Shown: positions 1-64,000 of the stretch, piece after piece
Position numbering within the stretch: the stretch's first letter is position 1
Layout of the letters: every line of letters begins with the position of its first letter
Assembly (NCBI RefSeq): GCF_000973085.1
Contig: NZ_CP011280.1
Coordinates: 708,642 to 772,641 of the forward strand
Reading direction: 5' to 3'
From: Sneathia vaginalis
GTDB taxonomy: Bacteria > Fusobacteriota > Fusobacteriia > Fusobacteriales > Leptotrichiaceae
DNA length: 64,000 nucleotides
Notes under the pieces: model-generated
Database searches by the model: none
What the model was told of the DNA's origin: nothing
The model's input: only the letters and a program-made list of their open reading frames with translations
Position numbers and translations under genes: made by a program

Positions 1-9
1 ATAAGAAAA

Positions 10-36
10 AATGAAGGTTTTAACCTTCATTTTTTA
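10..36 (-). terminator. Rho-independent terminator
   Basis: A 10-bp inverted repeat (AATGAAGGTT/AACCTTCATT, two-base loop) is flanked by A-runs and T-runs, so it could work in both directions. On the minus strand it ends the transcript of the membrane-protein gene, and the stop codon of that gene (27-29) lies inside the right arm. Confidence 0.75.
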
Positions 37-704
37 CTTATAGAACTTATTATCCTCTTTAATTTAGGATAAGATTTCAATAATCTTCTATACTTCTTAT
101 TAATCTTCTTTTCTATTCTGTGCGTTTTATACGAAATATTTTCTGCCATTTCATTTGACAACATCTTTAAGTCTTCATTTAATTTTTCTATTATCATACT
201 ATCTTTTTTAAGTGCTAATACCTTTAAAATACTTATTAAAAAATCATATAGCATTAATAATATTAATAAATATGTAACAAAGTCAATGTATCTTAAAAGA
301 CTAACAACAATATTTACTTTTGGTTGTAATATATACATTAATACTAAGGAAGCTACACCCCATAATAATGAAAATTTAAGACAAATATAGCCTTTAATAT
401 TAAATTTCTCATTTGTATAATCCCACCACTGAAGATTAAATATTTTTTCTAATACATATCCTGTTATAAACTCAAGAACTGTGGTTATTACAACAGAAAT
501 TATATAAAGACATATGGGATAATTTACAAACTTAGTTAGTAAAAATATCTCACATACTGCTCCAAATCCATATATAGGGCAGTATGAACCATTTAGAAAA
601 CCTCTATTTACAAAGTCCTCTCTTTCTAATGATGCATATATAACTTCCAAACACCAACCTAAAAATGAATATATAAAGAAATACCAAATATAATTATATA
701 TCAT
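27..704 (-). CDS. Putative ABC-transporter type IV / CmpB-like membrane protein
   Basis: A 225-aa polytopic membrane protein. The N-terminal segment SFLGWCLEVIY, the motif NRGFLNGSYCPIYGFGA and a later LQWWDYT-type motif are hallmarks of the putative ABC-transporter type IV family (PF06541, CmpB-like). Four to five hydrophobic helices cover residues 1-160, followed by a basic, probably cytoplasmic, coiled C-terminal tail. No nucleotide-binding domain is encoded nearby, so 'ABC transporter' is only a family label and the substrate is unknown. It is the last gene of the minus-strand run beginning at trpS/holA and is followed at once by a terminator. Confidence 0.75.
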   Translation of the reverse strand: MIYNYIWYFFIYSFLGWCLEVIYASLEREDFVNRGFLNGSYCPIYGFGAVCEIFLLTKFVNYPICLYIISVVITTVLEFITGYVLEKIFNLQWWDYTNEKFNIKGYICLKFSLLWGVASLVLMYILQPKVNIVVSLLRYIDFVTYLLILLMLYDFLISILKVLALKKDSMIIEKLNEDLKMLSNEMAENISYKTHRIEKKINKKYRRLLKSYPKLKRIISSISKK

Positions 705-1512
705 ATTTTTCCCTTCTAACTATAACCTTATTACCCATATTTAATTTTTTTATATTCTTACCATTTTTACCTATCATCTTTGAAAAATCTGTTGTGTATA
801 TTATTGTATACTTAACTGATTTTTCACAGTAAACAACGGTATCTAAATCTAGGTTATAAGGATATAAAATTAAGTCTTCTAATGTTTTTGATAAATATAT
901 TTTATCTAAAACTAAGTATTTACCATCTAAGGGTTTTAGAGTATTTGTTAAAATAAATGAACTCATAATTCTAACTTGATGAGGTAAAAAACTGTCTCCA
1001 ATAAATATTAAACTATCATCAATATATTCGATATGTATATCTCTTACTGTATTTTTTAAATACTTACCTTTTTTTGTAGTAAATTTTGAAAAGTCTTTAT
1101 TACCGCTAAGATCATTACATAGTTTTTCTATCTTTTCTCTTGAATTTACTATAAATTCTTTGGGATAAGAAAAAATATATTTTCTTTTTGCTATTAATTC
1201 TGGAAATTCTAAATATGGTATAGTCTTTTGTATCTTAATTACCATATCATATTTTAATAATGTATCTATATTTTCTTTTTCACTCATAAAATACAATATA
1301 TTTTCATTAGCACTAACGTCTTTATCCGTTCTACCTGCTTGTTGTATTCCCTTATACACATCAATATTTTCTTTTTTTAATAAGTCTTTAAAATATCCTT
1401 TTACAGTCTTTTTGTCCTTTAATTCATCAAAGCATGCATAATTAGATCCATCATATTTTATATAGACCATATATGCATTTAATTTCGTTTTTTCTAATCG
1501 TCTATCTAACAT
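694..1512 (-). CDS. TruA-like tRNA pseudouridine synthase with KH-like tail
   Basis: This is a member of the TruA family, which converts uridine to pseudouridine in the tRNA anticodon stem-loop. Visible motifs are the N-terminal YDGSNY, the catalytic-Asp motif AGRTDKDVSA, and KRKYIFSY matching the family R-R-Y-x-Y motif. The sequence is divergent for TruA, so a different RNA target is possible. After the synthase fold there is an extra C-terminal segment with a GKNG loop (IGKNGKNIKKL), like the GXXG loop of a KH RNA-binding domain. Three starts are possible. I chose the ATG at 1512, whose ATGTTAG overlaps the upstream cupin stop (translational coupling). An ATG at 1470 also fits family alignment. 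None has a good Shine-Dalgarno (SD) sequence. Confidence 0.75.
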   Translation of the reverse strand: MLDRRLEKTKLNAYMVYIKYDGSNYACFDELKDKKTVKGYFKDLLKKENIDVYKGIQQAGRTDKDVSANENILYFMSEKENIDTLLKYDMVIKIQKTIPYLEFPELIAKRKYIFSYPKEFIVNSREKIEKLCNDLSGNKDFSKFTTKKGKYLKNTVRDIHIEYIDDSLIFIGDSFLPHQVRIMSSFILTNTLKPLDGKYLVLDKIYLSKTLEDLILYPYNLDLDTVVYCEKSVKYTIIYTTDFSKMIGKNGKNIKKLNMGNKVIVRREKYDI

Positions 1513-1766
1513 TTTATAAACACACAAAGCCATATACAGTCTTCACTTGTAGATTTAACTCTATGTCTTACTCCTTTTTTTATATATTCAAAACTATCCT
1601 TAACTAATGGAATTTCTTTGTCTGTATATTCTAATATAGCAGAGCCATTCAATAAATAGACCAACTCGTCAATATCTTGTACCATCCAATCAGTGCTAGC
1701 ATTATTTGAATATATTCTTTCAATTCTTACTTCCTTATCATATATTGTCTTTACTACTTCACTCAT
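1506..1766 (-). CDS. Small cupin-domain protein
   Basis: An 86-aa single-domain cupin. The core has the expected pattern of beta strands: ELVYLLNGSAILEY, then a proline/aspartate turn (IPLVKDSFEYIKKG), then a histidine pair in GVRHRVKS. The usual first-motif metal-binding His-x-His is not obvious, so metal binding is uncertain. Small cupins bind sugars, metals or small metabolites, and nothing here fixes the ligand. It overlaps holA by 4 nt upstream and the TruA-like gene downstream, so the three are translationally coupled. Confidence 0.7.
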   Translation of the reverse strand: MSEVVKTIYDKEVRIERIYSNNASTDWMVQDIDELVYLLNGSAILEYTDKEIPLVKDSFEYIKKGVRHRVKSTSEDCIWLCVFIKC

Positions 1767-2653
1767 TTTTGTATCTCACTAATTACAAACCATAAAGCTA
1801 ATTTTTCATCTATTAGACCTTGCTTTATCTTATTTTCCATTTCATTACACTTTTTTAAGACTTCCATACACTTATTTTTATCAAATTTAAGTGCCTTATT
1901 TTTCAAAAATATTACATAATAATTAGCTTTAAAATATTTTTCAAACTCATCATATGTTTTTCTAAATTCCTCATAATTTTTACTTAAATTTAATATATTT
2001 AGCTTATGAAATATTGAAAAGTCATTATATATTGCATATATTAGGGGTATGTAATACTTATTATTAACTTTATCTAGATTAAATTTTCCCTCATATATTT
2101 CAGATAAATATTCATTTATTTTCTTTTCTTGATTCTCTAGCATAAGGCTTTTTACAACTTCAAAATCATACTTTCCATTAAGAGCACTCTTATACTTAAA
2201 AACTTCATTTTTTACATGTACATAGTCTTCTCCTATATATGAAAGTATCTTTTTTGCCTCTACCTTTGATACGCCTAAATTTTCTTTTACATAATCTATT
2301 ACTAAATCTTTAGTTTCCTCTATATTAAATATTTGTGCATCTAATGCTTTAAACTCTTTTACATATGGATTTTTACCTTTATATTCAAAAAAGTAATCAA
2401 TAGCTATACTCTTATTCTCATCCTTATGTAATTTCAAATATTCAATAAGATCCTTTATATTCTTTAATTTCTCACATCTTTTTAGTATAACTAAATCATT
2501 TGTAGGAAATATTGACACATTTGATATATCTTCAAGAAAATTATCGTATTCATCTTGTATATTAGCATCATACACTCTTACACTATCAAAATCTTTTTTT
2601 AAATCATCTAGCTTTATTAATCTTGCATTAATACCTGTAATATAATAAATCAT
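1763..2653 (-). CDS. holA: DNA polymerase III delta subunit
   Basis: The 296-aa length and architecture fit the delta subunit of the clamp loader, which opens the beta sliding clamp during replication. An N-terminal degenerate AAA+ region has no Walker A motif, as expected for delta. It includes DLVILKRCEKLKNIKDLIEYL and then a helical lid with LVIDYVKENLGVSKVEAK. The sequence is divergent, as is usual for HolA. It overlaps trpS by 4 nt (ATGA type) and the cupin gene by 4 nt, so it sits inside a tight operon. Confidence 0.85.
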   Translation of the reverse strand: MIYYITGINARLIKLDDLKKDFDSVRVYDANIQDEYDNFLEDISNVSIFPTNDLVILKRCEKLKNIKDLIEYLKLHKDENKSIAIDYFFEYKGKNPYVKEFKALDAQIFNIEETKDLVIDYVKENLGVSKVEAKKILSYIGEDYVHVKNEVFKYKSALNGKYDFEVVKSLMLENQEKKINEYLSEIYEGKFNLDKVNNKYYIPLIYAIYNDFSIFHKLNILNLSKNYEEFRKTYDEFEKYFKANYYVIFLKNKALKFDKNKCMEVLKKCNEMENKIKQGLIDEKLALWFVISEIQK

Positions 2654-3615
2654 TTATATAATCCTACAGTCTTTCTAACTACATCCATTTTTGCTTGGGC
2701 TATCTTGTTTGCCTTAATCTTACCCTCATTTAAAATTTCATGTATATAGTCTAAATTATCAGCTAGTTTTTCTCTTTTCTTTCTAGCTTCACCAAAGTAA
2801 TCTAATATTTTTTCAAACAATTCTTTTTTAGCATGACCATAACCATAGTTACCATTAATGAATTTTTGTTTCATAGCTTCTAACTCTTCTTTTGTTGCAA
2901 ATAGGCTATATATCTTAGTAATATTATTATCTGGATCTTTTGATTCTTCTAATGTCTTACTATCTGTAACTATAGACATTACTTGCTTTTTTAATTGCTT
3001 TTCAGGCACAAACATATTAATCATATTTCCATATGACTTACTCATTTTTTCACCATCTACACCTGTTACCACAGCAACATTTTCCATAATTAAATCATTA
3101 GGTAACTTAAATACTTCTTTTTGATAATGTTCATTAAACTTAATTGCTATATCTCTTGCAAATTCTACGTGTTGCTTTTGATCTTTACCAACTGGAACAT
3201 AGTCTGTATCATACATTAAAATATCAGCAGCCATTAAAACAGGATATGTAAATAAACCAGTATTAGGTTTTAATCCTTTAGCTATTTTATCTTTATATGC
3301 ATGTCCCCTTTCAAGTAACGCTACAGGTGTTACGTTATTTAATATCCACATCAATTCAGTATGGCATGGTACATCAGATTGTAAAAAAACTATTGATTTT
3401 TTAGGATCAAGTCCCAATGCTAAATAGTCAAGTAAGACATTAATTGTATTTTCTCTTAACTTGACTGGATCTGGATTAGATGTAAGTGCATGATAGTCTG
3501 CTAAAAAGTATAGACCTTCATACTTATCTTGCAAGTCTACAAATTGTTTTAACGCACCAAAATAGTTACCTATATGTAGGATACCACTAGGTTGTATTCC
3601 TGATAAACTTCTCAT
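2650..3615 (-). CDS. trpS: Tryptophanyl-tRNA synthetase
   Basis: A 321-aa class I aminoacyl-tRNA synthetase that charges tRNA-Trp. It starts MRSLSGIQPSGILHIGNYFG, containing the HIGH-class signature as HIGN, and has the KMSKS loop as GEKMSKSYGN near residue 195. Length and motifs match the standard bacterial compact TrpRS. It is preceded by nadV with a 13-nt gap. No T-box leader is visible, because the gene lies inside an operon. Confidence 0.97.
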   Translation of the reverse strand: MRSLSGIQPSGILHIGNYFGALKQFVDLQDKYEGLYFLADYHALTSNPDPVKLRENTINVLLDYLALGLDPKKSIVFLQSDVPCHTELMWILNNVTPVALLERGHAYKDKIAKGLKPNTGLFTYPVLMAADILMYDTDYVPVGKDQKQHVEFARDIAIKFNEHYQKEVFKLPNDLIMENVAVVTGVDGEKMSKSYGNMINMFVPEKQLKKQVMSIVTDSKTLEESKDPDNNITKIYSLFATKEELEAMKQKFINGNYGYGHAKKELFEKILDYFGEARKKREKLADNLDYIHEILNEGKIKANKIAQAKMDVVRKTVGLYK

Positions 3616-3628
3616 TTATTGCTCCTAA

Positions 3629-5056
3629 CTAAAATATTCTTTTTAATTCTGGTATATAATATTTTTCTTCATTTTCTCTTACTTCATCTAGAGTGTATTC
3701 TTTTAATATTTTACCATTTTCAAATACAGTTTCCATTAAGCTAGATTCATGATAAGTATTTTCTGGTAAATTTGATATATTTACAGAAATATATTTACCA
3801 TCATTGTTTTTTATAAGGTCTAGTCTACCTTTCTTGCTTATTTTACCTCTATCTGTTATAGGATTCTTATATACATCAATATATTTATCTTTTACTTTTA
3901 CACAACTACACTTCATAGCGAACTTGTGTGTATCACGGTTCATACTTGAGTGTTCATTTCCTTGTAATAGTGAACCTCCACAACCTAATGCAATATTATC
4001 TATAGCATATCCACTATCACAAACACTCTTTAGTATATCCCATGTTGTATCTTCATGGACATTATCACCTTGTATAATTCTTGTATGATTCAATACCTTG
4101 TATCCTTTGCTATTAACTACAGAACCATAGGCATCGTCTAATTTTTCTAAGACAAATAATACATTAGCAATAGCATCACCACTATCTGGTCTAACTATTA
4201 CAGGGAATGTTCTTTTTTCTATTATATCTTTTAAGTCTTTACAAATAATATTTTCAACAGCACTAAAGAAATTGTATGAATCACATACAACAGAAACTGG
4301 ATTATTTGGGAATGCTTCTATTATATGTTTCATTGCATCTTTTTCTTTATCTCTACCCCATGATGTAACTGTACTATGTTCAGCAGCAGGAATTGAAAAT
4401 CCTGGCATAGGGCATGAGTAATATCTTCTTCCTAATTCTAGAGAATTAATATTATCTGTTCCCTTAAAATTAGTTAAATGTGCCAAACCACCAATAGCAG
4501 CTGTTTCTTCACTAGAAGCACCTCTATATCCAAAATCATGGAACTTAAATGGTAGTTCAGATTCAGTATTATCTGATGTTATATCTAAAAAATGTCTTAT
4601 TATTTGCTTTGTCTTAAATGAATAAGTTGCAACTGTTGTGGGATACCATACTTTTAAAATTAATGGTTCTAACCATGAAACTAACCATGGTGTTTTTTCA
4701 CATGTTGATTCTATTGTAACTAGTACATTATGATTAGGAATTATTGCTCCTTCTGGAACTGCTCTTATTCTTAAAGGTAAATGTCCATCTAATTCATTTA
4801 CAATATAGTCCCAACCACTTCTATCAAACGGTACTCCGTGTAATTTGAATATTTCTTCTGCTTCGTCAACCATTTCTTTAGTAACTTTTTTTGATAGATA
4901 CTTCTTCAAATAATATTGTAAACCAAAGAATTTAGTATATCCATAAAGGCCACCTCTACTTTCAATGTAGCTATGCATATATGTCATACCTTCTGGATAT
5001 TGTTTAGGATGTGTAACCTTGTATGAATCACAATCTAAAACAAGATTTCTACTCAT
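3629..5056 (-). CDS. nadV: Nicotinamide phosphoribosyltransferase
   Basis: A 475-aa protein that makes nicotinamide mononucleotide from nicotinamide and PRPP, the first step of the short NAD salvage route. The NAMPT/NadV signatures are present: DCDSYKVTHPKQYPEGM at the N-terminus, HDFGYRGASSEETAAIGG near residue 190, the phosphoribosyl-binding IVRPDSGD, and GCGGSLLQ near residue 360. An excellent ribosome site (AGGAGG) lies 8 nt before the ATG. The gene lies just after the tmRNA terminator, so it needs read-through or a promoter overlapping the tmRNA gene. The presence of NadV suggests reliance on host nicotinamide, which is an inference. Confidence 0.93.
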   Translation of the reverse strand: MSRNLVLDCDSYKVTHPKQYPEGMTYMHSYIESRGGLYGYTKFFGLQYYLKKYLSKKVTKEMVDEAEEIFKLHGVPFDRSGWDYIVNELDGHLPLRIRAVPEGAIIPNHNVLVTIESTCEKTPWLVSWLEPLILKVWYPTTVATYSFKTKQIIRHFLDITSDNTESELPFKFHDFGYRGASSEETAAIGGLAHLTNFKGTDNINSLELGRRYYSCPMPGFSIPAAEHSTVTSWGRDKEKDAMKHIIEAFPNNPVSVVCDSYNFFSAVENIICKDLKDIIEKRTFPVIVRPDSGDAIANVLFVLEKLDDAYGSVVNSKGYKVLNHTRIIQGDNVHEDTTWDILKSVCDSGYAIDNIALGCGGSLLQGNEHSSMNRDTHKFAMKCSCVKVKDKYIDVYKNPITDRGKISKKGRLDLIKNNDGKYISVNISNLPENTYHESSLMETVFENGKILKEYTLDEVRENEEKYYIPELKRIF

Positions 5057-5070
5057 AATAATGCCTCCTA

Positions 5071-5100
5071 TTTTTAAAAAAGCTACAAACTAATGTAGCT
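5071..5100 (-). terminator. tmRNA terminator
   Basis: On the minus strand the sequence reads AGCTAC, an 8-nt loop, GTAGCT and then a T-run. It lies 24 nt past the CCA end of the tmRNA and immediately before the ribosome site of nadV. Confidence 0.8.
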
Positions 5101-5123
5101 AGTCTAAGTTATTATTAAATTCT

Positions 5124-5452
5124 TGGTGGAAGTGACGAGAATTGAACTCGTGTCCAAAATAAGACTACATACTACTTTCTACAAGTTTATGCAATTTAAC
5201 TTTTTCGTTTAGAGATGCTAAATTGCCAAAGGGCTCTAAACTAGGTTATTAATTTCCTTTATAAATATAACCATAATTATAAAGTAAGCTATATAAATAA
5301 CATTTATACTAAGCCTATAGCAAGCCTAGCAAAATGGTTGCGTTACTACGCAGCTAATTTATAACTGTTTCCAATTATTTTAAAAAAGATTTATAGTATC
5401 ACTACTACTTGCTTATAACATGGTTCTTATCCTGTCGAAACCTGACACTCCC
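5124..5452 (-). ncRNA. ssrA: Transfer-messenger RNA (tmRNA)
   Basis: The two ends form a tRNA-like acceptor stem (5' GGGAGTG pairs with 3' CACTTCC followed by ACCA). The 5' end carries the tmRNA consensus GTCAGGTTTCGACAGG, and the 3' end carries a T-arm with GTTCAATTC. The internal reading frame ends ...TTA GCT GCG TAG at 5346, giving the predicted tag GNSYKLAA (5349-5372) if the resume codon is GGA, as the alignment with LAA-ending tags suggests. tmRNA with SmpB rescues stalled ribosomes and tags the nascent chain for proteases. It lies directly downstream of smpB and rnr, the classical order for this pathway. Confidence 0.95.
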
Positions 5453-5468
5453 ATCTATGTGAATTATA

Positions 5469-5903
5469 TCAATTTTTTTGTCTTAATTCAAGTTTTATTG
5501 CTTTTTGCTTTAATGTCTCTCTTTTATCGTAATTTTTCTTACCACGTGCAAGAGCTATTTCAACCTTTATATACTTTCTGCTTGTATAAACTGATAAAGG
5601 TACTAATGTTAGCCCTTTTTCTTGTATTTTTTCTTTTAATTTATTTATCTCTTTTCTATGCATTAATAATTTTCTAGTCCTTGTTTCACTATATTTATTA
5701 TTTATATTCCCAAAGTCATAAGCCTTTATATGCATATTTAGGATAAATAATTCCTGTTTTAATATTTTAACATACGATTCTTTTATACTAACTTTACCTT
5801 CTCTAATAGATTTAACTTCTGTTCCAACTAATTCTATACCACATTCGAACTTATCTAGTATAAAATAATCAAAATTTGCCTTCTTATTTCTTGCTATTAC
5901 CAT
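5469..5903 (-). CDS. smpB: SsrA-binding protein SmpB
   Basis: A 144-aa protein that binds tmRNA and delivers it to stalled ribosomes. The SmpB core is clear: ARNKKANFDYFILDKFECGI, GTEVKSIREGKVSIKESYV, and the lysine-rich C-terminal tail after ARGKKNYDKRE. It overlaps the end of rnr by 20 nt and its stop is 16 nt from the 5' end of the tmRNA, so the three products of the trans-translation and RNA decay pathway are probably co-transcribed. Confidence 0.97.
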   Translation of the reverse strand: MVIARNKKANFDYFILDKFECGIELVGTEVKSIREGKVSIKESYVKILKQELFILNMHIKAYDFGNINNKYSETRTRKLLMHRKEINKLKEKIQEKGLTLVPLSVYTSRKYIKVEIALARGKKNYDKRETLKQKAIKLELRQKN

Positions 5904-7683
5904 TTACCAACCTCTTTACATAAATTTTACCCTTTAACATATCTGTACCTACAACCATAACTTCTAAATTCTCTCCTAAGTGTGCTTTAATATCATCTAA
6001 TAATTCAGCTTCAATATAGTTTTCAAGATTTACAAAACATCTATCATTATTTATGGAAGTAACCATAGCCTTATACTTCTTACCTAAATTTTTCATCATA
6101 TATTCAGTTAACTTTATATCTCTTGCTAAATACTCCATTTTTTGTGCTCTTCTCTCATTATTAGATATTGTTTTACATATTGTATTTAACTTCTTATTTA
6201 TTCTTTCTTTTTTAAATTCACTCATATACTTATCCATTGATTCTAACAATATTCTATGAACCATTAAATCTGAATATCGTCTTATGGGTGAGGTAAAGTG
6301 AAGATAATTTTTTAATGATAAACCAAAATGCCCCTTATTATCCTTAGAATAAATAGCTTTTTTCATGGAATTTAATATCATTTTATGTATAAAATATCCT
6401 AATTTTGTATCTTTTGTAAGCTCTATTATTTTTTGTAATTTTTTAATTAAATTTTTAGGATTTTTAACTTCATAATTTAGATCTTTTAATTGTTCATTTA
6501 GTGCTTGCATTGATTCTAAGCTTGGTTTTTCATGTATTCTATAAACACAAGGTATTTCATTGTAGAACATATAGTTTGCGACTTGTTCATTTGCAGCTAT
6601 CATAAAGTTTTCAATTAAAATTTCTGCCTTATCTCTTTTTCTTAGCTCAATCTTACAAAGCCTATTATCATCACCAATTTTTAGCTTCAATTCTTGAATT
6701 TCAAATTCTAAAGTCCCTCTTTTTTTTGATAATATAGTCAACTTTTCAGATAATTCTTGCATATTAAATAGCATATCGCTATATTCAAAATCACGTATGT
6801 CATTATTTAAAATTTCATTAACTCCTTCATAAGTTAACTTATGACGACTTCGTATTTTTGATCTTACTATATCACTACTTATAACATTACCATTATCATC
6901 ATACTTAATTATTACACTAAGTGTTAACTTATCTTCATTAGGATTTAGTGAACATAAATCATTAGTTAATCTTTGAGGTAACATAGGTATTACTCTATCA
7001 TACAAATATACAGAATTTGATCTAGTATATGCTTCTTTATCAATTAAACTATCTTTTTTCACATAACTAGATACATCCGCTATAGATACCACTAAATAGT
7101 ATCCATAATCTTTCTTTTCTAAATATACTGCATCATCCATATCCTTTGTATCTGAACCATCTATAGTTACATGGTATAGACTTGTTAAGTCTACTCTTTT
7201 TTCTTTTGTAATAGTTAAATTATCTACTTCGGCTAATACTTCTTTACTAAATTTATGAGGTATATTTAGAGCCTCTATCTTAGAACTTACAACATTTTCT
7301 GCTTTAAGTGTATTCCCATAATTTTTTATAACCTTTGCTTCAGGACTCTTATTTCTATTACCCCAATCATATATTTTTATCTTAACTAAATCATAGTTTT
7401 TTGAATTTAAATTATTTTTTTTCTTAATGTATACATCTTTTAATACCTTATCTAGTACAACAAATGAAAAGTTTTTACTATTTTCTATTACACCAACAAA
7501 TTCATCAGTGTTTCTAGTTATTATCCTATTTACTTTTACTTCATCACCTTTTAATATACTAAAGTCTACTGTGTCTTTATCACATGCAGTTAGCATATTT
7601 TTAGATCTCACAAAATATTTTGTATTATCATTTGAAGTTATAAAGCTAAAGCGTTTATTTACAAATATAACCTCACCTATCAT
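5884..7683 (-). CDS. rnr: Ribonuclease R (short form)
   Basis: A 3'-5' exoribonuclease of the RNase II/R family. The catalytic RNB domain (about residues 160-490) has the acidic cluster DGSDTKDMDDAVYLEK and the motif SPIRRYSDLMVHR. Two short OB/cold-shock-like segments come first and a weak S1-like domain follows (residues 530-590). At 599 aa it is shorter than typical RNase R and lacks the usual N-terminal helix-turn-helix and the long basic tail. It overlaps yqeK by 4 nt and smpB by 20 nt, which supports a role with trans-translation. Confidence 0.93.
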   Translation of the reverse strand: MIGEVIFVNKRFSFITSNDNTKYFVRSKNMLTACDKDTVDFSILKGDEVKVNRIITRNTDEFVGVIENSKNFSFVVLDKVLKDVYIKKKNNLNSKNYDLVKIKIYDWGNRNKSPEAKVIKNYGNTLKAENVVSSKIEALNIPHKFSKEVLAEVDNLTITKEKRVDLTSLYHVTIDGSDTKDMDDAVYLEKKDYGYYLVVSIADVSSYVKKDSLIDKEAYTRSNSVYLYDRVIPMLPQRLTNDLCSLNPNEDKLTLSVIIKYDDNGNVISSDIVRSKIRSRHKLTYEGVNEILNNDIRDFEYSDMLFNMQELSEKLTILSKKRGTLEFEIQELKLKIGDDNRLCKIELRKRDKAEILIENFMIAANEQVANYMFYNEIPCVYRIHEKPSLESMQALNEQLKDLNYEVKNPKNLIKKLQKIIELTKDTKLGYFIHKMILNSMKKAIYSKDNKGHFGLSLKNYLHFTSPIRRYSDLMVHRILLESMDKYMSEFKKERINKKLNTICKTISNNERRAQKMEYLARDIKLTEYMMKNLGKKYKAMVTSINNDRCFVNLENYIEAELLDDIKAHLGENLEVMVVGTDMLKGKIYVKRLVNGNSKK

Positions 7684-8225
7684 TTATTTTCCTCCAATAA
7701 TGTATTATAGAACTCTATTGTATATGGGTGTATTTGCTTTCTATTAGAAAACAAATACTTAACTTTATGTTCTATTTCATATATTATACCCTCATTTAAA
7801 GATTTAAAAACTCTATCCCGTATTTCTTCAACACCTTCATAATTTCTTCCTAATTCTATTGCATCTGAAATATATACAACCTTTTCAATATCTGACATAT
7901 TTTTTTTACCAAATGTATGATATTTAATACATGATATGATTCTATCGTCTTTTATTCCTAACTTTTCACATAACCTTGCACCAGCTAAGCCATGCAATAT
8001 ATTCTTATTCATCATACCACAAGCATCTTTAATATCTTCCTTAGTTAATAGTTTTACCATTTCATCTAAACTAAGTTCTTTTGCAATATCATGTAGGTAT
8101 GCGGCTGTTACTGCGATGTTATCGATATTGTATTTATCACATAATTTTTGTGCCATCTCTTTTGTTCTAACACAGTGATTATATCTTTCATCTGAGAGAT
8201 ATTTTTTTAAATATTCTGTATACAT
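7680..8225 (-). CDS. yqeK: HD-domain Ap4A hydrolase YqeK
   Basis: A 181-aa HD-superfamily phosphohydrolase. The metal ligands of the YqeK family are visible: NHCVRTKEMA, then AAYLHDIAKEL (the HD pair), NILHGLAGA, and KYHTFGKK followed by YISDAIE. Members hydrolyse diadenosine tetraphosphate symmetrically to ADP. In many bacteria the gene is near nadD/rsfS, but here it opens the rnr-smpB-ssrA unit. It begins 24 nt before the terminator that ends the GerMN-like gene. Confidence 0.88.
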   Translation of the reverse strand: MYTEYLKKYLSDERYNHCVRTKEMAQKLCDKYNIDNIAVTAAYLHDIAKELSLDEMVKLLTKEDIKDACGMMNKNILHGLAGARLCEKLGIKDDRIISCIKYHTFGKKNMSDIEKVVYISDAIELGRNYEGVEEIRDRVFKSLNEGIIYEIEHKVKYLFSNRKQIHPYTIEFYNTLLEENK

Positions 8226-8241
8226 TTTATCTCCTTACCTT

Positions 8242-8270
8242 AAAAAAGACCCTACAAATGTGTGTAGGGT
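8242..8270 (-). terminator. Rho-independent terminator
   Basis: On the minus strand ACCCTAC, an 8-nt loop, GTAGGGT is followed by CTTTTTT. It closes the lon-distal unit (yajC, amidase, GerMN-like gene) and separates it from yqeK. Confidence 0.85.
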
Positions 8271-8722
8271 TAATTGTTTGAATCTACTTGAATAGTTATA
8301 GTCCCTAAATCAGGATATGCTTCTTTCAATGTCTTTGTTATTGAAGTTTGTAGACCTTTTAATGTACTACGTGATAAATCTTTAAATTCTTCACTTAGCT
8401 TTATTAAAATATCTCCAGATTCTAACTTATATACTGCAAGTAAACACATATTTTCATTTATAAATGATGAATTATCAAGGATTGCTTGTACGTAATCATC
8501 ATATTCAACTGTTTTAATATTATCTATTACTACACTTTTAGGCTCTATTTTGTCATGAACCGCATCATATACATTGATATTAATAGTACTTTTTTCTACT
8601 TTAGTTGTATTTTCTGTACTAGTTTGTTCAGTACTTATAGGCTTAACCTTATTAAATATATTAAGTGCTATACTAATAACTATCAATAATACTAGTATTA
8701 TTGTTAAAATATATTTTTTCAT
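8270..8722 (-). CDS. GerMN-domain-like exported protein
   Basis: A 150-aa protein with one N-terminal hydrophobic segment (residues 4-24), a Ser/Thr-rich linker and a folded region from about residue 45. The pattern ININVYD...EPKSVVIDN...YVQAILDN...ILIKLSEEF, ending in LKEAYPDLGTITIQVD, resembles GerMN/sporulation-and-spore-germination domains. These also occur in non-sporulating bacteria as cell-wall proteins. It follows the amidase gene by 8 nt, so it may act with it at the envelope. Function is inferred from context only. Confidence 0.6.
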   Translation of the reverse strand: MKKYILTIILVLLIVISIALNIFNKVKPISTEQTSTENTTKVEKSTININVYDAVHDKIEPKSVVIDNIKTVEYDDYVQAILDNSSFINENMCLLAVYKLESGDILIKLSEEFKDLSRSTLKGLQTSITKTLKEAYPDLGTITIQVDSNN

Positions 8723-8730
8723 AATTCACC

Positions 8731-9756
8731 TCAAAAATGTTTACGTACTGCATTTGCAATTGCATTTGCAACATTTATTTGACCTTCTTCTGAAGTATAT
8801 TGTCTAACATCATTATAGTTTGTTATAAATCCTAATTCGACTAAGACAGAAGGAGATCTTGAACCACGTAATACTGCAAAGTTTGCACCTAAAACTTTTC
8901 TTCTTTTGATAGACATCGTACTTACGATATTATTTAATATAGTATTTGCAAATGAAGAACTTTCTTTTTGAAGTAAACCGTATAAGATGTCGTTTACTAA
9001 AAAGTTTGATTCTATCGATCTTGCACCTGCTAAATCAAAACCATTTTCATACTGTGCTTTTTGTCTTGCATAAACTGAAGGGTTCTTTTCAAAATAATAT
9101 ACTTCTGTACCATGAGCACCACTATTTACAGAAGCATTTAAGTGGATGCTTATAAATAAATTGGCATTATGATTATTACCTATTTCTGCTCTTTCATTTA
9201 ATGGTATAAATGTATCATTACTTCTTGTTAGTATTACGTTATAGTCCCTTTTTAAATTTTGATATAACTTTAATGTTACAGCAAGGGCTAAGTCTTTTTC
9301 CCTATACCCATTTCCTATAGCTCCACTATCATGTCCACCATGACCAGCATCTAGAACTATTGTATAATTCTTTTTAGGTAAGGTTTTAGCTTCAATAAAT
9401 GCTATCTGAACCTTATTTCTATTTTGTGTAATATTACATCTTGTACCAGTTTGTAAATAAATTACAGTTGATACATTATTGTTGTAATAATCATTAGTTA
9501 AATCTGTAACATATCTGTCATTAATTTTAATATTTCTTTCAACATCGCTTCTTATTCCAGAAGTATTAGGTATATCAATCATTAATGATGGTGTTCTTTC
9601 ATCATATTCATGTTTAATATGACCAACATTTTCTTGAAATTCAAGAGTTAAAATACCGTTTTTATATACTATTGAATTTAATTTATTTGCACTTACTATT
9701 AGCGGTAAAAAAATAGTGAACAGTACAATTATTATCTTCTTAATATTATATCTCAT
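8731..9756 (-). CDS. N-acetylmuramoyl-L-alanine amidase
   Basis: A 341-aa exported peptidoglycan hydrolase. A signal peptide (about residues 1-23) is followed by an AMIN-like beta domain (25-125) and an Amidase_3 zinc domain (about 130-340). Zinc and catalytic residues are visible as LDAGHGGHDSGA, the Glu in NERAEIGN, the His in FISIHLNAS and the catalytic Glu in VLVELGFITN. It cleaves the amide bond between MurNAc and the stem peptide, probably during septum splitting. It lies 4 nt after yajC. EnvC, a typical activator of such amidases, is encoded at 45314-46612. Confidence 0.93.
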   Translation of the reverse strand: MRYNIKKIIIVLFTIFLPLIVSANKLNSIVYKNGILTLEFQENVGHIKHEYDERTPSLMIDIPNTSGIRSDVERNIKINDRYVTDLTNDYYNNNVSTVIYLQTGTRCNITQNRNKVQIAFIEAKTLPKKNYTIVLDAGHGGHDSGAIGNGYREKDLALAVTLKLYQNLKRDYNVILTRSNDTFIPLNERAEIGNNHNANLFISIHLNASVNSGAHGTEVYYFEKNPSVYARQKAQYENGFDLAGARSIESNFLVNDILYGLLQKESSSFANTILNNIVSTMSIKRRKVLGANFAVLRGSRSPSVLVELGFITNYNDVRQYTSEEGQINVANAIANAVRKHF

Positions 9757-9760
9757 TTTT

Positions 9761-10018
9761 TTAACCTTCTATTACTTTTGAAATAGCTGATTTTGCGATT
9801 TTTATACTTACTCCTTTATCTACTTTTATTTCAACAAAAGTATCTTCTATTTTTACAATACTTCCATAGATTCCACCAACAGTTATTATATTCTTCCCTA
9901 TTGCTAAATTTGAAATCATATCATCATATTTTTTCTTTTTCTTAGAATTACTGTACATCATTGGTCCAAATAATACGATTAAAATTACTATATACACAAT
10001 TATTATTTTTACATTCAT
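9761..10018 (-). CDS. yajC: Preprotein translocase subunit YajC
   Basis: An 85-aa protein with one N-terminal membrane helix (residues 3-22, ending MMYSNSKKKKK) and a small cytoplasmic domain (GKNIITVGGIYGSIVKIED), the typical YajC layout. YajC associates with SecDF and assists Sec export. It overlaps the end of lon by 4 nt. SecD and SecF are not in this window. Confidence 0.92.
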   Translation of the reverse strand: MNVKIIIVYIVILIVLFGPMMYSNSKKKKKYDDMISNLAIGKNIITVGGIYGSIVKIEDTFVEIKVDKGVSIKIAKSAISKVIEG

Positions 10019-12342
10019 TTATTTTTAACCTCCTTAGTAAAAGCAATATTTAATATTTCGTTATAATTTTTTACAAAATGAAAAATCATTTCATTTAAAA
10101 TTTCCTTAGGTAAAAGTGTAGTATCCACCTTATTTTCAAATGGTAGTATTACTTCTCTAATACCTATTCTATTTGCTGCAATAACCTTTTCCTTTATACC
10201 ACCTACTGGTAAAACATCACCATTTATAGTAATTTCACCAGTCATAGCTAAATCTTGTCTAACTCCCTTTTGTAGTAGTACTGAAATTATTGCTGTTGTT
10301 ATTGTAACACCCGCAGATGGACCATCTTTTGGAACAGCTCCTTCTGGAAAATGTAGATGTATATCATAATCTTTTTCAAAGTGTTCTGTAATTTTAAGTT
10401 TATCTTTTACAGATCTAACATATGAATAAGCAACTTGTGCAGATTCTTGCATTACTTCACCTAATTTACCAGTTAATAATAGCTTACCTGTTCCTTCCAT
10501 TTTAACAGCTTGAACTTCTAAAGTTGTACCTCCAACAGCAGTCCATGCAAGACCTGTTACAGTTCCAATTTTAGGTTCTTTTTGCATTTGTTTTTCAGGT
10601 TTAAATCTTTCTGGTCCTAAATATTTACTAATATTTTGCTTAGTTATTCTGTGTATCTTTTTACCTGTTTCTAAAATATCTCTCGCTATTTTTCTAGCAA
10701 TTTTTAGAAATTCTCTTTTTAAATTTCTTACTCCTGCTTCTCTTGTATACTCACCAATTATCTTTTGTATAACTTCATCTGATAATTTTAAAGATATTTC
10801 AGTTTCTTCTTTTACTTGTGGTAAAAGATATTTTTTAGCTATATTAAGCTTTTCCATTTCTGTATATGATTCAAGTTCTATAACTTCCATTCTGTCATAT
10901 AAAGGTTCTGGTATAGTTTGATAATTATTTGCTGTACAGATAAATAAGACATTTGATAAATCATATGGATAATCAATAAAGTGATCTTCAAATTTTGAAT
11001 TTTGTGCAGGATCTAAAACTTCAAGTAATGCTGATGCAGGGTCTCCTCTAAAATTAGAATCTAATTTATCAATTTCATCTAATAATATTACAGGATTATT
11101 AACACCTGTTCTTTTAATAGCTTCTATTATTCTACCAGGCATAGCTCCTACATAAGTTTTTCTATGTCCACGAATTTCACTTTCATCATTTATACCACCA
11201 AGACTAATCTTTTCAAACTTTCTATTCAATGCACGTGCAATTGATGTAGCAAATGAAGTTTTACCAACTCCAGGTGGTCCAATTAAACAAAGTATAGTTG
11301 ATATTTTCTTTTCAGCTTTAGATTCTTTTTGTTCTTTTAATTTCATTACTGATAAAAATTCTAATATTGTATCTTTTACTTCTTTTAATCCATAATGATC
11401 TTGATCTAAAATCTTTTTAACCTTTTTTATATCATATTCTTCTTCTTTTGAGGCTTCAAAAGGTAAATCTAATACAACTTCAATATAGTTTAATGTTACA
11501 TTATAGTCTGCAGAATATCCTACATTACTACGTAATTTCTTTATTTCTTTTTTTAATTTTTCACGAAGTCCATCAGGCATAACCTTTTCATTTATTCTTT
11601 TTTCAAGATTATCTAATACATCGTTATTACTTGTATCTTCACCTAATTCTTCTTTTAAAACTTTCATCTTTTCTTTTAAATAGTAATTCTTTTGTGATTC
11701 ATCAAGATTTTGCTTTAACTTACTATTTATATCATTTTCAATGATCATTTTTTGAGATTCAATCTTAATATCTTCATAGAATGTATCTACTCTTTGTTGT
11801 AAGCTTCTTAAAGATAAATAATATTGCTTAACATGAGTTTCAAATGGTATCTTGTAGACTAGTAGGTCTATAAGTTCTTCTATTGAATTCACATTTAGCA
11901 TTAGATGTTCATTTATCATATCTTTCATTAGCGATAACACTACACCTGCAGATTTTAGTATTGATTCTGCACTATTTATACTATTATCAACTAAGTCTTT
12001 ATTTGTTCTTACCATTGAATACTCAGTGAAAAAACATTTTTGTTCTTCATTAAATTGTATTTTTGATAATTTTACACGACTTTTACCTTTAACTACTAAA
12101 CGATATGTTTCATTATCCAGCTTATATATCTTAATAGCCTCTGCTATAATTCCGTATTCTTCAATGCCTTTTTCATCAACTATATCTGATTCTATATTCT
12201 TTTGTAATGACAATACTATCTTCTTATCATTACTGTTTATAGCCTCATATGCTGCTGTAATACTATATTGTCTTCCTAATAATAGACTAGTTTCAACACC
12301 AGGCATTACTGCAACTTCTTTTGTTGGAATTAATGCTGTCAT
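10015..12342 (-). CDS. lon: ATP-dependent Lon protease
   Basis: A 775-aa cytoplasmic AAA+ protease. An N-terminal substrate-binding LON domain (about residues 1-185) and a coiled region precede the ATPase domain, with Walker A GPPGVGKT near residue 355 and Walker [10 protein letters not shown]. The C-terminal serine protease domain has the catalytic Ser in PKDGPSAG and Lys in LPVGGIKEK. It degrades misfolded and regulatory proteins. It overlaps clpX and yajC by 4 nt each. Clustering of lon with clpX, clpP and tig makes a protein quality-control operon. Confidence 0.98.
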
Positions 12343-13580
12343 TTAGTCTCCTTTTGCATTTCTTGATTTTTTTCATCTATCATTTCTTTTGTAATTGTTA
12401 TTTTCTTTATCTTCTTATCACTAGGGATTTCATACATAAGATCTAATAATGTATTTTCTACAATACTTCTTAAACCTCTTGCCCCTATATTTCTCTTTAA
12501 TGCTAAGTTTGCAATTTCATCTAATGCTTCATCAGTAAATTCTAAATCCACATCTTCTAGTTCAAATATCTTCTTGTATTGTTTAACTAAGGCATTTTTA
12601 GGTTCTACTAATATTCTAGTTAAAGCCTTCATATCTAACTTACTTAAAGCTGTAATTACTGGAAATCTTCCTATAAGTTCTGGAATTAATCCAAATTTTT
12701 TAAGATCTTCAGGTAATACATATTTAAATATTGTTTCTTCATCTAACTCTTTAACTACATTATTTGCCTTATCAAATCCAATTTGCTTAACATTAAATCT
12801 TGAACGTATTTTGCTCTCAAGTCCAGAGAATGCTCCTCCTACTATAAACAATATATCTGTTGTATCAATTTCTATCATTTCTTGGTCTGGGTGTTTTCTT
12901 CCACCATTTGCAGGAACGCTAGAAACTGTTCCTTCTACTATTTTTAGTAAGGCTTGTTGTACTCCTTCACCTGAAACATCTCTTGTAATTGAAGTATTTT
13001 CAGATTTTCTAGCAATCTTATCAATTTCATCTATATATATTATTCCACGTTTTGCAGCATCTATATCATAATCTGCAACTTTAATTAGTTTTAATAATAC
13101 ATTTTCAACATCATCTCCAACATATCCTGCTTCAGTTACTGTTGTAGCATCAGCAATTGCTAGAGGTACATTTAATATTTTTGCTAAAGTTTGTGCTAAT
13201 AAGGTTTTACCACTTCCAGTTGGACCTATCAAAAGAATATTTGATTTTTGAATTTCAACGTCATCACTTGATTTTTTCTTGTCCTTAAACATTAATCTTT
13301 TAAAATGATTATACACTGCAACAGATAAGACTTTTTTTGCTCTATCTTGCCCTATAATATATTCATCTAATTTTTGTTTAATTTCTTTGGGTTTAATTAA
13401 ATTTATCTTATTATTTTCCTTAATATTAGCTTTACTTAAATCTTCTACATTTGAGTTAACCATATCATAACATCTAAGTACACAGTCTTCACAAATATAT
13501 ACTCCATCTTCACCTTCAATTAAATCAACATCATCAGTGAAATTACCACAAAATGAGCAAGTTAATTTTGCTTTTGCCAT
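12339..13580 (-). CDS. clpX: ATP-dependent Clp protease ATP-binding subunit ClpX
   Basis: A 413-aa AAA+ unfoldase that feeds ClpP. The N-terminal zinc-binding domain shows CSFCGN and CEDC. The Walker A is GPTGSGKT, Walker B is IIYIDEIDK, and the pore loop AGYVGDDVE and sensor motifs are present. ClpX recognises SsrA-tagged proteins, so it may process GNSYKLAA-tagged products of the tmRNA encoded nearby; this is an inference from family knowledge. It lies 13 nt after clpP. Confidence 0.98.
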
Positions 13581-13593
13581 CTTGCATTCCTTT

Positions 13594-14166
13594 CTATATT
13601 ATATTATCTATTAAACCAAAATTCTTTGCTTCTTCTGCTGACATAAAGTTATCTCTGTCAGTAGATTTTTCCATTTGCTTTAATGTCTTTCCTGTATTTT
13701 TTGCCATTTCTTCATTAAGTAAATTTTTAAGTCTTAACATTTCTTCTGCATGTATTTGTACATCAGTAGCTTGTGAATAACCTATACCACCTAAAACTTG
13801 GTGTATCATTATTCTTGAATTAGGTAAAGAATATCTTTTACCTTTTTTACCAGCTGCTAATAGAAAAGCTCCCATACTTGCCGCTTGCCCTATACATACT
13901 GTTGAAACATCACAATCTATATGCTTTATTGTATCATATATACCAAGTCCAGCAGTTACAGAACCTCCTGGACTATTAATATACATTGTAATATCCTTTT
14001 TCTTATCTTGAGCATTTAAGTAAAGAAGCTGAGCGATGATGGTATTAGCCATTTCATCGTTCACTTCTCCCATTAAAAATATTATTCTATCTTTAAGTAG
14101 TCTTGAAAAAATATTATATGTTCTTTCAACTCCACCTTCTTCTTCATGTATAAATGGATATATCAT
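13594..14166 (-). CDS. clpP: ATP-dependent Clp protease proteolytic subunit
   Basis: A 190-aa serine peptidase that forms the ClpP tetradecamer. The catalytic Ser is in GQAASMGA, the His in [10 protein letters not shown] and the Asp downstream in STDRDNF. It starts with the usual [20 protein letters not shown]. It sits between tig and clpX in the conserved order tig-clpP-clpX-lon. Confidence 0.98.
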
Positions 14167-14179
14167 TTTTTATCCCTTC

Positions 14180-15457
14180 TTAATTATTCTTAACTAAGAA
14201 TTCTTTAACCTTAGTCATGAATATTGATCCTGCTATTTGGTTAATGTAATTTTCTAACATTTTTGCCTTTTGTAATTCTTCACGTAATTGGTCTAATGTC
14301 ATTTTGTACATTGCTGCCATCTTTTCTAATTCTTTTTCTATTTCTTCTTTTTCAACTTTAATTCCTTCAATTTCAGCAATCTTACCTATTATTAAGTTGT
14401 ACTTAACAACTTTTTGTGCTCTATCTTCTACATCTTTTTCAAATTCTTCTTCAGTTTTACCAGATAATTCTAAGTATTTCTTTAAATCTAGACCTTGCAT
14501 AGATAATTGTTGTGCAAGAGCATTCTTTTGATTTTCAACTTCAGATTTTACTATATTTACTGGTAATTCCATTTCAGTTGTTTCAACTAATTTATCAGCT
14601 ATTTCTTGATATTTCTTATCTTTTGCTTGATTTTCAGAATTTAATTCTAATTGAGCTTTTAATGAATTCTTGTAATCAGCTAAAGTATCATATCCTTTAG
14701 ATTTAGCAAATTCATCATCAACAGTTGGTAATTTTTCAACTTGTATTGAGTTTAATTTAACTTTGAATAATGCAGGTTTTCCTTTTAAGTTTTCAGCATG
14801 ATATTCTTCAGGGAATACTACATTAACATCAAATTCTTCATCAACACTATGTCCTACTATTTGATCTTCAAATGTATCTATAAATGAGTGAGAACCTAAT
14901 TTTAAGTTATAATTTTCAGCCTTTCCACCTTCAAAAGCTTCTCCATCAACAAATCCTTCAAAGTTAATATTTACAGTATCATTGTTTTCTGCAACTTTCT
15001 TATCAGATTTTTCTAATTTCTTTTCTCTTTCAACTATTGATTTTAAGTATCCTTCTACTTTTTCATCAGTTATTTCTTCAGTTTCTTCTTTGATTCCTAA
15101 TTCTTTGTACTTAGGTAATTCAAATTTAGGCTTTAATTCAAAAGAAATTTCAACCTTTAATTCATCATTAGTTAATGAATGATTTTCAACACTAATTTGT
15201 CCTAATACTTCTAATTCCTTTTCTTCAACCATTTTTTTGATTTCAGAATTTAATACATAGTTAAATAATTCTTCATTTATCTTATCACCAAAAGTTTTTT
15301 CTATAACATCTAATGGAGCGTGACCTTTTCTAAATCCATCAATCTTTGCATTTTTAAATTCATTTACGATTGATTCTCTTACCTTTTTAAATTCTTCACC
15401 TTTAAGTTCTATTGTTGCCTTTGCACTTGATTTTTCTAATAATTCTAAATTATACAT
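14180..15457 (-). CDS. tig: Trigger factor (ribosome-associated chaperone)
   Basis: A 425-aa three-domain chaperone and peptidyl-prolyl isomerase. The N-terminal ribosome-binding loop is present as GFRKGHAPLDVIE (the G-F-R-x-G-x-x-P signature). The FKBP-like PPIase domain is at about residues 150-240 (VNINFEGFVDGEAFEGG), followed by a helical, strongly charged C-terminal domain. It binds nascent chains at the exit tunnel. A strong AGGAGG-type ribosome site precedes the ATG. Confidence 0.96.
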   Translation of the reverse strand: MYNLELLEKSSAKATIELKGEEFKKVRESIVNEFKNAKIDGFRKGHAPLDVIEKTFGDKINEELFNYVLNSEIKKMVEEKELEVLGQISVENHSLTNDELKVEISFELKPKFELPKYKELGIKEETEEITDEKVEGYLKSIVEREKKLEKSDKKVAENNDTVNINFEGFVDGEAFEGGKAENYNLKLGSHSFIDTFEDQIVGHSVDEEFDVNVVFPEEYHAENLKGKPALFKVKLNSIQVEKLPTVDDEFAKSKGYDTLADYKNSLKAQLELNSENQAKDKKYQEIADKLVETTEMELPVNIVKSEVENQKNALAQQLSMQGLDLKKYLELSGKTEEEFEKDVEDRAQKVVKYNLIIGKIAEIEGIKVEKEEIEKELEKMAAMYKMTLDQLREELQKAKMLENYINQIAGSIFMTKVKEFLVKNN

Positions 15458-15493
15458 CTTTCCTCCTTAATTATTTACATTAGCTATATTTTA

Positions 15494-15847
15494 TCATGAA
15501 TTGATAACTTTATCTATTAAATTTGAAATTTTTATTCCTTGCTCAACACTATTATCAAGGAAAACTCTTATTTCTGGTACATATCTTATACTTAATTCTT
15601 GACTTAATTTCTTTCTAAAATATCCCTTTACCTTATTTAAATCTTCTAAGAGTTTTTCTCTGTTAATATTTTCATTATAGTCTAGTAATGAAAATGTTAC
15701 ATCTACATAACGTGCATCTTTTGTAAGACTCACCTTATATACTGTTACAAGGTTTTTAATCTTTTCATTATTAATTTCTAATAGAATTGCAGTTCCTATT
15801 ATTCTTGCAATTTCTTTTTCTAAACCTTTTATTCTTCTATCATTCAT
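15494..15847 (-). CDS. rbfA: Ribosome-binding factor A
   Basis: A 117-aa protein needed for 16S rRNA 5'-end maturation and cold adaptation. It has the KH-type RbfA pattern, with DRRIKGLEKEIARIIG at the start, VTVYKVSLTKDARYVDVTFS in the middle and SIRYVPEIRVFLDNS near the end. The start chosen is the ATG at 15847; an in-frame TTG 12 nt upstream lies too close to its ribosome site. It directly follows infB, as in many bacteria. Confidence 0.93.
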   Translation of the reverse strand: MNDRRIKGLEKEIARIIGTAILLEINNEKIKNLVTVYKVSLTKDARYVDVTFSLLDYNENINREKLLEDLNKVKGYFRKKLSQELSIRYVPEIRVFLDNSVEQGIKISNLIDKVINS

Positions 15848-15848
15848 A

Positions 15849-18311
15849 TTATCTTTCAATTTCCTCTTTAATATATGCTTCTAATATGTCATTTTCTTTA
15901 ATGTCATTAAAGTCTTTTAGACTTATACCACATTCTTGTCCCATATTAACTTCTTTAGCATCATCTTTATGTCTCTTTAATGCTAATATATCTCCATCAA
16001 AGATTATTATACCATTTCTTAATACTCTAATCTTTGAATGATTTGTAATCTTACCATCTACTACCATACAACCAGCTATATTACCTACATTAGAAATCTT
16101 AAATACTTTAAGAACTTCTAAACGTCCATGGTATACTTCCCTATATTCAGGATCTAACATACCCTTCATAGCTTTTTCTATATCTTCTGTAACATGGTAA
16201 ATTACATTATAGTTTCTAATTTCTACACCTGTTTTTTCTGCTTCACTTCTTGCAGTATTAGTTGGTCTAACACCAAATCCTATTATTATTGCGTTTGATG
16301 CTTCAGCTAATTTTATATCTCCCTCAGTTATTGCACCAGCAGTAGCTTGGATAATATTTATTGCAACCTTATCATTAGATAATTTATTTAATGATTCCTT
16401 CAATGCTTCAACAGATCCTCTTGAATCTGCTCTTATTATACATTTTAATTCTTTTAGTTGTTCATCTTCTAATTCTTTTGATAAGCTTTCAAGTGATATA
16501 TGTTTTTTAGCATCTATATCATTTAATTTTCTATTTGCGTTATAGTCATCTACTATCTTACGAGCTTGTTTATCGTTTTTAACACAATATATCATTCCAC
16601 CTGCTTCAGGTATATCATTAAATCCTGTAATTTCAACTGGCATAGAAGGGATAGCTTTAGTTATCTTGTTACCTTTATCATCTATCATACTTCTTATTCT
16701 ACCAAATGTTCCACCTACAACAAAGATGTCACCTATCTTTAAAGTTCCTTCTTGAACTAATACGTCTGCTATTATCCCAACTTGAGGATCAAGTTTAGAT
16801 TCAACTACAACTGCTTTAGCTCTTTTCTTAGGATTTGCCTTAAGTTCTAGTAATTCTGCTGTAATTAATATTGTTTCAAGTAGTGAATCAAGATTAATTT
16901 TTTGTTTTGCTGAAATTTCAACACATTCTGTATCTCCACCCCATTCTTGTGTAACAAGACCATATTCCATAAGTTCTTGTTTTACTCTCATAGGATTAGC
17001 CCCTGGCTTATCTATCTTATTAATTGCTACGATTATTGGAACATTTGCTTCTTTAGCGTGAGATATAGCTTCTATTGTTTGTGGTTTTACACCATCATCA
17101 GCAGCAACTATTAGTATAGAAATATCAGTAATATTTGCACCTCTTGCTCTCATTTCTGTAAACGCTTCGTGCCCTGGTGTATCAATAAATGTTATCTTTT
17201 GACCCTTCCATGTAACTTGATATGCACCTATACTTTGTGTTATACCCCCTGCTTCATTTGCAATTACATTTGTATGTCTTAATGCATCTAATAATGAAGT
17301 TTTACCATGGTCAACGTGACCCATTATTGTTATTACTGGTGCTCTTGGAACTAATTCATTAGGTTTATCTACAATTTCTAGTTCATATTTTTCACCATAT
17401 GGTAATTCAACTTCAGTTTCTTCTTCTATTAATACATTGTAATCTAGTGCAATTTCTTCAATTTCACTCATAGATAGTATTGCGTTAGTTGTTAAAACTT
17501 TACCTTGCATAAAGAATTTTGAAACTATACTTGCAGAAGTAATACCTAATTTATCAGCTAATTCTTTAACTGTTAATTCACCCTTTATTTTTAAAACTCC
17601 AGATGTATCATCTAATTTTATTACTTCACTTTTAACTACTTTTTCTTTTTTCTTTATTTTCTTCTTAGTATTATCTTTTCTAAAGTCTGTTCTTAATTCT
17701 TTTAATTTTCTTTCTTCTTCTTTAGCCTTCTTTTCATATTCATATTTTTTCTTATCAAATTTTGGCTTTTGTTTACCTGATTTTGATGCTTTTGTTAATG
17801 TTTCTATTTCAGGCATTTCAACTTCAGACTTAGTATTTTCAACAGGCTTACGTTTGTTATTATTAAAATCTTTATTAAAGTCTTTATTAAAGTCTTTTCT
17901 AACTCTACCATCTTTATTATTGTTATTGTTGTTATCATTAAATTTAGGCTTATTAAAATTATTATTTAATTTTGCCCCCCTCTTGTTATCATTAGAGTCT
18001 TTAGTATTTCTTTCCTTATATGTATTCCATTTATGATATTCTCTACTATTTCCACCATTATTATTTCTATTTTTTTCTTTTCTTTTAGGAGTAGCAAAAA
18101 TCTTCTTTTCTTGTACAACAATAGTTTTTGAATCTTTCTTTACTTGTTCTTCCAAAATTTTAGGCATATTTTCTTCTATAAGTTCTATTTCTTTTTCGTC
18201 TAATTTATTCAACGCTGTCTTATTCTTTATACCCATATTTGTCAGGTTTTTAATAAAAGTTGTTGTATCTTGTGCAAACTTTTTTGCATAATCATAAACT
18301 CTATTACTCAT
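15849..18311 (-). CDS. infB: Translation initiation factor IF-2
   Basis: An 820-aa translational GTPase that places initiator tRNA on the ribosome. It has an N-terminal IF2_N-like segment ([13 protein letters not shown]), a long low-complexity Asn/Lys-rich linker (about residues 80-180, with repeated KDFN units), a second IF2_N segment, then the G domain with [14 protein letters not shown] and NKID motifs, and the C-terminal beta-barrel domains. The start was placed at the ATG at 18311 because AGGTGG lies just upstream; it overlaps rnpM by 8 nt. Confidence 0.97.
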
Positions 18312-18552
18312 CCATTCCACCTACCTTTATTATTTCAATTATTTTCTCAATCGACTTTTCATCTATATCATACTTTTTTTGTTTTGTTATGATATTTAAA
18401 ATTTTCTCACATGGGAATATGTATATTCCTCTTTTTTGTACTATTTGTCTTTCATCTATGACAAACTTACCCTTATCATTTTTTACTAAACGTATTAACT
18501 TTTTTTTACTTGCCTTTGTTTTTGTTAAAACACAAGTTCTAATTGGTTCCAT
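18304..18552 (-). CDS. rnpM: RNase P modulator RnpM / YlxR family RNA-binding protein
   Basis: An 82-aa protein of the YlxR (DUF448) family. It begins MEPIRTCVLTKTKASKKKLIR and has the conserved turn KRGIYIFPCEKIL. Family members bind RNA, and one is reported to modulate RNase P. The ATG at 18552 was chosen for its GAGG ribosome site overlapping the nusA stop; a longer in-frame reading runs back into nusA. Its position between nusA and infB is the family's usual place. Confidence 0.88.
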   Translation of the reverse strand: MEPIRTCVLTKTKASKKKLIRLVKNDKGKFVIDERQIVQKRGIYIFPCEKILNIITKQKKYDIDEKSIEKIIEIIKVGGMDE

Positions 18553-18553
18553 T

Positions 18554-19639
18554 TTATTCCTCATTACCTGATAAAATTGCATCTTGTTCTTCTTGTGTTA
18601 AACCTTTAATATCTATTTTAACTTTACATAATTTTGATGCTAATCTTGAATTTTGTCCTTTCTTACCTATTGCAAGTGATAGTTGAGAATTATCTACACA
18701 TACTCTTGCAATAATTTCATTATCTTCTTGAACAATTTCTGATGAGAATACATTAGCTGGTGCTAGAGCACTACTTACATAATTTCTTGTGTCTTCATCC
18801 CAAGTTATTAGATCTATTTTTTCACCTTGTAATTCTGATAGTATTGCTTCTAGTCTCATTCTATTTGTTCCCATACAAGCACCCTTAACATCTAGATTTA
18901 CATCTGGTGAGTATAGGGCTATCTTACTTCTACTACCTGCTTCTCTTGCAATTGACTTTATTTCTATATCCCCAGCTGCAATTTCAGGCACTTCTCTTTC
19001 AAATAGTTTTTCTAAAAATTTTTCAGAATTTCTTGAAAATTCTATTTTTGTAAACTTAGTTCCTTCTTCTACTTTACCTATATATACAGATACTAAGTCT
19101 CCTTGCACAAAGTGATCATTAGGATTTAAATTTCTACTAGGTATTATTGTTTCAGTACCATTTATTTCAATGTACAAGTTATTTTGTTCATCCATTTTTT
19201 TAACTAATGCTTTAACTAAACTATCTTCTAGTAATTTAAACTTATTATACACATTTTGTTTTTCATGTTCTCTTACTTTTTGTATTACGATTTGTTTAGC
19301 ATTTTGTATTGCATTTCTCTTAAATGATTCTGCATTAATATCTACTTTAATTTCATTACCTATCTTAGCACGTTTTGAATGTAATAGTGCATTTTCAAGT
19401 GAAATTTCAGTTGCAGGATTTTCAACTTTTTCAACTACCTTTTTAATTGCCTTAACTTTTACATCTCCATTTTCTCTATTTATTTCAACATAAGCATTTT
19501 CAGCGTCTTTATAATTCTTTTTGTATGCTGCAAGTAAGGCTGTTTCTACAGCACCTAATAATTCTTCTTTATCTATGCCCTTTTCTTTTTCAAGTTCATC
19601 TAAAGCTGCTAAGAATATGCCCTGTTCTTTAGCTTTCAT
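18554..19639 (-). CDS. nusA: Transcription termination/antitermination factor NusA
   Basis: A 361-aa protein that binds RNA polymerase and nascent RNA. The N-terminal polymerase-binding domain (residues 1-125) is followed by S1 (about 130-200), KH1 (REAGSRSKIALYSPD and CMGTNRMRLEAIL) and KH2 (LAIGKKGQNSRLASKL). It ends soon after KH2 and lacks the acidic repeats of enterobacterial NusA, as usual in this size class. It is the second gene of the rimP operon, 3 nt after rimP. Confidence 0.96.
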   Translation of the reverse strand: MKAKEQGIFLAALDELEKEKGIDKEELLGAVETALLAAYKKNYKDAENAYVEINRENGDVKVKAIKKVVEKVENPATEISLENALLHSKRAKIGNEIKVDINAESFKRNAIQNAKQIVIQKVREHEKQNVYNKFKLLEDSLVKALVKKMDEQNNLYIEINGTETIIPSRNLNPNDHFVQGDLVSVYIGKVEEGTKFTKIEFSRNSEKFLEKLFEREVPEIAAGDIEIKSIAREAGSRSKIALYSPDVNLDVKGACMGTNRMRLEAILSELQGEKIDLITWDEDTRNYVSSALAPANVFSSEIVQEDNEIIARVCVDNSQLSLAIGKKGQNSRLASKLCKVKIDIKGLTQEEQDAILSGNEE

Positions 19640-19642
19640 TTT

Positions 19643-20083
19643 TTATTCCTCCACTTCTTTTAAATTATTAAATTCATAAACTGTTTTAGCTGTTTTTATC
19701 TTTGATAAAGGTATAGCAGTATCATCAACAATAACATTACCATCTTTGATACCATTTAGTATTCCTATAAAACTTTTTTTGTCATCGATATTACTCTTAG
19801 TCTTAATTAAGACTTTGTAACCCTTGAATTTATTAAAGTCTTTTTCTTTTTTCAACTTTCTTTCAATTCCAGGTGTTGATACTTCTAAAAAATACTTTTC
19901 TTTAATGTACTCATCACAAGTACTGTCAATTAATTTACTAGTTCTTTCACATTCATCTAAGTTATCAGTTTCAATATATACTCTTAGATAATTGTATGAA
20001 CCATCTCTTACAAATTCAACATCTACAAGTTCAATATTATTCTTGGATAATATCTCTTGTAACTTAAGTTCTAATTCCTCCAA
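19643..20083 (-). CDS. rimP: Ribosome maturation factor RimP
   Basis: A 146-aa factor for 30S subunit assembly. Visible family motifs are LVDVEFVRDGSYNYLRVYIE and LEVSTPGIERKLK. I place the start at a TTG at 20081-20083 because AGAGGTG lies 5 nt upstream and the resulting N-terminus matches RimP. A longer in-frame reading to 20146 would translate through a perfect hairpin and the promoter region and is unlikely. It is the first gene of the rimP-nusA-rnpM-infB-rbfA operon. Confidence 0.9.
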   Translation of the reverse strand: MEELELKLQEILSKNNIELVDVEFVRDGSYNYLRVYIETDNLDECERTSKLIDSTCDEYIKEKYFLEVSTPGIERKLKKEKDFNKFKGYKVLIKTKSNIDDKKSFIGILNGIKDGNVIVDDTAIPLSKIKTAKTVYEFNNLKEVEE

Positions 20084-20107
20084 AATTTCACCTCTTACTA
20101 AATTAAA

Positions 20108-20128
20108 GAGTGGACATAATGTCCACTC
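20108..20128 (-). promoter_or_regulatory. Perfect hairpin in rimP 5' leader
   Basis: A 10-bp perfect inverted repeat (GAGTGGACAT/ATGTCCACTC around one base) is followed on the minus strand by TTTAATTT and then the rimP ribosome site. It could terminate transcripts from the upstream small genes. Because a promoter lies upstream of it (20146-20175), it would also be the first structure in the rimP transcript and could attenuate or stabilise it. Which role applies cannot be told from sequence. Confidence 0.6.
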
Positions 20129-20145
20129 CCTCAGTTGTTGATTCA

Positions 20146-20175
20146 ATTATATCACAAACACCTAACATTTTTCAA
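20146..20175 (-). promoter_or_regulatory. Sigma-70-type promoter for rimP operon
   Basis: On the minus strand TTGAAA, an 18-nt spacer and TATAAT precede rimP. The -35 box overlaps the 3' end of the 49-aa small gene. Initiation here would place the perfect hairpin within the first ~35 nt of the transcript. Confidence 0.6.
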
Positions 20176-20311
20176 GCTTTTTTAATATTTCTGCTCTTTT
20201 GTACTTTCTGTATTCGTCATATGATATTTCTTCACAGCCACACATAATACCTTTTTCCTTTTTATATGCGTCTAAAATCATTTTTTCTAATTCTTCTTCA
20301 CTTATTTTCAT
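20162..20311 (-). CDS. 49-aa acidic/basic small protein, unknown
   Basis: A short open frame starting MKISEEELEKMILDAYKKEK and ending RAEILKKLEKC, with a CGCEE motif in the middle. It is highly charged and predicted helical, with three cysteines. Its ATG overlaps the stop of the 56-aa gene (ATGAAAATAAGTGA), so it is likely translated by coupling. Codon use is like that of its neighbours. I do not recognise a family. It may be an accessory factor of the upstream acyl-ACP synthetase or a regulatory protein. Confidence 0.55.
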   Translation of the reverse strand: MKISEEELEKMILDAYKKEKGIMCGCEEISYDEYRKYKRAEILKKLEKC

Positions 20312-20468
20312 AAAACTTCTTATCCCTTATTTTAAATTTTGAACATACATTTTCTGTTTCAACCCTTGAAACATTAACTATATACATAATCTTGTTATAG
20401 ATAAAAAATATTGCAAATATTACAAACAAGATTTCAATTAATGATAGTATAAAGTGCTTTTTCTTCAT
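20298..20468 (-). CDS. 56-aa single-pass membrane protein, unknown
   Basis: Its ATG shares one base with the stop of the acyl-ACP synthetase/acyltransferase gene (TAATG), a typical coupling arrangement. The protein has a basic start (MKKKHF), one hydrophobic helix (about residues 7-31, ILSLIEILFVIFAIFFIYNK) and a charged tail. A short type II-like membrane protein beside a lipid-modifying enzyme may help anchor it, but this is inference and no family is recognised. Confidence 0.55.
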   Translation of the reverse strand: MKKKHFILSLIEILFVIFAIFFIYNKIMYIVNVSRVETENVCSKFKIRDKKFYENK

Positions 20469-22927
20469 TACTTTTTACCTTTCTTGTAGTTAATAAAGAT
20501 TTGACGACATTCGTCTACAATTTCATCATATGTCTTATTCTCAACACTAACTGAATCTAAAACATCAACAGATATTTTCTTAGGTTTAGGGAATTTACTA
20601 AATCTTGAAAATGCTTCATATGCCCCATTTATTCCTATACATTGTATATTAACATTTAATTCTTTAGCTATTATTGCAAATATCTTTTTAAATTCTGCAA
20701 CATTTCCATCTTTTGTTCTTGAACCTTCTGGGAATATGAATATATTCTTATTTTGTTTCAACACATTAGACATTTGTTCAACACTGTCTTTAATATCTTT
20801 ATCAATATTTACCTTTATTATATTCGCATGATTTGAAATAGCTTTCATAATTGGAGAATTAAAGTATTTTTCTAATGCATAAAAATATGTCTTTTTAAGT
20901 ATTGCATTAGGTAATGCTTGGATAATTCCTGGTGCATCTACAAAGCTTTCATGATTTGCAATAAATATTGTAGGAACATCTTTTATCTTTTCGCTACCTC
21001 TTATACTCATTCTGAAATATATTTTAAATAAAAGCCACAATACAGGTTTAGCAATTAATGGTCCAACACTGTCTTTTAATTTCTTAAATGGTGCATTTTT
21101 AATTATATCACTTAAGTCTATTGTACTTTCATTAAAACTTGTTGATAACTCAGAAATATATTTAGATAACAATCTTAAATTATGGTATTTAGATAAAAGT
21201 TGTTCATCCATTTTTACACCAAAACTGTTTTCTATAAATGATAATAGCTCCATTTGATCTAATGAGTCAAGTCCAATTTCTATTTCAAAATTTTCATCTG
21301 GTCCTACTTCTGTATTTTTTAACTTACCAATATATCCCTTAAGTACCTTATACTCCATTGTATCTGGTTCATTTATCATTTCTTTTTTCTCATTACTTTT
21401 TCCACCAAATATTTCTGGTAACATAAATCTTCTTAATTTACCTACCCTTGTCTTAGGTAATTCTTCTTCAACTAATTTATACTCTAATATTTTTTCATAA
21501 TTATGTGCATTCTTGTTATATATTTGTATAATATCACGAACATAGGTTGTAATATTAGCAATATGCTTTGCAGGAACTATTACAGCTGACAACTTATCAT
21601 TCTTACCAAATACACCAATTTCAGCTATTTTTTCATCAGACATTTCTATTATCTTGTTTTCAATCTTTTCAGGATCTATATTCTTACCATTTGACAGAAC
21701 TATCATTGCATTAGCACGTCCGATAATAGTAATGAAACCATCATCACTTATTGATGCTAAGTCTCCAGTTCTAAACCACCCATCTTCTGTAAAGACTTCT
21801 TTTGTTTTTTCAGGCTTGTTATAGTATCCCTTCATAACCATGGGTCCTTTTAAGCAAAGTTCACCATCTATTATACGTATATCAACACTTGGTAGAGGCT
21901 TTCCTACAGTACCTATTCTAAAATTAGGTCTAACACTACCAGCTACAACTGGTGCTGTTTCTGATAATCCATACCCTTCATAGTAGTTTATACCTAAGAT
22001 TTCAAAGAACTCTATCATCTCAGTATCTGATCTTGCACCACCAGCTATAAAGGTTCTCATATGTCCACCAAAAATATCATGAACTTTTTTAAATACTATT
22101 TTTGAAAACTTCTTGTTATTAACTTTTTTAGCAATAAAGAACATGAATCTAGCTATCATACTACTATTTATCTTATCTTTAATTGTCTTATAGAAAAGCT
22201 TATACACTCTTGGAACAGCAACAAATATTGTTACATTATTATCAGCTAATGCTTTTAATATTTCTTGACTATTTAGTTTATCTACTATAACGACACTATT
22301 CATATTTTCATAGTAATATTCATATAGACAAGTTGCCATTAGTGGTAATATATGGTGATAAGGTAAAATTGATAACATTTGATCAGATGGTTCTACTACA
22401 TCTATAGAATTTAATGCCTTTATTTCACCAATAATATTCGCATATGTAAGCATTATACCCTTTGCATTACCTGTTGTACCTGATGTATATATCATAACAG
22501 CTACATCATCCATTTCTGGAGTATTTAATACTCTTTCATCTTCAACAATACTAAGAGTATAGTCATCTAGGTTATATACCTTTATATCACTAAGATTTAA
22601 GTTATTTAATGCCTTATTAACCATATCTTTTGTACCGTTAGATACAACAACAGCATCAGGATTACAATCATTTATGAAATACATAATTTCTTTATCATTA
22701 CTCATTGCATCTAGTGCAACTGGTATAGCTTTTCTATCCCATATTGCAAAAAAACTAAATACCCATTCTTTTCTGTTTTCTGAAATTATTAAAATATGTT
22801 TCGATTCTTTTACATCTTTGAAAACATTGTTTGACATATATTTAACATAGCCAACCATTTGTGTATAGTTTATCTTATTACCATTTGGCTCAACTATTGC
22901 TAATTTGTCTGATTTATTTAAAAACAT
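20468..22927 (-). CDS. Acyl-ACP/CoA synthetase - ACP - acylglycerolphosphate acyltransferase fusion
   Basis: An 819-aa three-module enzyme. Residues 1-500 are an AMP-binding adenylation domain (MIYTSGTTGNAKGIMLTY; later GWFRTGDLA). Residues about 530-610 form an acyl-carrier domain with the phosphopantetheine site GLDSLDQM. Residues 620-819 are a PlsC-type acyltransferase with NHESFVDAPG (H-x4-D) and FPEGSRTKDG. It resembles the two-domain Aas protein (acyl-ACP synthetase and 2-acyl-lysophospholipid acyltransferase) with a built-in carrier. It would activate free fatty acids and load them on lysophospholipid, for phospholipid repair or use of host fatty acids. A good promoter precedes it. Confidence 0.85.
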   Translation of the reverse strand: MFLNKSDKLAIVEPNGNKINYTQMVGYVKYMSNNVFKDVKESKHILIISENRKEWVFSFFAIWDRKAIPVALDAMSNDKEIMYFINDCNPDAVVVSNGTKDMVNKALNNLNLSDIKVYNLDDYTLSIVEDERVLNTPEMDDVAVMIYTSGTTGNAKGIMLTYANIIGEIKALNSIDVVEPSDQMLSILPYHHILPLMATCLYEYYYENMNSVVIVDKLNSQEILKALADNNVTIFVAVPRVYKLFYKTIKDKINSSMIARFMFFIAKKVNNKKFSKIVFKKVHDIFGGHMRTFIAGGARSDTEMIEFFEILGINYYEGYGLSETAPVVAGSVRPNFRIGTVGKPLPSVDIRIIDGELCLKGPMVMKGYYNKPEKTKEVFTEDGWFRTGDLASISDDGFITIIGRANAMIVLSNGKNIDPEKIENKIIEMSDEKIAEIGVFGKNDKLSAVIVPAKHIANITTYVRDIIQIYNKNAHNYEKILEYKLVEEELPKTRVGKLRRFMLPEIFGGKSNEKKEMINEPDTMEYKVLKGYIGKLKNTEVGPDENFEIEIGLDSLDQMELLSFIENSFGVKMDEQLLSKYHNLRLLSKYISELSTSFNESTIDLSDIIKNAPFKKLKDSVGPLIAKPVLWLLFKIYFRMSIRGSEKIKDVPTIFIANHESFVDAPGIIQALPNAILKKTYFYALEKYFNSPIMKAISNHANIIKVNIDKDIKDSVEQMSNVLKQNKNIFIFPEGSRTKDGNVAEFKKIFAIIAKELNVNIQCIGINGAYEAFSRFSKFPKPKKISVDVLDSVSVENKTYDEIVDECRQIFINYKKGKK

Positions 22928-22965
22928 ACATACTTCCTTTCAATTTTCATTTGGTAGTTAAACAT

Positions 22966-22994
22966 ATTATACTATATTTTTTTTAAATTAACAA
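22966..22994 (-). promoter_or_regulatory. Sigma-70-type promoter for acyl-ACP synthetase gene
   Basis: On the minus strand TTGTTA, a 17-nt spacer and TATAAT, with the -10 box about 39 nt before the ATG. The optimal spacing and perfect -10 box make this a convincing site. Confidence 0.65.
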
Positions 22995-23033
22995 TGAAAT
23001 ATAACAAGCGTTATATGAGGTGGTATAAAAATA

Positions 23034-23049
23034 GGCGTAATACTACGCC
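23034..23049 (-). terminator. Terminator after rlpA
   Basis: Stem GGCGTA/TACGCC with a 4-nt loop, followed on the minus strand by TATTTTTA (and by CTTTTT on the plus strand). It lies about 60 nt after the rlpA stop. A second, looser inverted repeat (AAAACTG/CAGTTTT, 23072-23101) lies between it and the stop. Confidence 0.65.
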
Positions 23050-23110
23050 CTTTTTAATAGTCAATTCATTTAAAACTGCTTATACAAGTACAAACAGTTT
23101 TACCAACCAA

Positions 23111-23638
23111 TTATCTTTTTATAATTTCTAACTTGACTCTAGTTAGACCTCTTTGTACGCTTTCTATTGCTTCAAATGCTGCTCTTGTAAGGTCAATAAC
23201 TCTACCTTGTTTAAAAGGTCCTCTATCATTGATTCTTACAACCACTGACTTACCATTTGCTTGATTAGTAACTCTTACTAAAGTACCAAATGGTAATGTT
23301 CTATGTGCAGCTGTTAATAAACGTGTGTTAAATACTTCCCCATTCGATGTTCTTCTTCCGTTCCATTTTTCACCATAAAATGATGCAGTTCCCGCTTGGT
23401 AGTGAGTAAAACTTCTTGAAACATCAGTATCAACATTTGCAGGTTGGTCATTTTTTAATTCCTCTAAGGATTTAAAAACACCATCGTCGATATAAGTCTT
23501 TTTAATAATTTCTTTAATTATATCGGCTTTAATGTTTGATGATTGACTACTTTCCTTATTTCTATGCTTTGATCCTTTTGCAAAACTTGCTGTAGAAAAT
23601 ATGGATAAAACAAAGAAAATAGTAAGTAATTTCTTCAT
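23111..23638 (-). CDS. rlpA: RlpA-like double-psi beta-barrel lytic transglycosylase
   Basis: A 175-aa exported protein. A signal peptide (residues 1-20, ending in STASFA) precedes a charged linker and a C-terminal double-psi beta-barrel (about 85-175) with AGTASFYGEKWNGRRTSNGE, LPFGTLVRVTN and INDRGPFKQGRVIDL, which carry the conserved His/Asp of RlpA. The family cleaves denuded glycan strands at the septum. There is no lipobox, so it may be periplasmic rather than lipid-anchored. It has its own strong promoter inside the end of the neighbouring gene. Confidence 0.9.
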   Translation of the reverse strand: MKKLLTIFFVLSIFSTASFAKGSKHRNKESSQSSNIKADIIKEIIKKTYIDDGVFKSLEELKNDQPANVDTDVSRSFTHYQAGTASFYGEKWNGRRTSNGEVFNTRLLTAAHRTLPFGTLVRVTNQANGKSVVVRINDRGPFKQGRVIDLTRAAFEAIESVQRGLTRVKLEIIKR

Positions 23639-23661
23639 TTACACCTCCTTATTGTGGTTAA

Positions 23662-23690
23662 AGTATATCACGATTTCAAATCCGTGTCAA
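23662..23690 (-). promoter_or_regulatory. Near-consensus promoter for rlpA
   Basis: On the minus strand TTGACA, a 17-nt spacer and TATACT, with the -35 box and spacer inside the last codons of the 729-aa gene. It is one of the best promoter matches in the window and makes rlpA independent of the upstream accessory operon. Confidence 0.75.
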
Positions 23691-25857
23691 ATTTCAGCAT
23701 ATACTCATCCGTTACAAACACCTGATCATCGTACCTCGTTGCACATTTATAGAAGATTTTCATCTCTTTAGATATAAAAAATATACGAATAATCGCATTG
23801 TCTATATTATCTAAAAATTCTTGATTAAGTCTTGTATCAAGTTCATCTCTTTCATAAAACTCTTTTTTTAAATCCAAATTAAGACTATATACAATATCCA
23901 TTTCACTGTCTTTTATTTTTATATCAAGCTTAGTAACAGTATCTAATTTGTCTATATACCCTATATCTGTTTTTGTTGTATCTAATACTACCTCATATAC
24001 ATCTTTAAAGTTAGTTGCCTCTATTATATACGCCCTTACATCATAAGTAATGTTATTTAATAGCTTTATCTTAGCTAACTCTTCATCTTCTATGTACTCA
24101 TATATCAACTCTAGTATGTATTCATAGTTATCATTATTTACATCAGTGTATTTTATTATCTTACCTGGTATAAATTCTTTTAAAAGGTTGTAGAAAAGTT
24201 CTGATTTAATTATCTTACCCATTAAACAAACACCCTTATATCTCTTCAATAACTCAATTACAGTAAACTTTTTAAAAAAATTATTTAAAAAGTTATATAA
24301 CTCAAGGCATAAAACATACTCTATCATATTTTTTTCTAAATTTGTACTCTTACAATTTAGATAATTATTTAATTCATCATATGCCTCATTTAATAGTGTA
24401 TAATAATTTTTCTTTATTTCATGATATTTTTCTGATACTAGATTTTGATATTTAAAACAATCCGTACTAAATTTAGATTCTATATCATCATAATCTTTAA
24501 ATAAATCATCCTTTACTGCCCTATATCCTATACTATCTATTTTTTTTATTAAATCGTTTATAGAGCATATGGATATATTGATTTTTAATAACTTTAATTT
24601 TAATAAATAAATTATTTCTTTTATTAAAGTATTAAAGTTTAGGTTATAGTTTACGGTGTTAATATTAGTATTAACTGTAATATCGTAGTTTATATCTTTT
24701 TCAAATATATTAAATTGATTTTCTGATATATTTAAATTATCAAACTCAGAAACAATAGCTAAAAACTTCTCACTTTTGTATGTCTTATTAAGCCTTTTTA
24801 TCTTAGAATATGACAATACAAATGGTAAATCAATATATACAAATCTATCATCTTGTATATTTAGTCCTATGCTGTATATTTTGGTATACCTGCATTTAGA
24901 GTATGCACATATTTTTTTTATCAAATATTCTATAAACTGATTAACAAGTTGCTTTTTTGGTACTATTTTACTTTGCAAATAGTCATCATACACTTCTATA
25001 TTAGAATTTATATCTAAAAAAAATTTAGACATATCTTGAAAACAACTAGCATAAAAATTTAATTCTTTTGCCAGCACCCTATCTTTTGCATTTTCAAAAT
25101 AGTCTATTAAAAAATTGTCATTTTGTATTTTATGAATATACATTAAAAAATCTTTAGTAAAATACTTACAGTACACCTTATTATCAATAAATAAAATGGG
25201 AAAAGGACTTTTAACTTCCTTTAACTTTTCTGCTTTAAGCTCAAACAACTTTATACTATAGCAGGGTATCTTTTCTGGTATTACATCTATTCTTTTATTG
25301 AAATATACATTTCTAACAATATCCCCCATAGTATTTTCAAAAAAGTACATTTTTGGGTTTTTGTAGTATTCATAATCAAAGTTTAATCTTTCAACATATT
25401 CACTATTTATTTTATACTTTCTATACACCTTATCTTCATATTTAGTATCTTCTACTAAACTTAATATACAGTAAACATAGCCATTGTCAGCTGTTATCAT
25501 ACAAATACTAGTTGAAATATGTAAATTTTTAGAAACTAATACATAGTAATTGTCATCCTCACTAAAATCTGCATTTTCAAATATCTTTATACTATATGGT
25601 ACTTGAATATCTGTTGCCTCAATAGGTAGTTCTCTTAACTTCTTGTCAAATAGTTCTTGAAGTCTAAAAAATCCTTCATAATCAAGAGTCAAAATCTTTT
25701 TTTCTGTATTATCTTGTCTATATAGAAGTATTAGGTCTATAAGTTCACTTTTGGTTTTATCACTTGCAAATATATTAATTAATTTTTCATTTATAGCTAT
25801 TTTATATAATTTATCATAGGTCTTTAACTTTAAATCCTCTCTTGTATAGTAACTCAT
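23668..25857 (-). CDS. 729-aa protein of contractile-system-like operon, unknown
   Basis: I do not recognise this protein with confidence. Residues about 8-50 (DLKLKTYDKLYKIAINEKL and then KSELIDLILLYR) fit the helix-extended-helix of SAP/Rho_N-like domains. The remainder is a long mixed alpha/beta protein without membrane helices. Near residues 545-575 the pattern GVCLMGKIIKSELFYNLLKE followed by FIPGKIIKY recalls the C-terminal subdomain of Hsp70/actin-fold proteins, but no nucleotide-phosphate loops are obvious. It is the last gene of the eight-gene operon and overlaps the kinase-like gene by 44 nt, so it probably serves the same apparatus. Confidence 0.6.
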   Translation of the reverse strand: MSYYTREDLKLKTYDKLYKIAINEKLINIFASDKTKSELIDLILLYRQDNTEKKILTLDYEGFFRLQELFDKKLRELPIEATDIQVPYSIKIFENADFSEDDNYYVLVSKNLHISTSICMITADNGYVYCILSLVEDTKYEDKVYRKYKINSEYVERLNFDYEYYKNPKMYFFENTMGDIVRNVYFNKRIDVIPEKIPCYSIKLFELKAEKLKEVKSPFPILFIDNKVYCKYFTKDFLMYIHKIQNDNFLIDYFENAKDRVLAKELNFYASCFQDMSKFFLDINSNIEVYDDYLQSKIVPKKQLVNQFIEYLIKKICAYSKCRYTKIYSIGLNIQDDRFVYIDLPFVLSYSKIKRLNKTYKSEKFLAIVSEFDNLNISENQFNIFEKDINYDITVNTNINTVNYNLNFNTLIKEIIYLLKLKLLKINISICSINDLIKKIDSIGYRAVKDDLFKDYDDIESKFSTDCFKYQNLVSEKYHEIKKNYYTLLNEAYDELNNYLNCKSTNLEKNMIEYVLCLELYNFLNNFFKKFTVIELLKRYKGVCLMGKIIKSELFYNLLKEFIPGKIIKYTDVNNDNYEYILELIYEYIEDEELAKIKLLNNITYDVRAYIIEATNFKDVYEVVLDTTKTDIGYIDKLDTVTKLDIKIKDSEMDIVYSLNLDLKKEFYERDELDTRLNQEFLDNIDNAIIRIFFISKEMKIFYKCATRYDDQVFVTDEYMLKFDTDLKS

Positions 25858-26419
25858 ATTTTATTTCACCTATTTTCCTTATATAATTATGTATATCATC
25901 TGCTTTAATATCAAATTTAACATTAAATATCTTATAACCTATATACGTTAATGAATTTAAGTCATTTATACTGTCTTTTTTATTAAAAGAGGTGGATAGA
26001 GCAAAGTCTATCATATACACCTCTTTATCATGATTTAGCATTAAATTTGCTAAACTTAAATCATTATGAATCAAATTATTAATATGTAAAACTTTAACCA
26101 TATTCAGAATCTTCATGAAAATTTTAAATTTTTCTTCAAACTCCATATATGAGAATTTTAAAGACGCAAGAGTTCTACCATCAATTTTTTTAAATGCTAA
26201 TTTAGTTTTTTGCATATTTTTCTCAACTGATAGTAGTTTAGGTATGAAAGAAATACCTAAGTTTAATAGCCTCATATTTATATCCATTTCATTTTTGACT
26301 ATATGGTCTACAAAATCATATCTGTGATAGTATTCTTTTATGACATAATCGTCAAAGATAAAAACATTCGATATTTTTATATACGTGTCGCTAACTCCTA
26401 TTTCCATATTTGCCACCAT
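25814..26419 (-). CDS. Small Ser/Thr kinase-like protein
   Basis: A 201-aa protein with the core of a protein kinase-like fold. A Lys in DDYVIKEYY and a Glu in KNEMDINMRLLN could form the ATP-binding pair. The catalytic loop is LIHNDLSLANLML (H-x-D-x4-N) and the metal motif is MIDFALS, with DFA in place of DFG. No glycine-rich loop is clear and the C-lobe is short, so it resembles minimal Bud32/RIO/LPS-type kinases. ATG at 26419 was chosen because AAGGAAG lies just upstream; it overlaps the PP2C-like gene by 22 nt. With two FHA proteins nearby, a phospho-switch controlling the apparatus is plausible. Confidence 0.7.
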   Translation of the reverse strand: MVANMEIGVSDTYIKISNVFIFDDYVIKEYYHRYDFVDHIVKNEMDINMRLLNLGISFIPKLLSVEKNMQKTKLAFKKIDGRTLASLKFSYMEFEEKFKIFMKILNMVKVLHINNLIHNDLSLANLMLNHDKEVYMIDFALSTSFNKKDSINDLNSLTYIGYKIFNVKFDIKADDIHNYIRKIGEIKYELLYKRGFKVKDL

Positions 26420-28176
26420 TTGCTTCCTTTTGATTTTTTTATTGCATACGCTAGTTTTTTCTTTAATTTATCTACTTTATCACCAGTGTAATTTATCTTT
26501 TCACAGTATTGTATAGCTCTTTGATATTCTATTATTGCATCATCTATATTATCTTCTTTTATACAACTATCGCCTTTTTGTATACATGAATTGATGCTAC
26601 GTATGATTTGTTCCCGATTATTACTTACCTTTCTTTCTTTTTTTATATTATTGTTTTGACTTTTTTCCAATTCGTCTCTCATTGTTTTCTTTATTTTTTT
26701 GATATGATCACTATTTATTAAAAGCTCTTCTAATAGACCGTGTTTTTTAAATATTAGATTTGACTCTAACATTGCTTCTAGAGCTTCTCTGCATTCATAG
26801 TTATCATTCAAATTAATTGCTTCGGCTCTTAATTCAATAGCATGTCTCCTATCAAACTCCTTGACCTCTTCAAGTTTTTTGATTTTTTCCTTAATCTTCA
26901 TACTATTCAATTCGTCGTCCAACATATCATAACGTTTTAGCATTTCAAAGTAACTATTCAAAGTTAAATTTACATTTTTTTCCTTGTTTTCTTCTGCTTT
27001 TAAATTAAGTGCTTCTATCTCTTCTAATATCTCATTTATCTTTTCATCGCACTCTTGTATTTTGTCCTTAAGACTTATACTTATCTTATACTTTAAGCAT
27101 ATCGTTTCTACGCTTTCAAAAATAGTCTTAGACTTTTTAAACTTAAACTTGTTAAATAATTCAGTAGCTTCATCAATTTTTTTATCTATGTTATCTAAAT
27201 CATTCAACATTGATATATTAAGCACGGCTTCTTTTTTTAAGTTATCAATATTTAGTATTTCTGTATGACTACGAGAAATATTTTCAAATAACTCACGAGC
27301 ATTAGGGAATTTATATTTTTCTACACATTTTTTAGCTAAGTCCATCTTATCTTTTACATCTTTTAAAACTTCAACATCTAATCTTAATGTTTTAATTTTA
27401 TTCTTATCATCAATGAACTTTACCTCTTTTTTGCGTGGTATGATTAGAAATAGTTTTTTGTCTAAATTTTTATATACTTTTTCTAAGTTTTTTAACTCTA
27501 TACTTATATTTTGAACTTCATTGTTTTTTATATATATTTTAAGGTCATTATTAATATTATCTATTTTATTTTCATATCTTTTTATTGTCCAGTAATTAAA
27601 GATTATGTAGATAATAAAGAAAAGAAAAATGAAACTGATTGTTAAGATTTTAAACCATTTTTTATTATTTTTTGTGGCATTATCTATTTGCCTTGTTTTT
27701 TTGATATTAATAGTAAGACATGCTAGTTCTTTTGAAAACAATTTTAGTACATCTCCACTTTCAAGTGCTTTTTCTTCTACTATATATCCATCAAGTTGTT
27801 TAGTCCCCCCTTGATTAATAGCTTCAAATTCTACTACATCATTTCTAAATAACTTTAATGTGATATCTCCTAGAATAACAGCATTAAATGTATTAGCGTT
27901 TGTTTGAATAATAGTTAGAACCTCAAGATTCTTGTAATCCATATTTAAACTCTCTACTATGTACATCATATATTTTGGATTATACTCTAAATCTTCTTCT
28001 ATACACTTACTAGCAATATTTTCTACTATTTGTTTTGATATTTTATCTACTTTCTCATTTTCTTTTACCTTCGAATAAATATATACTACTATTCCATCTT
28101 TTTCAAGATAACCAAAATATGAACTTTCGTTTTCAATAAACTCTGTATTTAGACATTCTAAAACTACATGTTCCAT
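26398..28176 (-). CDS. Membrane-anchored degenerate PP2C-like protein with helical repeat domain
   Basis: A 592-aa protein. Residues 1-165 have the layout of a PP2C phosphatase (SSYFGYLEKDGIVVYIYSK, later VILGDITLKLFRND), but the metal-binding Asp expected near the N-terminus and in the D-G-x-G-G motif is absent, so it is probably a pseudophosphatase. One membrane helix lies at about residues 175-196. The remaining ~400 residues are charged coiled-coil and TPR-like helices, ending IKKSKGSKWWQIWK. The ATG at 28176 was chosen for its GGAG site; it overlaps the previous gene by 13 nt. Confidence 0.6.
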   Translation of the reverse strand: MEHVVLECLNTEFIENESSYFGYLEKDGIVVYIYSKVKENEKVDKISKQIVENIASKCIEEDLEYNPKYMMYIVESLNMDYKNLEVLTIIQTNANTFNAVILGDITLKLFRNDVVEFEAINQGGTKQLDGYIVEEKALESGDVLKLFSKELACLTINIKKTRQIDNATKNNKKWFKILTISFIFLFFIIYIIFNYWTIKRYENKIDNINNDLKIYIKNNEVQNISIELKNLEKVYKNLDKKLFLIIPRKKEVKFIDDKNKIKTLRLDVEVLKDVKDKMDLAKKCVEKYKFPNARELFENISRSHTEILNIDNLKKEAVLNISMLNDLDNIDKKIDEATELFNKFKFKKSKTIFESVETICLKYKISISLKDKIQECDEKINEILEEIEALNLKAEENKEKNVNLTLNSYFEMLKRYDMLDDELNSMKIKEKIKKLEEVKEFDRRHAIELRAEAINLNDNYECREALEAMLESNLIFKKHGLLEELLINSDHIKKIKKTMRDELEKSQNNNIKKERKVSNNREQIIRSINSCIQKGDSCIKEDNIDDAIIEYQRAIQYCEKINYTGDKVDKLKKKLAYAIKKSKGSKWWQIWK

Positions 28177-28649
28177 ACGAAATGTTCTCCACAAAATTTA
28201 ACAAAAACAAGTTTTGTATCGCCTATTTCTATTAAACTATAGTTCTCAAGTTGTGTTGTTTCATATACCGCCTTCTTATTTAAGTATACAATATTACCTG
28301 CTTGACCTGGAGAAATTACAAAAACTCTTTGTTTTTCATTGTATGTGATAATGAAGTTATCAGTTTTTTCTATTTTTTTGTCTAATATACATACGTCCAT
28401 ATCTTCAGTACTACCTATAAAGTTTCTTTTATCAACTAATCTATAGTCTTTACCCTTTTCTATTCCTTCAATACAGATAAGCCACCCTACAACTGGAACT
28501 ATTTTTATAGGAATGTATGCAACCGTTCCTCTTTCTTCATCTGTTTCCAATAAGTCTTGTGTTTTATTAACTGTATTTTCACAATAAGGACAAAACTTTA
28601 TACTTGTACTGTCATAAAAATGACCTTTTTTACATCTTTCTAATTTCAT
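28164..28649 (-). CDS. Zinc-ribbon and FHA-like domain protein
   Basis: A 161-aa soluble protein. The N-terminus carries CKKGHFYD and CPYCEN, a short zinc-ribbon. Residues about 60-155 have FHA topology (GWLICIEGIEKGKDYRL, NFIGSTEDMDVCI, IEIGDTKLVFVKF), but the Ser and Asn that bind phosphothreonine are not clearly conserved. The combination of zinc ribbon and FHA is known from type VI-like and signalling loci in other bacteria. It likely reads or scaffolds the kinase/phosphatase-like partners encoded next to it. Confidence 0.65.
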   Translation of the reverse strand: MKLERCKKGHFYDSTSIKFCPYCENTVNKTQDLLETDEERGTVAYIPIKIVPVVGWLICIEGIEKGKDYRLVDKRNFIGSTEDMDVCILDKKIEKTDNFIITYNEKQRVFVISPGQAGNIVYLNKKAVYETTQLENYSLIEIGDTKLVFVKFCGEHFVWNM

Positions 28650-28661
28650 AATTATACCCTT

Positions 28662-29324
28662 TTAATTTAGGAGTATTTTTATACCATGAATATGTATAAT
28701 ATCTCCTACTAATATATTCTCACCCTTAAATGCTATTAAATTAATTTTCCTATTGTTTGTTTTTATTACATCCGTACCATTTTTAGAGCCCTCATCTACA
28801 ACATAGAATTTATTGTCTTGTTTATAGATTCTTGCATGTCTCCTACTTACAAAATCACTATTTATTTGGTCTGTAAGATCTATATCCACAATGGCACTTT
28901 TTGAATTTTTACCTATAACGTATTCATTCTTCAATACCTTATATATATGCTTATCATCGCCGTAATCATCTAAGACTATTATTTCATTAATATTATATTT
29001 CTTTCTAATTAACTCTCTTTTTTTATCTTTTTCACGTTTATCAAATTCATAAATCTCTTTTTCCATTTTTTTGGAAATAACCTTATTTATGAACAACACA
29101 TAAACGCTATTGTACATTGTAAAAAATGTTAGAAGTAACAAGAATGTATTTTTAGGTTTTTGTGAAATTATGCCGTATATTATTACAATAATAATCATCA
29201 ATATTACTACTGTATACTCAGGTTTTAAAAAGTTTTTCCTAATAGAGATTTTTTTTATGTCCTTAGACTTTACATTTTTAAATATATATCTAAAAACTCT
29301 ATTCAAGATAAAAAGATTCCTCAT
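28662..29324 (-). CDS. Membrane protein with canonical FHA domain
   Basis: A 220-aa protein with two membrane helices (about residues 36-52 and 57-78) and a cytoplasmic FHA domain (about 125-220). The FHA signature is complete: EYVIGKNSKS, VDIDL, SDFVSRRHARIY and VDEGSKNGTDV, so phosphothreonine binding is likely. In type VI secretion systems an FHA protein controls assembly through threonine phosphorylation, and the same logic is inferred here. It overlaps the upstream gene by 26 nt. Confidence 0.8.
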   Translation of the reverse strand: MRNLFILNRVFRYIFKNVKSKDIKKISIRKNFLKPEYTVVILMIIIVIIYGIISQKPKNTFLLLLTFFTMYNSVYVLFINKVISKKMEKEIYEFDKREKDKKRELIRKKYNINEIIVLDDYGDDKHIYKVLKNEYVIGKNSKSAIVDIDLTDQINSDFVSRRHARIYKQDNKFYVVDEGSKNGTDVIKTNNRKINLIAFKGENILVGDIIHIHGIKILLN

Positions 29325-30096
29325 AATCCTCTTTTTCCTTCTTTTCCTTTTTCATATTACCCTTTAATATACTTGCTAATTTTTTTATTATCTCACTGTT
29401 TGTAATTTCGTTAATATTAATAGAAATCCCTAGCTTATTTTCTAAGTATGCAATTAATAATTCCTTTTTAACTATGCTATTTAAACATAGAAAGATAAAA
29501 TTTAAATCAATATTTTCTAATCTAAGTTTTTGACTTGCAGTATATGCCCATTTTTTTAAGATTATGGGTGATAGTGTTGAAAATTCACTATTACTTGCAC
29601 TATACTTTTGATTAATTAAACTTATCGCATTAAATTCATCTCTAAATTCTTCAAAATAGTTTGTTTCATCACGTATTTGTGCACCATGTCTTAAAATTAC
29701 TTCAAATAACAAGAATTCATTTTCTACTTGTTCATCACTTTTAACTAGAGTTAAACTTATTACATTTGAAAAGTATAGTTCTGTATTATTGCATTTGACA
29801 TCAACTATACACTTATATCTACCTTCATCTGTTGGTAAGCCTATCTTTAAGTCTGAATTTAGCCAAAATATCTTTTTATTTATTTTTATAAGGCCCTTTT
29901 TAATTAAAAAAGTATTTTCATCACCTATATATTTTATTTCAAACCCAGATACTACACCATCACTTGAAGAAGTGTACTTAGCATTTATGTAGTCTATTAG
30001 ATTAAAGCTTATTAAATTTAAACTATCACTTGTAATTAACCCATAATGTTCAAATTTGGGTATTTTTGTTGAAAAACTAGTTTGCACTATAACCAC
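29299..30096 (-). CDS. 265-aa possible baseplate/tail protein
   Basis: No secure family. The N-terminal half has a beta-rich pattern seen in tail and baseplate proteins (a segment with VVSGFEIKYIGDENTFLIKK followed by GLIKINKKIFWL, then RYKCIVDVK). The C-terminal half is helical and ends in a very charged tail (KKEKKEKEDYEESFYLE). It lies between the tube-like gene and the FHA gene, overlapping the tube-like gene by 20 nt. Position after the sheath and tube genes suggests a baseplate or adaptor role, but this rests on context. Confidence 0.45.
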   Translation of the reverse strand: MVIVQTSFSTKIPKFEHYGLITSDSLNLISFNLIDYINAKYTSSSDGVVSGFEIKYIGDENTFLIKKGLIKINKKIFWLNSDLKIGLPTDEGRYKCIVDVKCNNTELYFSNVISLTLVKSDEQVENEFLLFEVILRHGAQIRDETNYFEEFRDEFNAISLINQKYSASNSEFSTLSPIILKKWAYTASQKLRLENIDLNFIFLCLNSIVKKELLIAYLENKLGISININEITNSEIIKKLASILKGNMKKEKKEKEDYEESFYLE

Positions 30097-30496
30097 CTTC
30101 TACAGCTATAGAACTAATTTTTTCTTTTTTCTGTCTCAATAAAATTCTAAATACTCCTGTACCATTTTTTACATTGAAACTTTCTTCATAATCAACTATG
30201 AATATATTAGGTAAATTTACTTTTCTGATAACTGTCCCTGCTGAAACTACTTCAAATGTTAAATCCTTATATGCATCTTGTGACTCTGATGGAACTAATG
30301 ACCACGAACACAGCTTTTTGGTCATATCATCCTTTTCATTAGTTACCTTACCGCTTATTTCAAGACTAACATTTAGGTCAGTTGCCCTAGCATTAGAGTC
30401 ATTAGGTGTATCTGATATATACCTTACATCCAATACTCTATCTTTTTCTAATACTATTTCATCGTTATTACCTTTTATCACTACTTTAAACCCCAT
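30077..30496 (-). CDS. Tail tube (Hcp)-like protein
   Basis: A 139-aa all-beta protein, the usual size for Hcp and phage tail tube subunits. The order fits the tube fold: an early strand GFKVVIKGNND, a polar loop with NARATDLNVSLEISGKV, a central WSLVPSE, a strand pair DLTFEVVSAG, and the end strand GTGVFRILLRQKKEK. The ATG at 30496 follows a GGGGG ribosome site; an in-frame GTG lies 9 nt upstream. It comes 20 nt after the sheath-like gene, the position of tube genes in contractile tails. Identity is inferred; no direct motif proves it. Confidence 0.55.
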   Translation of the reverse strand: MGFKVVIKGNNDEIVLEKDRVLDVRYISDTPNDSNARATDLNVSLEISGKVTNEKDDMTKKLCSWSLVPSESQDAYKDLTFEVVSAGTVIRKVNLPNIFIVDYEESFNVKNGTGVFRILLRQKKEKISSIAVEGGYSAN

Positions 30497-30516
30497 TATT
30501 ATCACCCCCTTTCAAT

Positions 30517-32640
30517 TTATTCTTTAGAATTTATCATAAGATTCAAGTGCTTCACATCACCTGCAAAGCTTAAATTTAAACTGCATGTATTAGAGTCTAT
30601 TGAATATGTCATATCATCTTCAGCTCTTAATATTGCATTTACATACATTGAATTTTTTGACCATAAACTTTTAGTACTATTAGGACTTGAGCTAAAGAAG
30701 AAATTAAGCCTATCTTCTTTAAAATCTGTTGTTTCATATCTCATAATCCTTTCTATATACGTACATGTCAATGTTTTGTATATAGGTTCATAGTTATATC
30801 CTCCAGATTTATTCATACTTCTAGCCTTATACACAGTTACATTATCAACAACATTCCCGTTATATATTGCATTCTCACTTGCAAATACAAAACCATAATT
30901 AGCCTCATTTATACTATTTTTAATATCAACTGTATATCCTGAAATTTCCTTAGGTAAGGTTGTTTTTATTTCAAAACTATTCTCGCTAGATTCAATATTT
31001 ATTCTAACTCCTGGTATGCTAGGATTTACATTTTTAAACCTATCTTTTAGGTATCCTGGACACTGATAAGCTGATATTAATCCAGCTGCAGCATAGCTTG
31101 CATCTATATATAGTCCATTAATGTAATAGAATAGCTCTTTATTCTCATCACCCTTAGTCATTCCTATAGTTACTTTAGACTTATTCTTAGGTATTATTGT
31201 AAAGTTTGGAAATACTGGTATAAGGTATTCAGAATATGTTTTATCTTCTAAAACCATAGTTTTTTTCTTGTACTCTTCAACACCATTTATTGAAAAAGTT
31301 TTGAAATCTGTTTTATCGCTTGCTTGGAAGTTGAAAAATAGTTGTATCTTGTATTTTTCTAATAAGTCTGCAATATTTAAAATATCATTAAACTTATTCT
31401 TTTCTAAAATTTCTTCCGTATCGCTACCCATAAACTTTTTCTTTATTTTTTGATTTTCTATACTTACGTCATAATTAACATTAGGTAATATTCCAAACCA
31501 TATAGTATTTGTAAAATCATTCTTATTATTTACAGTATTTAAATATATTGCCAATGCCTTTTTGCTTTTAGGATTCATCAGTAAATCTACTTTAAAGTTT
31601 GTAATTAATAGTTTAGGTTTCATTTGCTTATACTTCGTGTTGTATTGATCAAAGAAAATTTTAATACCTAATACCTTTTTTACTAATTCTTTTGATATAG
31701 TTATAAAGTCATCTTGCGATTGCTTATATATCTCAAGGTATGAATTGTAATTTGTAATTTCTTTTTCAATATCTATTTCATTTAATGTAACACTATTTGG
31801 AACATAAGATCTTGATATTAAATTAGCTACATATGTACTCTTATACTCGACAGTTTCGTTATAGTCGTCTATAAAAAGTTGAGCTAAGTTTTCTGTGTTT
31901 TTTTGATTTGACTCAATTTGTAAAAGATTAGAAGTTGTATTAATTTCTGTAATTTCAAGGCTACCATTTTCAGCTATTGTTAATAGCCCAGGCTTTATCC
32001 TATCAAGCTTATTTAACGGATTATTAGACTTATCTAGCGATAATCTAACCTCTATATCCTCTATTGCTAATGGTAACATAGAAAGTACATTGTTATAGTT
32101 TTTAGATGCCTCTAAAAACGCATAATTCAACTTATCACCAATTTCCTTTTTTTCAGGATTCTTATCATCTAAATTCTCATACTTATCATAAAGATAATTT
32201 ATTTCTTTTCTTGATTGTTTTAGATTCTCTATTATTTTCTTAGGTGATAACAACTCTAATATATCTGTATAATTAAAGTTAACATTCTTAACTTTATTAT
32301 TATTACGTGCATCCAATAAGGCTAATAGCATTCTAAAAAATGCATTATCCTTTCCAAGCCTTATCTCTGTCACACATTCACTGGGTATATTTACATCTTT
32401 TTCTAATGTATAACATACCTTATTTTTATTTGCATCAAAATAACTATATATAGTAGGCTCAAATTTAATTAAGAAATCATCAAAGCTTTCTACTAATAAT
32501 TCTTTGTTAATCTCTTCTATCATGTCGTCACTCAAGCTATTTTGAAGTTCTGTTTCCCCGATTATAGTTAATAAATTTAGCTTATCAGGATTAATTTGTT
32601 CGAACAATATTGTTCTATTTGTCTGCGATATTTTTTCCAT
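30517..32640 (-). CDS. Contractile sheath-like protein (TssB-TssC type fusion)
   Basis: A 707-aa protein, the first gene of the operon. Residues about 50-112 match the TssB pattern: SFDDFLIKFEPTI followed ~40 residues later by LLALLDARNN. The central part includes a helix and strand like the TssC core (LEKYKIQLFFNF). At about residue 509, GLYIDASYAAAGLISAYQCP recalls the tail-sheath segment found near the sheath C-terminal domain, and the last ~80 residues are strand rich. A fusion of small and large sheath subunits would explain the length. The ATG at 32640 was chosen for its GGGAGGG site. Pattern-level evidence only. Confidence 0.55.
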   Translation of the reverse strand: MEKISQTNRTILFEQINPDKLNLLTIIGETELQNSLSDDMIEEINKELLVESFDDFLIKFEPTIYSYFDANKNKVCYTLEKDVNIPSECVTEIRLGKDNAFFRMLLALLDARNNNKVKNVNFNYTDILELLSPKKIIENLKQSRKEINYLYDKYENLDDKNPEKKEIGDKLNYAFLEASKNYNNVLSMLPLAIEDIEVRLSLDKSNNPLNKLDRIKPGLLTIAENGSLEITEINTTSNLLQIESNQKNTENLAQLFIDDYNETVEYKSTYVANLISRSYVPNSVTLNEIDIEKEITNYNSYLEIYKQSQDDFITISKELVKKVLGIKIFFDQYNTKYKQMKPKLLITNFKVDLLMNPKSKKALAIYLNTVNNKNDFTNTIWFGILPNVNYDVSIENQKIKKKFMGSDTEEILEKNKFNDILNIADLLEKYKIQLFFNFQASDKTDFKTFSINGVEEYKKKTMVLEDKTYSEYLIPVFPNFTIIPKNKSKVTIGMTKGDENKELFYYINGLYIDASYAAAGLISAYQCPGYLKDRFKNVNPSIPGVRINIESSENSFEIKTTLPKEISGYTVDIKNSINEANYGFVFASENAIYNGNVVDNVTVYKARSMNKSGGYNYEPIYKTLTCTYIERIMRYETTDFKEDRLNFFFSSSPNSTKSLWSKNSMYVNAILRAEDDMTYSIDSNTCSLNLSFAGDVKHLNLMINSKE

Positions 32641-32669
32641 AATCCCTCCCATATTTGCTTCTTGATATT

Positions 32670-32698
32670 ATTATATTCAAAAAAAATTTTTTTCATAA
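32670..32698 (-). promoter_or_regulatory. Possible promoter of the sheath operon with homopolymer spacer
   Basis: On the minus strand TTATGA, a 17-nt spacer and TATAAT, about 30 nt before the sheath ATG. The spacer consists almost entirely of an A-run and a T-run (positions 32679-32692). The -10 box is perfect but the -35 is weak. Confidence 0.45.
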
Positions 32699-32800
32699 CT
32701 TTTTTTTGTATTTTTTTTCATTACTTTTTTAAAAAAAATTTTTATATTTTTTCTAGTAATAATATTTTCTATTACAAAAGCATTTTAATTTTTTTAATCA
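32699..32800. other. Extremely AT-rich intergenic tract
   Basis: This stretch contains several runs of six to eight identical A or T bases and almost no G or C. No gene is visible in it. It separates the contractile-like operon from the methyltransferase gene and may hold upstream promoter (UP)-like sequence or a binding site for a nucleoid protein. Confidence 0.5.
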
Positions 32801-32830
32801 AAAAAAAGTAAGTTTTAAAAACTTACTTTT
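32801..32830 (-). terminator. Terminator after trmN6-like gene
   Basis: AAAGTAAG/CTTACTTT stem, with T-runs on both sides, overlaps the last codons of the methyltransferase gene. It insulates the next operon from upstream transcription. Confidence 0.7.
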
Positions 32831-33401
32831 TAAGTGAACCAGATATAAAGTATAGTCGAGATTTTTCTAGTTCTTTTTTAATAATTAATCCATTTTTATC
32901 TAAATTTTTTACTAATTCATTTTTTCTTTCTATAGGATATACCATATAAAACCTTGAATTTTCATCTTTTAATAATGATTTTATCTTGCTTACCAGTGCT
33001 TCTTGGGATAGCAAAAATTCAAATTTAGAAAATTTCATTATATCACTTTTAGGATATTTACCACTATTTATCTTGTAATATGGTGGATTTGTAACAATGA
33101 AGTCATATTTTTTATCATGTTTTAATACATCCTCATTTAAGCAAATAATATTCAAACTATTTTTCCTTATATTTTTTTCTAATACTTCAAAGACTTCTTT
33201 TTGTATTTCAACAGCCGTAATATCCTTATTATACTTATACAATTTAAGGCAAATATATCCACTTCCTGGACCTATTTCTAAAATGCTACCACGACTTATA
33301 TCATCTTCTATCATAAAGTTAAATAGTGTAATAGCATCATTTGTAATATTAAAGTTGCTTCTATCTAAGTCAATTTCATATTCATCAATTTTTTCTATCA
33401 T
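32823..33401 (-). CDS. TrmN6/YfiC-like N6-adenine methyltransferase
   Basis: A 192-aa S-adenosylmethionine-dependent methyltransferase. Motif I is LEIGPGSGYICLKLY, motif II covers AVEIQKEVFE, and the catalytic motif is FIVTNPPYYKINSGKYP (NPPY). This matches the family that methylates A37 of tRNA-Val, but it is shorter than usual (about 240 aa), so the exact target is uncertain. It directly abuts the PSP1 gene upstream. Confidence 0.85.
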   Translation of the reverse strand: MIEKIDEYEIDLDRSNFNITNDAITLFNFMIEDDISRGSILEIGPGSGYICLKLYKYNKDITAVEIQKEVFEVLEKNIRKNSLNIICLNEDVLKHDKKYDFIVTNPPYYKINSGKYPKSDIMKFSKFEFLLSQEALVSKIKSLLKDENSRFYMVYPIERKNELVKNLDKNGLIIKKELEKSRLYFISGSLKK

Positions 33402-33914
33402 TTACCAATATAGCTCCTTACCATATCTACCAAATGCATTAAGTATTCTTCCTTCATCATTTTGTTTAATTTGATAAAATTCTACTCTTCTATTAAATGC
33501 CTTATTAACTTCTCTTACTAATTCTCTAAAATCTAGTCTTTCTTCAGCTGTAAAGTAAAAAATTAGTTTTTCTTCTCCAAATGTGTATTCACCTATAACA
33601 AGATTCATTTCTGGTAGAATCTTTTTTACAATTTTCTTACATTTGAAATAGGCTTCATCTGCTTTTTTATCTAATTCATCTAATGTTTTAATTTCTTTTT
33701 CACTTAATTTTCTTTTTACTTCCCTTATCTTTATATCATCAGAAACTTCATCAGTTCCTGCTTGTATTTCAGATTTACTAATAACAGTTCCTATTTGATC
33801 TCCTCTTATTGTTTCAACAATTACGTAATCTCCCTTAGAATACTTACCTTCATCTTGTACAATAAAGGGATATACTTTCTTTGTCTTTCTAAAACGTATA
33901 TTCAAGACCTTCAC
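33402..33914 (-). CDS. PSP1-domain protein (RicT-like) lacking cysteines
   Basis: A 170-aa PSP1 (RicT/YaaT) family protein: NIRFRKTKKVYPF at the start, KGDYVIVETIRGDQIGTVIS, and FYFTAEERLDFRELVREVNK. In Bacillus RicT acts in the RicAFT complex on RNase Y-dependent mRNA processing. RicT proteins usually continue into a cysteine-rich segment (G-P-C-G-R-x-L-C-C). Here the protein ends FGRYGKELYW, with no cysteine anywhere, so it probably carries no iron-sulfur cluster. It overlaps radC by 4 nt. Confidence 0.85.
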   Translation of the reverse strand: MKVLNIRFRKTKKVYPFIVQDEGKYSKGDYVIVETIRGDQIGTVISKSEIQAGTDEVSDDIKIREVKRKLSEKEIKTLDELDKKADEAYFKCKKIVKKILPEMNLVIGEYTFGEEKLIFYFTAEERLDFRELVREVNKAFNRRVEFYQIKQNDEGRILNAFGRYGKELYW

Positions 33915-34558
33915 AATAAACCTCCTTCTACAAAACTAAAATAATCATTTTTTCCTACAATAATATGGTCAATTAAATTTATATCAAATAACTTAAGTCC
34001 TTCTAGTATTTTATGCGTTATCTTAATATCTTCTTGTGATGGTCTAATATTACCAGACGGATGATTATGAGTTATTATTATATTTTTAGCATTACAACAT
34101 ATCGTTTTTGATATTACAGTACGCATAAAAACTATACTTCTATCTATAGTTCCCTTAGATACCGTTTCATAACAAATTATCTCATAATTAATATTTAAAA
34201 AAAGTATATTAAAATATTCGTTATTCATATATGTACTTTTCTTTTTAAAAAATTCTACAACTTTATCTACCTTGTTTAAGACTTCGCCCTTACTTTTCAG
34301 GTTATAATACTGTATTTCGCTACAAAAATCATTTATTAATTTCTTTAAAATTAAAAATTTAACATTTATTCCTTTTTCATTTTCAATAAAGTTATTATCC
34401 ACTGCAAGTATATTGTATATATCAGCATATTTTTCTAATAATTTTTTAGATTTAGTCTGTGCATTTTTTACTCCTGAAAGATATAGAAGGACTTCTAGTA
34501 ATTCGCTCTGTTCTAAACTTGTACTACCATATTTCAAAAATTTTTCCGTTATATTCAT
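33911..34558 (-). CDS. radC: RadC/JAB-domain protein
   Basis: A 215-aa protein with the RadC layout: an N-terminal helix-hairpin region and a C-terminal JAB1/MPN metalloprotease-like domain. The metal-binding motif is ITHNHPSGNIRPSQED (H-x-H plus distal Asp), preceded by a conserved Glu (SKGTIDRSIV region). The name reflects an old link to repair; the present role is unclear and the domain may act as a metal-dependent peptidase or nuclease-associated factor. First gene of the minus-strand trio radC-PSP1-trmN6. Confidence 0.88.
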   Translation of the reverse strand: MNITEKFLKYGSTSLEQSELLEVLLYLSGVKNAQTKSKKLLEKYADIYNILAVDNNFIENEKGINVKFLILKKLINDFCSEIQYYNLKSKGEVLNKVDKVVEFFKKKSTYMNNEYFNILFLNINYEIICYETVSKGTIDRSIVFMRTVISKTICCNAKNIIITHNHPSGNIRPSQEDIKITHKILEGLKLFDINLIDHIIVGKNDYFSFVEGGLL

Positions 34559-34694
34559 TTACCCAACCCCTTAAACTTAAAGCAAATATGGGGTGTTTCA
34601 TACATTCATTCTAACATATTTTAGTAATTTTTACTATATCACTTTTTAATTTGATATAAGTATGGTATAATTCCCTGTATAAAGGAGGTGTACA
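34559..34694. other. Divergent intergenic region radC/copZ-like
   Basis: 136 bp between divergent genes. The plus-strand promoter of the metallochaperone lies here. No convincing promoter for radC or operator repeat was found, although it should contain one. Confidence 0.5.
34666..34671 (+). promoter_or_regulatory. -10 box (TATAAT) of the metallochaperone/rho unit
   Basis: Perfect TATAAT about 24 nt before the ATG of the CopZ-like gene; the -35 box 17 nt upstream (TTTTTA) is weak. A strong AAAGGAGGTG ribosome site follows. It probably serves the metallochaperone, RNase H and rho genes, which run on with short gaps. Confidence 0.55.
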
Positions 34695-34907
34695 ATGAAA
34701 AAAATATTATCAGTTACTGGTATTACTTGTGATGACTGTGCACAAAAAATATCAAAAAATTTATTTAGTCTTCCTGAAGTCGAAGATGCAATAATAGATT
34801 TAGAAAATAATACAATCGAACTTGAATTAAATTCTGCCATATCTACAGATACTCTAAAATCAGTAATAAAATCTGCTGGAAACTATAATTTAATTGATAT
34901 AAAATAA
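34695..34907 (+). CDS. CopZ-like heavy-metal-associated protein
   Basis: A 70-aa single HMA domain with the metal-binding motif GITCDDCAQKI (C-x-x-C) and a ferredoxin-like fold pattern (VEDAIIDLENNTIELEL). Such proteins carry copper or other soft metals to P-type ATPases. No metal ATPase or regulator lies near, so its partner is elsewhere. It opens the plus-strand block, 9 nt before the RNase H gene. Confidence 0.9.
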   Translation: MKKILSVTGITCDDCAQKISKNLFSLPEVEDAIIDLENNTIELELNSAISTDTLKSVIKSAGNYNLIDIK

Positions 34908-34916
34908 AGGAGAACA

Positions 34917-35522
34917 ATGGCTTTTTATGCATATTATTTAATAGATGAAAGAAAAACTGGAATTGTTGATAGCTGGGATAAGTGTAAAATAATTATCTCA
35001 AAAAAGAATTCTAGATACAAAAAATTCAATACACTAGAACTTGCAAATGAATGGATAAAAAATGGTTGTACTTATGAAAAAAAAGAAATTGACTACTCAA
35101 GTCTAATTAAAGATGCTATCTATTTCGATGCAGGAACTGGACGTGGTATAGGAGTTGAAGTTAGAGTTACTGATGTAAACAAAAATTCTCTACTCCATTA
35201 TGTGTTACCTGATAATTTAATAAACAAATTTGGAAATTATCAAGTTGGCCCTACAAGAACAAATAATTTTGGTGAGCTAACTGGTCTTTTTTTTGCCTTA
35301 AAATATGCCTTAAAATATGATATTAAATATATTTTAGGTGATAGTAAACTTGTTATAGACTACTGGGTCCATTGTATATATAACAAAAACAATATTGATG
35401 GTGATACCATCAATTTAATACAACGTACCAATAAGCTGTATAATGAATTTGTAAGCAGAAATGGTGTTTTAAAAAGAATTTCTGGTGATATTAATCCAGC
35501 TGATTTGGGATTTCATAAATGA
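34917..35522 (+). CDS. rnhA: Ribonuclease H1 with viroplasmin-type N-terminal domain
   Basis: A 201-aa enzyme that removes RNA from RNA-DNA hybrids. The N-terminal hybrid-binding domain (FYAYYLIDERKTGIVDSWD, KKFNTLELANEWI) is of the caulimovirus viroplasmin type found in RNase H1. The catalytic domain has the four acidic residues in IYFDAGTG, NNFGELTGL, YILGDSKLV and NPADLGF. Its stop overlaps the rho start by 4 nt. Confidence 0.92.
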   Translation: MAFYAYYLIDERKTGIVDSWDKCKIIISKKNSRYKKFNTLELANEWIKNGCTYEKKEIDYSSLIKDAIYFDAGTGRGIGVEVRVTDVNKNSLLHYVLPDNLINKFGNYQVGPTRTNNFGELTGLFFALKYALKYDIKYILGDSKLVIDYWVHCIYNKNNIDGDTINLIQRTNKLYNEFVSRNGVLKRISGDINPADLGFHK

Positions 35523-36772
35523 AAGTCGAGGTAAAAATTTTGAATGAACTATTGAGCTATAAAACAACAAAATTAAGAGAATTAGCTAAAAAACATAATA
35601 TCCCAAACTATAAATCGATGATTAGGGAAGATTTAATAAATAACCTTTGTGTTAAACTTGCTGAAGAACAAGGTAAACTTTATGCATTTGGTACCTTAGA
35701 TATATTAAATGACGGTTACGGATTTTTAAGAAATACTGGACTTGATGCAGATGTATATGTCTCTATTTCACAAATTAGAAAAATCGCCCTAAGACAAGGT
35801 GATATTATCTGTGGTGAAATTAGAGTACCTATAGGTACAGAAAAAAATTATGGTCTTATTAAAATTGAATTCATAAATAGTGATACAATAGATAAAGCTT
35901 TAAATAGACCAATATTTGATGAATTAATTCCATCATACCCTAATGAACGTATTAATCTTGGTGAAGGTGAAGTTTCTTCTAGACTAATAGATTTAATTTC
36001 TCCAATAGGTAAGGGACAAAGAGGTCTAATTGTTGCTCCACCAAAAGGTGGTAAAACTGTCCTACTTACAACCCTTGCAAACGATATTATTAAATACAAT
36101 AAAGATATAGATGTTTGGATACTCCTTATAGACGAACGTCCAGAAGAAGTTACAGACATTAAAGAAACCGTTAAAGAAGCTGAAGTTTATTCTGCAACTT
36201 TTGATGAAGACCCTAGTATACATATAAAAGTTACGGAAAAAGTTTTAGAAGCTGCCAAGATTGAAGTTGAAAAAGGTAAAAATATCCTAATACTAATGGA
36301 TAGCTTAACAAGACTTGCAAGATCATACAATGTAGTAATCCCTTCTAGTGGGAAAATAATTAGTGGTGGTATAGATCCAAAAGCCCTATACATGCCTAAA
36401 AAATTCCTTGGTGCTGCAAGAAATATTAGAAATGGTGGTAGTTTAACAATAATTGCAACTGCTCTAATAGAAACTGGTAGCCGTATGGATGAAGTTATCT
36501 TTGAAGAATTTAAAGGTACAGGAAATATGGAAATAATCTTAGATAGAACCCTACAACAACTAAGACTATTCCCTGCAATAGACATCTTAAAAAGCGGAAC
36601 AAGAAAAGAGGAATTACTATACTCAAAATCAGAACTTGAAGCTATATGGTCTTTAAGAAAAAAATTAATGAAGTGTAATGAAGCTGAAGCCCTTAAATAC
36701 ATGCTTGATTTAATCAAGAAATATCCTACAAATAAAGAATTAATAGATAATATTAAATACGATTTAATGTAA
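35519..36772 (+). CDS. rho: Transcription termination factor Rho
   Basis: A 417-aa hexameric RNA helicase. The N-terminal SAP-like and cold-shock domain (LYAFGTLDILNDGYGFLR, DADVYVSISQIRKI) precedes the RecA-like ATPase with Walker A APPKGGKTVLL, Walker B ILILMDSLTRLAR and the Q/R loops near GGGIDPKALYMPK. Length is standard. It lies downstream of RNase H1, which also acts on RNA-DNA hybrids. Confidence 0.97.
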   Translation: MKVEVKILNELLSYKTTKLRELAKKHNIPNYKSMIREDLINNLCVKLAEEQGKLYAFGTLDILNDGYGFLRNTGLDADVYVSISQIRKIALRQGDIICGEIRVPIGTEKNYGLIKIEFINSDTIDKALNRPIFDELIPSYPNERINLGEGEVSSRLIDLISPIGKGQRGLIVAPPKGGKTVLLTTLANDIIKYNKDIDVWILLIDERPEEVTDIKETVKEAEVYSATFDEDPSIHIKVTEKVLEAAKIEVEKGKNILILMDSLTRLARSYNVVIPSSGKIISGGIDPKALYMPKKFLGAARNIRNGGSLTIIATALIETGSRMDEVIFEEFKGTGNMEIILDRTLQQLRLFPAIDILKSGTRKEELLYSKSELEAIWSLRKKLMKCNEAEALKYMLDLIKKYPTNKELIDNIKYDLM

Positions 36773-36783
36773 AGAGGTAATAA

Positions 36784-37935
36784 ATGAAAACTTTTAAATA
36801 TTTATTAATGCAAATGTTCTATTGGGCATGTTTTTGTGCAATATTCTCATTTGCAAATCCGTACCTTAGCTCTAAGGGCGTACCAGTTTCAACAATAGGA
36901 ACAATTTTAGCAATAGCTTCTATACTATCAGTAATAATACAACCTTACTTAGCTAAACTGATAGACACATATGAATTCTTTACAGTTAGAAGCTCAATTT
37001 TGCTATCACTAATTGTTCCAGTATTTGCAATAATTTTAATGATAATATGTGATAATCCACTAATACTATACACTAGCTATACTATAGCTTTATGTGGATT
37101 TTTAAATGTACAAACTTTTATGTATCCCTTCATATTTGAATATATGAATAGAGGCTACAAAGTTAATTTTGGTTTTGCTAGAGGTATGGGCTCAATATCA
37201 TACGCCATAGCCTCATATACACTAGGAACATTAAGTGCAAAATACTCACTTAACTTTTTACCCATGTATTTTCTAGTGTTAACAATTCTAGTTATCCTTA
37301 TGATACTAACATTTGAACCACTTGGTAAAATTAAAAAGCATGAAGAACATCTACCTGATGTAAGTCTTCGCGATTTTTACAATAGAAACAAGAGTTTCTT
37401 TGTTGTACTTTTAGCAATTGTTTTAATTTTCTTTACTGCTACTGCATTTAATAATTTCTTAAGAAATATTTTAGTTAGCATAAACTATAGTAACTATGAA
37501 GTAGGTATTTGTTTCACACTATCTTCTTTAAGTGAATTCCCAGTTATGGCATCAATACCATTACTACACAAAAAATTCAGTTACTACACTCTTTTCTTAG
37601 TATCAGCAGTAGGATTTAGTTTAAAGGCAATTATGCTGGTTATTGGTGCTTTATCTGGTAATATATACTTAATCTATTTTTCACAACTATTCCAATCACT
37701 AGGTTTTGCTATATACATACCAGTTTCACTATTCTACATAACAGATACTTTTGAAACAAGAGATGTAATTAAAGCTCAAGCATATATAGGTACTGCTCTA
37801 ACATTAGGAAGTATTTTAGGTAACTACATAGGTGCACAAATTTGTCAAAATATTTCTATCTTTGCACTATTGGTTATAAGCACAATAATTTCAATGTTAG
37901 GTACTGCATTAATAGTTAAATGTGCTAAAAAGTGA
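36784..37935 (+). CDS. MFS transporter, copy 1 of a tandem pair
   Basis: A 383-aa, 12-helix major facilitator protein of the LacY/nucleoside-symporter-like (MFS_1_like) type. Motif-A-like residues appear in QPYLAKLIDTYEF. It starts 11 nt after rho with a GAGGTAAT ribosome site. It is about 92 percent identical to the next gene, and the differences cluster at residues about 210-255. The substrate is unknown. Confidence 0.88.
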   Translation: MKTFKYLLMQMFYWACFCAIFSFANPYLSSKGVPVSTIGTILAIASILSVIIQPYLAKLIDTYEFFTVRSSILLSLIVPVFAIILMIICDNPLILYTSYTIALCGFLNVQTFMYPFIFEYMNRGYKVNFGFARGMGSISYAIASYTLGTLSAKYSLNFLPMYFLVLTILVILMILTFEPLGKIKKHEEHLPDVSLRDFYNRNKSFFVVLLAIVLIFFTATAFNNFLRNILVSINYSNYEVGICFTLSSLSEFPVMASIPLLHKKFSYYTLFLVSAVGFSLKAIMLVIGALSGNIYLIYFSQLFQSLGFAIYIPVSLFYITDTFETRDVIKAQAYIGTALTLGSILGNYIGAQICQNISIFALLVISTIISMLGTALIVKCAKK

Positions 37936-37943
37936 GGTAATGA

Positions 37944-39095
37944 ATGAAAACTTTTAAATATTTATTAATGCAAATGTTTTATTGGGCATGTTTTTGTGCA
38001 ATATTCTCATTTGCAAATCCATACCTTAGCTCTAAGGGCGTCCCAGTTTCGACTATAGGAACGATTTTAGCAATAGCTTCTATACTATCAGTAATAATAC
38101 AACCTTACTTAGCTAAACTGATAGACACATATGAATTCTTTACAGTTAGAAGTTCAATTTTGCTATCACTAATTGTTTCTGTGTTTGCAATAATTTTAAT
38201 GATAATATGTGATAATCCACTAATACTATACACTAGCTATACAATAGCTTTATGTGGTTTTTTAAATGTACAAACTTTTATGTATCCCTTCATATTTGAA
38301 TATATGAGTAGAGGCTACAAAGTTAATTTTGGTTTTGCTAGAGGTATGGGTTCAGTTTCATACGCTATAGCCTCATACATACTAGGAACATTAAGTGTAA
38401 AATACTCACTTAACTTTTTACCTATGTATTTTCTAGTATTAACAGTTCTAGTTATTCTTATGATACTAACATTTAGACCACTTGGTAAAATTAAAAAGCA
38501 TGAAGAACATCTACCTGATGTAAGTCTTCGTGATTTTTACAATAGAAACAAAAGTTTCTTTGTTGTACTTCTATCTGTTGTACTACTTTTTTTCACTCAT
38601 AATGTACTTAATAATTTTTTAAGAAATATATTATTAAGCGTAAATTATGGAACTTATGAAGTAGGCGTTTGCTATACAGTAGCTTCTATAATTGAATTTC
38701 CAGTTATGGCATCAATACCATTACTACATAAAAAATTCAGTTACTACACTCTTTTCTTAGTATCAGCAGTAGGATTTAGTTTAAAGGCAATTATGTTAGT
38801 TATTGGTACTTTATCTGGTGATATATACTTAATCTATTTTTCACAACTATTCCAAGCACTAGGTTTTGCCCTATACATACCAGTTTCATTATTCTACATA
38901 ACAGATACTTTTGAAACAAGAGATGTAATTAAGGCTCAAGCATATATAGGTACTGCTCTAACATTAGGAAGTATTTTAGGTAACTACATAGGTGCACAAA
39001 TTTGTCAAAATATTTCTATTTTCGCACTATTGGTTATAAGCACAATAATTTCAATGTTAGGTACTGTATTAATAATTAAATGTGCTAAAAAGTGA
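37944..39095 (+). CDS. MFS transporter, copy 2 of a tandem pair
   Basis: A 383-aa paralogue of the preceding gene. By eye about 30 positions differ and 17 of them fall in one stretch of about 45 residues (from VVLLSVVLLFF to SIIEFPV in this copy), covering a membrane helix and adjoining loop. Elsewhere the copies are nearly identical, which suggests recent duplication or gene conversion with local diversification, perhaps for a different substrate range. Confidence 0.88.
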   Translation: MKTFKYLLMQMFYWACFCAIFSFANPYLSSKGVPVSTIGTILAIASILSVIIQPYLAKLIDTYEFFTVRSSILLSLIVSVFAIILMIICDNPLILYTSYTIALCGFLNVQTFMYPFIFEYMSRGYKVNFGFARGMGSVSYAIASYILGTLSVKYSLNFLPMYFLVLTVLVILMILTFRPLGKIKKHEEHLPDVSLRDFYNRNKSFFVVLLSVVLLFFTHNVLNNFLRNILLSVNYGTYEVGVCYTVASIIEFPVMASIPLLHKKFSYYTLFLVSAVGFSLKAIMLVIGTLSGDIYLIYFSQLFQALGFALYIPVSLFYITDTFETRDVIKAQAYIGTALTLGSILGNYIGAQICQNISIFALLVISTIISMLGTVLIIKCAKK

Positions 39096-39102
39096 GGTAA
39101 TA

Positions 39103-39996
39103 ATGAACAAAAAATATTATGGTATTTTTCTTGCTGCTTTTAGCTCTACTCTATGGGGTATAGGTGGTAATTTTACTCAATATATATTTAATAATTCTAA
39201 TTTCAACTATATCTCTCTTGTAGCTGTTAGAATGTTTGTTGCAGGTATTTTATTCATACTTTATGGTGCGTATAAAGATGGGATAAATAAGGCATATGAT
39301 ATGGTTAATAATAGATACAAATTCTTTGATCTTTTGATCTACTCAATATTTGGTATGCTGGGTGTACAACTACCTTTTTTTGCAACAATACAATATAGTT
39401 CAGCACCTTTTGCAACATTAATGCAATTTGGTGCTCCAATATTAGTAATCATATTTGTTTGTTTAAAATACAAAAAAAAGCCTCAAATATCTGAGGTTAT
39501 TTGTACCCTACTGATACTTCTTGGTGTATTTTTCGTTGTAACTAATGGTAGTACAAAACAATTATCTATAGACCCTCGTGCAATATTATGGGGACTTGTT
39601 ACTTCATTTGGTTATGCTTTCTACATCATAGATGCAAAAAAATTCTTTAGATGGCCTACATCATTTTTAATGGGATTTAGTATGATAATAGGTTCGGTAT
39701 TACTACTACCTTTCTACAACGTACTAATAGCACTATCATATTTTAAAGATTTAAAAATATTATTTGCATTCTTAGTTGTAATAATTATCGGTACTGTTAT
39801 ACCATTTTATCTACTAATAGAAAGCTCAAGATATATAAAGCCTACACTTACTTGTATGTTAGCTGTATTTGAACCAGTAGTATCACTTTTAATTGCAATC
39901 AATTTTATGGGAGAAATTTTTGGAATATTTCAATTATTTGGAATTGTAATTATCCTACTATCTATCATAGTTGTAAGTAAATATTCAAAAAATTAA
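39103..39996 (+). CDS. EamA/DMT-family transporter
   Basis: A 297-aa, ten-helix drug/metabolite transporter with two EamA repeats (the first starts AAFSSTLWGIGGNFTQYIF, the second AILWGLVTSFGYAFYIID). The ATG at 39103 follows a GAGGTAAT ribosome site overlapping the stop of the second MFS gene; an upstream in-frame GTG lies within that gene. Members export amino acids, nucleosides or drugs; the substrate here is unknown. It is the last gene of the rho unit, before a terminator. Confidence 0.88.
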   Translation: MNKKYYGIFLAAFSSTLWGIGGNFTQYIFNNSNFNYISLVAVRMFVAGILFILYGAYKDGINKAYDMVNNRYKFFDLLIYSIFGMLGVQLPFFATIQYSSAPFATLMQFGAPILVIIFVCLKYKKKPQISEVICTLLILLGVFFVVTNGSTKQLSIDPRAILWGLVTSFGYAFYIIDAKKFFRWPTSFLMGFSMIIGSVLLLPFYNVLIALSYFKDLKILFAFLVVIIIGTVIPFYLLIESSRYIKPTLTCMLAVFEPVVSLLIAINFMGEIFGIFQLFGIVIILLSIIVVSKYSKN

Positions 39997-39997
39997 T

Positions 39998-40020
39998 AAA
40001 TGCCTTATGGCATTTTTTTT
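39998..40020 (+). terminator. Rho-independent terminator
   Basis: AAATGCC, loop TTAT, GGCATTT, then a T-run, directly after the EamA gene. Confidence 0.92.
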
Positions 40021-40031
40021 TAAATTTCCCC

Positions 40032-40060
40032 TTTACATATTTTTCATTTAGTGCTATTCT
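40032..40060 (+). promoter_or_regulatory. Promoter of the DUF1846 gene
   Basis: TTTACA, a 17-nt spacer and TATTCT, about 31 nt before the ATG. A strong ribosome site (GAGGGAGAG) follows. Confidence 0.55.
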
Positions 40061-40091
40061 ATGATGTAAAAAATTTAAGAGGGAGAGATTT

Positions 40092-41564
40092 ATGAAAATT
40101 GGATTTAGTCACGAAAAGTATCTTACAGAACAATCAAAATACATTCTAGAACGTGTAAATGAGTACGACAAGCTATACATTGAATTTGGAGGTAAATTAT
40201 TCTCTGACTTACACGCAAAAAGAATATTGCCTGGTTTTAAAAAAGATGCTAAAGTGGAACTTTTAAAAAAATTAAAGGATAAATTGGAAGTTGTTATTTG
40301 TGTTTATTCTGGTGATATCGAAAGAAACAAATTAAGAGGAGATTTAGGTATCACTTACGACACTGAAGTTTTAAGAATCATTGACAAGTTAAATTCAAAC
40401 GAACTTAAAGTTAATAGTGTTGTAATAACACGTTATGAAGGACAACCTTCTGCTAAAATATTCAAGCAAAAGCTTGAAAGTAGAGGTATAAAGGTTTATC
40501 TATTTGAACCTACTATGGGATACCCAAATGACATTGATGTTATCGTTAGTGACGAAGGATTTGGAAAAAGACCATATATTGAAACAACAAGACCTATAGT
40601 TGTAGTTACTGCTCCAGGACCTGGTTCTGGTAAACTTGCAACTTGCCTATCTCAACTATACAATGAACACAAAAGAGGCGTAAATGTTGGATATGCTAAA
40701 TTTGAAACTTTCCCTGTGTGGAATTTACCATTAAAACACCCTGTTAATATTGCATACGAAGCAGCAACAGTGGATTTAAAAGATGTTAATATGATAGATC
40801 CATTCCACTTAAATGCTTATGGTATTAACGCTGTAAATTACAATAGAGATATCGAAGCATTCCCTATTTTAAAAAGAATAATTGAAAAAATTAAGGGATA
40901 TGCAGTGTATAAGTCTCCTACTGATATGGGTGTTAATAGACTTGCAACTGGTATAATTGACGATGAAGTTGTAAGAAAAGCTTCTTGCGATGAAATTATT
41001 CGTAGAATGTTTAAGACTGCTTGTGAATACAAGAAAGGTTATGTAGATTTAGAAACTTCAAATCGTGCTAAGATGATAATGGAAGAACTAAATCTAAAAG
41101 AAACTGATAGAAACTGTGTAGTACCTGCTAGACAAAAAGCAAGTATTTCAGGTATGCCATCAATGGCAATTGAATTAGATGATGGAGTAATTATTTGTGG
41201 TAGAAAAACAGATACTATGGATTCAGCAGCTAGTGCTATACTAAACTCACTAAAACATCTTGCAAAAATTACTGATAATATTCACTTAATTTCACCAAGT
41301 GTTTTAACTCCAATGCTAGATTTAAAAGAAAAATTAGGATATGAAAGTCCTATACTTACTGTTGAAGAAGTACTATATGCACTATCAATATCTGCAGCAA
41401 CTAACCCAACAGCTGGGCTTGCACTAACTATGTTAGATAGACTAAAAAATGCTCAAGCACATTCAACAACATTATTAAATTCAAAAGATGAACAAATATT
41501 CACAAGACTTGAAATAGATGTTACTTGTGATCCTGTATTTGCATCAGATAAATTATATTACTAA
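40092..41564 (+). CDS. DUF1846 (UPF0371) protein
   Basis: A 490-aa protein of the conserved DUF1846 family, common in low-GC bacteria. It has the characteristic [16 protein letters not shown] start and a phosphate-binding-like loop [17 protein letters not shown] near residue 180. Its biochemical role is not established. It is monocistronic, with a promoter before it and a bidirectional terminator after it. Confidence 0.92.
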
Positions 41565-41565
41565 A

Positions 41566-41587
41566 AAAAGCTCTTTATTGAGCTTTT
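41566..41587. terminator. Bidirectional terminator
   Basis: AAAAGCTC, loop TTTATT, GAGCTTTT, between the convergent DUF1846 and TRIC-like genes; both strands carry a T-run. Confidence 0.88.
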
Positions 41588-42189
41588 TATTTTGGTAAAT
41601 TTACTTTGTATTTGATAATAAGCAACCTGATTATTAGGATCAATAGGAATATTACTATGTCACTAATAAAGATACGTGGTAGGTAGTAATATATGATAGA
41701 GCCAAAAAAACATAAAAATGCATATACGTCTTCTTTTAGGATTATAGGGATTTCACCTACTAATATATCCCTTATTACTCCACCACCTACTCCTGTTATA
41801 GTTGCAAATATTGAAACTGATAGTACAGAAACATTTGCATTAATTGCAATTTTTGCACCAATAATAGTAAATATTGATAGTCCTATTGCATCCATAACTA
41901 ATAGTTCCTTAAAAAATGATCTCTTTTTATTCTTATACTTTTTTAAAAATAGGAATAGTACTATAGCAGTAATAGTCGCAACTACTATATCCTGTGTATT
42001 TGTTAGTACATACGGCACCTTATTAACCAAAACATCACGTATTATTCCACCACCAACAGCTGTCATAACTGCTAAAACTATTATACCCAATATATCTAAC
42101 TTATGCTTCATGCCCTTTATTACACCAGAAGCTGCAAAGGCAATGACTCCTATTAAATTAGCTATATATGTAAAATTTTCAATAAACAT
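41587..42189 (-). CDS. TRIC/UPF0126 family membrane protein
   Basis: A 200-aa protein with about seven helices in two repeated halves, each containing the family motif (AVGGGIIRDVL near residue 48 and GVGGGVIRDIL near residue 130). Prokaryotic members form trimeric cation channels, and some are reported to transport glycine. The ATG at 42189 was chosen because it falls 4 nt after the exonuclease stop; a longer reading would run into that gene. It is last in the lepA-exonuclease-TRIC unit. Confidence 0.88.
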   Translation of the reverse strand: MFIENFTYIANLIGVIAFAASGVIKGMKHKLDILGIIVLAVMTAVGGGIIRDVLVNKVPYVLTNTQDIVVATITAIVLFLFLKKYKNKKRSFFKELLVMDAIGLSIFTIIGAKIAINANVSVLSVSIFATITGVGGGVIRDILVGEIPIILKEDVYAFLCFFGSIIYYYLPRIFISDIVIFLLILIIRLLIIKYKVNLPK

Positions 42190-42193
42190 AACC

Positions 42194-42802
42194 CTAAAAC
42201 TCCGTACTAATATTATCTGAAACAAACCTAAGTATCCTATTTTTTGATATACTATGTTTTCTCATTCTAAAGAATACCTTTGCCATTACTTCAACATCAT
42301 ATAGGCTATTATGTAACTTATCTTCTTCTAATGGAACTTTGTAATACTCAGCACATTCTAATAACTTAGGCCATTTAAATCCTCTATTTCCCATTATTCT
42401 TACTATATCAATATTTTCTATCATAGTATCAAATTGATACTTTAACTTAAATGGTAGAAAATCTCTATCAAAACGTATATTATGTGCAACATAATGATCT
42501 GCACCTTGGCAAAATTCAACAAATGATTGTATGTCTTCATTAAATGTCTTAGGATATTTTACGCTTGATAGACTTCTTCTTCTCTCAATTTCTTCATCAT
42601 CTAGACCATTTACCCTAATAGCACCCTCGTTAATTGGTTCTCCAGGATTACGGTAATAGAATCTATTAAATTCTCCTACCTTATACATCTCTAAATTTTC
42701 TGTATTAAAACTCATTTTCATTGCTGACATAGACAATACTGATGATCCTTTTAAGCCATTAGTTTCAACATCAAAAAATATTATCTTCTTATTCATTTTC
42801 AC
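42194..42802 (-). CDS. DnaQ-like 3'-5' exonuclease
   Basis: A 202-aa DEDD-family exonuclease. Exo I is FFDVETNGLKG (D-x-E), Exo II is HNIRFDRDF and Exo III is HNSLYDVEV (H-x4-D), so it is the DEDDh type. Members act in DNA proofreading or RNA end trimming. The target is not fixed by sequence; it stands alone, without a polymerase domain. It lies 9 nt after lepA. Confidence 0.85.
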   Translation of the reverse strand: MKMNKKIIFFDVETNGLKGSSVLSMSAMKMSFNTENLEMYKVGEFNRFYYRNPGEPINEGAIRVNGLDDEEIERRRSLSSVKYPKTFNEDIQSFVEFCQGADHYVAHNIRFDRDFLPFKLKYQFDTMIENIDIVRIMGNRGFKWPKLLECAEYYKVPLEEDKLHNSLYDVEVMAKVFFRMRKHSISKNRILRFVSDNISTEF

Positions 42803-42811
42803 TCCATATCT

Positions 42812-44611
42812 TTAATCTTTATCCAGTTTTAAAACTGCTAAAAATGCTTCCTGTGGTATTTCAACATTACCTATAGCTTTCATTCTCTTCTTACCTTCTT
42901 TTTGTTTTTCAAGAAGTTTTTTCTTTCTAGTAATATCTCCACCATAGCACTTAGCTAATACATTTTTTCTTAAGGCCTTTATTGTTTCTCTTGCAATAAT
43001 TTTACCACCTAGTGCTGCTTGTATTGGTATTTCAAATTGTTGTCTAGGTATTACATCCTTTAATCTCTCAGCAATAGCACGCCCTCTTGTATATGCATTA
43101 TCTTGGTGAGCAATGAAACAAAAGGCATCTATTGGTTCACCTGAAACTAATATATCTACTTTAACAAGGTCAGATTCCCTATAACCTACTAGCTCATATT
43201 CAAATGATGCATATCCTTTAGTTCTTGATTTTAATTTATCGTAAAAGTCTATTACTATTTCTGCTAATGGTAATTCATATTCTATCATAACACGTGTTTC
43301 ATCTAAATAGTTCATATTTTTAAATGTTCCACGTTTTTCTTGGCATAATTCCATAACATTACCAACAAAGTCCTTAGGTACTATTATTGTCCCCTTTATA
43401 TACGGTTCTTCTATATATTTTCTACCTTCAGGAAATTCTGCAGGGTTATCTATCATTACTGTTTTACCATTTTCAGGTGTTACATAGTATTGTACTGATG
43501 GTGCTGTTGAAATTAAGTCTATAGAAAATTCTCTTCTCAATCTTTCAACAACAATTTCCATATGTAAAAGTCCTAGAAAACCACATCTAAATCCAAAGCC
43601 TAAGGCAAGGGAAGTTTCTGGTTGATATGTTAGTGATGCATCGTTTAGTTGTAATTTTTCTAATGCTTCTCTTAAGTCATTGTAATCATCTGTTGATATT
43701 GGATAAATACCAGCAAACACCATACTTTGTGCAGGTCTATATCCTTCTAGAGGATATCTTGCTGGATTTTCTACTGTTGTTATGGTATCTCCTACTTGAG
43801 TATCCTTTATTGATTTTATCCCTGTTACTATATACCCAACTGAACCTACAGTTAATTCATCAACTTCTTTCATCTTTGGAGTAAATACACCAATTTCTAA
43901 TACTTCAAATTCTTTTTCAGTTGACATTACCTTTATTCTATCACCTTTATGTATTTTACCATCAACCATTCTAATATTAGTTATTACCCCTCTAAAATCA
44001 TCATAGTGTGAATCAAATATTAGTGCCTTTGTAGGACCATCTTCTTTACCACTTGGACAAGGTAAGACATTTACAATTTTTTCTAATAGTTCATCCACTC
44101 CTTGACCAGTCTTAGCTGAAGTTAAAACAGCATCACTTGTGTCAAGTCCGATAATATCTTCTATTTCTTTTAAGACCTTAGGTACGTCTGCTGACGGCAA
44201 GTCTATCTTATTAACCACTGGTAATATTTCTAAGTCATTTTCTAATGCTAGATATACATTAGCAAGAGTCTGTGCTTCTATTCCTTGTGCAGCATCTACT
44301 ATTAATATTGCTCCATCACAAGCAGCTAATGATCTTGAAACTTCGTATATAAAGTCAACATGGCCTGGTGTGTCAATTAAATTTAATTCATATGTATTAC
44401 CATCTTTTGCCTTATACTCTAATGTTACAGCTTGTGCTTTTATTGTTATTCCTTTTTCTCTTTCTAAATCCATACTATCTAAAAGTTGATCTTTCATTTC
44501 TCTTTTAGATACAGCTCCAGTTTTTTCCATAAGTCTATCTGCTAATGTAGACTTACCATGATCAATATGAGCGATTATAGAAAAATTCCTTTTAAATCTT
44601 TTATCTTTCAT
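42812..44611 (-). CDS. lepA: Elongation factor 4 (LepA)
   Basis: A 599-aa translational GTPase. The G domain has [22 protein letters not shown] and NKIDLP. The LepA-specific C-terminal end is present ([20 protein letters not shown]). It acts on the ribosome under stress and in subunit biogenesis. The ATG at 44611 has a GGGAG ribosome site; the in-frame GTG 12 nt upstream overlaps that site. Confidence 0.97.
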
Positions 44612-44638
44612 TGTTTCTCCCACTTCTTTTATATGTAA

Positions 44639-44644
44639 ATTATA
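44639..44644 (-). promoter_or_regulatory. -10 box (TATAAT) for lepA
   Basis: Minus-strand TTGGTATAAT about 27 nt before the lepA ATG. No clear -35 box. Confidence 0.5.
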
Positions 44645-44688
44645 CCAAATAAGCTAATAAAAATCTATCATTTTTAAATTTTATATAG

Positions 44689-44694
44689 TATAAT
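44689..44694 (+). promoter_or_regulatory. -10 box (TATAAT) for lemA
   Basis: Perfect TATAAT about 24 nt before the LemA ATG, back to back with the lepA promoter within a 107-bp gap; the -35 region is weak. Confidence 0.5.
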
Positions 44695-44718
44695 ATTGAT
44701 AATGGAAGGGGGTAAAAA

Positions 44719-45279
44719 ATGCTTATAGCTTTATTGATAATAATCATATTATTATTACTATATGTACTATATCTAAAAAATCGTTTTGTTACATTAGATA
44801 ATTTAAATAAAGAAGCTTGGAGTAATGTTAAAATATATCTACAAAAAAGATTAGATTTAATTCCTAATCTTGTTAATACAGTTAAGGGTTATGCAAAGCA
44901 TGAAAAAGATACACTTGATGCTGTAATATCTGCTAGATCAAAATTACTTAATATTGATATGTCTAATGTAGAAAACATTTCTAAGGTATTAGAAGCTGAA
45001 AACACTATTACTAAGACACTTAGAAGTCTTATGATGCTAAATGAATCATATCCTGAACTAAAAGCAGATACTTCATTTTTAAAATTACAAGATGAATTAA
45101 GTGATATAGAAGAACAAATACTTGCAACTAGAAAATATTATAACGCAACATGTAGAACACTAAATATATTTGTTCAATCATTCCCAAATGCACTTTTCTT
45201 TAATATTTTGAAATTTAGAAATGCAAAACTATTTGAAACAGATGATAAGGTAAATGAAGTGCCTAAAGTTGAATTTTAA
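44719..45279 (+). CDS. lemA: LemA family protein
   Basis: A 186-aa protein with an N-terminal membrane helix (residues 2-20) and the LemA helical bundle. The hallmark RLDLIPNLVNTVKGYAKHE is followed by TRKYYNATCRTLNIFVQSFP. The topology is usually extracytoplasmic N-terminus with a long helical domain. Function is poorly known. Monocistronic, with a terminator after it. Confidence 0.93.
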   Translation: MLIALLIIIILLLLYVLYLKNRFVTLDNLNKEAWSNVKIYLQKRLDLIPNLVNTVKGYAKHEKDTLDAVISARSKLLNIDMSNVENISKVLEAENTITKTLRSLMMLNESYPELKADTSFLKLQDELSDIEEQILATRKYYNATCRTLNIFVQSFPNALFFNILKFRNAKLFETDDKVNEVPKVEF

Positions 45280-45282
45280 ATA

Positions 45283-45312
45283 AAAAAGCTGAGTTTTTTC
45301 GCTCAGCTTTTT
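45283..45312. terminator. Bidirectional terminator
   Basis: AAAAAGCTGAG/CTCAGCTTTTT with an 8-nt loop between the convergent lemA and envC genes. Confidence 0.92.
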
Positions 45313-45313
45313 A

Positions 45314-46612
45314 TTATAGATAACTCATAGGATTTACAATGTTAACACCATGTCTAACTTCAAAGTAAAGTGTTGGTTTCTTAGTTTCAGAATCTCTTCC
45401 TAAAGTTCCTATACTTTGTCCTTTACGAACAGCTTCATTTCTTGATACCCTTATAGATGCTAAATTACCATAAACTGTAATTAGTGAACCGTGGCTTATT
45501 ATTACAACTCTTCCTAATCCTCCAAGACTTCCTGAATATATTACAGTTCCAGTATCAGCAGCAGATACAGATTGACCTAATGTACCTAATATTTCTATAC
45601 CTTTACTCTTTAATCCTTGAACTTTTTCAGTACCAAATCCTACAACTACCCTACCTCTAATAGGATAAATTAATGATCCAGTTCCTTTTACAACATTTAT
45701 TGGTTCTTGTGAAACATTTATATTTTCATGTTTAGCAGAACCTTGTTGTTGTTTACGACGTAATGCTAATTGTCTTTGTCTTTCAAGTTGTTGTTGTCTT
45801 ATTGCATTTTGTCGTATAATTGCATTAATTTGTGCTTCTAATCTATTTCTTTCAGAAGCTAATTTACTATTATTTTTTTCAATAGTAATATTTTCTTTTC
45901 TTAATTTATTTTGTAAGTCTCTTAATTCAGCTACTGCTTTATTCTTTCTTGCAACAGCAGTATTAAGTTCTTTCTTCTTATTTTCTAAATCATTTCTAGC
46001 ACTCATAACTTTAGTAGCTTCAGATTGATTCTTTTGTTTTATTCCTTCAACCTTAATCTTATCTTGTTCTACACCTTTTTTATATGTCTCTATGCCCTTT
46101 ATTTTATTGATTTGTAGGTCTAGTATAGCATGTGCATCGTGTCTTAATTTATCACGTCTTGCACCAACTAAACCACTATTTTGATTAATATTTCTTGCTC
46201 TTCTAATTAAATCATAATTTCTTATCTTTGTGTTATATTCATCTTTATTAACTTTTATTTCAGCATTACTACTTTGAATTTTAGAAATTGATGCTTTAAT
46301 ATCTTTTTCATTAGCTCCAATTGCTTTTAATAGTTCTATATATCTTTGTTCTAGAACATTATATTCTTTTTGTAGCTTGTTAATTTGAAAATTCAAGTCA
46401 TTGATTTCTGATTGTAAACTTGCTTGTGTTCTTTTAGTAACAACAATTTGTCTATTGTTTTTTATAATAAGATTTCTGTTTTGTGTAACTTGTCTATTTA
46501 TTTGTGCTATTCTTCTTTTATTCTTATCAATACGAGCATCTGAAAATGTCATATATGGTATAGAGAGTGCTAATGAAAGAAGTAATACACTACACTTCCC
46601 AGTTATTTTCAT
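45314..46612 (-). CDS. envC: EnvC-like murein hydrolase activator (degenerate M23 domain)
   Basis: A 432-aa exported protein. A signal peptide (residues 1-25) precedes a very long coiled coil (30-280) and a C-terminal LytM/M23 domain (about 310-432). The zinc ligands of active M23 peptidases are missing: the H-x3-D motif is replaced near VVVGFGTEKVQG, and SHGSLITVYGNL ends in Asn-Leu where active enzymes have His-Leu. This is the state of EnvC, which activates amidases through FtsEX. It overlaps ftsX by 23 nt, and an Amidase_3 enzyme is encoded at 8731-9756. Confidence 0.88.
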   Translation of the reverse strand: MKITGKCSVLLLSLALSIPYMTFSDARIDKNKRRIAQINRQVTQNRNLIIKNNRQIVVTKRTQASLQSEINDLNFQINKLQKEYNVLEQRYIELLKAIGANEKDIKASISKIQSSNAEIKVNKDEYNTKIRNYDLIRRARNINQNSGLVGARRDKLRHDAHAILDLQINKIKGIETYKKGVEQDKIKVEGIKQKNQSEATKVMSARNDLENKKKELNTAVARKNKAVAELRDLQNKLRKENITIEKNNSKLASERNRLEAQINAIIRQNAIRQQQLERQRQLALRRKQQQGSAKHENINVSQEPINVVKGTGSLIYPIRGRVVVGFGTEKVQGLKSKGIEILGTLGQSVSAADTGTVIYSGSLGGLGRVVIISHGSLITVYGNLASIRVSRNEAVRKGQSIGTLGRDSETKKPTLYFEVRHGVNIVNPMSYL

Positions 46613-47597
46613 TTTCGTCTTCTCCTATCATTTCATCTTCATCTTCAGATTCGATTTCTTCTTTTTCATCAACATTTTCACTATTCTTTATTTCTTCTAT
46701 TTCATTTTTTTCTTCTACTTCTTCTTTATCAATAATCTTTTCTAGTGAAGATATCTTGAAATATCTATTCATTGCAAAGAATGAAATAAATAGTGATATT
46801 ATTACTGCAACTACGAATAGTATTGCTGCAACAATTACTTCATCAATAATTGAAGTTGTTGCTGAATATCCTGGCAATATTTGCTTAATATTATTAACCA
46901 ACAATTGTCTTATACCTTGATATATTCCAAAACTTAATATTGTTGATACAAATATTGTTGTAATACTTTCAAAGAAAAATTTCTTTTTTAATTTTCTTGG
47001 TTTTACACCATCTTCTAGTAATTCATGTATTTCTTTTTTTCTACTTTTTATTGAAAGACCTACAATGTTGTATATCATAAATAGTCCAACTACTATACAT
47101 ACACTAGAAGCCTTAATTGTCAATGAATCTATACCTTTTGCAAAATTAAGTGATTGTTCCAATGCTTTTGTTCTAAAGTCAATTGCTGATATTTCAGGCA
47201 TATTTAATAGGCTAGATTTTAATTGGTCTAACTTAACTGACTTATTAATATATACAAAGAAAGCATCACTTAATGGATTTTCTTCCTCATTAACTGCAAC
47301 CCCTAATTCCTTTACAGCTGCTTTTAATGCTATTTCTTTAGATTCATATCTTACTGATGAAACACCTGGCAATTCTACTAATTTTTTAGAAAGCTCATTT
47401 TTAGTATTTTCATCTAAATCATTTAAATAAACTATTACTTGATTTGTACTTACTTGTGTAGAGCTATATTCTTGTAGATTTAATAATCCAAAAGATATGA
47501 ACTCAATAACAATAAATACAATTGTAAGTGTTATAATAGCAGATAAAAAAGTACCTTTATCTGTTAATTTTTTTGTATATTTCTTATTATCTTGCAT
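46590..47597 (-). CDS. ftsX: Cell division permease FtsX
   Basis: A 335-aa protein with an N-terminal cytoplasmic segment, four membrane helices, a large periplasmic loop between helices 1 and 2 (residues 45-160) and the conserved end helices. A feature unlike most FtsX is a strongly acidic tail of about 45 residues (Glu/Asp rich, ending ENENNWEV). FtsX with the ATPase FtsE regulates EnvC-type amidase activators. ftsE is not adjacent here. It is preceded by a transketolase subunit gene with a 9-nt gap. Confidence 0.9.
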   Translation of the reverse strand: MQDNKKYTKKLTDKGTFLSAIITLTIVFIVIEFISFGLLNLQEYSSTQVSTNQVIVYLNDLDENTKNELSKKLVELPGVSSVRYESKEIALKAAVKELGVAVNEEENPLSDAFFVYINKSVKLDQLKSSLLNMPEISAIDFRTKALEQSLNFAKGIDSLTIKASSVCIVVGLFMIYNIVGLSIKSRKKEIHELLEDGVKPRKLKKKFFFESITTIFVSTILSFGIYQGIRQLLVNNIKQILPGYSATTSIIDEVIVAAILFVVAVIISLFISFFAMNRYFKISSLEKIIDKEEVEEKNEIEEIKNSENVDEKEEIESEDEDEMIGEDENENNWEV

Positions 47598-47606
47598 TTC
47601 AACTCC

Positions 47607-48533
47607 TTACATATTTTTAAGAACAATTTCTACTATATCCTTTGCTCTTAACTTATACTTATCTAACATTTCGTTACCTTCACCACTTTGTCCAAATACA
47701 TCATTTACACCATGTCTAATTACCTTAGTTGGATGTACTTCAGATAGGTATTCTGCTACTGCACCACCTAGTCCACCTATTATTGAATGTTCTTCAGAAG
47801 TTACGATGAACTTACATTCTTTTGCAGCCTTTAATACAGTTTCATTATCTAATGGCTTTATTGTAGACATATTTATTACTCTAGCATTTATACCTTTTTC
47901 TTTTAATGTCTTTGCTGCTTCTAATGCTTCATAAACTAAAAGCCCTGTTGCTATTAATGCTACATCATTACCTTGTGTTAGTGTTACAGCCTTACCTATT
48001 TCAAACTTATAGTCTTCATCAAATATTATCGGAACTGGTAATCTTCCTAATCTTACATATACTGGACCTTTATACTCAGCAACTGCAAATATCATCTTTT
48101 CAGTTTCTACTGCATCTGCTGGTGATAATACTACCATACCTGGTAATACTCTCATTAGTGCTATATCTTCTATTGATTGGTGTGATCCACCATCTTCACC
48201 TAGTGATACTCCTGCGTGTGTAGGACATATCTTTACGTTTAAGTGTGGATACGCTATACTATTTCTTATTTGATCAAATGCTCTTCCAGCTGCAAATACT
48301 GCAAATGTTGATGCAAATGGTATCTTACCTGTTGTTGCTATTCCTGCAGCAGTTGCCATCATATTTGCTTCTGCAATTCCCATATTCAAATGTCTATTAG
48401 GAAATTCTTTTTGGAAAAAAGTTGTCATAGTTGATTTTGTTAAATCTGCATCTAATACTACCACATCTTTATTAATCTTACCTAATTTTACTAACGCTTC
48501 ACCATACGCTAATCTAGTTGCCTTTTTTTCCAT
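47607..48533 (-). CDS. Transketolase, C-terminal subunit
   Basis: A 308-aa protein with the pyrimidine-binding and C-terminal transketolase domains (DADLTKSTMTTFFQKEFP, the Glu-containing HLNMGIAEANMM, and GEDGGSHQSIEDIALMR). It forms the split-type transketolase with the N-terminal half encoded upstream. It uses thiamine diphosphate to move two-carbon units between sugar phosphates in the pentose pathway. Confidence 0.94.
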   Translation of the reverse strand: MEKKATRLAYGEALVKLGKINKDVVVLDADLTKSTMTTFFQKEFPNRHLNMGIAEANMMATAAGIATTGKIPFASTFAVFAAGRAFDQIRNSIAYPHLNVKICPTHAGVSLGEDGGSHQSIEDIALMRVLPGMVVLSPADAVETEKMIFAVAEYKGPVYVRLGRLPVPIIFDEDYKFEIGKAVTLTQGNDVALIATGLLVYEALEAAKTLKEKGINARVINMSTIKPLDNETVLKAAKECKFIVTSEEHSIIGGLGGAVAEYLSEVHPTKVIRHGVNDVFGQSGEGNEMLDKYKLRAKDIVEIVLKNM

Positions 48534-48544
48534 TTTTCTACCTC

Positions 48545-49354
48545 CTAGTCTAATTCTTTCATTGCTTGTTCATACTCTTGTAAATTTGGAGCTTTTCCAT
48601 GCCATCCATAGTTACCTTCCATAAATGAAACTCCCTTACCTTTAATAGTATTAGCAACTATTGCAGTAGGTTTACCTTTAATACTTCTTGCTTCTTTTAA
48701 AGCTTCTTTTATTTGGTCAAAGTCATGTCCGTTAATTTCTATTACATGCCAACCAAATGCTACAAACTTATCTTTTATTGATATTAAATTCATAACATCT
48801 TTAACATTACCATCTATTTGTAAGCCATTTGAGTCTATTATTGCAACTAAATTATCTAACTTGTAGTGTGCTGCTGCCATAGCTGCTTCATAACATTGTC
48901 CTTCTTGTAATTCTCCATCACCCATTATTGCATACACTCTAAAGGCTGGACCAAATATTTTTGATGATAATGCCATACCATTTGCAGCAGATAATCCTTG
49001 TCCTAGTGAACCTGTAGACATTTCAATTGAAGGTATCTTTTTTAAATCTGGATGTCCTTGTAATGGTGAACCAAATTTTCTTAATTGTGTAATTAAGCTT
49101 TTATCAAGAAAACCTTTTTCCATTAATGTAGAATATAGAGCAGGGGCTGCATGCCCTTTACTTAATACCATTCTATCTCTGTTAGGCATTTTAACCTCAT
49201 TTACATTTATATTCATTTCATCAAAGTATAGAACTGTTAATATATCAGCTATAGATAATGAACCACCTGGGTGGCCAGATTTTGCGTGATATATCATTTC
49301 AACTATATCTCTTCTAATTTTTTTAGCAACTTTTGCTAATTCGCTATTTTCCAT
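48545..49354 (-). CDS. Transketolase, N-terminal subunit
   Basis: A 269-aa protein with the diphosphate-binding domain. The conserved AKSGHPGGSLSIADIL and the thiamine-diphosphate motif MGDGELQEGQCYEAAM are present, ending GYHGKAP-like (NYGWHGKAPN). It is paired with the C-terminal half 11 nt downstream. Split transketolase is common in Fusobacteria and Firmicutes. Confidence 0.94.
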   Translation of the reverse strand: MENSELAKVAKKIRRDIVEMIYHAKSGHPGGSLSIADILTVLYFDEMNINVNEVKMPNRDRMVLSKGHAAPALYSTLMEKGFLDKSLITQLRKFGSPLQGHPDLKKIPSIEMSTGSLGQGLSAANGMALSSKIFGPAFRVYAIMGDGELQEGQCYEAAMAAAHYKLDNLVAIIDSNGLQIDGNVKDVMNLISIKDKFVAFGWHVIEINGHDFDQIKEALKEARSIKGKPTAIVANTIKGKGVSFMEGNYGWHGKAPNLQEYEQAMKELD

Positions 49355-49367
49355 AAAAAACCTCCAC

Positions 49368-50687
49368 TTATATTTCCTTCTTTTTTAATAAATAAAAGAT
49401 TATTGATACTACTAACATAATTATGGCAACAAATAGGCTTATTAACACCCCTTCTTTGGTAGCATTTTTTAGCCCTTGATTATTAATCGCACTTCCATAT
49501 ACAATAGTTGAAACTGAAATAATTGCCTCAACCATAAACGCTAATTTCAAGAAAAAGCCTTGTATACCAAATAGTAATCCTTCAACAGAAATACCTGATT
49601 TTTCACTTATTTGTGTTGAAATTTCACTTAACATTGCTGGTGGGAATATGAAAGCTGCCCCACTTATGCCCGCACCTATTATAGCACAAAAAACATAAAT
49701 TAGTATAATATTTGCATTATTGTAAAATATCATACCCATTGTTCCAACTATTATTGTAATAATATCTATTATCATTATTTTTTTAAAACCATAAATTTTT
49801 GTAACCTTATTTGTAATTGGAAAGAATACTGCTGATGTTAAAAATATTACTGCTGAGACTATAGTTACAAAACTTGCATCTTTATGTAATATTAGACTTA
49901 CATAATATGCTAAGCTACCACGTATAATATTAAAAGCACTGAAGAAGAAAAATAGTCCTAAAAAATATTTTAAAACTTCCACTTTCATAATTTCATTCAT
50001 TGTTTTTCTAAAGCTAGAACCCTTAGATAAATATTCTTTTCTTGCTATTTTGTTTTCACCTAAGAACAATGAACATACATATATCCCAACTAATGATGCT
50101 ACAGAAAATACTATTATCATCATTCTAAATCCCTTGGTCGCATCACCTAAGTTTTTTGTTAATTTAGCTAATATTATTCCTGAAAATACTAGTGGTATTG
50201 CTGTAAATACTAATCTAAATACTGATTGCACTGTTGATAAATTTATTCTTTCATCCTTATTATGTGCAAGATCTGGTATAAGGGAATTGTATGGACCTCC
50301 TACTAATGTGTATGCAACAAAGTATATAGAACCTATTATTGCAAAGTATATGAATCTAGAAAATGCTGTATCCCCTTGTGGATAAAAGAATAATATCATT
50401 GATATTGCTAGTGGTATACCACCTAATATCATGAAAAATGATCTTCTACCTAGTCTTGATCTATTATGATCAGACAAGTAACCAACAACAGGATCTGTTA
50501 TTGCATCAACTAGTCTCATAATTATGAAGCCAAAGACTATATATCTTGCTGGCATTACTGGACTTAATCCAACATTTTTTGGGGGTAAATAAAAATACTT
50601 TAGCCATTGAACAAACAATTGGTCAAGCATAAAATATGAAACTCCTAAGCCATATAGGATATATGTTTTCTTTGTTAATTTATTCAT
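49368..50687 (-). CDS. GPH-family sugar:cation symporter
   Basis: A 439-aa, 12-helix transporter of the glycoside-pentoside-hexuronide type: the first cytoplasmic loop has RLVDAITDPVVGYLSDHNRSRLGRR (shown here only as the conserved D-P-x-x-G-x-x-S-D core), typical of MelB-like symporters. Next to transketolase it may import a pentose, pentoside or similar sugar. It overlaps the hydrolase gene by 4 nt. Confidence 0.85.
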   Translation of the reverse strand: MNKLTKKTYILYGLGVSYFMLDQLFVQWLKYFYLPPKNVGLSPVMPARYIVFGFIIMRLVDAITDPVVGYLSDHNRSRLGRRSFFMILGGIPLAISMILFFYPQGDTAFSRFIYFAIIGSIYFVAYTLVGGPYNSLIPDLAHNKDERINLSTVQSVFRLVFTAIPLVFSGIILAKLTKNLGDATKGFRMMIIVFSVASLVGIYVCSLFLGENKIARKEYLSKGSSFRKTMNEIMKVEVLKYFLGLFFFFSAFNIIRGSLAYYVSLILHKDASFVTIVSAVIFLTSAVFFPITNKVTKIYGFKKIMIIDIITIIVGTMGMIFYNNANIILIYVFCAIIGAGISGAAFIFPPAMLSEISTQISEKSGISVEGLLFGIQGFFLKLAFMVEAIISVSTIVYGSAINNQGLKNATKEGVLISLFVAIIMLVVSIIFYLLKKKEI

Positions 50688-51601
50688 ATTTTCTCACTTT
50701 CTAAAAACTTTTTAATAGTTTGTGTATATTCTTCCTTGTATTCTAAATAAATTCTGACATGTTGTCCTTTTCTAAATGCTTTAAATCTAGTTTCTTTTTT
50801 CTTATCATCCTGCAAGTCATTATACTCTTTTTCTACTATCTTAAACGGTGTAACCCTATCTTTTTGTGATTGTATTATTAACGTAGGTACAAAGCCTAAT
50901 AAACTTGATAATTTTAAATTATCTAAATTGTTTTCTACAATTTTATTTAACGTTAAAAATGCGGGAAGTAAAAATATCTTTGGAATCTTAATATTCTTGA
51001 TTCTTGCATGATAAAGTATAATCTTTTTAATATTTGAAATAGGACTATCCAATATCATCTTCTCTATTTTTATCCCGTCTTCTTTTAATTTATCTCTATA
51101 TAATGATTGTGCAATAGCAACTCCCATTGCACCTTGTGAAAAGCCATATAAGATAAAATTATCTAACCCAAATCTTTGCTTTAACATTTTCATAGTGCTA
51201 TACACGTCTTTAGCAAAAAAATACCCAAATGCAGTTTTCGACTCATCAGACTTACCTGAATTTCTTAAATCGGGTATGAAAATATTGTATTTTTTTTCGC
51301 TATCTATGTCTAAAAATATTTGTAAAAATTTAAGACAAAATATTCTGTTATTATTTCTTCCATGTACTAGTATAATAGTATTATTTTTATCTTCATTTCT
51401 TTTAATTAACCAACCATAAAGTGTCTTATTATCAATAGAAGTATACTTTACCTCTTCATACTCCATGCCAAAAACTATGGGTGAAAATTTACCTGATATC
51501 ATTCTATTTTTACTCTTCATAACATCTTTCAATGACTGATCCAATGTTTTTCTTTTGTAGTTTAATATTTTATTTAATATATACATTTCATTCACTTTCA
51601 T
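50684..51601 (-). CDS. Alpha/beta hydrolase
   Basis: A 305-aa serine hydrolase. The nucleophile elbow is YGFSQGAMG, the acid is in SQKDRVTPF and the His in KGQHVRIY. A hydrophobic cap or N-terminal helix precedes the core (IILVHGRNNNR marks the oxyanion region). The family includes esterases and peptidases; substrate unknown. It overlaps tmcAL by 14 nt and the sugar symporter by 4 nt. Confidence 0.85.
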   Translation of the reverse strand: MKVNEMYILNKILNYKRKTLDQSLKDVMKSKNRMISGKFSPIVFGMEYEEVKYTSIDNKTLYGWLIKRNEDKNNTIILVHGRNNNRIFCLKFLQIFLDIDSEKKYNIFIPDLRNSGKSDESKTAFGYFFAKDVYSTMKMLKQRFGLDNFILYGFSQGAMGVAIAQSLYRDKLKEDGIKIEKMILDSPISNIKKIILYHARIKNIKIPKIFLLPAFLTLNKIVENNLDNLKLSSLLGFVPTLIIQSQKDRVTPFKIVEKEYNDLQDDKKKETRFKAFRKGQHVRIYLEYKEEYTQTIKKFLESEKI

Positions 51602-52652
51602 TATAGACGGTATTAGTAAAATGGTAAGAACCTAACAAATATTCATAAAGTGCATAAAATTTTTCTTCACCTTCTAAATATTTGTAATTTACACAAATAT
51701 TTGGAATGTTTTTTATATATTTTGCACCTTTCTTATTGATCCCAATAACCTTAATTTGTTTTATCTCTTCTTCCTTATCAATATCATCTTTTTTTATATC
51801 CAACACTATATTTAAAATCAACCTTTTTACTCTATTAATAGAAATATTTCTAGAAGACATAAGTTCTAAAAACTTATTATATGTATCTGCCTTTTTTATT
51901 TCTTTTTTCATTTTATTTAATATCTCAGTATTTAAATCATATATATTATAGATAACTCTAGTCTGTAATATATATTTAAATAATGAATATAGCTTATTCT
52001 CATAATTCAAATTGTATTTATATGTATTCTCATATGGTAAATACTTATCAACATTTTCATTATTTCGTATTTTTTTTCTGATATTTGTTGCTGAGCTTAT
52101 ATTCCCACACACTTTTTCTTCGTTATACTGTACATCTTTTCGTTTTATAATATATGGAGTATAACTTAGATTATATTTCTTTATAGCCCTTAAATATTCC
52201 ATTGCTAATATATTATTTGACTTATACAAATAGCTTAAATCACCTAATGCTAACTCACATGACTTGTTATATGAAAATCCACTTTTCAAATGATCTTTTA
52301 ATATGCTATTTTCTAACCTATCCATCATAGTATATATGCTAGATAAATCACCAGTTTCTGCACCAAATACTTGATAGTTTACTTTTAATTTATCTAATAA
52401 TCTACAAGCATAAGTACAAAATACCTCTGCATTTTGTATAGCAAATTTTGTAGGTATAGCAACAACAACATCGTATCCCATATCTAAAGCTATCTTTGCC
52501 TTATCTTTTTGATTTAAAATGCTAAGTTCTCCTCTTTGCACAAAATCTGGTGAAATAACGGCAATTTTAATATCTGCTTTAATATTATCAACTTGATACT
52601 TATGTCCATAATGAAATGGATTAAACTCTGCAACAACTCCACAGACTATCAT
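51588..52652 (-). CDS. tmcAL: tRNA(Met) cytidine acetate ligase
   Basis: A 354-aa nucleotidyltransferase-fold enzyme. It begins VVAEFNPFHYGHKYQVDN, with the H-x-G-H motif as HYGH, and has PDFVQRGELSILNQKDKA and the SATNIRKKI loop of TmcAL (formerly YlbM). It makes N4-acetylcytidine at the wobble base of elongator tRNA-Met using acetate and ATP. It overlaps disA and the hydrolase gene. Confidence 0.9.
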   Translation of the reverse strand: MIVCGVVAEFNPFHYGHKYQVDNIKADIKIAVISPDFVQRGELSILNQKDKAKIALDMGYDVVVAIPTKFAIQNAEVFCTYACRLLDKLKVNYQVFGAETGDLSSIYTMMDRLENSILKDHLKSGFSYNKSCELALGDLSYLYKSNNILAMEYLRAIKKYNLSYTPYIIKRKDVQYNEEKVCGNISSATNIRKKIRNNENVDKYLPYENTYKYNLNYENKLYSLFKYILQTRVIYNIYDLNTEILNKMKKEIKKADTYNKFLELMSSRNISINRVKRLILNIVLDIKKDDIDKEEEIKQIKVIGINKKGAKYIKNIPNICVNYKYLEGEEKFYALYEYLLGSYHFTNTVYNESE

Positions 52653-53704
52653 AAGATTTCAAGTTCTTTCTTGTTCTTGTATTTTTCACAAATTCTTGCT
52701 ACCTTATATGCCTTATTCTTACTTAAGTTTTTAACTTCTTCTAATTCAGTTATTGATGCAGCAAATATTCCGCGTATATTACCGAATTTTTCAATAATAT
52801 TTTCAGTATCCTTCTTTGTTAGATTCATTATATTGCTTAGTAGTCTATATCCTTTAGCTGATAAGGTATCTTCTAGCATCCATTCTTTTGTGTTATACCC
52901 TAATAATTGTACTATATATTCATCATTTGTAAGTTCTGGCTTATCTAATTTAAGGACTTTTTCAAATATCTTTTCTGGTTTATCTTTGCTATTGCTATAA
53001 TCCTTAATTAAATTTAAGAAATTATTCTTATGACCCAACATAATTTCTGTATGTTGTAGTTGTATAGTCTTACTTTCTGTACCTAATTCTAATATATATT
53101 GATTAATCTTGTTTTCCATATTAAATAACAATATGAAAAATCTAATTACACGCACAACATCTTCTAAAGTTACCAAATTTTCATATTCTAAATGGTTCAT
53201 GCTTATTAAATATTTATTAATTATGCTAGAATATTTTTCAAGTGACATAATTGCAAGTGAGGCTTTGATTAATAGGTCTCCTATTGAATCAAGTGAATAT
53301 TTAAATTTATCCTTATATATTGTAACCTTATTACGTCTTTCTGATATTGTTATTACAATATTACCTGTTTGCATTGCCATTCTATGAGCTGTTCTATGTC
53401 TTGTACCACTTTCATCAGTAAATAGTGTATGATCTGGTTGCAATTGTAAATTAGCACCATATATCTTCTTTACATCTCTTGATACTAAAACAGCACCATC
53501 CATTTTAGCTAACTCGTATAATTTTTGTGGTGTGAAATCAGTAAATAATGAGAAGCCACCTTCCATTAAATCATTTATTTCTTTAGGTTCACAAAGTATT
53601 ATTAAAGCCCCTAGTGAAGCCTCTTGTATTCTATCTATAGCATTTCTTAAGGGTTTACCTGGTGCTATAATACCAAATATTTGTTTCAAAACTTCATCTT
53701 CCAT
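52649..53704 (-). CDS. disA: DNA integrity scanning diadenylate cyclase DisA
   Basis: A 351-aa octameric c-di-AMP synthase. The DAC domain has DGAVLVS (D-G-A) and GTRHRTAHRMA (R-H-R), and the helix-hairpin-helix DNA-binding region is at the C-terminus (ENIIEKFGNIRGIFAASITE, shown in part). It senses DNA structure and sets c-di-AMP levels. The adjacency radA-disA is the conserved arrangement; their frames share the stop/start region. Confidence 0.96.
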   Translation of the reverse strand: MEDEVLKQIFGIIAPGKPLRNAIDRIQEASLGALIILCEPKEINDLMEGGFSLFTDFTPQKLYELAKMDGAVLVSRDVKKIYGANLQLQPDHTLFTDESGTRHRTAHRMAMQTGNIVITISERRNKVTIYKDKFKYSLDSIGDLLIKASLAIMSLEKYSSIINKYLISMNHLEYENLVTLEDVVRVIRFFILLFNMENKINQYILELGTESKTIQLQHTEIMLGHKNNFLNLIKDYSNSKDKPEKIFEKVLKLDKPELTNDEYIVQLLGYNTKEWMLEDTLSAKGYRLLSNIMNLTKKDTENIIEKFGNIRGIFAASITELEEVKNLSKNKAYKVARICEKYKNKKELEIL

Positions 53705-55053
53705 TAATTAATCCTTTCCACCAACTCGCTAATATTATCAATAAAACTAAGTTTTATTTTAAATTTCTCTTTTTTTAAATCTTCTTCTTGAACCTTAGGT
53801 AAGTATATACCAGTAAATCCAAGTTTTTCTAATTCTTTAACTCTCTTTTTAATAAATGAAACTGCTCTTAATTCTCCTCTTAGTCCTAATTCACCTAATA
53901 CAGCAATCTTAGCACTTATAGGGATAGACTTAACAGATGATATTAATGATAATATTATCGCTAAATCACTTGCCCTTTCCTTTATTTCTATACCTCCAGG
54001 TATATTAATATATACATCATTTAAGTTAAAGTCCATATTCATATGCTTTGATAATATGGCTAGTAATATTTCTATCCTATTTTTATCTATACCTTGTATA
54101 ATTCTTTTAGGATATCCATATATCGCCTTATTAACTAAACTTTGAACTTCAAACAAGACAACACGGCTTCCTTCTATACTTGCTACTATAGTGCTACCGA
54201 TATTCTTTTCATCTCTATCAGATACGAAAAATAGGGATGGATTCTTTACTTCTTCAACACTTTGTTCTTTTATTTCAAATATTGATATTTCATTTGTTGA
54301 TCCATATCTATTTTTTGTAGTTCTAACAATTCTATATGTATTATTTTCACTACCTTCAAAACTTATAACACAATCAACCATGTGTTCTAGTAGTTTTGGA
54401 CCTGCAAGCTTACCATCTTTTGTTACATGACCCACAATAAATAGTGAAATTTCATTTTCTTTTGCTAATTCAATTAACTTTAATGCACATTCCCTTATTT
54501 GACTAACACTAGATGGTATCGAATTAATATTTTCGCTATATAGAGTTTGTATAGAATCAATTACTACTATCTTAGCCTTTGTTTTCTTTATAGAATCAAT
54601 AATATACTCTAGTCTTGTGTCACTTAAAACACTTAAATTATTAGAATCTACATTTATTCTAACTGCTCTTTGCTTTATTTGTTTTTGTGATTCTTCACCA
54701 GAAATATATAATGCTACATTATCTTTTGAATATTCATTTAATAAACTAAGTAAAAAAGTTGATTTACCTATTCCAGGCTCTCCAGTTATTAAAACTACCT
54801 CAGACTTTGTTAAACCTCCACCCAGAACTCTATCAAACTCACTAAAATTAGTCGTATATCTAAATTCAGTATTTAACTTTATATCCGTTATTCTCTTAAC
54901 TTCTTTTGAGAATTTATCATCTACTACTAAATCCTTCATAGATACTTCTTCTTCTATTGTCCCCCAAGTATTACAATTAGGACAACGCCCTACCCATTTA
55001 ACTGGTTTATACAGGCATGCTGAACAAATATACGTTATTTTAGTTTTTCCCAT
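53704..55053 (-). CDS. radA: DNA repair protein RadA
   Basis: A 449-aa RecA-like helicase. It has an N-terminal zinc finger (CSACLYK and CPNCNTWG), Walker A TGEPGIGKSTFLL, the RadA motif KNRYGS and a C-terminal Lon-like domain. It processes recombination intermediates and in Firmicutes interacts with DisA, which is encoded next. It overlaps coaD by 14 nt. Confidence 0.97.
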   Translation of the reverse strand: MGKTKITYICSACLYKPVKWVGRCPNCNTWGTIEEEVSMKDLVVDDKFSKEVKRITDIKLNTEFRYTTNFSEFDRVLGGGLTKSEVVLITGEPGIGKSTFLLSLLNEYSKDNVALYISGEESQKQIKQRAVRINVDSNNLSVLSDTRLEYIIDSIKKTKAKIVVIDSIQTLYSENINSIPSSVSQIRECALKLIELAKENEISLFIVGHVTKDGKLAGPKLLEHMVDCVISFEGSENNTYRIVRTTKNRYGSTNEISIFEIKEQSVEEVKNPSLFFVSDRDEKNIGSTIVASIEGSRVVLFEVQSLVNKAIYGYPKRIIQGIDKNRIEILLAILSKHMNMDFNLNDVYINIPGGIEIKERASDLAIILSLISSVKSIPISAKIAVLGELGLRGELRAVSFIKKRVKELEKLGFTGIYLPKVQEEDLKKEKFKIKLSFIDNISELVERIN

Positions 55054-55555
55054 TTATTTCATCAACCCTTTTAATTAATTTTTTTTCTACATAATCTGTA
55101 ACAAAGTAATCTAGTTTACCATGATGTATTGCTATTTCTCTTACGACACTAGAACTTAAATAAAGGTATTTTCTTGAAGCATTTAAAAATATTGTTTCAA
55201 ATTTTTTCTTAGTTAAGAGATTGTTTGTAAGATTTAATTGTACTTCATACTCATAATCAGAAACTGCTCTTAAGCCTCTAATTAATACATCAATATTTTC
55301 TTTTTCTATTAAATCTACCAATAATCCATTAAATGAAATTATCCTTATCTTACAGTCCTTTATATCCAATTCAGAAATACTATTTTTCAATAAATCTATT
55401 TTTTCATCTACATTAAACCAAGAATTAGACTTACTTACATTATGTAATACAGCAACTACTAATTCTTCTGTTAGTTTACTTGCTCTTTGTATAATATCTA
55501 GGTGACCCTTTGTAACTGGATCAAAACTACCTGGATATATTGCTTTTTTTATCAT
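55040..55555 (-). CDS. coaD: Pantetheine-phosphate adenylyltransferase
   Basis: A 171-aa enzyme making dephospho-CoA from 4'-phosphopantetheine and ATP. Motifs are YPGSFDPVTKGHLDII, with the T-x-G-H ATP-binding site, and the C-terminal SSSVVREIA. Length is standard. It shares 4 nt with rnc. Confidence 0.96.
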   Translation of the reverse strand: MIKKAIYPGSFDPVTKGHLDIIQRASKLTEELVVAVLHNVSKSNSWFNVDEKIDLLKNSISELDIKDCKIRIISFNGLLVDLIEKENIDVLIRGLRAVSDYEYEVQLNLTNNLLTKKKFETIFLNASRKYLYLSSSVVREIAIHHGKLDYFVTDYVEKKLIKRVDEINGKN

Positions 55556-56262
55556 TTTTTGCCTCTCATGCTACTTAATGCTTGCTTTGCTGCAGCCTTT
55601 TCAGCACTCTTTCTATTCTTTGCAACCCCTTCACCAACGGTCTTACCATTAACTGTTACAATTACTGTAAATACTTTATCATGATCTGGTCCTGTTGCAC
55701 TTATTATCTCATATTCTGGTGTAACTTTGTATATAGACTGTATATATTCTTGTAATTCTGTCTTGTAGTCTAAAATACCTTCTATACTATCTAAATGTTT
55801 TAAAGTCTTAACTAAATATTCTAATGCAACTTTTTTGGTAATATAGTAATCACCTGAATCTAAGAATATTGCACCTATTAATGCTTCAAAAGCATCACCT
55901 AGTATAGACTTTCTTTTTCTACCTCCAGTAGCATTTTCACCATTACTTAAAAAAAGGTATTCTCCTAATTGAATTTCATTTGCTATAGTTGAAAAAGCAT
56001 TTTCACTTATTAGTTGACTTTTAATCTTAGACATATCCCCTTCTTTTAACTGAGGATATTTTGCAACTATGTATTCTGTTGATATTAAGTCTAGAACTGA
56101 ATCTCCTAAAAATTCTAGTCTTTCATTATCATGCATACCATACATATCATGTTCATTAGCATATGATCTATGCGTTAATGCTTGAATCAAAAGTCTTTCA
56201 TCTTTAAAATGGTACTTAATTGTATTCATTAATTTAACTATATCTTTATTCAACTCTTTCAC
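55552..56262 (-). CDS. rnc: Ribonuclease III
   Basis: A 236-aa double-stranded RNA endonuclease. The signature is NERLEFLGDSVLDLI, with the second acidic site in GDAFEALIGAIFLD, followed by a dsRNA-binding domain (residues 160-230). It acts in rRNA and mRNA processing. It follows acpP, as in many low-GC bacteria, with a one-base overlap. Confidence 0.96.
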   Translation of the reverse strand: MKELNKDIVKLMNTIKYHFKDERLLIQALTHRSYANEHDMYGMHDNERLEFLGDSVLDLISTEYIVAKYPQLKEGDMSKIKSQLISENAFSTIANEIQLGEYLFLSNGENATGGRKRKSILGDAFEALIGAIFLDSGDYYITKKVALEYLVKTLKHLDSIEGILDYKTELQEYIQSIYKVTPEYEIISATGPDHDKVFTVIVTVNGKTVGEGVAKNRKSAEKAAAKQALSSMRGKK

Positions 56263-56492
56263 TACCTTTTATTATTTTTTTCTAAAAGATCAATAATATC
56301 TTGTATTGTTTCTACTTTATTTAAATCTTCCTTACTAAATTCTAAATTAAACTTATTTTCCACTGCAGAAACTATTTCGGCAACATCTAAAGAATCTGCA
56401 CCTAAATCATCTATTAATTTACTTTCAAGTTTTATATCTTTTTCATCAATATCTAACTGTTCTAAAAGAATTTCTTTTATTTCTTCAAACAT
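56262..56492 (-). CDS. acpP: Acyl carrier protein
   Basis: A 76-aa carrier for fatty acid synthesis. The phosphopantetheine attachment Ser is in the canonical DDLGADSLDVAEIV. The ATG at 56492 gives the normal ACP N-terminus; a GTG at 56519 in the same frame overlaps the AAGGAG site. That ribosome site is 18 nt or more from the ATG and better placed for a 12-residue out-of-frame peptide (56477-56515), so initiation may be unusual. First gene of the long minus-strand operon. Confidence 0.93.
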   Translation of the reverse strand: MFEEIKEILLEQLDIDEKDIKLESKLIDDLGADSLDVAEIVSAVENKFNLEFSKEDLNKVETIQDIIDLLEKNNKR

Positions 56493-56515
56493 ACTTTTTT
56501 TGTATGATAACTCAT
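56477..56515 (-). other. Short upstream reading frame overlapping acpP start
   Basis: A 12-codon frame (MSYHTKKVCLKK) begins 5 nt after a good AAGGAG ribosome site and ends 13 nt inside acpP in another frame. It could couple translation of acpP by re-initiation. Real expression is not shown. Confidence 0.3.
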
Positions 56516-56552
56516 ACACTCCTTTCTTAATTTCAGACTTTTTTTCTCTTAA

Positions 56553-56581
56553 ATTATATCAATTTATTTGGTTTTTTTCAA
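56553..56581 (-). promoter_or_regulatory. Strong promoter of the acpP operon
   Basis: On the minus strand TTGAAA, a 17-nt spacer and TATAAT, about 60 nt before the acpP ATG. Spacing is optimal and the -10 perfect. Confidence 0.72.
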
Positions 56582-56587
56582 TATAAA

Positions 56588-56607
56588 AATGGGCATTAAA
56601 GCCCATT
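56588..56607 (-). terminator. Terminator after the ogg gene
   Basis: AATGGGC, loop, GCCCATT, followed on the minus strand by TTTTATAT. It separates the uvrA-ogg unit from the acpP operon, 7 nt before the acpP -35 box. Confidence 0.75.
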
Positions 56608-56608
56608 C

Positions 56609-57238
56609 CTATTTAAATAAGTAGTTTACTTCATTGTACCAGAATAGTAAATCTAACCTATCCATTGATATATCTATTTTACTTGAGTATTTTCTCATTT
56701 TCTCTTCTATATCCATATATTTTTTTGGTGTTAACGTCTTAGGAATCTCATCTATTACTTCTAACTTCAATAAATTTCTTAAAATATGTCTGTCAAGTAT
56801 AGCAATATCTTCTCCAAAACCTAAATTACGTAAGACATGACTTGCTTCTTTATACCCAAATCCGTCTATATTTTTAACTAACCATTCACGTATCTTGAAT
56901 ACATCATCACCATTAAATATTATCTTTTTTGCTTCTAAACTACCATTTATACTTAATTTTTCTCTAAGACTAACTAATCTTTTTGCCTTAGTCTTTTTAA
57001 ACCTTATACTATTTAAATAGTTTTCTAATGTATCACTATCAGCTGTAAATAACAAATCATTTTCCTTTAGAGTTTGTATAATTTTCCATGCATTTAGTGC
57101 TTTTGATTGTGGTGTTAATATACAAAATGCAATTTCAGCAAAAAAGTCTTTATTATCATAATTAAATGCTTCTTTGTATTCATCAATCTTTTTATCAATT
57201 TCTTCCTTTATACTCTCGTATAATTTTTCTATTTCCAT
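56609..57238 (-). CDS. Ogg2-type 8-oxoguanine DNA glycosylase/lyase
   Basis: A 209-aa helix-hairpin-helix base-excision enzyme. The start FFAEIAFCILTPQSKALNAW is typical of the Ogg2 family (best known from archaea such as Methanocaldococcus, also in some bacteria). The catalytic Lys lies in the HhH region GFGYKEASHVLRNLG and the Asp in AILDRHILRNL. It excises 8-oxoguanine and cuts the backbone. It follows ftsH by 7 nt. Confidence 0.85.
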   Translation of the reverse strand: MEIEKLYESIKEEIDKKIDEYKEAFNYDNKDFFAEIAFCILTPQSKALNAWKIIQTLKENDLLFTADSDTLENYLNSIRFKKTKAKRLVSLREKLSINGSLEAKKIIFNGDDVFKIREWLVKNIDGFGYKEASHVLRNLGFGEDIAILDRHILRNLLKLEVIDEIPKTLTPKKYMDIEEKMRKYSSKIDISMDRLDLLFWYNEVNYLFK

Positions 57239-57245
57239 TTGACCT

Positions 57246-59213
57246 CTAATAAAATTCTTCTAATTGTTCTGGTGTCATAGTTAGCACTTCATCATGAGTA
57301 TGTCCACTTACTATAGCACGTATTTCAGAACCAGTAACTGTTTCTTTTTCTAGTAATAATAAGGCAATTTCATCTAATTTTTCCTTATTTTCTGTCAACA
57401 ATTCTTTTGTCTTTTCATATTGCTTAGTTAGTAATTGTTTTACCTTTTCATCTAATAATTCTTTTGTCTTTTCACTATTAGAATCAATAAATGCATACTC
57501 TTCTTGTCTGCTTTGTTCATAGTTAATAGGTCCCATTTCTTTATCAAGTCCATAACTTTGAACAAATAGTCTTGCATAGTGTGTTGCATGTTGTATATCT
57601 GAATATGCTCCAGTACCTATATCATCCATACCTAACAATTCTCCAACTCTTCCACCAAATGCAACCATTATATCTGCTAATATACCCTTACTTCTCATAT
57701 TTAATGTTTCATTAGGTAGTCTCATTGTATATCCACCTGCATCACCACGTGGTATTATTGTTACCTTATGTACTTTATCTGTATCTGGTAATAGACTTGC
57801 AACTAATGCATGTCCACCTTCATGGTACGCTAACATTCTCTTATCTTTAGGAGTAATAATCTTACTCTTTTGACCAAGACCCATTCCTATCTTATCAACA
57901 GCTTCATCTAAGTCTTTCATAAGAATTTCTGTTCTATTTTCTCTTGCAGCACAAATTGCAGCTTCATTTAAAATATTTTCAAGGTCAGCACCAACAAATC
58001 CTGGTGTTATTTTAGCAATATCTTCTAATTTAACATCACTTGCTATCTTTTTATTTCTTGCATGAACCTTTAATATTGCTAGTCTTCCTTTTACATCTGG
58101 TGCACTAACAGCTATTCTTCTATCAAATCTTCCTGATCTAAGTAAGGCACTATCTAGTATGTCATCCCTATTTGTTGCTGCTATTACAATTATCTTTTCA
58201 TCTGTTTCAAATCCATCCATTTCAACAAGTAGTTGGTTTAATGTTTGTTCTCTTTCATCATTACCACCATTTCTACCTGTTCCTCTTTTTCTACCTATTG
58301 CATCTATTTCATCTATGAAAATTATTGAAGGTCTTTCTTTCTTTGCTTCTTCAAATAGGTCTCTAACCCTTGAAGCCCCAACCCCAACATACATTTCAAC
58401 AAATTCAGAACCTGAAATATTGAAAAATGATGCTCCAGATTCACCAGCCACTGCTTTTGCTAATAGGGTCTTACCTGTACCTGGTTGACCTAATAGTAAA
58501 ACACCTTTAGGTACTCTAGCTCCTGCTTGCAAGAACTTTGTTGGATCTTTTAAGAATTGTACTACTTCTTCTAGCTCTTCTTTAACTTCATCAAGACCTG
58601 CTACATCTGAAAATTTAACATTTGGTTTTTCTTTTAATTTTGATTTACTCTTTCCAAAATTAAGTGGATTTATTCCTCCACCAGAACCACCTAACATTCT
58701 TCTTGATAAGAATAAAAATAGTAGTATTAATACAAACAATGGAGCAATACTTAACACTAATTGCATTATCATTGATTTAGTTGCAGTATTTTCAGCTTTA
58801 ACATCTATATCATTTGAAGAATTTACAAGATTCATTATTGTATTATCATTACCTAGTCTACTTGTAATTTTCTTAGTTTCATATACAACCTTTGAACCTT
58901 TTACTTTTCCGTATAATAGGTCTTCTTTTTCAGAAATTTCTTTAATATCTTTTGTCTTAATCTTATTAACAAATTCTGTATATGATACTTGTTGTATGTC
59001 TTGTGATCCATTATTACTAATTGTAAAACGATAGATTCCATATATTATTGCAAGAATTATCAAGAAGAATATTGGGCTTCCTATAGGTGGTTTTCTTCTG
59101 CCACGTCTTTCTCTTAATTCTTCTACTTTTTTTCTAAATAGCTCTTCGTCATCGTCCTTTTTATCATTCTTCTTTTTTTCTTCATCTTCGATATCGTCGT
59201 ATAATTTAAACAT
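57246..59213 (-). CDS. ftsH: ATP-dependent zinc metalloprotease FtsH
   Basis: A 655-aa membrane AAA+ protease. It has a charged N-terminal cytoplasmic extension (residues 1-45), two membrane helices around a small outer domain, Walker A LGQPGTGKT, Walker B IIFIDEIDAIGRKRG, and the zinc site HEGGHA. It degrades membrane and regulatory proteins. The extension before the first helix is longer than usual. It shares one base with tilS, a common neighbour. Confidence 0.97.
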   Translation of the reverse strand: MFKLYDDIEDEEKKKNDKKDDDEELFRKKVEELRERRGRRKPPIGSPIFFLIILAIIYGIYRFTISNNGSQDIQQVSYTEFVNKIKTKDIKEISEKEDLLYGKVKGSKVVYETKKITSRLGNDNTIMNLVNSSNDIDVKAENTATKSMIMQLVLSIAPLFVLILLFLFLSRRMLGGSGGGINPLNFGKSKSKLKEKPNVKFSDVAGLDEVKEELEEVVQFLKDPTKFLQAGARVPKGVLLLGQPGTGKTLLAKAVAGESGASFFNISGSEFVEMYVGVGASRVRDLFEEAKKERPSIIFIDEIDAIGRKRGTGRNGGNDEREQTLNQLLVEMDGFETDEKIIVIAATNRDDILDSALLRSGRFDRRIAVSAPDVKGRLAILKVHARNKKIASDVKLEDIAKITPGFVGADLENILNEAAICAARENRTEILMKDLDEAVDKIGMGLGQKSKIITPKDKRMLAYHEGGHALVASLLPDTDKVHKVTIIPRGDAGGYTMRLPNETLNMRSKGILADIMVAFGGRVGELLGMDDIGTGAYSDIQHATHYARLFVQSYGLDKEMGPINYEQSRQEEYAFIDSNSEKTKELLDEKVKQLLTKQYEKTKELLTENKEKLDEIALLLLEKETVTGSEIRAIVSGHTHDEVLTMTPEQLEEFY

Positions 59214-60346
59214 TATTCTCCCTTCTTAATTGCAATGTAATTTTGATCTTTTGTTGCTATACCACTTATTTTCTTGCTGTGTCTTATATCTGCAACTAAA
59301 ATTATCTCATCATTAGCCAAAACTAATGGCAATAAATCCCTAGTATATTTATCAATTTTTTTATCAATAAAAAGTTTTTTTAGCTTTATATTATCTATAT
59401 AATCGCCATCTTTTCTGTTTCGTATTTCTAATAAATCAACGTTCAGTATATTATATATTTTATACCCCATTTTTTCAAGTTGATTTTTCTTATCGCTAAA
59501 ATTAGAAAAATATATGCTATATCCATTAACATTTATATCTTCATTTAATTTCAAAATATATCTAAAACTTTTTTTAGTTTCACGTTTCTTTATACCATAA
59601 AAATTATATGACTTATACCAAATATATTCCTTATCTAAACTTATTATTGCACCATTTTTGTCCCTTATATCATATATTTCATCTATCTTATTCTTACTGT
59701 ATTTTATATTCTTCTCATCTAGAGTCTTTTTTATATATCTTTTAACTTCATTATCCTCATTTAGTAGGGTTATAAACCGTGAAATATTATCAAGGTAACC
59801 CTCATTTATTTCTTTCATTATAGGCATCATTTTATTTCTAATAATATTACGAGAGTAATCATTAGTTAAATTTGTATAATCTATTCTATATGAAATGTTA
59901 TTAACCTTTAAATACTCTAATATTTCTTCTTTACTAATACCTAATATGGGTCGTATAATATGGCCTCTTTTTTTCGGTATACCTTTTAGACCATCTAGAC
60001 CAGTACCTCTTAGCAGTCTAAATATTACTGTTTCTACATTATCATTCATATTATGCCCTGTTGCAATATATGTATACCCATTTTCTATCCTACATTTTTC
60101 TAGTGCTTCATATCTTTTTTCTCTAGCACTATTTTCATTAAATTTTTCTAAATTTAAGTCCATAATGTAGTAAGGAACTTTTTCTCTATCACTAAATTCC
60201 TTCACAAATTCTATATCTTTATCTACGTCATTTCTTAAATTATGGTTTACATAACAAAGACCTAGCTCATTATTTTCTCTTTTTAAGTAATGATATAGAT
60301 ATACAGAATCGGGTCCTGTAGAAAATGCAATTAGTATCTTACTCAT
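59213..60346 (-). CDS. tilS: tRNA(Ile)-lysidine synthetase
   Basis: A 377-aa PP-loop ATPase that converts the wobble cytidine of the CAU tRNA-Ile to lysidine. The P-loop reads IAFSTGPDSVYLYHYL (S-x-G-x-D-S form), followed by VNHNLRNDVDKD and TGHNMNDNVETVIFRLLRGT. The C-terminal TilS domains are present at about residues 300-377. It overlaps the SpoIID-like gene by 4 nt. Confidence 0.95.
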   Translation of the reverse strand: MSKILIAFSTGPDSVYLYHYLKRENNELGLCYVNHNLRNDVDKDIEFVKEFSDREKVPYYIMDLNLEKFNENSAREKRYEALEKCRIENGYTYIATGHNMNDNVETVIFRLLRGTGLDGLKGIPKKRGHIIRPILGISKEEILEYLKVNNISYRIDYTNLTNDYSRNIIRNKMMPIMKEINEGYLDNISRFITLLNEDNEVKRYIKKTLDEKNIKYSKNKIDEIYDIRDKNGAIISLDKEYIWYKSYNFYGIKKRETKKSFRYILKLNEDINVNGYSIYFSNFSDKKNQLEKMGYKIYNILNVDLLEIRNRKDGDYIDNIKLKKLFIDKKIDKYTRDLLPLVLANDEIILVADIRHSKKISGIATKDQNYIAIKKGE

Positions 60347-61224
60347 TGATATATCCTTTTTAATTCAACATTAGTATAGTAGTGCTTTAAAATCTGTACA
60401 TAATCGTATCCTCTTTTTGCAAGATTATTTGCACCAACTTGAGACATACCTACACAGTGTCCATAACCCTCACCATTAATATATACAACTCCATCTATTA
60501 ATTTAACTGTATATCTTGGGCTTCTTAAATGCATCTTTAATTTAAATTGTTTTTTAGTTAAAATCATATCATCTAAGTAAACTAGATTATCAACATCCTC
60601 TATATTCTCAGTCTCACTATTTAAAATATTTTTTAAATCTTCAAGATTTATACTTCTTTTCCAAATTTCTTCTTGGCTATAGTCATCAACACTTTGTAAA
60701 TATGGATAATCTTTACCAAAATAGTCTATAGCAGCTAAAGTTTTTGAACCACAACTTGCTGTATACAATGCGTCTATAGGATTATCATTGTATGTTAAAA
60801 TTATTCCTCTTGTTGAATCTACAGCTCTTCTTACCTTTTCATTTTCTTGTTTAATTCCGTTATATGCTTGCGATCTTTGGTCATCAAACATATCATAATT
60901 TCTGCTACCATTGTTACTTAGTAATCTATTAACTGCATATGTTCTTGCTGCAACTGCTTGTGCTTTTAATGCTTCAATATTAAATCTTCTAGGCATTTCA
61001 CTTGCAACTACTGAGTATAGGTAGTCTTCTAGTCTAACTTCATTAATTCTATCATTACCATCAAAATAAATATCGCCCCTGTAGTTACTTGAATTAGTAC
61101 TTAATTTAATCTTAACAACAGGGTTATCTCCTACATTTCTTCTGTATATAGGTCTTGTTATATGTTCAATTTCAGTACAACTGATTAATAAAAATGTAAT
61201 TAATATACATATTATCTTTTTCAT
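60343..61224 (-). CDS. SpoIID/LytB-domain lipoprotein
   Basis: A 293-aa protein. A lipoprotein signal with lipobox LLISC (Cys16) precedes the SpoIID domain, marked by SVVASEMPRRFNIEALKAQA, VAARTYAVNRL, the AYNGIKQENE segment and the C-terminal GHCVGMSQVGAN. SpoIID is a lytic transglycosylase acting on denuded glycan. In a non-sporulating host it is likely a cell-wall remodelling enzyme. It overlaps mltG by 4 nt, so two transglycosylases are encoded together. Confidence 0.9.
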   Translation of the reverse strand: MKKIICILITFLLISCTEIEHITRPIYRRNVGDNPVVKIKLSTNSSNYRGDIYFDGNDRINEVRLEDYLYSVVASEMPRRFNIEALKAQAVAARTYAVNRLLSNNGSRNYDMFDDQRSQAYNGIKQENEKVRRAVDSTRGIILTYNDNPIDALYTASCGSKTLAAIDYFGKDYPYLQSVDDYSQEEIWKRSINLEDLKNILNSETENIEDVDNLVYLDDMILTKKQFKLKMHLRSPRYTVKLIDGVVYINGEGYGHCVGMSQVGANNLAKRGYDYVQILKHYYTNVELKRIYQ

Positions 61225-62168
61225 TTCAAATGTCCACTTTCTTTTCTTTTATTTAAATGTTCTTCATGCGTCATAGAATAATATGTCTTATTTTTATACA
61301 TAAAGAAGTATAAGTCATTAAAATCTTTCTCAGGATTAATTGCTGCGTCTATACTTTTTTCTCCTGGATTACATATAGGGCTTGGAGTTAAACCTCTATG
61401 CTTATATGTATTGTATTCTGAATCATTAGTCTTTAAATCATTCTTTGTTACATCTCTTTTTAATTCATACCTTAGTGTTGCATCAGATTGCAGTGGCATA
61501 GAAATTTTTAGCCTATTTTTAAACACTGCAGATACCTTAGGTCTATCCTCATCATTATTTGCTTCTTTTTCTACTATAGATGCCAAAGTTAATATATTAA
61601 ACATCTCATCCTTATCATACTTATTAACTGGATATTCTTGTAGAAAAGTATTAAGTATCTTATCCAATATTTCCTTAGGACTTTCTCCTTTGGCAATAAA
61701 GTATGTTTGAGGTAATAAATATCCTTCAAAATTATCAGTATGCTTATAGTAAAAATTATACCCCTTCATAGATTCTAGCATTTCTTTTTTAGTTGCTAAA
61801 CCTAATTGCTCTATTCTGTCTAAAACCTCATCTGTTGTAAATCCTTCTGGTATTGTTAAAATAATTTGAGTACTTCTTGAATTTATTAATTGTTCTATTA
61901 TTTCAAATTTACTAATGTTTTTACTAAATAGGTAATAACCATTTTTTATCTTTCTATCATTTAAAGTTAGTCTAAAATATATTTTATCAAACACATTGTA
62001 TTTAAGACCTAACTTTTTGTATATTTCATTTGGTTTATCACCTTTAGTTATTATGACTTCTTTATTCTTAACATTCTGCTTTTGCAGTACAAAATTATGA
62101 GTAAAACCAATGAAAAATAGAATGATAAAAAGCATAATAATCTTTACTACATTTAGAATTTTATTCAT
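61221..62168 (-). CDS. mltG: Endolytic murein transglycosylase MltG
   Basis: A 315-aa membrane-anchored enzyme (helix at residues 8-26) of the YceG/MltG family. A LysM-like region (VIITKGDKPNEIYKKLGL) precedes the catalytic domain. The active-site Glu is in LASIVEKEANNDEDRPKVS, followed by MPLQSDATLRYEL and GLTPSPICNPG. It cuts nascent glycan strands and sets their length. It overlaps the AI-2E gene by 8 nt. Confidence 0.95.
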   Translation of the reverse strand: MNKILNVVKIIMLFIILFFIGFTHNFVLQKQNVKNKEVIITKGDKPNEIYKKLGLKYNVFDKIYFRLTLNDRKIKNGYYLFSKNISKFEIIEQLINSRSTQIILTIPEGFTTDEVLDRIEQLGLATKKEMLESMKGYNFYYKHTDNFEGYLLPQTYFIAKGESPKEILDKILNTFLQEYPVNKYDKDEMFNILTLASIVEKEANNDEDRPKVSAVFKNRLKISMPLQSDATLRYELKRDVTKNDLKTNDSEYNTYKHRGLTPSPICNPGEKSIDAAINPEKDFNDLYFFMYKNKTYYSMTHEEHLNKRKESGHLK

Positions 62169-63255
62169 TTTGTTCCTTTCTATTGTTTATTAAATATTTA
62201 AAGAAACCATATTTAATCTCTTCAGAAAATACTATGCGAATTATTGCAGCAATTATCGGACCATATAGGAAGCCTAAAACTCCAAATATTTTGAATCCTG
62301 AATACATTGCTATCAATGTAATAAGTGGATGCATACCTGCACCTTTACTTATTAACTTAGGTTCTGAATACTGTCTAACTAGGAATATTATAATATATAG
62401 AACTAAAAGACTCAATGCTAAAATATAGTTATTGACTACAAATACTTCTACTAATACCCATGGTATTAAAACTGACCCTGCACCTAATATAGGGAGTGCA
62501 TCTATTGCTGCTATTATTATTGATACAATTAAAACATATTTAACATCTTTACAATACATACTTATTATATTAAGTCCTACCAGTAACTCTATAAAGCATA
62601 GAGTTATCAGTATACACTGTGCTCTTAAGTAATTAAACACTAATCTCAATATATCTTTTTTTATCTTATTTCCTATCTTTAACCATGAATATGGAAATTG
62701 TTCTGTTAGGAATTTTACTATTATATTTTTATCATTTATTATTATAAACGAAGATAAGATTGTTACTATAATAAACACAACTAATCTTGGTAACATCTTC
62801 AACATATTTATGCTTGAATTCAATAAGTTTAAAATAGTTCCATTAAAATATTTTAACACCTTACTGACTAACTCATCAATTAAATTTTCTGAATAATCTG
62901 GTAATTTTGAAACATATTTTTCATATTTATCCAGTGCATGAGTTACATGTGCTAGAATGTAGTCTTGATTTTTAATTAATGTACTAAACAAATTATATGC
63001 TTCTAAAAATATCTTAACTAGTATAAGTGATACTATTATAAACACAAACACATAAAACGACAGTAGCACTATAGATTTTGTAAACTTATTCTTATTACTC
63101 ATCCTATTAACAATAGGACTTAACATTCTAACAATAACCGCAGCTATCACAAAGGGTAATAAAAAAATCAATACTTTAAATATTAATATCAATAAAATTA
63201 GTACTGATACAACATATATTATTGGTGTTAATCTTTTTATATCAAAATTATACAT
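62161..63255 (-). CDS. AI-2E family transporter
   Basis: A 364-aa membrane protein with about eight helices. The family end motif GVLGFLYGPIIAAIIRIVF and the central INDKNIIVKFLTEQFP place it in the AI-2E (PerM/YdiK) exporter family. Members export signals or ions, and the substrate is uncertain. It lies 4 nt after uvrA. Confidence 0.88.
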   Translation of the reverse strand: MYNFDIKRLTPIIYVVSVLILLILIFKVLIFLLPFVIAAVIVRMLSPIVNRMSNKNKFTKSIVLLSFYVFVFIIVSLILVKIFLEAYNLFSTLIKNQDYILAHVTHALDKYEKYVSKLPDYSENLIDELVSKVLKYFNGTILNLLNSSINMLKMLPRLVVFIIVTILSSFIIINDKNIIVKFLTEQFPYSWLKIGNKIKKDILRLVFNYLRAQCILITLCFIELLVGLNIISMYCKDVKYVLIVSIIIAAIDALPILGAGSVLIPWVLVEVFVVNNYILALSLLVLYIIIFLVRQYSEPKLISKGAGMHPLITLIAMYSGFKIFGVLGFLYGPIIAAIIRIVFSEEIKYGFFKYLINNRKEQNE

Positions 63256-63259
63256 AATA

Positions 63260-64000
63260 TTACTCTCCTAAAATTGGTTTTAAAAATTTAGCTGTATATG
63301 ATTGTTCACACTTAATAATCTCTTCTGGTGTCCCTTTGCAGACAATTTCTCCACCATTTATTCCACCATTTGGACCTATGTCTATAATATAGTCTGCTGA
63401 CTTTATAACATCTAAATTATGCTCTATAACTACTACCGTATTTTTCTTTTCAACTAACTTATTTAACACTAGTAGTAGTTTTCGTATATCCTCAAAATGT
63501 AAACCTGTTGTTGGTTCATCTAATATATATATAGTATCTCCATTACTTATTTTAGATAATTCACTGGATAACTTTATTCTTTGTGCTTCACCACCTGATA
63601 ATGTTGTTGCACTTTGACCAAGACTAATGTAGTCCATACCAACTTCAATCAATGTTTCTAATTTTCTTTTTAATGAGGGTATCTTTTCAAAAAAATCATA
63701 AGCTTCTAGTACACTCATATCTAAAACTTCTGAAATATTTTTATCCTTGTATTTAACTTCCAGTGTTTCACTATTGTATCTTTTACCCTTACAAACTTCA
63801 CATTCCACATAAACATCTGGTAAAAAATTCATCTCTATTTTTACAATACCAGCACCAGAGCAAGCTTCACATCTACCACCTTTTACATTAAAAGAAAATC
63901 TTCCCTTATCGTAACCTCTTATCATTGCATCTTTTGTTTTTGAGAACAAATCACGTATATCATCAAAAATTTTTGTGTATGTAGCTGTATTTGATCTAGG
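63260..64000 (-). CDS. uvrA: Excinuclease ABC subunit A (C-terminal part, cut by window end)
   Basis: The frame continues past 64000. The visible part covers the second half of Uvr[21 protein letters not shown] at the edge, the zinc module [14 protein letters not shown] and CEVCKG, the ABC signature [15 protein letters not shown], Walker [14 protein letters not shown] and a switch [11 protein letters not shown]. It recognises bulky DNA lesions with UvrB. The start lies outside the window. Confidence 0.97.

What the first reader, a model, noticed from the sequence alone, without database searches (positions are those of the whole stretch)
23668..32640. Eight-gene operon resembling a divergent contractile injection / type VI-like system
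Sheath-like, tube-like and possible baseplate proteins are followed at once by two FHA proteins, a PP2C-like and a kinase-like protein, in one operon of mostly overlapping genes. Canonical T6SS use the same FHA-kinase-phosphatase logic. What is missing is notable: no spike (VgrG/PAAR), no ClpV-type ATPase, no TssJLM membrane complex and no effectors are encoded here, so the system is either minimal, scattered over the chromosome, or a different intracellular contractile machine. The gene order and overlaps are seen in the sequence; the identities are inferred from pattern.
Basis: partly seen in the sequence, partly recalled or inferred. Interest (0 to 1): 0.9.

Follow-up and report, generated by a model that had tools for sequence, protein, structure and literature searches.

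The report
Type VI-like injection machine beyond Gram-negatives
[quoted passage not shown] its spike and toxin genes lie elsewhere on the same chromosome, and close relatives fill hundreds of Gram-positive genomes, where such a machine had been suspected but never pinned down in the literature I could search.

Summary
The 707-aa product folds like the T6SS sheath: Foldseek's top six PDB hits are all VipA/VipB, and the next hit is noise. The 139-aa product belongs to the Hcp/TssD tube family. The 265-aa product models as a TssK-like or receptor-binding-type baseplate protein. The "missing" spike is in the same 1.33-Mb genome, 387 kb away: a C428 homologue, a VgrG and a DUF4280 (PAAR-like)-CHAP effector. 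Sheath and DUF4280 co-occur in 31 of 34 sheath-bearing Fusobacteriota (Fisher p=1e-18). A profile search found 346 relatives of the sheath; the 80 best lie in Bacillota and Fusobacteriota, mostly in Paenibacillus, Brevibacillus and Clostridium, usually as one operon. [quoted passage not shown] this operon is very probably its engine. Differences from known T6SS: no TssM or ClpV; a probable TssB-TssC fusion; and a dedicated J-protein plus Hsp70-like ATPase, lost and decayed together in the window's lineage. It is a new T6SS variant. Its function (interbacterial toxin injection) is inferred, not shown.

The parts
30517..32640 (-). Contractile sheath protein, 707 aa (711 aa from the upstream ATG at 32652); probable natural TssB-TssC fusion
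   Evidence: AF2 (36-row alignment, pTM 0.65) then Foldseek PDB: top six hits are T6SS VipA/VipB sheaths, E 7e-4 to 4e-3, prob 0.98-1.00; the next hit is E 0.25. N-terminal ~205 aa against TssB by hhalign scores 22.3, against a maximum of 21.1 in 100 column shuffles. No Pfam hit.
30077..30496 (-). Inner tube protein (Hcp/TssD family), 139 aa
   Evidence: PF17642 TssD is matched by 25 of 29 members of the family (best E 9e-5; window copy E 0.011, below Pfam's cut-off); the only PDB hit of the profile is Hcp1, E 0.037
29299..30096 (-). Baseplate protein of TssK / receptor-binding-protein type, 265 aa, too short to hold the whole of TssK
   Evidence: AF2 pTM 0.58; the top 16 Foldseek PDB hits are all tail, baseplate or RBP proteins: phi812 baseplate E 7e-5, six TssK chains E 3e-3 to 1e-2, SPP1 gp22, IglD; viral library gives RBP/tail-fibre hits
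28662..29324 (-). FHA protein 1, two transmembrane segments then an FHA domain; candidate membrane anchor
   Evidence: PF00498 E 7e-11; two TM-like segments in 62 of 73 homologues
28164..28649 (-). FHA protein 2, soluble in most homologues, N-terminal zinc-ribbon-like CxxG..CPYC followed by an FHA-like domain
   Evidence: PF16697 E 5e-9, FHA E 0.03; 43-53% identity across Fusobacteriota homologues
26398..28194 (-). Degenerate PP2C-like domain, one transmembrane segment and helical/TPR-like C-terminus; candidate membrane anchor
   Evidence: Homologues keep the PP2C motif (NKNNDYFGY...VADG) but the window copy reads ESSYFGY...YSKV; one TM segment in 75 of 76 homologues
25814..26419 (-). Small Bud32/RIO-like protein kinase, catalytic loop HNDLSLANL present
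   Evidence: RIO1 E 1e-9, Pkinase E 5e-8; Bud32 model E 2e-11, below cut-off; motif read from sequence
23668..25857 (-). Decayed member of an operon-specific Hsp70/actin-like ATPase family (729 aa)
   Evidence: Homologues in Bacillota and large-genome Fusobacteriota carry DCGGGTTDL and LTGQSC (most also DFGT[ST]), and PF00012 HSP70 E 4e-4; all three motifs are gone in the window and in L038, L039, L041, which also lack the J gene
23111..23638 (-). RlpA-type lytic transglycosylase, 29 bases downstream; neighbour that may belong to the same transcript
   Evidence: TIGR00413 E 4e-40; also directly downstream of the operon in L041 (63% identity) and L038 (46%)

Best explanation
The operon encodes the sheath, tube, one baseplate protein and the FHA/kinase control module of a cell-anchored contractile injection machine of the type VI secretion class. 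The other parts (a C428 homologue, VgrG and a DUF4280 PAAR-like tip fused to a CHAP-like cell-wall hydrolase) are encoded 387 kb away on the same chromosome. Likely working: VgrG and the DUF4280 tip with its effector sit on a baseplate that contains the TssK-like protein; Hcp-like rings and the fused sheath grow on it; the transmembrane FHA1 and PP2C-like proteins, in place of TssJLM, tie it to the cytoplasmic membrane; kinase phosphorylation read by the FHA domains licenses firing; contraction drives the spike into a neighbouring cell. In the ancestral version a dedicated J-protein and Hsp70-like ATPase recycle or assemble the sheath. The window's lineage has lost that pair and presumably relies on housekeeping ClpB/DnaK. 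Shown here: sheath, tube and baseplate folds or families, linkage of the two loci, and gene decay. Inferred: assembly, anchoring, firing, targets, and the role of Hsp70/J.
For: Sheath fold matches only T6SS VipA/VipB; tube is in the Hcp/TssD family; 265-aa protein is TssK/RBP-like; VgrG (Phage_GPD 5e-5, Phage_base_V, DUF2345, each below Pfam's cut-off) and DUF4280 (5e-15) plus CHAP in the same genome. The 344-aa gene three genes upstream of that VgrG is a homologue of C428, which in Bacillota sits inside the sheath operon. Sheath with DUF4280 31/34, sheath with C428 30/34 among 98 Fusobacteriota, p about 1e-18, and p = 2e-5 / 3e-6 when collapsed to genera. DUF4280 found in 12 of 12 sheath-bearing genomes tested. 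Bacillota operons run sheath-tube-J-FHA-FHA-PP2C-PP2C/TM-C428-P231-Hsp70like-P265-p199-VgrG-p207-Imm11like-DUF4280-toxin-SUKH. No relative in 50,697 phage or 72,556 plasmid records.
Against: No TssE/gp25, TssK-family or TssM match in the genome by profile, so most of the baseplate and the anchor are unassigned. Sequence-only searches do not reach known sheaths and TssC is not detected by profile comparison (12 of 100 shuffles score as high or higher). Both AF2 models are of moderate confidence and their alignments have low TM-scores. Regulatory enzymes are decayed in this genome, so the machine could be losing function here. No experiment.
Confidence: 0.84

Rival explanations
1. It is an extracellular contractile injection system (eCIS) or a cytoplasmic CIS like that of Streptomyces, released by lysis or acting in programmed death, not a membrane-anchored T6SS.
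For: Some Gram-positives are known to carry eCIS/CIS; the window genome lacks TssM; VgrG and the tube do not discriminate between the classes. [quoted passage not shown]
Against: Sheath fold hits T6SS sheaths and no eCIS or phage sheath. No CDC48-like AAA+ gene was seen in the operons and no phage record matches. The operon has several membrane proteins and an FHA/kinase/PP2C module as in T6SS. SUKH and Imm11-like immunity genes next to the toxin imply kin-cell targets.
Confidence: 0.1
2. It is a decaying or domesticated remnant in this lineage: sheath and tube are still made but the machine no longer fires, or serves an internal structural role.
For: Absence of the J-protein, decay of the Hsp70-like ATPase and of the PP2C motif, absence of PP2C2 and VWA, shortened C428 homologue (344 vs ~425 aa). 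A sheath relic with a stop codon exists in G076.
Against: The sheath is intact and 72% identical to its congener. VgrG and a DUF4280-CHAP effector are intact ORFs in the same genome, and the congener G092 keeps DUF4280 and a C428 homologue. FHA and kinase motifs are intact.
Confidence: 0.06

Closest known systems
Type VI secretion system, canonical T6SS-i
   Same: VipA/VipB-type sheath fold, Hcp-family tube, VgrG, PAAR-like tip fused to an effector, TssK-like baseplate fold, FHA + kinase + PP2C post-translational control
   Different: One fused sheath polypeptide; no TssM, gp25 or TssK by profile; no ClpV; a J-protein/Hsp70-like pair in the operon; found in Bacillota (mostly monoderm) and Fusobacteriota; the spike uses DUF4280 rather than classical PAAR
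Francisella T6SS-ii (FPI)
   Same: DUF4280 tip (IglG), no ClpV, uses general ClpB for sheath disassembly (PMC5481754); IglD is among the hits of the 265-aa model
   Different: Francisella has an IglA-IglB sheath and a TssM homologue (PdpB); it has no J/Hsp70 pair known to me in its island
Bacteroidota T6SS-iii
   Same: The tube matches PF17642, the TssD model that from my knowledge covers Bacteroidota Hcp
   Different: No sequence match of the sheath to any TssB/TssC model; different accessory genes
T6SS-iv / haloarchaeal T6SS-like CIS
   Same: T6SS mode of action without TssJLM or ClpV in T6SS-iv (PMC10433429); alternative membrane anchor in the haloarchaeal system (PMC11566945)
   Different: Those are eCIS-lineage machines; here the sheath fold is nearest to T6SS sheaths
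Orphan Phage_GPD-VgrG + DUF4280 (PAAR_H2) gene pairs of Firmicutes
   Same: The same spike genes; [quoted passage not shown]
   Different: PMC8651086 found no conserved T6SS or eCIS genes nearby; here the engine is identified and shown to co-occur with, and often neighbour, the spike genes

Membership tests
T6SS | TssB/TssC (VipA/VipB) contractile sheath | tested here: met
   By fold: top six PDB hits, prob 0.98-1.00; N-terminus like TssB at 0/100 shuffles. By Pfam profile: no hit
T6SS | Hcp/TssD tube | tested here: met
   25 of 29 members match PF17642, best E 9e-5, window copy E 0.011 and below cut-off; Hcp1 6bdc E 0.037
T6SS | VgrG spike | tested here: met
   L032:17214-18455 in the own genome, Phage_GPD 5e-5, Phage_base_V, DUF2345 (each below Pfam's own cut-off)
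T6SS | PAAR or PAAR-like tip | tested here: met
   DUF4280 E 5e-15, above cut-off, fused to a CHAP-like domain
T6SS | TssK baseplate-to-membrane connector | tested here: inconclusive
   265-aa protein is TssK-like by fold but there is no match to PF05936 in the genome and it is much shorter than TssK
T6SS | TssE (gp25) | tested here: not met
   No PF04965 match at E<=1 in the genome; a divergent one is not excluded
T6SS | TssF, TssG, TssA, TssJ, TssL | not tested
T6SS | TssM/IcmF membrane complex | tested here: not met
   No PF06761 match at E<=1
T6SS | ClpV/TssH recycling ATPase | tested here: not met
   A single full-length Hsp100, ClpB-like, at C1:309547; Francisella T6SS also lacks ClpV
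T6SS | FHA/kinase/phosphatase (TPP) control module | tested here: met
   FHA and kinase present and intact in motif; PP2C recognisable in relatives, decayed in the window
eCIS / CIS | Phage/eCIS-type sheath | tested here: not met
   No eCIS or phage sheath among the significant Foldseek hits
eCIS / CIS | Tail fibre, tape measure, Cis15 AAA+ ATPase | tested here: inconclusive
   None seen in the operon proteins scanned with Pfam; genome-wide search not done
Prophage or tailocin | Homology to phage tail genes | tested here: not met
   Sheath: no match in 50,697 phage records; no PHROG hit
Hsp70/J chaperone pair (operon-specific) | J-domain with HPD and Hsp70-type phosphate motifs | tested here: met
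   In relatives: J domain E 7e-28; HPD in 60 of 60; both motifs in 42 of 50 P729-type proteins. In the window: not met

The most novel reading that the evidence does not exclude
A fifth, largely Gram-positive branch of T6SS: a membrane-anchored machine that fires through a monoderm wall, with a fused TssB-TssC sheath, an FHA1/PP2C transmembrane anchor instead of TssJLM, and a dedicated Hsp70/J pair doing the sheath recycling or assembly that ClpV does elsewhere.
Probability: 0.5. Interest if true: 0.93.

Novelty: new variant of a known kind. Interest (0 to 1): 0.86.

Why it matters
T6SS are described as Gram-negative machines with four subtypes (PMC10433429). [quoted passage not shown] The operon family supplies the missing sheath, tube and control genes, is present at well over 300 bacterial genome loci including culturable, non-pathogenic Paenibacillus, Brevibacillus and Clostridium, and makes the question directly testable by one gene deletion. 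It would change the picture of interbacterial warfare in soil, gut and oral communities, raise the problem of how such a harpoon crosses a thick wall, and suggest an Hsp70/J system as an alternative sheath recycler.

Tried and rejected
Pfam, NCBIfam, PHROGs and PADLOC scans of the sheath found nothing useful. A PDB sequence search with the sheath profile found only spurious hits. C428, P231 and the ATPase-family profiles gave no real PDB hits and stay unassigned except for the ATPase motifs. hhalign of the C-terminal part against TssC was not above shuffles, so the TssC identity rests on fold. Anti-phage kinase systems (PD-T4-6) were considered because of PADLOC hits of the kinase and rejected: generic kinase similarity. 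eCIS, Streptomyces-type CIS and prophage readings were considered and put below T6SS. Literature: searches for a Gram-positive T6SS with this sheath found none in the held open-access library, but bioRxiv and most subscription journals are not held, so an existing description cannot be excluded.
Full report
OBSERVATION. The window is G000:C1:708642-772641 of a single-contig 1.33-Mb genome. By length match its relative G071 is Leptotrichia hongkongensis (2,261,073 bases), so the window's family is Leptotrichiaceae. Eight minus-strand genes fill 23668-32652; five of seven junctions overlap.

SHEATH. The 707-aa protein has no Pfam, NCBIfam or PHROG match. With a 36-row alignment AlphaFold2 gave pTM 0.65. 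Foldseek against the PDB returned six T6SS VipA/VipB sheath entries (E 7e-4 to 4e-3, probability 0.98-1.00) and then nothing below E 0.25. TM-scores are low (0.23-0.41), so the match is local rather than a full superposition. The N-terminal 205 residues look like TssB: hhalign against nine TssB sequences (fetched) scores 22.3, above all of 100 column shuffles and the reversed control, while the C-terminal part against TssC is not above shuffles. I therefore read the protein as a probable TssB-TssC fusion, with the TssC identity resting on fold.

TUBE. PF17642 (TssD/Hcp) is matched by 25 of 29 family members (best E 9e-5, window copy 0.011). The only PDB sequence hit of the family profile is Hcp1 (E 0.037). 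Many Bacillota operons carry two tube genes.

BASEPLATE. The 265-aa protein models as helix, beta-sandwich and helical bundle. Its top 16 PDB matches are all tail, baseplate or receptor-binding proteins, among them six TssK chains and Francisella IglD; the viral library gives receptor-binding proteins. It is much shorter than TssK, so it cannot hold all of TssK's domains. Because canonical TssK ties the baseplate to TssJLM through its C-terminal head (background knowledge), a missing head would fit the absence of TssM. That is inference.

THE MISSING SPIKE. A profile search of the own genome found Phage_base_V at C1:351945. Around it (C1:349265-355580) lie a 344-aa protein, a 184-aa protein, a 133-aa protein, a 413-aa VgrG (Phage_GPD 5e-5, Phage_base_V, DUF2345), a 264-aa protein with one TM-like segment, and a 447-aa DUF4280 (PAAR-like, E 5e-15) protein with a CHAP-like C-terminus (E 0.008, with WC and GHC residues as in amidases). 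The 344-aa protein is a homologue (E 2e-13) of C428, which in Bacillota is encoded inside the sheath operon. This ties the two loci of this genome to one machine.

DISTRIBUTION AND CO-OCCURRENCE. In 98 Fusobacteriota genomes the sheath occurs in 34, DUF4280 in 34 and C428 in 32. Sheath and DUF4280 share 31 genomes (p 1e-18; p 2e-5 by genus). The per-genome p-values ignore shared ancestry; the genus-level ones reduce but do not remove it. A profile scan of GTDB genomes confirmed 346 loci, of which the best 80 were examined: Paenibacillus, Brevibacillus, Aneurinibacillus, Clostridium, Acetivibrio, Lachnospiraceae, Pelosinus, Halanaerobiales and others, at about 43-49% identity. All of 12 sheath-bearing genomes tested, 11 of them Bacillota and one Leptotrichia, have DUF4280. 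A quick tree keeps Fusobacteriota and Bacillota largely apart. No phage or plasmid record matches.

OPERON IN BACILLOTA. Typical order is kinase, VWA (reverse strand), sheath, tube, J-protein, FHA1, FHA2, PP2C2, PP2C/TM, C428, P231, Hsp70-like (the window's 729-aa gene), P265, p199, VgrG, p207, an Imm11-like protein, DUF4280, VgrG-like/toxin and SUKH immunity (E 8e-21). In several Clostridia DUF4280 and VgrG directly follow PP2C/TM. Effector-immunity pairing points to interbacterial antagonism (inference). Membrane candidates are FHA1 (two segments), PP2C/TM (one), PP2C2 (one) and VWA (two). VWA-TM next to a kinase recalls PpkA of Pseudomonas, a kinase with an extracellular VWA domain (PMC3224232).

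HSP70/J PAIR. The 729-aa gene family has DCGGGTTDL and LTGQSC motifs, most members also DFGT[ST]N, and HSP70 profile matches below Pfam's cut-off (E 4e-4 and 6e-3). A J-domain protein is in 81 of 93 loci, with HPD in 60 of 60 inspected. In the window and three relatives (L038, L039, L041) the J gene is absent and all ATPase motifs are lost together, against 41 loci where J and both scored motifs are present. The four come from one family, so this is at most a few events. ClpV is absent; ClpB is present. In Francisella, whose T6SS also lacks ClpV, ClpB disassembles sheaths (PMC5481754). My proposal is that the J/Hsp70 pair serves sheath recycling or assembly and that housekeeping ClpB/DnaK replaced it here. 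It is a hypothesis.

PP2C DECAY. Relatives read NNDYFGY...VADGFD; the window copy reads ESSYFGY...YSKV, so the metal site is lost. The kinase and FHA motifs are intact.

COMPARISON. It works like a T6SS and meets sheath, tube, VgrG and PAAR-like criteria. It fails TssM, ClpV and gp25 tests by profile. I therefore file it as a new variant rather than a member of subtypes i-iv. Known literature: PMC5349215 and PMC8651086 suggested an unidentified Gram-positive translocation system from DUF4280/VgrG. I found no paper in the held library that identifies its engine; preprints and most subscription journals are not held.

LIMITS. Function is not demonstrated; both models are of moderate confidence; C428, P231 and p199 are unassigned; only selected families were searched genome-wide; loci used for operon comparison are the 80 best of 346.

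Noticed in passing
window 23111-23638: RlpA lytic transglycosylase gene 29 bases downstream of the operon; the same gene is directly downstream in L041 and L038. It could open peptidoglycan for the machine.
   Followed up: partly
window 36784-39095: Two tandem, nearly identical 383-aa MFS-type transporter genes, apparently a recent duplication.
   Followed up: no
L033:237-1580 (G000:C1:354236-355579): DUF4280 protein with CHAP-like C-terminus, a candidate peptidoglycan-hydrolase effector, followed by a gene that looks like an outer-membrane barrel by eye.
   Followed up: partly
G091, G070, G072 and other Fusobacteriota: Up to 11 DUF4280 genes per genome, many in open frames of 1000-1500 aa: a large unexplored set of candidate polymorphic toxins.
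   Followed up: no
G076:C1:1178653: Sheath relic with a stop codon; the system is being lost in some Leptotrichiaceae genomes.
   Followed up: no
L111:10380-12434: Second, very divergent sheath-like ORF (30% identity, extremely long branch) directly after the Hsp70-like gene in a Lachnospiraceae contig.
   Followed up: no
L156:6574-7480 (Paenibacillus ferrarius): SUKH (SMI1/KNR4) immunity gene at 6574-7008 and a second one that looks alike by eye at 7022-7480, next to a 975-aa VgrG-like/toxin protein at the end of the operon.
   Followed up: partly

Follow-up and report, generated by a model that had tools for sequence, protein, structure and literature searches.

In the T6SS, the sheath is built from two chains, TssB and TssC, the N-terminal part being supplied by TssB; the spent sheath is taken apart by the ATPase ClpV, and post-translational control uses kinase, phosphatase and FHA genes. 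In phages and eCIS, a sheath made of one chain is the norm.

The T6SS has been described for Gram-negative bacteria (PMC5349215). The Francisella-type T6SS possesses two sheath chains, IglA and IglB, with which TssB and TssC have been equated, and a DUF4280 spike, IglG (PMC5349215). Orphan genes encoding PAAR_H2 (DUF4280) and Phage_GPD VgrG proteins occur in Firmicutes (PMC8651086; PMC5349215). In the 2021 paper no machine genes were detected near these genes, and in both papers the existence of a machine behind them is speculation only (PMC8651086; PMC5349215); for DUF4280 in Gram-positives, a functional phage-like translocation system has been raised as a possibility (PMC5349215). By word search, the main text of a 2025 CIS survey (PMC12210884) and that of an eCIS survey (PMC8213781) do not mention Fusobacteria. 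A literature search, with bioRxiv and most subscription journals outside its scope, returned no description of the machine presented below, although one may exist in print.

This report describes a locus of Sneathia vaginalis lying in a stretch of 64,000 nucleotides (the window, C1:708642-772641 of a 1.33-Mb genome; G+C 27.6%). A 707-aa protein encoded there is probably the one-chain sheath of a chromosomal T6SS-like contractile injection machine of Bacillota and Fusobacteriota. The main finding is the system around the sheath, beyond the one-chain sheath itself.

The system resembles the T6SS in a sheath fold nearest to TssC (by Foldseek), an Hcp/TssD-like tube, a VgrG-like hub, a PAAR-like spike and the presence of FHA, kinase and PP2C control genes in the operon. 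It differs in having one sheath chain instead of two, in its mostly Gram-positive hosts and in an Hsp70-like ATPase paired with a J protein, whereas ClpV, TssJ, TssL and TssM were not recognised by Pfam in the operon proteins scanned, nor were the gp25/TssE, TssK and membrane-complex families. With eCIS and cytoplasmic CIS (Afp, PVC, AlgoCIS, Streptomyces CIS) and with tailocins it shares a single-chain sheath, the alignment running from about residue 8 to 699, but the Pfam sheath, gp25 and CIS AAA+ families were unrecognised here, the spike is of the DUF4280 type and the operon holds signalling genes. The orphan DUF4280 and VgrG genes belong to the same spike and hub families and occur in similar hosts; here, in contrast, a single operon brings together sheath, tube and ATPase. 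A DUF4280 spike is also common to this system and the Francisella-type T6SS, from which it differs in its single sheath chain.

The Operon of Sneathia vaginalis

Nine minus-strand genes follow one another in the window from 32652 to 23111, separated by short gaps or overlapping (Table 1). The order of the first eight (sheath, tube, 265-aa protein, two FHA proteins, 598-aa protein, kinase, 729-aa protein) is identical in seven Leptotrichiaceae loci (the window, L029-L032, L040, and L041); the RlpA-like gene, the product of which may be an accessory cell-wall factor, adjoins the operon in 5 loci only. The 265-aa protein, a member of the conserved family F11, gave no convincing family match in Pfam; its gene follows the tube gene in Fusobacteriota and the Hsp70-like gene in Bacillota. 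In the Bacillota relatives of the 598-aa protein (family F0) Pfam recognises PP2C (E=1.8e-7) and, weakly, PP2C_2 (E=0.021).

Table 1. Genes of the window and of the second locus in the S. vaginalis genome
Locus	Position	Strand	Length (aa)	Assignment	Basis and remarks
Operon	30517..32652	-	711 (707 from 32640)	Single-chain contractile sheath (predicted)	AF2, Foldseek, VIA
Operon	30077..30505	-	142	Hcp/TssD-like inner tube protein	Pfam TssD E=0.011, under the curated cut-off
Operon	29299..30096	-	265	Conserved F11 protein, baseplate/adaptor candidate	Position only
Operon	28662..29324	-	220	FHA-domain protein	Pfam FHA E=7e-11, residues 135-212; hydrophobic N-terminal segment (by eye)
Operon	28164..28649	-	161	Second FHA-like protein (Yop-YscD cytoplasmic/FHA)	PF16697 E=5.3e-9; Cys-rich N-terminus (by eye)
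Operon	26398..28194	-	598	Membrane anchor/signalling candidate	Clusters with family F0; membrane segment (by eye), C-terminal part helical/TPR-like
Operon	25814..26419	-	201	Protein kinase-like protein	RIO1 E=9.7e-10, Pkinase E=5.2e-8
Operon	23668..25857	-	729	Degenerate relative of the Hsp70-like ATPase of Bacillota operons	hhalign
Operon	23111..23638	-	175	RlpA-like double-psi beta-barrel protein	DPBB_1 E=2.5e-25
Window	20468..22927		819	Fusion of AMP-binding, acyl-carrier and acyltransferase domains	Near the sheath operon in 4 loci
Window	36784..37935 and 37944..39095		383 each	Tandem pair of nearly identical transporter-like genes	Recent duplication
Second locus	about C1:349265-355579			Hub and spike locus, comprising the six genes below
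Second locus			344	F6 relative	hhalign 5.4e-15
Second locus			184	Weak F9 relative	hhalign 1.2e-3
Second locus			133	Weakly tube-like	7e-3
Second locus			413	Hub	hhalign to relatives' hubs E=3.5e-32
Second locus			264
Second locus				DUF4280 spike with C-terminal CHAP-like domain	E=4e-16, 56.5 bits (cut-off 26.3)

An internal ATG at 32640 is probably the true start of the sheath gene, since the N-termini of most relatives begin there and read M-x-x-I-x-QTNRT; the resulting product has the 707 residues given in the first-pass annotation of this DNA. Among 33 genomes from the window's own family, 23 have an intact homologue, which rules out a chance open frame. One further genome (G012) retains a fragment with a stop (L024, G012:C1:1178653-1178766) and lacks DUF4280 throughout, and its system is a decayed one.

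A Predicted Contractile Sheath in a Single Chain

Sequence searches with the sheath protein returned no family at E<=1 in Pfam, PHROGs, or NCBIfam, and none of 46 members of its family matches any known sheath family. No sheath was matched in the PDB by phmmer or profile search, the best profile matches there, to a viral NS1 protein (E 0.002, about 39 residues covered), being taken as chance; a profile of the N-terminus likewise found no sheath sequence.

An AlphaFold2 model based on the 46 sequences has a mean pLDDT of 68.9 and a pTM of 0.69, with 143 of 711 residues at pLDDT <50, and is thus a single model of middling confidence. Foldseek matched it to seven PDB chains at E<0.001 (5urw, 5mxn, 5ojq, 5urx, 5myu, 3j9g, and 3j9o), every one a T6SS TssC/VipB, the phage P1 sheath coming next at E 0.022. 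Sheaths account for 48 of the 50 VIA matches listed, with Z from 13.8 to 22.0 (8kee at the top with Z 22.0, 3.7 A and 304 residues), after which Z falls to 6.6 (mGlu receptors), and one of three BFVD matches below 0.001 is named tail sheath protein. On the basis of these matches the predicted fold is that of a contractile sheath, complete in one chain. The first-pass annotation had proposed from the sequence a single-chain sheath of a T6SS-like machine, which the AF2 model, Foldseek and VIA bear out, and had pointed to a sheath-like segment near residue 509, which does lie within the region superposing on TssC.

The same annotation had suggested that the protein is a natural fusion of TssB and TssC, or an evolutionary intermediate. 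The machine would then be a true T6SS branch in which two genes became one, a possible reading though in our estimation a rather unlikely one. The Foldseek ranking, with TssC chains above all other sheaths, accords with it, but VIA gives equal or higher scores to single-chain eCIS and phage sheaths (Z up to 22.0, compared to 19.3 for the best T6SS match), which call for no fusion. The model contains a long helical insert (about residues 118-335) between the N-terminal and TssC-like parts, which falls where the break between TssB and TssC lies in the T6SS and includes a low-confidence stretch, residues 208-251, that could be a linker. Among the VIA matches listed, the alignments of all 39 single-chain sheaths (from phages, tailocins, eCIS, Streptomyces CIS, and archaeal CIS) start at model residue 1-13 and extend to about 700, whereas the nine T6SS TssC chains begin at residue 276-321 and end at about 699, so the part that TssB supplies in the T6SS sits here in the same chain. 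We take the first ~100 residues to occupy the position and do the job of TssB. The T6SS has two sheath chains; here the sheath fold is covered by a single chain of 707 aa.

Sequence comparison, in turn, argues against the fusion, as hhalign detected no relation of the sheath family to either TssB or TssC. A profile of residues 1-215 (46 relatives) scored E=0.16 by hhalign against seven true TssB proteins, controls giving 0.27-0.5 and the strongest local match falling at residues 123-144; in a separate profile-profile test 12 of 200 shuffles equalled the score and a reversed profile beat it, so that the TssB-like stretch formerly read at residues 50-112 does not rise above chance. Residues 1-215 modelled alone gave a low-confidence model (pTM 0.51) that matched helical bundles; the lack of TssB chains among its matches speaks neither for nor against a TssB fold. 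Since one chain is usual outside the T6SS and the sequence shows no recognisable kinship with TssB or TssC, the notion of a fusion or intermediate is unsupported. The TssB profile left out an 816-aa unannotated frame of a Leisingera plasmid (the frame of L190:2001-2405), in which an initial TssB domain (46% to L188) is followed by a long extension and TssC is not matched.

Distribution and Operons of Relatives

An alignment query of 84,980 species genomes recovered 332 stretches encoding relatives of the sheath, the best 80 of which were counted as Fusobacteriota (5) and Bacillota (75); a single-protein query of genome contigs, unlike the alignment query, found none. Leptotrichia is among the genomes carrying relatives. 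In a tree of 58 sheaths one branch (96/87) splits the 17 Fusobacteriota from the 41 Bacillota rows.

Clustering of 97 loci (the window and L029-L124, several of them truncated by contig ends) placed the sheath in 96, the PP2C/TPR protein in 83, the tube in 79, the Hsp70-like ATPase in 76, the first and second FHA proteins in 74 and 71, F6 in 65, the J protein in 63, the kinase in 60 and F9 in 56. All machine parts lie in one continuous operon in Clostridium beijerinckii (L123 and L149), which comprises sheath, two tubes, J protein, two FHA proteins, PP2C, PP2C-like/TPR, F6, F9, Hsp70-like ATPase, F11, a 196-aa protein, VgrG-like hub, a 203-aa protein, Imm11, DUF4280 and a second hub. None of the families F6, F9, and F11 matched a known baseplate protein family, and they are baseplate candidates by position only. 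The 190-200-aa protein that precedes VgrG in Bacillota had been considered as a DUF1795-type chaperone, for which it shows no Pfam match. In Paenibacillus and Brevibacillus a protein of ~680 aa is encoded divergently beside the sheath (family F10, 47 loci; e.g., L055:7386-9467), with, by eye, a von Willebrand-like domain and a membrane segment.

No relative was found among 50,697 phage records (by tblastn) or among 72,556 plasmid records, which rules out a prophage or a plasmid gene. Descent from a phage tail, tailocin or eCIS by domestication, the machine being released by lysis and not bound to the cell, would account for the single-chain sheath and for the phage and eCIS sheaths being its best VIA matches; we nevertheless hold it to be quite unlikely, considering the absence from phage records, the lack of recognised lysis, fibre, and tape-measure families among the operon proteins scanned, the kinase/phosphatase/FHA genes reminiscent of T6SS control and the dedicated ATPase, which suggests that the machine is reused.

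Tube, Hub, and Spike

The tube gene lies directly downstream of the sheath gene in relatives. TssD is matched by 18 of 28 members of the tube family (best E=6.5e-5), and the sole PDB profile match is Hcp1 (6bdc, E=0.16). Leptotrichiaceae also harbor extra tube-family genes (L034:10910-11803, L035:3-869, L033:4613-5068), some of about twice the length (289-297 aa); the longer products are possibly tube proteins with cargo domains.

The operon in the window is without hub and spike, both of which are found at the second locus of the same genome (Table 1). A profile search of that genome for F9 returned nothing at E<=10. The hub contains Phage_GPD, Phage_base_V, and DUF2345 in that order, the first at E 5.2e-5 and 23 bits, under the curated cut-off of 30.1. 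The CHAP-like domain of the spike scores 17.1 bits, under the cut-off of 26 that is exceeded in a relative (L033), and likely represents a cell-wall-hydrolase effector. Downstream of the spike/effector gene is encoded a 311-aa protein (L128:1589-2524) with a signal peptide (by eye) and a weak likeness to autotransporter barrels (E 0.055).

A DUF4280 gene occurs within the fetched sheath stretch or ~5 kb of its end in six of eight genomes, and on other contigs in the remaining two (L055 and L112). Among 33 genomes of one family, 22 carry both sheath and DUF4280, one the sheath alone (G019), two DUF4280 alone (G004 and G025) and eight neither (Fisher p=2.7e-5, kinship being ignored). An intracellular CIS as in Streptomyces, which acts on the producing cell itself, would suit the Gram-positive distribution and the Streptomyces CIS sheaths among the top VIA matches, but is very unlikely, as cell-wall hydrolase domains on the spikes and their immunity-like neighbours (Imm11, LprI) indicate competitors as the target.

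Hsp70-Like ATPase and J Protein

The intact operon ATPases of other loci (family F3, 838-895 aa) are Hsp70-like by profile comparison. Eleven of them aligned by hhalign to eight DnaK-type proteins at E 2.2e-5, the two phosphate motifs being aligned with each other, compared to 0.17-0.5 for controls; in a shuffle test 0 of 40 scored as high. Pfam HSP70 was matched by 4 of 16 members (best 0.0031), with single matches to ParM and FtsA. A gene for a J-domain protein (E=6.8e-28) adjoins the tube gene.

The degenerate Leptotrichiaceae versions match intact F3 at E=1.7e-48 (hhalign) and DnaK at E=0.69. The 729-aa protein of the window and its counterparts in six related loci are devoid of both phosphate 1 and phosphate 2 motifs. 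The J gene is present in 67 of 79 loci with an ATPase frame, and the second phosphate motif is kept in 66 of these 67, L083 being the sole exception. The 12 loci without J consist of the seven Leptotrichiaceae loci without either motif (window included), four downstream-only stretches the genomes of which are represented by another locus, and L110, where the motifs are kept and J is absent from a short stretch. As the genera concerned are related, the seven losses may count as one event.

We infer from the gene neighbourhood that the Hsp70-like/J pair takes over the task of ClpV at the sheath, which is the boldest step of this argument; alternatively, J or Hsp70 could have a part in assembly. 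The lineage of the window has an operon without J gene and an ATPase without motifs.

Proposed Mechanism and Implications

In the T6SS-like machine favored here, the 142-aa Hcp/TssD-like protein would form an inner tube enclosed by stacked sheath subunits, and both would sit on a baseplate, for which the candidates are the 265-aa protein and, from the second locus, those of 344 and 184 aa. The tip of the tube would be formed by the VgrG-like hub and the DUF4280 (PAAR-like) spike, which in S. vaginalis bears the CHAP-like domain. A firing trigger might be relayed via the kinase, PP2C-like, and FHA proteins, and contraction would expel tube, spike, and effector, with neighbouring bacteria as the most likely target. 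Across most lineages the dedicated Hsp70-like ATPase and its own J protein would then dismantle and recycle the spent sheath; the Fusobacterial lineage without the pair may fire once or borrow housekeeping chaperones.

The chances are about even, in our judgement, that these machines constitute a separate class of Bacillota and Fusobacteriota and the counterpart of the T6SS that has long been suspected in Gram-positives, with a one-chain sheath and an Hsp70-J pair in the place of ClpV, one Fusobacterial lineage having lost the pair. The gene cluster of the Gram-positive relatives may be the machine that earlier authors guessed at without finding. As candidates for sheath, tube, and ATPase share one operon, the question of a Gram-positive machine is now testable in ordinary species of soil and industrial kinds (Paenibacillus, Brevibacillus, C. 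beijerinckii). We know of no Hsp70/J system that works on a sheath; if the pair does act on the sheath, this would be a new role for Hsp70/J chaperones.
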